Below are positions 1-12,334 of a DNA stretch of 12,334 bases, one piece after another. Each line of letters begins with the position of its first letter. The first letter of the stretch is position 1. Source of the DNA: Planctomycetaceae bacterium (GTDB lineage Bacteria > Planctomycetota > MHYJ01 > SBBU01). The notes under the pieces were generated by a model that saw nothing but the letters and a program-made list of their open reading frames with translations, was not told where the DNA came from and ran no database searches. Both the position numbers and the translations under genes were made by a program. The stretch covers positions 1-12,334 of the forward strand of contig SBBU01000337.1 in the NCBI GenBank assembly GCA_005239585.1, read 5' to 3'.

Positions 1-99
1 AAAACTCGATTCTAAAGAGAAAAGGTACCCCTCAAATCTGCATTTTATGAAACCCTTATTCCCGACCTCTTGCCCTTTTTTGAGTTGAGGAATTTCTGA

Positions 100-384
100 A
101 TGATTCTGAAAGGATTTGAGAATCCAAGTAATTTTGGTAGAATTTCATTTGTGAAAAAGAGGTCATATACGGTTGTTTACAGCAAGTGCCCTGATGGCGG
201 ATATCAGGCATATTTTCCATCATTTCCTGAAATCACTGTTTGGTATCCCTCGCTTGCAGAATGTAAAAAAGCGGCACGTCAAGCCCTTGAATTGCATATC
301 GAAGGCATAGCAATCCTTGGTAGAAAGATTCCTGTCGAAATGGGCAGGGCAATAAAAGAATCTATTAGCGTTGAAAGCGCCTAA
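100..384 (+). CDS. hicB: HicB-like antitoxin of a type II toxin-antitoxin pair
   Basis: A 94-residue protein with the HicB partial RNase H-like fold. Residues about 22-80 run from a YTVVYSK strand through DGGYQAYFPSFP and a helix (LAECKKAARQALELHIEGI) to the family-typical ending GRKIPVE. HicB proteins bind and inhibit the HicA mRNA interferase and usually repress their own operon. This one stops soon after the inhibitory domain, with no recognisable ribbon-helix-helix or HTH domain, so DNA binding is uncertain. The ATG at 100 is supported by GAGG at 87-90, nine bases upstream. A GTG at residue 18 would give a more usual N-terminus but has a poorer ribosome site. The stop overlaps the next start as TAATG, which implies translational coupling. 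The order hicB-hicA is the reverse of the commoner hicA-hicB. The family call comes from motifs only. Confidence 0.85.
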   Translation: MILKGFENPSNFGRISFVKKRSYTVVYSKCPDGGYQAYFPSFPEITVWYPSLAECKKAARQALELHIEGIAILGRKIPVEMGRAIKESISVESA

Positions 385-620
385 TGTCCGGCAAGGGTAG
401 AAACGTACCATCCCTTAGACGGAGAGAGATACTAAGAGCTTTACACCGCAGCGGTTTTGTTACAATACATACCCGTGGCAGTCATGAAACGCTACATCAC
501 CCTGATTGCCGTCATGTTACTGTAGCCATTCACCCCTCGGCCGAAGCAGGTCCAAGTATTGTAAGAAAAATAATTCGTAATGCGGGACTTACAGAAGAAC
601 AGTTTCTGGATAAGCTTTAA
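384..620 (+). CDS. hicA: HicA-like mRNA interferase toxin
   Basis: A 78-residue protein with the whole HicA double-stranded-RNA-binding-like fold. Helix 1 (REILRALHRSGF, about 14-25) is followed by the signature RGSHETLHHP (31-40), with His34 as the likely catalytic residue. Then come the strand VTVAIH (45-50) and a second helix, GPSIVRKIIRNAGLTEEQFL. HicA toxins cleave mRNA and are neutralised by the partner HicB. The start ATG shares its A with the TAA stop of hicB, so translation is probably coupled. Length and motifs are normal for the family, and nothing suggests inactivation. The gene ends just before a hairpin that separates it from the convergent protease gene. Confidence 0.9.
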   Translation: MSGKGRNVPSLRRREILRALHRSGFVTIHTRGSHETLHHPDCRHVTVAIHPSAEAGPSIVRKIIRNAGLTEEQFLDKL

Positions 621-628
621 CAGTCGGC

Positions 629-676
629 AAGCCTCCAGATCAGAAGGAAACCCTACCGCTTGTGGTGGGGAGGCTT
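629..676. terminator. Possible shared terminator between convergent genes
   Basis: An inner stem CCCTACC (651-657) pairs with GGTGGGG (664-670, one G-T wobble) around a six-base loop. An outer stem AAGCCT (629-634) pairs with AGGCTT (671-676). Read on the minus strand, the inner hairpin is followed by TTTCCTTCT, a modest T-rich tract, so it could end the protease transcript. On the plus side there is no clear T-run after hicA. Confidence 0.45.
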
Positions 677-2519
677 ATTTGTAAATAAGGGCAGTCCTTA
701 GGGATTTGAGAAAGGATTTCACTCCCTTTTTGTCAAAGCCGGTTGTAGTAATGATGTTTCCATCTGTCTCGACTTCTTTTCCTGTATAGTTGGCTTTTTT
801 CGCCAGGGCGTCCTTAGAAAACTCTTCGTCTGTCGTGATTTTCTTGGTTAAAAGTGTGGAATCTGCGCTTATAAGCGTAATGGATGCTGCGCCGATTGCA
901 CCAAGGACTTTTTTCTGCTTTACAGCCTCTTTGACTAGTTTTGCCACAGTGCCATCATACCAATAACTCTTGGCCCCTTTGCCACCGGCAAAAAGCAGGC
1001 AATCAAAATCGGTTATCTTTAGGCCGGAGATTGCCATATCTGGTTTCACCTTTTTACCGTCCGTCGAAGTAACCTCGGTCAAATTTTTACTGATGAATGT
1101 TAACTGCGCTCCGTTTGCTATACAAAACAGTCTAACAAGATCAAAGTAATCGAAATCACTCTCAGGGAGTATAAAAGCAATCCTAGTCCCTGCAAGATCA
1201 TAAAACGGGGCAAGAGCAGTCTTGACAGTGGTGTTGCCTCTCTGTATGGTTAAATGGATCGCTTTTTGACGCTTCAAGAGAGACTTTTCCAATAGAACTT
1301 GGAAATCATCTGAACCTGAGACTGGCTCGTCATTAATTGCTGTCACAAGATCATTAGCCGCCAATCCAGCCCTTGCCGCGGGTGTTTTTTCTAAAACTGT
1401 CGTAATCCAGGCACCGCGCTTGCTTGGTAATTTGTTTAATATCTTTGCGAGGGTAACGAGTCTGCGGAAGCCCAGACCAAGATCATCATAACGGATCTCT
1501 TTGATCTCTCCCTTTTGCCATCCGGTTGCCGGTGATGGTTCATCTTCGTCAAGGGTTACAGTGATCGTGTGTTCCTCAAGTTTCTCTTTCCGCCTTTTTA
1601 TTTTAAATGTCACCGTAGATCCAATTTCCTGCGTCACAAATTGCCAGTTAAAAGCCTTTAACTGGGCTGAAGTTCTGGCCGATACCGGGCTGCCGTTCAT
1701 CTCCACTAGGATATCTCCCGACATCAAGCCTTTATTTGCCGCCTTGGAATTAGGCTCTACATAATCAATCAAGATCCCTTTTTCAACCCCCATCGTCTGC
1801 GCAAGTTCATCATAGAGTTCCTGAATCATGAAGAAATTAATTGTTGCGCGGCGAAAATATCCATATTTAAGATAATGATCTTTCAGAAAAAGCGCTACGT
1901 TAATTGGAACTGTAAAACCCAGATTTTGTCCGCCGCCGGCATAAGTATTTAGACCTAGTACCTGCCCCTGCTCATTAAATAACGGCCCTCCACTATTGCC
2001 CGGATTAATCGCAGCGTCGGTTTGAATTACACTTGTGAACGTCCCCAACTCTGTATTGGCAATATTGCTTATGATTCCACCTGTTAACGTGCGCTTGTGT
2101 CCAACGGGCATACCGATAGCGTAGCTTTTCTGACCAGTCTTGACGGCGCTGATATCTGCAAATTCCACAATGGGTAGAGAAGATTCAGGTTCAATTTTTA
2201 TTAGCGCCACATCTGGATCGAGACAGAGTCCAATAACCTTGGCTTTGTACTTTTTTTCGTTGCTTAGAACAACTGTAATCAGCTTTGCCACTGCCTTTGG
2301 ATCCTCGTTGTCTGCATCTGATACGACATGCCCATTTGTAAGTATGTAACCATCAGCGCTTATTATGAATCCGCTCCCGCCAGCTTTTTCATGCTGAATG
2401 GCAACAACACTCGGATCCACCTTTTTGAAGAGGATTGCCCCTGCTTCATCATGCGGCTGATTCTTATCGCCCTCTTGAAAAGCAGCCAAGCCAAGGATTA
2501 AAAATGCAAGTTTTTTCAT
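675..2519 (-). CDS. HtrA/Deg-family serine protease with two PDZ domains fused to a DJ-1/PfpI-like domain
   Basis: Residue numbers count from an upstream ATG at 2534. The preferred start is residue 6 (ATG at 2519), because GAGGG lies eight bases before it and it opens directly into a signal peptide (MKKLAFLILGLAAF). The trypsin-like domain (about 35-220) has the full triad: His69 in TNGHVV, Asp108 in DPDVALIKI and Ser181 in GNSGGPL. PDZ1 covers about 240-330 and PDZ2 about 350-437. The C-terminal 450-610 matches DJ-1/PfpI: RIAFILPES, VKPDMAISGLKITDFDCLLFAGG, VLGAIGAAS, DGNIITTTG. The expected nucleophile-elbow Cys-His is Gly548-Ala549, so this domain is probably non-catalytic. HtrA proteins degrade or refold damaged envelope proteins. 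The gene follows a related pseudoprotease gene and is probably co-transcribed with it. The protease call is secure; the role of the extra domain is unknown. Confidence 0.9.
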   Translation of the reverse strand: MKKLAFLILGLAAFQEGDKNQPHDEAGAILFKKVDPSVVAIQHEKAGGSGFIISADGYILTNGHVVSDADNEDPKAVAKLITVVLSNEKKYKAKVIGLCLDPDVALIKIEPESSLPIVEFADISAVKTGQKSYAIGMPVGHKRTLTGGIISNIANTELGTFTSVIQTDAAINPGNSGGPLFNEQGQVLGLNTYAGGGQNLGFTVPINVALFLKDHYLKYGYFRRATINFFMIQELYDELAQTMGVEKGILIDYVEPNSKAANKGLMSGDILVEMNGSPVSARTSAQLKAFNWQFVTQEIGSTVTFKIKRRKEKLEEHTITVTLDEDEPSPATGWQKGEIKEIRYDDLGLGFRRLVTLAKILNKLPSKRGAWITTVLEKTPAARAGLAANDLVTAINDEPVSGSDDFQVLLEKSLLKRQKAIHLTIQRGNTTVKTALAPFYDLAGTRIAFILPESDFDYFDLVRLFCIANGAQLTFISKNLTEVTSTDGKKVKPDMAISGLKITDFDCLLFAGGKGAKSYWYDGTVAKLVKEAVKQKKVLGAIGAASITLISADSTLLTKKITTDEEFSKDALAKKANYTGKEVETDGNIITTTGFDKKGVKSFLKSLRTALIYK

Positions 2520-2530
2520 GACAATTTCCC

Positions 2531-3853
2531 TCATTTCTTTCCTATTTTTAGATTTAATCCAGCATGAGTAATTCGGACACCACGATAGAGTTTAACCAGT
2601 ACACTCTCTGGTTTTTCTTTCCTGAGTTTATCTAAAACCTTTGTGAAATCATCTATAGTGCGCACGGGGTGACCGTAAAATTCAGTGATAATATCTCCTT
2701 GAGAGATCAGAGTTCCTCTGAAAGAACTGCTGGTTGCAGCAGGGCTCCCGCGAACAATGCTCAAGACCAGCAAACCCTCTCTATGGCCAAGGCCCTTTTC
2801 ATAATAATTAAAATCATTTATTTCCTGTACTGTGACTCCAATATCATCTGCCTTGAATTCTTTCGGCTCCGGTCTTTTATCAAATGTGCATTCAACTACG
2901 ATCTGCTTGCCAGAACGCAATACTGTCAAAGATACCTTGCGATTCATCTCTGGATTAAGAAGCTTGTGAAAATGTGCCATTGCGCGCTGACCACTCAGGG
3001 CAATTGGTTTCTCATCGACTTGAATGATAAGATCATCCGGTTTTATCCCTGCCTTTGCGCCCGGTGCATTGCTGATAACATGTTGAACCCAGATGGCGCT
3101 CTTGCACAGTCCCGTCGATTCCGCATAGTCTTCGTTTATAACAGTGTAAATCAGGCCTAACCAAGGTCTTTCCTTATCAGTATCTTCAACTGTACCTTGA
3201 CTGCCAGAAGCCTTGACCAGTTTTTCAACCCCCCTTCTCAAGTCGTGTATGGCATAGACTCGGCCATCCCTGAGAATTCCTACTAACTCGCCCTCCAGAT
3301 TTATAACTGGCGCGCCTGCAACTGTACTGGAGTAAAGTCCTGCCACAACGATAATGTCAAATTCTCCAATTAGGATTCCCATTACAACACCAACATCTGC
3401 AAATTTTTGGAAATTAAGCGACTCGCCTGTTGCCATGATGCTAACGACCCATTCTCCAACCTTTGGATCTGGCGAATCTTTAATGACCAGCGGTTTGAGC
3501 GGAGTATCAGTTTGTATTTTTACAAGACTAGACCTGAATCTCTCATCGCTTTGTCCAAGTGTGCCTTTGTACTCCTTGTCGCCAACCCAGACTCGAATAC
3601 GACCTACTGCGTCTCGTTTCAGATGGGCGGGAATAAGTATATTCCCGTCTGTTGTTATGACCAAGCCAGTATAAGTTGTTACTGCTTGGGTTGTAACTTC
3701 TACATAGACAACACTATCTGCAAGATTCTTTGTGAGTAAATCCACAGTTTTCTGCAGTTCGGACAGGACTTGTTTCCCAGTGACACTTTTGGGAGCGTCA
3801 GTTGTACACCCGGAAAAAAACAGGGCAACTGCTGTCAATAACAATGTCCTCAT
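2531..3853 (-). CDS. HtrA-like pseudoprotease lipoprotein with two PDZ domains
   Basis: A 440-residue protein. The ATG at 3853 is chosen over an upstream in-frame TTG (3865) because TGAGGGA lies five bases before it. A lipoprotein signal ends at Cys16 (ALFFSGC). Residues about 40-215 follow the trypsin-like fold of the next gene: NILIPAH keeps a His (77), but the Asp region reads RSSLVKI where the neighbour has DVALIKI. The GNSGGP motif is VAGAPV, with Ala179 at the Ser position. It should therefore have no peptidase activity. PDZ1 spans about 225-320 (NAPGAKAGIKPDDLIIQVDEKP) and PDZ2 about 335-435 (GSPAATSSSFRGTLISQGDIITEFYGHPV). Its TGA stop lies just upstream of the active protease gene, whose earlier ATG would overlap it as ATGA. 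A regulatory or substrate-presenting partner of that protease is plausible but inferred. Confidence 0.85.
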   Translation of the reverse strand: MRTLLLTAVALFFSGCTTDAPKSVTGKQVLSELQKTVDLLTKNLADSVVYVEVTTQAVTTYTGLVITTDGNILIPAHLKRDAVGRIRVWVGDKEYKGTLGQSDERFRSSLVKIQTDTPLKPLVIKDSPDPKVGEWVVSIMATGESLNFQKFADVGVVMGILIGEFDIIVVAGLYSSTVAGAPVINLEGELVGILRDGRVYAIHDLRRGVEKLVKASGSQGTVEDTDKERPWLGLIYTVINEDYAESTGLCKSAIWVQHVISNAPGAKAGIKPDDLIIQVDEKPIALSGQRAMAHFHKLLNPEMNRKVSLTVLRSGKQIVVECTFDKRPEPKEFKADDIGVTVQEINDFNYYEKGLGHREGLLVLSIVRGSPAATSSSFRGTLISQGDIITEFYGHPVRTIDDFTKVLDKLRKEKPESVLVKLYRGVRITHAGLNLKIGKK

Positions 3854-3937
3854 ATATTCCCTCAAAAATATGCTTATAGATGATACGAAAGAGCCTAGCT
3901 ATTGTTAGCAGCCACTACAATTTACCAGACCTAGGCC

Positions 3938-5059
3938 TTATCGAATCAAATTTTGATCCGATAACACGAGCAGGGCCATTGCAGTACCGTAGTGAATGCC
4001 AGGCATGCCATTGTCGAACCAACTACCATCGCCCTCCTGAAGCTCTAGCACTAGACGTTTTAATTCAGATATGCATTCAGCCGGGGTTTTTGTGGTCTTG
4101 CCCTCTGCATCCATCCGAATAGCTGCTTCCTTGTCAACAAAATGCAGGGCCTGCACAGCCCAAAAGTAGCTGAAGAAAAAGTAATAGGATGCTATTCCCT
4201 CCTTTCCCTGATGATAGCTCATCTTTCCTTTAATGGCCCATTTTTTCCGAGTTGCCTCTAGTTCATTGCGAAAAATGAAGAACTGACTAACAGCCCATTG
4301 GAGTCTTTTCTGATCACTCTCGCCAGCCAGATAAAGAGCAAGCTCATTGGGCACATTTCGTGCACAAGAGCCAATCTCGCCATCCGCAAAATGATCCCTT
4401 AAATAATAACCAAACGCACCACTTGGGGAGCGTCTTTTCTTCAAAAACCCTACTGCAGATTTAATGGTCTCTTCTTTTACCTTAAAGCCAGCCTCTTTTG
4501 CATGCAATAGCACGATCAAACAGTTAGACGTCAGGAATGTTGCAGAAGATCCGACACTTTTATCCTTTTCAACAGACATGTAAGCCCATCCGCCGCCAGT
4601 CTCCTGACTAGATTCGAGCACATCTATCAATTTTTCAATGCGATTCTTCACTTCATCGCCGGACTTTTCCTTGTAAAGCCTTACGAGTGTGAATAAGACA
4701 AATGCACTATCCCAGTGGCGAAGATCGAATCCCTTTGTTGCCTCGACCTTACCCTCGTATGAAGCAATGTATTTCAAAGCTGCTTGGATTGCTTTATCTC
4801 CTGATTCGATCTTTACATCAAGATTTGCCTTGAGCGCAAGAAGGCCTATTGAAGTGATTGCATAAATTGCAACCTTATCCTTGACTCCATACCATCGGCC
4901 TTCATCATGCCCCCATCTGCCGTTATCACCCTGATTTTTGATCAGATACTTTAAACCCTCGGCAACTGCCTGTTCCTGAGACTTGGCTTTATCCTGCGCC
5001 AACCAAGATGACCCACCTAAAGAGAGCATCATGACAATGATGAATAATAGTCTACTCAC
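3938..5059 (-). CDS. Secreted prenyltransferase/squalene-oxidase-repeat protein (alpha/alpha barrel)
   Basis: A 373-residue protein starting at GTG 5059, which has GGGG six bases upstream and opens a signal peptide ending near SSWLAQ. An earlier in-frame TTG at 5077 adds six residues unlike a signal and is not favoured. The mature protein is built of repeated helical pairs punctuated by QW-like motifs: LIKNQGDNGRWG (39-50), SSQETGGGWAY (150-160), FLKKRRSPSGAFGY (205-218) and LELQEGDGSWFDN (338-350). This is the alpha/alpha toroid of squalene cyclases and prenyltransferases. No DXDD cyclase acid motif is visible, and export argues against an isoprenoid enzyme, so I read it as a periplasmic binding or scaffold protein. 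Such secreted repeat proteins are frequent in planctomycetes. It lies between the predicted selenoprotein and the pseudoprotease on the same strand. Its biochemical role is unknown. Confidence 0.8.
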   Translation of the reverse strand: MSRLLFIIVMMLSLGGSSWLAQDKAKSQEQAVAEGLKYLIKNQGDNGRWGHDEGRWYGVKDKVAIYAITSIGLLALKANLDVKIESGDKAIQAALKYIASYEGKVEATKGFDLRHWDSAFVLFTLVRLYKEKSGDEVKNRIEKLIDVLESSQETGGGWAYMSVEKDKSVGSSATFLTSNCLIVLLHAKEAGFKVKEETIKSAVGFLKKRRSPSGAFGYYLRDHFADGEIGSCARNVPNELALYLAGESDQKRLQWAVSQFFIFRNELEATRKKWAIKGKMSYHQGKEGIASYYFFFSYFWAVQALHFVDKEAAIRMDAEGKTTKTPAECISELKRLVLELQEGDGSWFDNGMPGIHYGTAMALLVLSDQNLIR

Positions 5060-5063
5060 ATTT

Positions 5064-5163
5064 ACCCCGCACCACAAAAAGCCCCGTCTGGAAGGACGGG
5101 GATAAAGTGGTGCAAACCAAGTTTTCCCCAGAAAGCCCCGCCTGAAAGGGCGGGGTGCGGGGT
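5064..5163. repeat. Nested palindromic element (REP/BIME-like), overlapping a ribosome site
   Basis: Two near-identical GC hairpins sit about 50 bases apart: CCCCGTC/GACGGGG (5082-5088 with 5095-5101) and CCCCGCC/GGCGGGG (5136-5142 with 5149-5155). The sequence around both reads AAAGCCCCGYCTG. The first is extended by GCACCAC (5069-5075) pairing with GTGGTGC (5107-5113). An outer pair ACCCCGCAC (5064-5072) and GTGCGGGGT (5155-5163) encloses everything. This resembles REP doublets and the hairpin ends of IS200/IS605-type elements, but no transposase is present. The outer arm contains the GGGG ribosome site of the GTG start at 5059. Confidence 0.65.
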
Positions 5164-5199
5164 TTACTTCCTCAGCTATTTATACGGATTTATGGATTA

Positions 5200-5213
5200 C
5201 AAGTTTGAACTTG
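5200..5213. promoter_or_regulatory. Small dyad, possible operator
   Basis: CAAGTT and AACTTG are perfect inverted arms separated by two bases. The dyad lies in the gap between the selenoprotein gene and the repeat-protein gene, next to an AT-rich stretch with TATAAA on the minus strand. It is short enough to arise by chance. Confidence 0.2.
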
Positions 5214-5220
5214 GGATTGG

Positions 5221-5255
5221 AAAAGGAGTGTGGCGACGGGTGAAACCATCGCCAC
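5221..5255 (-). terminator. Possible terminator after the selenoprotein gene
   Basis: GTGGCGA (5230-5236) and TCGCCAC (5249-5255) form a seven-base-pair stem, with an inner GGT/ACC pairing in the loop. It starts about 30 bases past the TAG stop at 5287. On the minus strand it is followed by ACTCCTTTTCC, a short T tract, so termination may be partial. Confidence 0.45.
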
Positions 5256-5286
5256 CCTTTATGACAGCTACGCTTTTAGGCAAAAA

Positions 5287-6258
5287 CTATTTGCACTTTT
5301 TCTTGCCGTTCTCGTCCAAGTGGTCGATTCCAAATTTCTCGCCGCATTTGCAGTATCTGAACTTTCCATAGTCGCAGAAGTTTTTCACATCAAACTCTTC
5401 ATAGGAAACAAATGGGGACTTGGACATCCTCTCATGCATAACGATATCACATGTCTTTAAACCCTCGTGTTTTTCGCTCATTTTAGGGAGCTTCTTTCCA
5501 TATTTCTCCAGATCAGAATCTTTGAGCGCAAAGTCTGAATTGCCCTTCTTTTCCTGTCTCTTTTTTTCAAACTGTGCGTCAAAACCCTGTAGTCTGCTGC
5601 GGGACATCATCTTTGTTGAATGCGAACAGATGTGGTTAAGATGAGCCTCTGTAAAAAGCTTCTTCTTTGCGTCAAGAGTGAGACTTGGATCCATCCAAAC
5701 ATTATTGAGCTCCATCGCAAACTTGATCTCAAATATGAGATCCTCTGGACACCAAAAGCCGGGAAGGCAGTGAAGAACTACTCCGTCTGAGCTAAGGATA
5801 AAGATTTGCATATTTCTCGGACCCGCGCCGTTCGTTGTATAAGCAGCTGCGTCATCCGTATCGTGCTCTCCCGATCTCCCCGAATACTTTTCGTTTGAGA
5901 TGTTTTTTGTACCGCAAACGAACTGGGTCATCATCAGATCTACAACTTTTTCGTTCGAGAGCGTCACGGCCCTCAAGCTGTGGTTTGCACTTCAGGTAAT
6001 GCCATTGAGGTCACCTTTGGAATGAATAAAGAAGATAGGTTTACCATCTTTTTGGGCCTTTGTCTTGGTCTCTTCATAGCCAGTGGCCCACTCGATACTG
6101 TCAAAAAGGCTATCGAGATTTTTCTTTACTGTATCGCTATCTATGCCAATTTTTTTAGGTACTTTCTTCTCTTTCTGCGTTTCCTGCGCCCATACTGAGA
6201 GTGTCGAAAAGAGAGCAAGGAATATCGCGACGAACGAGAAGCGTTTTAGAAACTTCAT
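5287..6258 (-). CDS. Predicted thioredoxin-fold selenoprotein (in-frame UGA read as selenocysteine)
   Basis: One 324-codon frame from ATG 6258 (GGGG six bases upstream) to TAG 5287, interrupted only by TGA at 5992-5994, codon 89. Before it are a signal peptide (MKFLKRFSFV...SVWA, cut near residue 24) and a thioredoxin-like entry, DGKPIFFIHSKGDLNGIT. After it, in the same frame, come SANHSLRAVTLSNEKVVDLM and 200 more residues. In a standard thioredoxin-like alignment the UGA falls on the first Cys of CxxC (U-S-A-N). The downstream spacing to the LSNEKVV helix matches, so Sec at this active position is the simplest reading. A SECIS-like hairpin follows. Read as two genes, the second would need a TTG start (5976) with no ribosome site. 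Six Cys lie in the C-terminal half, clustered at 295, 303, 305 and 322. A recent nonsense mutation is the alternative. The protein is predicted to be exported; its partner is unknown. Confidence 0.75.
5955..5976 (-). promoter_or_regulatory. Bacterial SECIS-like hairpin
   Basis: On the minus strand, UUGAGGGC (5976-5969) pairs with GCUCUCGA (5962-5955): eight base pairs including two G-U wobbles, around the six-base loop CGUGAC. The loop begins 23 bases after the UGA and has G as its second base. Both features fit the usual bacterial SECIS rules (loop 16-37 bases from UGA, G in the first two loop positions). It lies inside the coding sequence, as SelB-binding elements do in bacteria. Confidence 0.65.
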
Positions 6259-6266
6259 AACACACC

Positions 6267-6308
6267 CCGTAAAAAAGTTACGGAAACCTATGGCCGAATC
6301 GTTCGGCC
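6267..6308 (-). promoter_or_regulatory. Two hairpins in the selenoprotein leader
   Basis: GGCCGAA/TTCGGCC (6292-6298 with 6302-6308, three-base loop) and CCGTAA/TTACGG (6267-6272 with 6278-6283, five-base loop) stand one after the other just upstream of the ATG at 6258. In the minus-strand RNA, the second hairpin's 3' arm runs into the GGGG ribosome site. The leader could control translation, or the first palindrome could be an operator. Confidence 0.35.
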
Positions 6309-6386
6309 TCTTTACTACGCCTTTGCCATATCTATAGACGTGGTGTTATTAAGAAAAAGTACAGACACGATTCAATGTATTACTGC

Positions 6387-6415
6387 TTGAACTACAACAA
6401 GGTTTCTGCTATTTT
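6387..6415 (+). promoter_or_regulatory. Candidate sigma-70-type promoter for gmhA
   Basis: TTGAAC (6387-6392) and TATTTT (6410-6415) are separated by 17 bases, each matching four of six consensus positions. Transcription would begin near 6422, about 40 bases before the gene. Two copies of CTGTTTAA (6426-6433 and 6446-6453), spaced 20 bases apart, follow it. Confidence 0.35.
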
Positions 6416-6464
6416 CACCAACAATCTGTTTAACAATTGATGAACCTGTTTAATGAGAGTTGAA

Positions 6465-7034
6465 ATGATTCTTAACAAGCTTGTTGATGCACGCCTGAAG
6501 GAGAGTGCATATGTCAAGCAGCTTTTAAGCGAACTTGGCGCGGACGAAATCGTCCGGGCATGCAAGGTATGCATCAGTGCAGTCAAGAAGGGTAAAGGAA
6601 TTTATACATTTGGAAATGGAGGAAGTGCTGCCGATGCACAGCACTTCCAGGCAGAACTGCAGGGAATGTTTTATCAGCTTAAAAAATCGTTGCCAGTCAT
6701 AGCATTCTCCACGAACAGCTCATTACTCACCGCAATAGCTAACGACATTGGATATAAGCACACATTCGAGAGGCAAGTCGAGGCCCATGTCAGGCGAGGC
6801 GATATCGTGATTGCAATCTCAACAAGCGGAAATTCCGAAAATGTCCTGGTAGCAGCCAAAAAGGCCCGAAAGCTAGGCGGAGTCGTAATCGGCATGACAG
6901 GTCGGACAGGAGGGAAGTTAAAAAAGATTTGCGATATCTGTCTAATGGCCCCTTCCGATAACGTTGCTCGCGTCCAGGAATGCCACACAACAATCTGTCA
7001 CATTATCTGCGAAGCCATAAAGCGTTCCTTGTGA
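6465..7034 (+). CDS. gmhA: Sedoheptulose-7-phosphate isomerase (SIS domain)
   Basis: A SIS-domain protein of 189 residues from ATG 6465, or 193 from ATG 6453. The later start is preferred because GAGAG lies five bases before it, while the earlier one has no ribosome site. Numbered from 6465, the motifs are FGNGGSAADAQHFQAEL (49-65), ISTSGNSENV (118-127), GMTGRTGGKL (143-152) and VQECHTTICH (170-179). The GmhA zinc and catalytic residues are all present: His60, Glu64, Gln171, His179. GmhA converts sedoheptulose 7-phosphate to D-glycero-D-manno-heptose 7-phosphate, the first step to ADP- or GDP-heptose for LPS core or surface glycans. No other heptose gene is in the window. A lipoprotein gene follows 20 bases downstream and is probably co-transcribed. 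A DiaA-like SIS protein is a less likely alternative. Confidence 0.9.
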   Translation: MILNKLVDARLKESAYVKQLLSELGADEIVRACKVCISAVKKGKGIYTFGNGGSAADAQHFQAELQGMFYQLKKSLPVIAFSTNSSLLTAIANDIGYKHTFERQVEAHVRRGDIVIAISTSGNSENVLVAAKKARKLGGVVIGMTGRTGGKLKKICDICLMAPSDNVARVQECHTTICHIICEAIKRSL

Positions 7035-7054
7035 AAAAATTAAAGGAGTTGCAT

Positions 7055-7411
7055 ATGAACATTCGAGTGATTGCACTGATCGTCCTCTTGTCTGTGGCCT
7101 CTTGCAATCAGGAACAGCAAACAAAGTCAATTCATACGGCGAAAGCTGAACTTGCGTCGAGCAGGTTGAGAATAATCAAACAGGCCCTCGCTTTTCACAA
7201 AGCCAAGCATGGTAACTACCCTTCTACAGAAGATGGTCTAAAGACCCTGCGGCACAAGCATGATGACGGCCCACAATTCGACATGAGCAACGAGACGCTA
7301 ACAGACCCATGGGGCAACCCTTTTGTCTATCGACTCACAGCTCCTGAGAGCTTTATCCTAAAATCGATTGGCCCTGATGGCAAGGATGGGACGTCAGACG
7401 ACATTCAATAG
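7055..7411 (+). CDS. Small lipoprotein with a GspG pseudopilin-like C-terminal domain
   Basis: A 118-residue protein from ATG 7055, with AAGGAG six bases upstream. An in-frame ATG at 6980 lies inside gmhA and is rejected. The N-terminus is a lipoprotein signal (MNIRVIALIVLLSVASC, Cys17). The rest matches the globular part of type II secretion major pseudopilins: a helix ending in AFHKAKHGNYPSTEDGLKTL (46-65), then DPWGNPFVYRL (84-94) and GPDGKDGTSDDI (106-117), the usual calcium-binding loop. The prepilin cleavage motif and hydrophobic N-terminal methylated helix of true GspG are absent, replaced by a lipobox. It is therefore probably not polymerised into a pseudopilus. No other secretion gene is nearby. 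Its 3' end overlaps the convergent acyltransferase gene by 59 bases. Confidence 0.8.
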   Translation: MNIRVIALIVLLSVASCNQEQQTKSIHTAKAELASSRLRIIKQALAFHKAKHGNYPSTEDGLKTLRHKHDDGPQFDMSNETLTDPWGNPFVYRLTAPESFILKSIGPDGKDGTSDDIQ

Positions 7412-8054
7412 TTTTGAAATTCTCAAGAGGCACAAAAGCAGATTTTCTATCACCCAACTGCCACACTTTCTGTCTGATTCTCTCTGAAAATTCTTCAACT
7501 GACTCGGTATTCTCGATGTAGAGAGGTCTGCCAAATCGAACAGAGAGATTACTGCGCCTCGGGATCCATAAACTCCCGGGCGGCATCGCCCTCTCCGTCC
7601 CCTGAATCGACACTGGAATCACGGGACACCCTGTTTCCTTTGCAAGCACTGCAACTCCCTTTCGGAAACGCAGGAGCTCGCCTCTCCTGCTCCGTCTGCC
7701 CTCGGGGAAAATCACAACAGAGAGCCCAGAGCGCAACGCATCAACCCCACATGATATCGCATTTCCATTTTTCTTCTGTTTATAAACAGGAATAAATCTA
7801 AGGTGCCTAAAAAGCCAGTTGAGCACCGGAAGATCATAGTGCGAGCCATTAATGAAAAAAGTAGCTGGTCTCGGAGAGAGCAAAAACAAAAGCGGCCCAT
7901 CCATGTCACTCAAATGATTCGGCGCAAGAATAAAGGAACCACGACCAACCAAAATTTGCTTGCCATCTATCCTGACTCTAGCAGTAGTTCTTAGAATCAA
8001 GCCTCCGATCGCATGTAATATTTTACCCACTAGTGACCATTTTTTTATCATCAT
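7353..8054 (-). CDS. plsC: PlsC-type 1-acyl-sn-glycerol-3-phosphate acyltransferase
   Basis: A 233-residue protein from ATG 8054. An upstream in-frame TTG (8105) has no ribosome site and adds residues not expected in the family. The acyltransferase motifs are present in order: NHLSDMD (46-52, the NHx4D catalytic His47 and Asp52), RFIPVYKQ (86-93), FPEGRRSRRGE (116-126, phosphate binding) and PVIPVSIQG (144-152). PlsC enzymes transfer an acyl chain to lysophosphatidic acid to make phosphatidic acid at the inner membrane. Related members acylate other lipids, so the substrate is not certain. The tail of about 24 residues after the usual end overlaps the convergent lipoprotein gene on the opposite strand. 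It lies downstream of the sigma-54 activator, 120 bases away, behind a possible terminator. Confidence 0.85.
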   Translation of the reverse strand: MMIKKWSLVGKILHAIGGLILRTTARVRIDGKQILVGRGSFILAPNHLSDMDGPLLFLLSPRPATFFINGSHYDLPVLNWLFRHLRFIPVYKQKKNGNAISCGVDALRSGLSVVIFPEGRRSRRGELLRFRKGVAVLAKETGCPVIPVSIQGTERAMPPGSLWIPRRSNLSVRFGRPLYIENTESVEEFSERIRQKVWQLGDRKSAFVPLENFKTIECRLTSHPCHQGQSILG

Positions 8055-8149
8055 GAACCTATAGCATAAGAAATGCCAACCTATAACTTCTGTAAGTAGT
8101 TCCAAACTAGGCGTTTATTACATGGCAGCTCTCAGGTCACTTGTAAAAT

Positions 8150-8175
8150 GGTAATTTATGCAGGGAAAATTTACC
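8150..8175 (-). terminator. Weak AT-rich terminator candidate
   Basis: GGTAATTT (8150-8157) pairs with AAATTTACC (8167-8175) with one bulged base. The hairpin begins at the stop of the sigma-54 activator gene and on the minus strand is followed by ATTTTAC. The stem is AT-rich and may be only partly effective. Confidence 0.3.
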
Positions 8176-9986
8176 TATGGTTCTTTGCGGGCTGTCTCAA
8201 GTTCGTGTTCAAGATCATACTTTTTTATCAAGGCCCTTACTGTCTTTTCAGATCTATTCTCCCACAGGTTTGTGATGGAGCGGATATTTCCTTTAAAATG
8301 GTGAATTAGTGCGAGCAAGTACATCCTCTTGGCATACTCTACATGCCATGGAAATTCATACAATTTGGCATCTTTGCCTATAGTGACCTTGTCAATTCCT
8401 TTCAACGAATTAACAAGCCGATCGAATTCTATAACATTGCCAGCATTCTCTGTCTCAACAAATTTGGTTAATGGTTTGGCCTTGCGGATCGAATCGGGGA
8501 TATCGCTGATTTTAATCTCTGGATTTTTCGACATGACGACTCCATACCTAAGGCAGTGGATCAGCTCACGCAAATTTCCGGACCAGCGGTAGGATTCCAA
8601 GACTTGGTTTACTTCATTAGAAAGTTTCTTTGGCTGCTTGTTCAACTCGTTGCATATCTTCTTCAAGAAATGGTTTGATAGTAGTAAAATCTCGCCGCGT
8701 CTTTCGCGAAGGGGCGGCAGAGTAATTGAGATCACATTCATGCGGTAATACAGATCTTCACGAAACTTTCCTTGTTTGACCAGATCCTCAAGATTTTTAT
8801 TGGTGGCGGCAATAATTCTCACATCTACTTTTATATCCTTCGTCCCGCCAAGCTGCTTGAAAGTCTTGCTTTCGATTACCCTCAAAAGCCTTGACTGAAG
8901 TTCATGGCTCGCATCACCAATCTCGTCGAGGAAAATCGTCCCTCCGTTTGCAATGGTAAAGAGACCCTGCTTTTCCTCAACTGCACCTGTAAAGGCCCCC
9001 TTTGTATGACCAAATAACTGGCTCTGAATCATGTTATCTGAACCGAGGTCTGATGTAAGCCCAACCTCAACAAAGGGGCGGCCTAAACGCCTGCTTATCT
9101 CATGAATTCTCTTCGCAAGATAGCTCTTCCCTGTGCCGCCTTCCCCTCTTAAAAGAATTAACTCATCAGTCTGGGCAGCAGTCTTTATCATGTCCCATAT
9201 CTCTCGCATTACCGGACTAGAAAGAAGCAGGTCATACTCATCGCGCTGTTCGCTCAATACTTTTATGCTATTTGACTTTATCTTTTCGGCATAATCTGAA
9301 AGCGCACCAATTATTTTCTGATAGTCAAAGTCAATACCATCTGACACATAAAGTGTCACAGTAGCAGTATAATCTTTTACGTGAAGCTCTGCCTTGGTCT
9401 TGCCTCCCTTTATAAATTCATCCCAGAATGTCTGAAAGATTCCAAAGAAGACCTGACAACTATTCTGAAATGCCTTTTGCTGGTCGATATTGTATTTTCT
9501 CAAGAGACTCTTCATTAATTGGGGATTTTTGTGTCTGAGGTTAAATATGATCGTGTGAGCCCGCGTTGAGACGTTTATACTATATGCTTCAAGTCTATAT
9601 CTCCCGATAAGTTTTTGCGCAAGGGTTGCAATTGTGTCTGAGAATTTTTCCTGTGTAAATAGTGCAGCACGTATAAAGTCCGGGAGATCATTTTGAAATA
9701 GCTGAAGTAATATCTTCTGCCCACAAAGCCTGAAAAATTCATCCATTGTGGTTTCAGGGAGCTTGTAAGCAGCAAATCCATATAACTCTTGCAGTTCATG
9801 GTAGAAGATATAACCCTGTTGAAGCCACGTGTTAAATGGAATTGGCGGCGACGGTCTAAGGTTCCTATATTTGCAAAACTCTGACCATAGTATCTCATCA
9901 GTCTTTAGCTCCGGCTTTAATTCCTTTAATGTTTCAACCGCAAAAAGCCCAAAAGCAGATTCGACAAGGTGAAGCTCTTTTGACAC
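8175..9986 (-). CDS. Sigma-54-dependent transcriptional activator with an unrecognised N-terminal domain
   Basis: A 603-residue enhancer-binding protein starting at GTG 9986, which overlaps the upstream TAG stop as TAGTG and has GGGAAG just before it. GTG 9998 (four residues more) lacks a ribosome site. The AAA+ domain is complete: GEGGTGKS Walker A (281-288), GAFTGA sigma-54 contact loop (330-335), TIFLDEIGD Walker B (350-358), FREDLYYRMNV arginine-finger region (408-418) and YRWSGNLREL (466-475). Around 558-591, LALIHHFKGNIRSITNLWENRSEKTVRALIKKYDLE is a divergent FIS-type HTH. Residues 1-240 hold no receiver, PAS or GAF motif that I recognise. Two segments (about 85-135 and 140-235) resemble a helical plus beta sensory module. 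The DNA target and signal are unknown. Coupling to wzt suggests a link with polysaccharide export. Confidence 0.88.
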   Translation of the reverse strand: MSKELHLVESAFGLFAVETLKELKPELKTDEILWSEFCKYRNLRPSPPIPFNTWLQQGYIFYHELQELYGFAAYKLPETTMDEFFRLCGQKILLQLFQNDLPDFIRAALFTQEKFSDTIATLAQKLIGRYRLEAYSINVSTRAHTIIFNLRHKNPQLMKSLLRKYNIDQQKAFQNSCQVFFGIFQTFWDEFIKGGKTKAELHVKDYTATVTLYVSDGIDFDYQKIIGALSDYAEKIKSNSIKVLSEQRDEYDLLLSSPVMREIWDMIKTAAQTDELILLRGEGGTGKSYLAKRIHEISRRLGRPFVEVGLTSDLGSDNMIQSQLFGHTKGAFTGAVEEKQGLFTIANGGTIFLDEIGDASHELQSRLLRVIESKTFKQLGGTKDIKVDVRIIAATNKNLEDLVKQGKFREDLYYRMNVISITLPPLRERRGEILLLSNHFLKKICNELNKQPKKLSNEVNQVLESYRWSGNLRELIHCLRYGVVMSKNPEIKISDIPDSIRKAKPLTKFVETENAGNVIEFDRLVNSLKGIDKVTIGKDAKLYEFPWHVEYAKRMYLLALIHHFKGNIRSITNLWENRSEKTVRALIKKYDLEHELETARKEP

Positions 9987-11161
9987 TATGCTTCCCACTT
10001 GTGCGGCAGCAACACAATCCCAGTTGACTTGGATTCACCTACAACCTGAACAGGCATTGAGCAATAGCCATACTTTAAGAGACAGTTAGGATCAAAGACT
10101 GAGACCTCTAGTTTATAATGGTTAGGGAGAAGTGCAACGCCCGGAAATGTGACGCTCGCAACACCACGGCTCTCTTTGATCACAAGACCATCTGATTTGT
10201 TGTTGAAAACAGAGAGTGTTTCATTTTGACTCGAAATGAGTTTGACTTCAAAAACAGGGCTCACTCCCTCTTTCAAAGACTCGTAATCAATAAGCAGCTT
10301 TGCATACCCACCTGAAATTACCTCCTGCGTAGTCTTGCCATCTTGATTAACGACCTGGATCGATTTTATTTTTACAGGAGACTGCTCATTTGTAAGGTCC
10401 ACGAAACTGCTCATGGGCGAAGATCTTCTCTCTGAAACATACATATTTATCGCATTGTCTGGGTCACCAAAGTACCGTATCACACCATCTTTAAGATAAA
10501 TTATCTTGGATACCATATTTCGCATAATATCCATGATCTGCGTCACGAGTATGATTGTCACCCCCTTTTTCTTGAGTTCTGTTATCTTGGCAAAGGCTTT
10601 TTCCATAAAACTAATATCGCCGACAACGATAACCTCATCGATGAGCAGGATATCCGGATCGGTGTGAATTATTGTTGAAAAGCCGAGTCTCATGGTCATA
10701 CCCATAGAGTACTGCTTTATGGGTGTATCGAGAAAATCTGCCAGCCCGGAAAATTCCACAATCTGATCAAATTTTTTCTTCAATTCTCTGCGTGAAAGAC
10801 CAAGTATTGAACCGTAAAGGTAAATGTTCTCGCGCCCACTCAGTTCCTGATGAAGCCCTGAATAAGCCTCAATAAGCGAAGTTACTCTGCCATCCACAAG
10901 AATTGAACCTTTTGTAGGGGTTGTTATCCTCGATATAAGCCTCAATATAGTTGTCTTGCCGGCGCCGTTCGGCCCTATGATTCCTACCGAGTCGCCCTTT
11001 TCTATCGAGAATGAGACATCGCGCAGGGCCCAGAGATCACGTGATCTTCCCTTTCCAACAAGCCTTTTAAAGAGCGATGATATTTCCTCGCGAAGTGTGT
11101 ACGTCCAGCCAAGCACACGAAATTTTTTAGAGACGTTTTCAAAGAGAATCGAGTTGCTCAT
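9986..11161 (-). CDS. wzt: ABC exporter ATPase, Wzt-type with C-terminal glycan-binding domain
   Basis: A 391-residue protein from ATG 11161 (AGGG five bases upstream), six bases after the permease gene. The nucleotide-binding domain has GPNGAGKTT (63-71, Walker A), an ABC signature reading YSMGM (151-155) and ILLIDEVIVVGD (171-182, Walker B with Glu176). Residues about 250-391 form the extra beta-rich domain that in Wzt proteins recognises the finished, capped polysaccharide. Wzm-Wzt pairs export O-antigen, teichoic-acid-like or other lipid-linked glycans across the inner membrane. The switch histidine expected in LVSH is Gln208 (LVTQ, codon CAG), a departure from the family. The downstream sigma-54 activator gene overlaps its stop by one base. 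Confidence 0.92.
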   Translation of the reverse strand: MSNSILFENVSKKFRVLGWTYTLREEISSLFKRLVGKGRSRDLWALRDVSFSIEKGDSVGIIGPNGAGKTTILRLISRITTPTKGSILVDGRVTSLIEAYSGLHQELSGRENIYLYGSILGLSRRELKKKFDQIVEFSGLADFLDTPIKQYSMGMTMRLGFSTIIHTDPDILLIDEVIVVGDISFMEKAFAKITELKKKGVTIILVTQIMDIMRNMVSKIIYLKDGVIRYFGDPDNAINMYVSERRSSPMSSFVDLTNEQSPVKIKSIQVVNQDGKTTQEVISGGYAKLLIDYESLKEGVSPVFEVKLISSQNETLSVFNNKSDGLVIKESRGVASVTFPGVALLPNHYKLEVSVFDPNCLLKYGYCSMPVQVVGESKSTGIVLLPHKWEA

Positions 11162-11167
11162 TCTACC

Positions 11168-11983
11168 CTATAGTAAATCAGAAAATGTCTGCTCAAGGCG
11201 CTTAAATATCAAGTAACCGATACACAAGACGAAAAGAGATATCAAAAGGTTACCCAATAAGAGCTCCGCCGGAACAGGCTTACCAAGCAAAACAGCATTT
11301 CTGAAACCATCTATTAGAAACGCAATAGGATTCACCAATAGATAAACTTCTCTATATTGAACAGGCACGGCGCTGACTGGATATATTATAGGGCTCGCGA
11401 ACATCCACACCTGAAGAACTATTGGCATGATGTAGCTAACATCTCGATATACACCATTTAGTCCACTCAAAACTAATCCTATTCCAACTGAAAAGATAGT
11501 TGCGATTAAAATCAGCGGTATCACATAGATGCAAGTCCAAAAAACAGGAATCTTATAGATTATAAAAAGCACTAGGAAACCAGAGGTGGCGACCAGAAAA
11601 TCAAAAAGAGACACAACAACTGTTGACATTGGTAGGACCTCTCTTGGGAAATATTGCCGCTTGATTATTCCAGTATTCCAGACAAGTGAACCAGTAGAAG
11701 CGTGTACAATACTTGATACGTAATTCCAGATAACAACCCCGCAATAACAGAAAATGGGGTATGGTATCTGATCACTTTCAACCCTAAGAATCTTTGAAAA
11801 TACCAACGTAAAAATTATCACATTGCCAATCGGGTTTGAAAGGGCCCACAGGGCACCCAAAATAGATTGCTTATAGCGAACTGCTATTGTCTTGGCTCCA
11901 AACGTGTAAATTAGCCCCTTGGCATCCCAGAGGTCTTTCAAGCCAACCGCAATACCGGTACCGGCTGGGTCTATCTTTAACAT
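11168..11983 (-). CDS. wzm: ABC-2 type polysaccharide exporter permease, Wzm family
   Basis: A 271-residue integral membrane protein from ATG 11983 (GGGA five bases upstream). An amphipathic N-terminus (AKTIAVRYKQSILGALWALSNP, about 30-51) leads into about six hydrophobic segments near 51-67, 76-92, 117-143, 148-174, 185-203 and 241-260. The conserved stretch GVYRDVSYIMPIVLQ with FASPIIYP (177-201) and the NPIAFLIDGFRNAVL region (218-232) are diagnostic of Wzm/KpsM/TagG permeases. It forms the channel that pairs with the ATPase encoded next to it. It is the first gene of the wzm-wzt-activator run and is divergent from pseB, consistent with a surface-glycan locus. Confidence 0.92.
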   Translation of the reverse strand: MLKIDPAGTGIAVGLKDLWDAKGLIYTFGAKTIAVRYKQSILGALWALSNPIGNVIIFTLVFSKILRVESDQIPYPIFCYCGVVIWNYVSSIVHASTGSLVWNTGIIKRQYFPREVLPMSTVVVSLFDFLVATSGFLVLFIIYKIPVFWTCIYVIPLILIATIFSVGIGLVLSGLNGVYRDVSYIMPIVLQVWMFASPIIYPVSAVPVQYREVYLLVNPIAFLIDGFRNAVLLGKPVPAELLLGNLLISLFVLCIGYLIFKRLEQTFSDLL

Positions 11984-12067
11984 GAATTTCCCATACTAAA
12001 TAGAGCCTATTCTAAATAGTATTGCATTAAAAATGAACATTTTGAGCACTAATTCTACTCCCCATCT

Positions 12068-12096
12068 TTGCAAGTACGGGGCTAAAATTATAGAAT
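12068..12096 (+). promoter_or_regulatory. Candidate promoter for pseB
   Basis: TTGCAA (12068-12073) and TAGAAT (12091-12096) are 17 bases apart and match four and five consensus positions. Initiation would fall near 12103, giving a leader of only a few bases before ATG 12106. No convincing ribosome site precedes that ATG, which agrees with a leaderless or very short leader. Confidence 0.35.
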
Positions 12097-12105
12097 ATAA
12101 GACCT

Positions 12106-12334
12106 ATGAACTGGACAGATAAAACTGTGCTCATAACAGGCGGTACTGGTTCATTTGGGCAGAAATACGTCGAAATAATGATCAAACACAGGCCCAAAAA
12201 ACTTATCATTTTTTCAAGAGACGAACTAAAACAATTCGAAATGCAGCAAAAATTTCCTAATCCAAATCTTAGATTTTTCATAGGTGATATCCGAGACAAG
12301 GATCGCCTTTTGCGTGCCTTTGAGGGAGTCGATG
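12106..12334 (+). CDS. pseB: UDP-GlcNAc 4,6-dehydratase (inverting), N-terminal part; cut by window end
   Basis: The frame stays open from ATG 12106 to the window end, giving 76 residues. TVLITGGTGSFGQ (7-19) is the NAD(P)-binding glycine motif of short-chain dehydrogenases. FSRDELKQFEMQQKF (36-50) and RFFIGDIRDKDRL (56-68) are typical of PseB/FlaA1. This enzyme takes UDP-GlcNAc to UDP-4-keto-L-altro sugar, the first step to pseudaminic acid or related glycans. The catalytic residues lie beyond the window. It is divergent from the wzm-wzt exporter, so the product may decorate the exported polysaccharide. CapD/FlaA1-like dehydratases of slightly different specificity cannot be ruled out from the N-terminus alone. 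Confidence 0.88.
   Translation, partial: MNWTDKTVLITGGTGSFGQKYVEIMIKHRPKKLIIFSRDELKQFEMQQKFPNPNLRFFIGDIRDKDRLLRAFEGVD

Follow-up and report, generated by a model that had tools for sequence, protein, structure and literature searches.

The window analysed here, a stretch of 12,334 nt from a Planctomycetaceae bacterium, carries on its minus strand a gene (5287..6258) that is split in databases and very probably encodes one exported thioredoxin-like selenoprotein of 323 residues, with selenocysteine (U) at residue 89. The frame starts with an ATG at 6258, runs through a TGA at 5994-5992 and closes with a TAG at 5289-5287 (323 codons plus the stop). Since the TGA lies within one frame, residue 89 was taken as U, in the context GIT-U-SANHSLRAVTLS, at the first position of the CxxC motif and preceding the helix of residues 90-99. 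A sequence-only reading of this DNA had proposed the single frame, its coordinates and the TGA at 5992..5994, all of which were confirmed by direct reading, and the U-S-A-N motif that it named could be read straight from the window sequence. TGA ends two of the nine neighbouring ORFs and is thus an ordinary stop in the window, as had also been claimed.

Elsewhere in the window, two overlapping tandem HtrA-like genes with Trypsin_2 and PDZ domains are located at 675-3865 (minus strand), and the 619-residue HtrA-like protein possesses a C-terminal DJ-1/PfpI domain as well. The gene at 8175-9998 (minus strand) encodes a sigma-54 activator without a clear Pfam domain in its N-terminal part; matches to it with E <= 1e-80 were found in at least 2 of 392 Planctomycetota genomes (three candidates scored per genome), with 39-42% identity over most of the length, and both genomes carry this selenoprotein gene. 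Two G+C-rich inverted stretches that resemble each other (agccccg...cgggg) are found downstream of the selenoprotein gene, at 5078-5160, and are perhaps a terminator or a repeat element. The Rfam search of the window returned no match at gathering scores. When conservation of the gene neighbourhood was assessed, each window neighbour was matched at no more than 3 of 80 loci, so no operon is claimed.

To place the protein among its homologues, 5.8 billion proteins were searched, which gave 107 matches, and profile searches were run, which gave 735 and 369 database matches; the best 120 of each were examined. This yielded 232 distinct database proteins, which include the fragment of the window itself (P0002). 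Among the matches listed, the homologous part begins only after residue 89 in 231 of the 232, leaving these with neither the N-terminal portion nor the active site, just as the sequence-only reading had expected of ordinary annotation; one of these (P0061) has an unrelated N-terminus ahead of the homologous part. The only full-length protein among the 232 is P0190 (347 aa), in which a Cys stands in place of U (ELDGDACSGFQSLKALSLS), and none of the 232 among the matches listed bears a functional name.

Genome contigs were then scanned with two motifs located downstream of U, NGAGP[HR]NxQ and CLPG[FY]Wx[PS]xD. From 154 pattern matches, 100 relatives were obtained, and the best 80 loci were analysed. 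The codon aligned to residue 89 is TGA in 80/80 of these best 80 of 100 relatives, with the reading frame open on either side; the loci are related to each other, so these counts are not independent. A Cys at this position is rare: P0190 and the locus L087 (TGT) are the only two natural Cys forms found, and L087, which has no in-frame stop, has lost several otherwise invariant residues. In the 80 sequences whose gene end is present (window included), the terminal stops are TAG in 32, TAA in 32 and TGA in 16. The main family also has a copy, L092, that is damaged and contains several stops; its host genome, G054, has a tRNA-Sec.

Downstream of the TGA, a putative bSECIS hairpin with an 8-bp stem (TTGAGGGC/GCTCTCGA) and the loop CGUGAC (CGTGAC in the DNA) lies at 5955..5976 on the minus strand. 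An eight-base-pair hairpin beginning 23 bases after the TGA had been noted previously; the 8-bp hairpin is present, with its stem beginning 15 nt downstream of the TGA, and the distance of 23 nt applies to the apical loop. In PMC13188914, the bSECIS model has a loop of 3-9 nt with G in loop positions 1-2, a stem of 4-16 bp, a loop 16-37 nt from the UGA and an MFE <= -7.5; the window element, with 8 bp, a 6-nt loop, G second, a distance of 23 nt and an MFE of -11.2 kcal/mol (51-nt fold), fits this model. Taken alone, the window hairpin does not stand out from chance (z -0.73, with 44 of 200 shuffles equally stable), and its significance comes only from the comparison with relatives.

In this comparison, a hairpin was counted if it lay in the right place, had a stem of 5 bp or more and a loop of 3-8 nt, and carried G within the first two loop positions. 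Of the 81 sequences, made up of the 80 loci plus the window, 80 had such a hairpin; after synonymous recoding, in which codons were resampled from each gene's own usage, the number averaged 23.2 and never exceeded 32 in 200 replicates. The SECIS-like hairpin proposed earlier is therefore a conserved element. Four codons at the hairpin are nearly frozen, with Ala as GCC in 75/75, Val as GTG in 72/74, Ser as TCG in 68/76 and Leu as CTC in 68/81, while elsewhere in these genes the same four codons make up 39%, 25%, 18% and 21%, respectively. A total of 67 distinct 30-nt elements occur among the sequences, whose kinship means that the hairpin counts, too, are not independent. All five inner pairs form in 72/72 sequences of the main register, and the register is shifted, with a stem still present, in six loci (L011, L012, L059, L073, L076 and L080). 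The innermost pair is broken in L023, L048 and L060; L023 and L060 count only through other stems, and L048 is the only one of the 81 sequences without a qualifying hairpin. The Cys form L087 reads GCG GTC TCT CTT at the four codons, which still permits a 5-bp hairpin.

The 80 loci belong to 45 genomes, of which 37 are from the order of Obscuribacter phosphatis, 6 are titled Planctomycetota or Planctomycetales and 2 are titled Armatimonadetes or Fimbriimonas. Components of the selenocysteine machinery scored above cut-off in most of them (SelB 40, tRNA-Sec 42, SelA 35, SelD 41) versus few of 14 control genomes (SelB 2, tRNA-Sec 5, SelA 1, SelD 2), and none of the 45 lacks all four. An internal TGA is present in 7 of the 41 SelD matches; SelD is itself listed as a known selenoprotein family in Table 1 of PMC13188914. 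In eight genomes (G004, G006, G007, G012, G021, G029, G030 and G032), tRNA-Sec and a family gene share a contig at a distance of no more than about 25 kb, and the SelA of G034 is some 2 kb away from a family gene; these are raw counts.

Across 53 genomes of the Obscuribacter order, the gene and tRNA-Sec occur together in 38, the gene only in 3 (G017, G027 and G040), tRNA-Sec only in 4 and neither in 8 (Fisher p 7e-5, kinship uncorrected). Besides the gene, G017 has SelD, with SelB and SelA below cut-off and tRNA-Sec not found. The link is weak in Planctomycetota, in which tRNA-Sec (E <= 1e-8) was detected in 194 of 294 genomes, namely in 17 of 20 strong gene carriers versus 177 of 274 others. 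Three carriers, G303, G125 and G016, show no tRNA-Sec at E <= 1e-8; of these, G016 does reach the gathering score.

Searching whole genomes gave a family match in 41 of the 53 genomes of the Obscuribacter order. Among the strong matches there (E < 1e-60), 90 of 91 have a TGA inside, one of them also a TAG, and the single TGA-free place is L087; up to six strong copies occur per genome (G009). In Planctomycetota, any match was found in 61 of 294 genomes (at most 7 candidates scored per genome), and the matches with E < 1e-60 comprise 21 places in 20 genomes, with a TGA inside 21/21 and a further stop in three. These whole-genome sets overlap the motif-fetched loci. Where the TGA lies was verified for a subset, namely the 80 loci and 12 fetched Planctomycetota loci (11 by U-SA[GA]xSLR and the twelfth, L112, by alignment).

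A related family emerged from the weaker matches in the Obscuribacter order (E 6e-13 to 8e-4), of which 28 of 30 contain a TGA. Nineteen of these 28 were fetched, and all have a Cys directly before the in-frame TGA, in the form FC-U-[TAV]NA in 15/19 and C-U-[IMP]GGR in 4/19 (L089-L091, L093-L100 and L103-L106, together with L101, L102, L107 and L108). The 15 FC-U-[TAV]NA paralogues (12 distinct elements) carry a hairpin at the same distance with the loop CGUG conserved. Pair 24-33 of the hairpin is G-C in 81/81 sequences of the main family versus A-U in 15/15 FC-U paralogues. Since this swap alters both codons (Ala to Thr and Leu to Phe), it appears to be an RNA-level compensation between two related families. 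Three Cys-Sec paralogue proteins were tested against NCBIfam, and no model scored above its cut-off. A stop-free relative, L088 (279-1199, plus strand), was also seen, with the sequence GDCEIAGQYARQMLFS; in a by-eye alignment, it keeps the Cys and then has Glu at the Sec of the Cys-Sec family.

With regard to the protein itself, a hydrophobic N-terminus can be read from the sequence, and residues 1-24 or thereabouts (6187..6258, minus strand) are a probable signal peptide; hydrophobic N-termini are also present in many other loci. The structure model predicts a thioredoxin fold (residues 46-190; 5689..6123, minus strand) with U at the first CxxC position, followed by a helical C-terminal domain (residues 191-304; 5347..5688, minus strand), and the fold matches of the model are DsbD-gamma, DsbH and thioredoxins. 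The exported thioredoxin-like protein of the sequence-only reading agrees with this model and with the hydrophobic N-terminus, from which export is deduced. Flanking U, the residues W57, G82, S90, A91, S94 and R96 are invariant in 47 rows. The C-terminal domain is conserved in the same number of rows, with S221, Q224, F226, D227, H275, R277, F283, F289, Y297, G298 and Y302 invariant. Searched with Pfam, the C-terminal domain of the window copy had no match at E <= 0.1, and modelled alone (mean pLDDT 89.0) it had no Foldseek match in the PDB at E <= 10, which is no proof of a new fold; the family profile likewise found no PDB sequence at E <= 1.

Residue 92 is G in 38, A in 8 and N in 1 of the 47 rows and is never Cys, so that the second Cys of CxxC is absent. 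This partly supports the earlier suggestion that a single selenol may act here, but two other cysteines, Cys164 (31 of 34 rows) and Cys115 (21 of 34 rows of alignment A1, which was not motif-selected), could still serve as resolving thiols. The protein is most likely a mono-selenol oxidoreductase in the cell envelope, whose substrate and reaction can be sketched as follows. SelB would deliver Sec-tRNA to the UGA at 5992-5994 via the hairpin at 5955-5976, and the product would be exported, judging from its N-terminus. The DsbD-gamma/DsbH-like thioredoxin domain would hold a lone selenol where the active-site helix begins, replacing the first Cys of CxxC, and this selenol may attack an oxidised envelope substrate (a disulfide, a sulfenic acid or a peroxide). 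Resolution of the intermediate might fall to Cys164, a residue expected from thioredoxin topology to sit close to the active-site end of the sheet, or else to a thiol from outside the protein, and the C-terminal domain may bind a substrate or partner.

For the reaction itself, we give mono-selenol disulfide chemistry an even chance. A selenoprotein that is instead peroxidase-like, a mono-selenol in the style of glutathione peroxidase and not a disulfide oxidoreductase, is a tentative alternative that we regard as possible. It would suit the UxxG/A/N motif without a second Cys, the invariance of N149, Q151 and W169 in 34/34 rows of A1, conserved residues that presumably resemble the catalytic residues of glutathione peroxidase, and the absence of both Cys115 and Cys164 in 2 of the 47 rows of alignment A2. 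However, the fold matches are DsbD-gamma, DsbH and thioredoxins, and Cys164 as a possible resolving thiol is kept in most rows of A1.

It is very improbable that the UGA is decoded otherwise, by a variant code (UGA as Trp or Gly) or by SelB-independent readthrough. Occasional readthrough is compatible with all tests run, but TGA ends 2 of 9 neighbouring ORFs and 16 of 80 family genes with a known end, both uninterrupted homologues have Cys at this position and neither Trp nor Gly, and the gene is accompanied by a hairpin and the Sec machinery. A true stop, with two genes, a pseudogene or a sequencing error, is scarcely credible: automatic annotation does split the gene, with the homologous part after the TGA in nearly all database proteins examined, and a relative's copy (L092) is damaged by several stops, but the same TGA recurs in 80/80 loci between invariant residues (47 rows), the natural Cys forms P0190 and L087 are uninterrupted, and wobble bases are frozen just downstream. 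Selenocysteine at UGA 5992-5994 is almost certain in our assessment, and the selenoprotein reading is strongly supported by the conserved UGA, the rare Cys homologues at residue 89 and the conserved hairpin. For the window's organism, we infer SelB-mediated insertion from this conservation and from the machinery in the relatives' genomes.

Because no fitting NCBIfam model or catalogue entry was found, we call this a new selenoprotein family. For the 47 members, no NCBIfam model scored above its cut-off, and the match to SenA was weak (E 6.7e-4, 4 of 47 members). Pfam gave weak matches to Thioredox_DsbH (5/47, best E 3.2e-4) and Thioredoxin_7 (4/47, best E 0.011). Among the 119 families in Table 1 of PMC13188914, none fits by name, motif and domain, with sequences compared only via NCBIfam. 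The consulted main text of deep-Sep (PMC12013277) makes no mention of Planctomycetes, Melainabacteria or Obscuribacter. The family was not found in print in the accessible literature, which included PMC5029168 and PMC9312934 and lay mostly outside subscription journals, preprints and supplements. PMC4807772 refers to a supplement with selenoprotein candidates from two Planctomycetes, and individual members may therefore have been mentioned before. What the window contains is very probably a member of a large uncatalogued exported selenoprotein family of uncultured bacteria, set apart from the 119 catalogued families by description.

This family is a good case for asking which chemistry demands selenium, as Sec is far commoner than Cys here. 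Methods that take a Cys homologue as their starting point would probably overlook families of this kind. The Obscuribacterales are relatives of Cyanobacteria, which a 2022 review places among the lineages apparently without Sec use, and genomes of Obscuribacter's order often have several such genes each. We consider it an open bet, with the odds about balanced, that this is a Sec-dominated, often multi-copy exported redox family in which Cys is almost never tolerated, and that together with the Cys-Sec paralogues it forms a new envelope selenoprotein superfamily, which may be a main reason why Obscuribacterales keep the Sec machinery.

Several known systems resemble this family in part. The Trx7/PDZ (seleno)protein NF041199 is also a Thioredoxin_7-type selenoprotein, but its catalogue entry (Table 1 of PMC13188914) gives the motif CxxU, unlike this family. 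The protein P0001 scored E 0.015 and 14.2 bits against NF041199 (cut-off 300), which places it outside that family, and no PDZ domain was found in P0001. The VPGUxxT family (NF041382/NF041383) likewise consists of thioredoxin-like (seleno)proteins with weak profile similarity; its motif is VPGUxxT, whereas this family has T-U-S-A-G/A/N. Against the 47 members, the two profiles gave best E values of 0.025 (2/47) and 0.11 (1/47), far from significant, and with the motif different and no score above the curated cut-off, these members do not belong there. One Cys-Sec paralogue reached E 3.7e-4, with 19.9 and 18.4 bits versus cut-offs of 350 and 275. The C-terminal domain of DsbD, DsbH and the PDB entry 3f9u, which share 12-16% identity over the aligned part, carry CxxC, whereas this family has U and lacks the second Cys. 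AGR2 and AGR3 are human thioredoxin-fold proteins with a single Cys; the match to them spans residues 42-190 only, and they carry Cys where this family has Sec.
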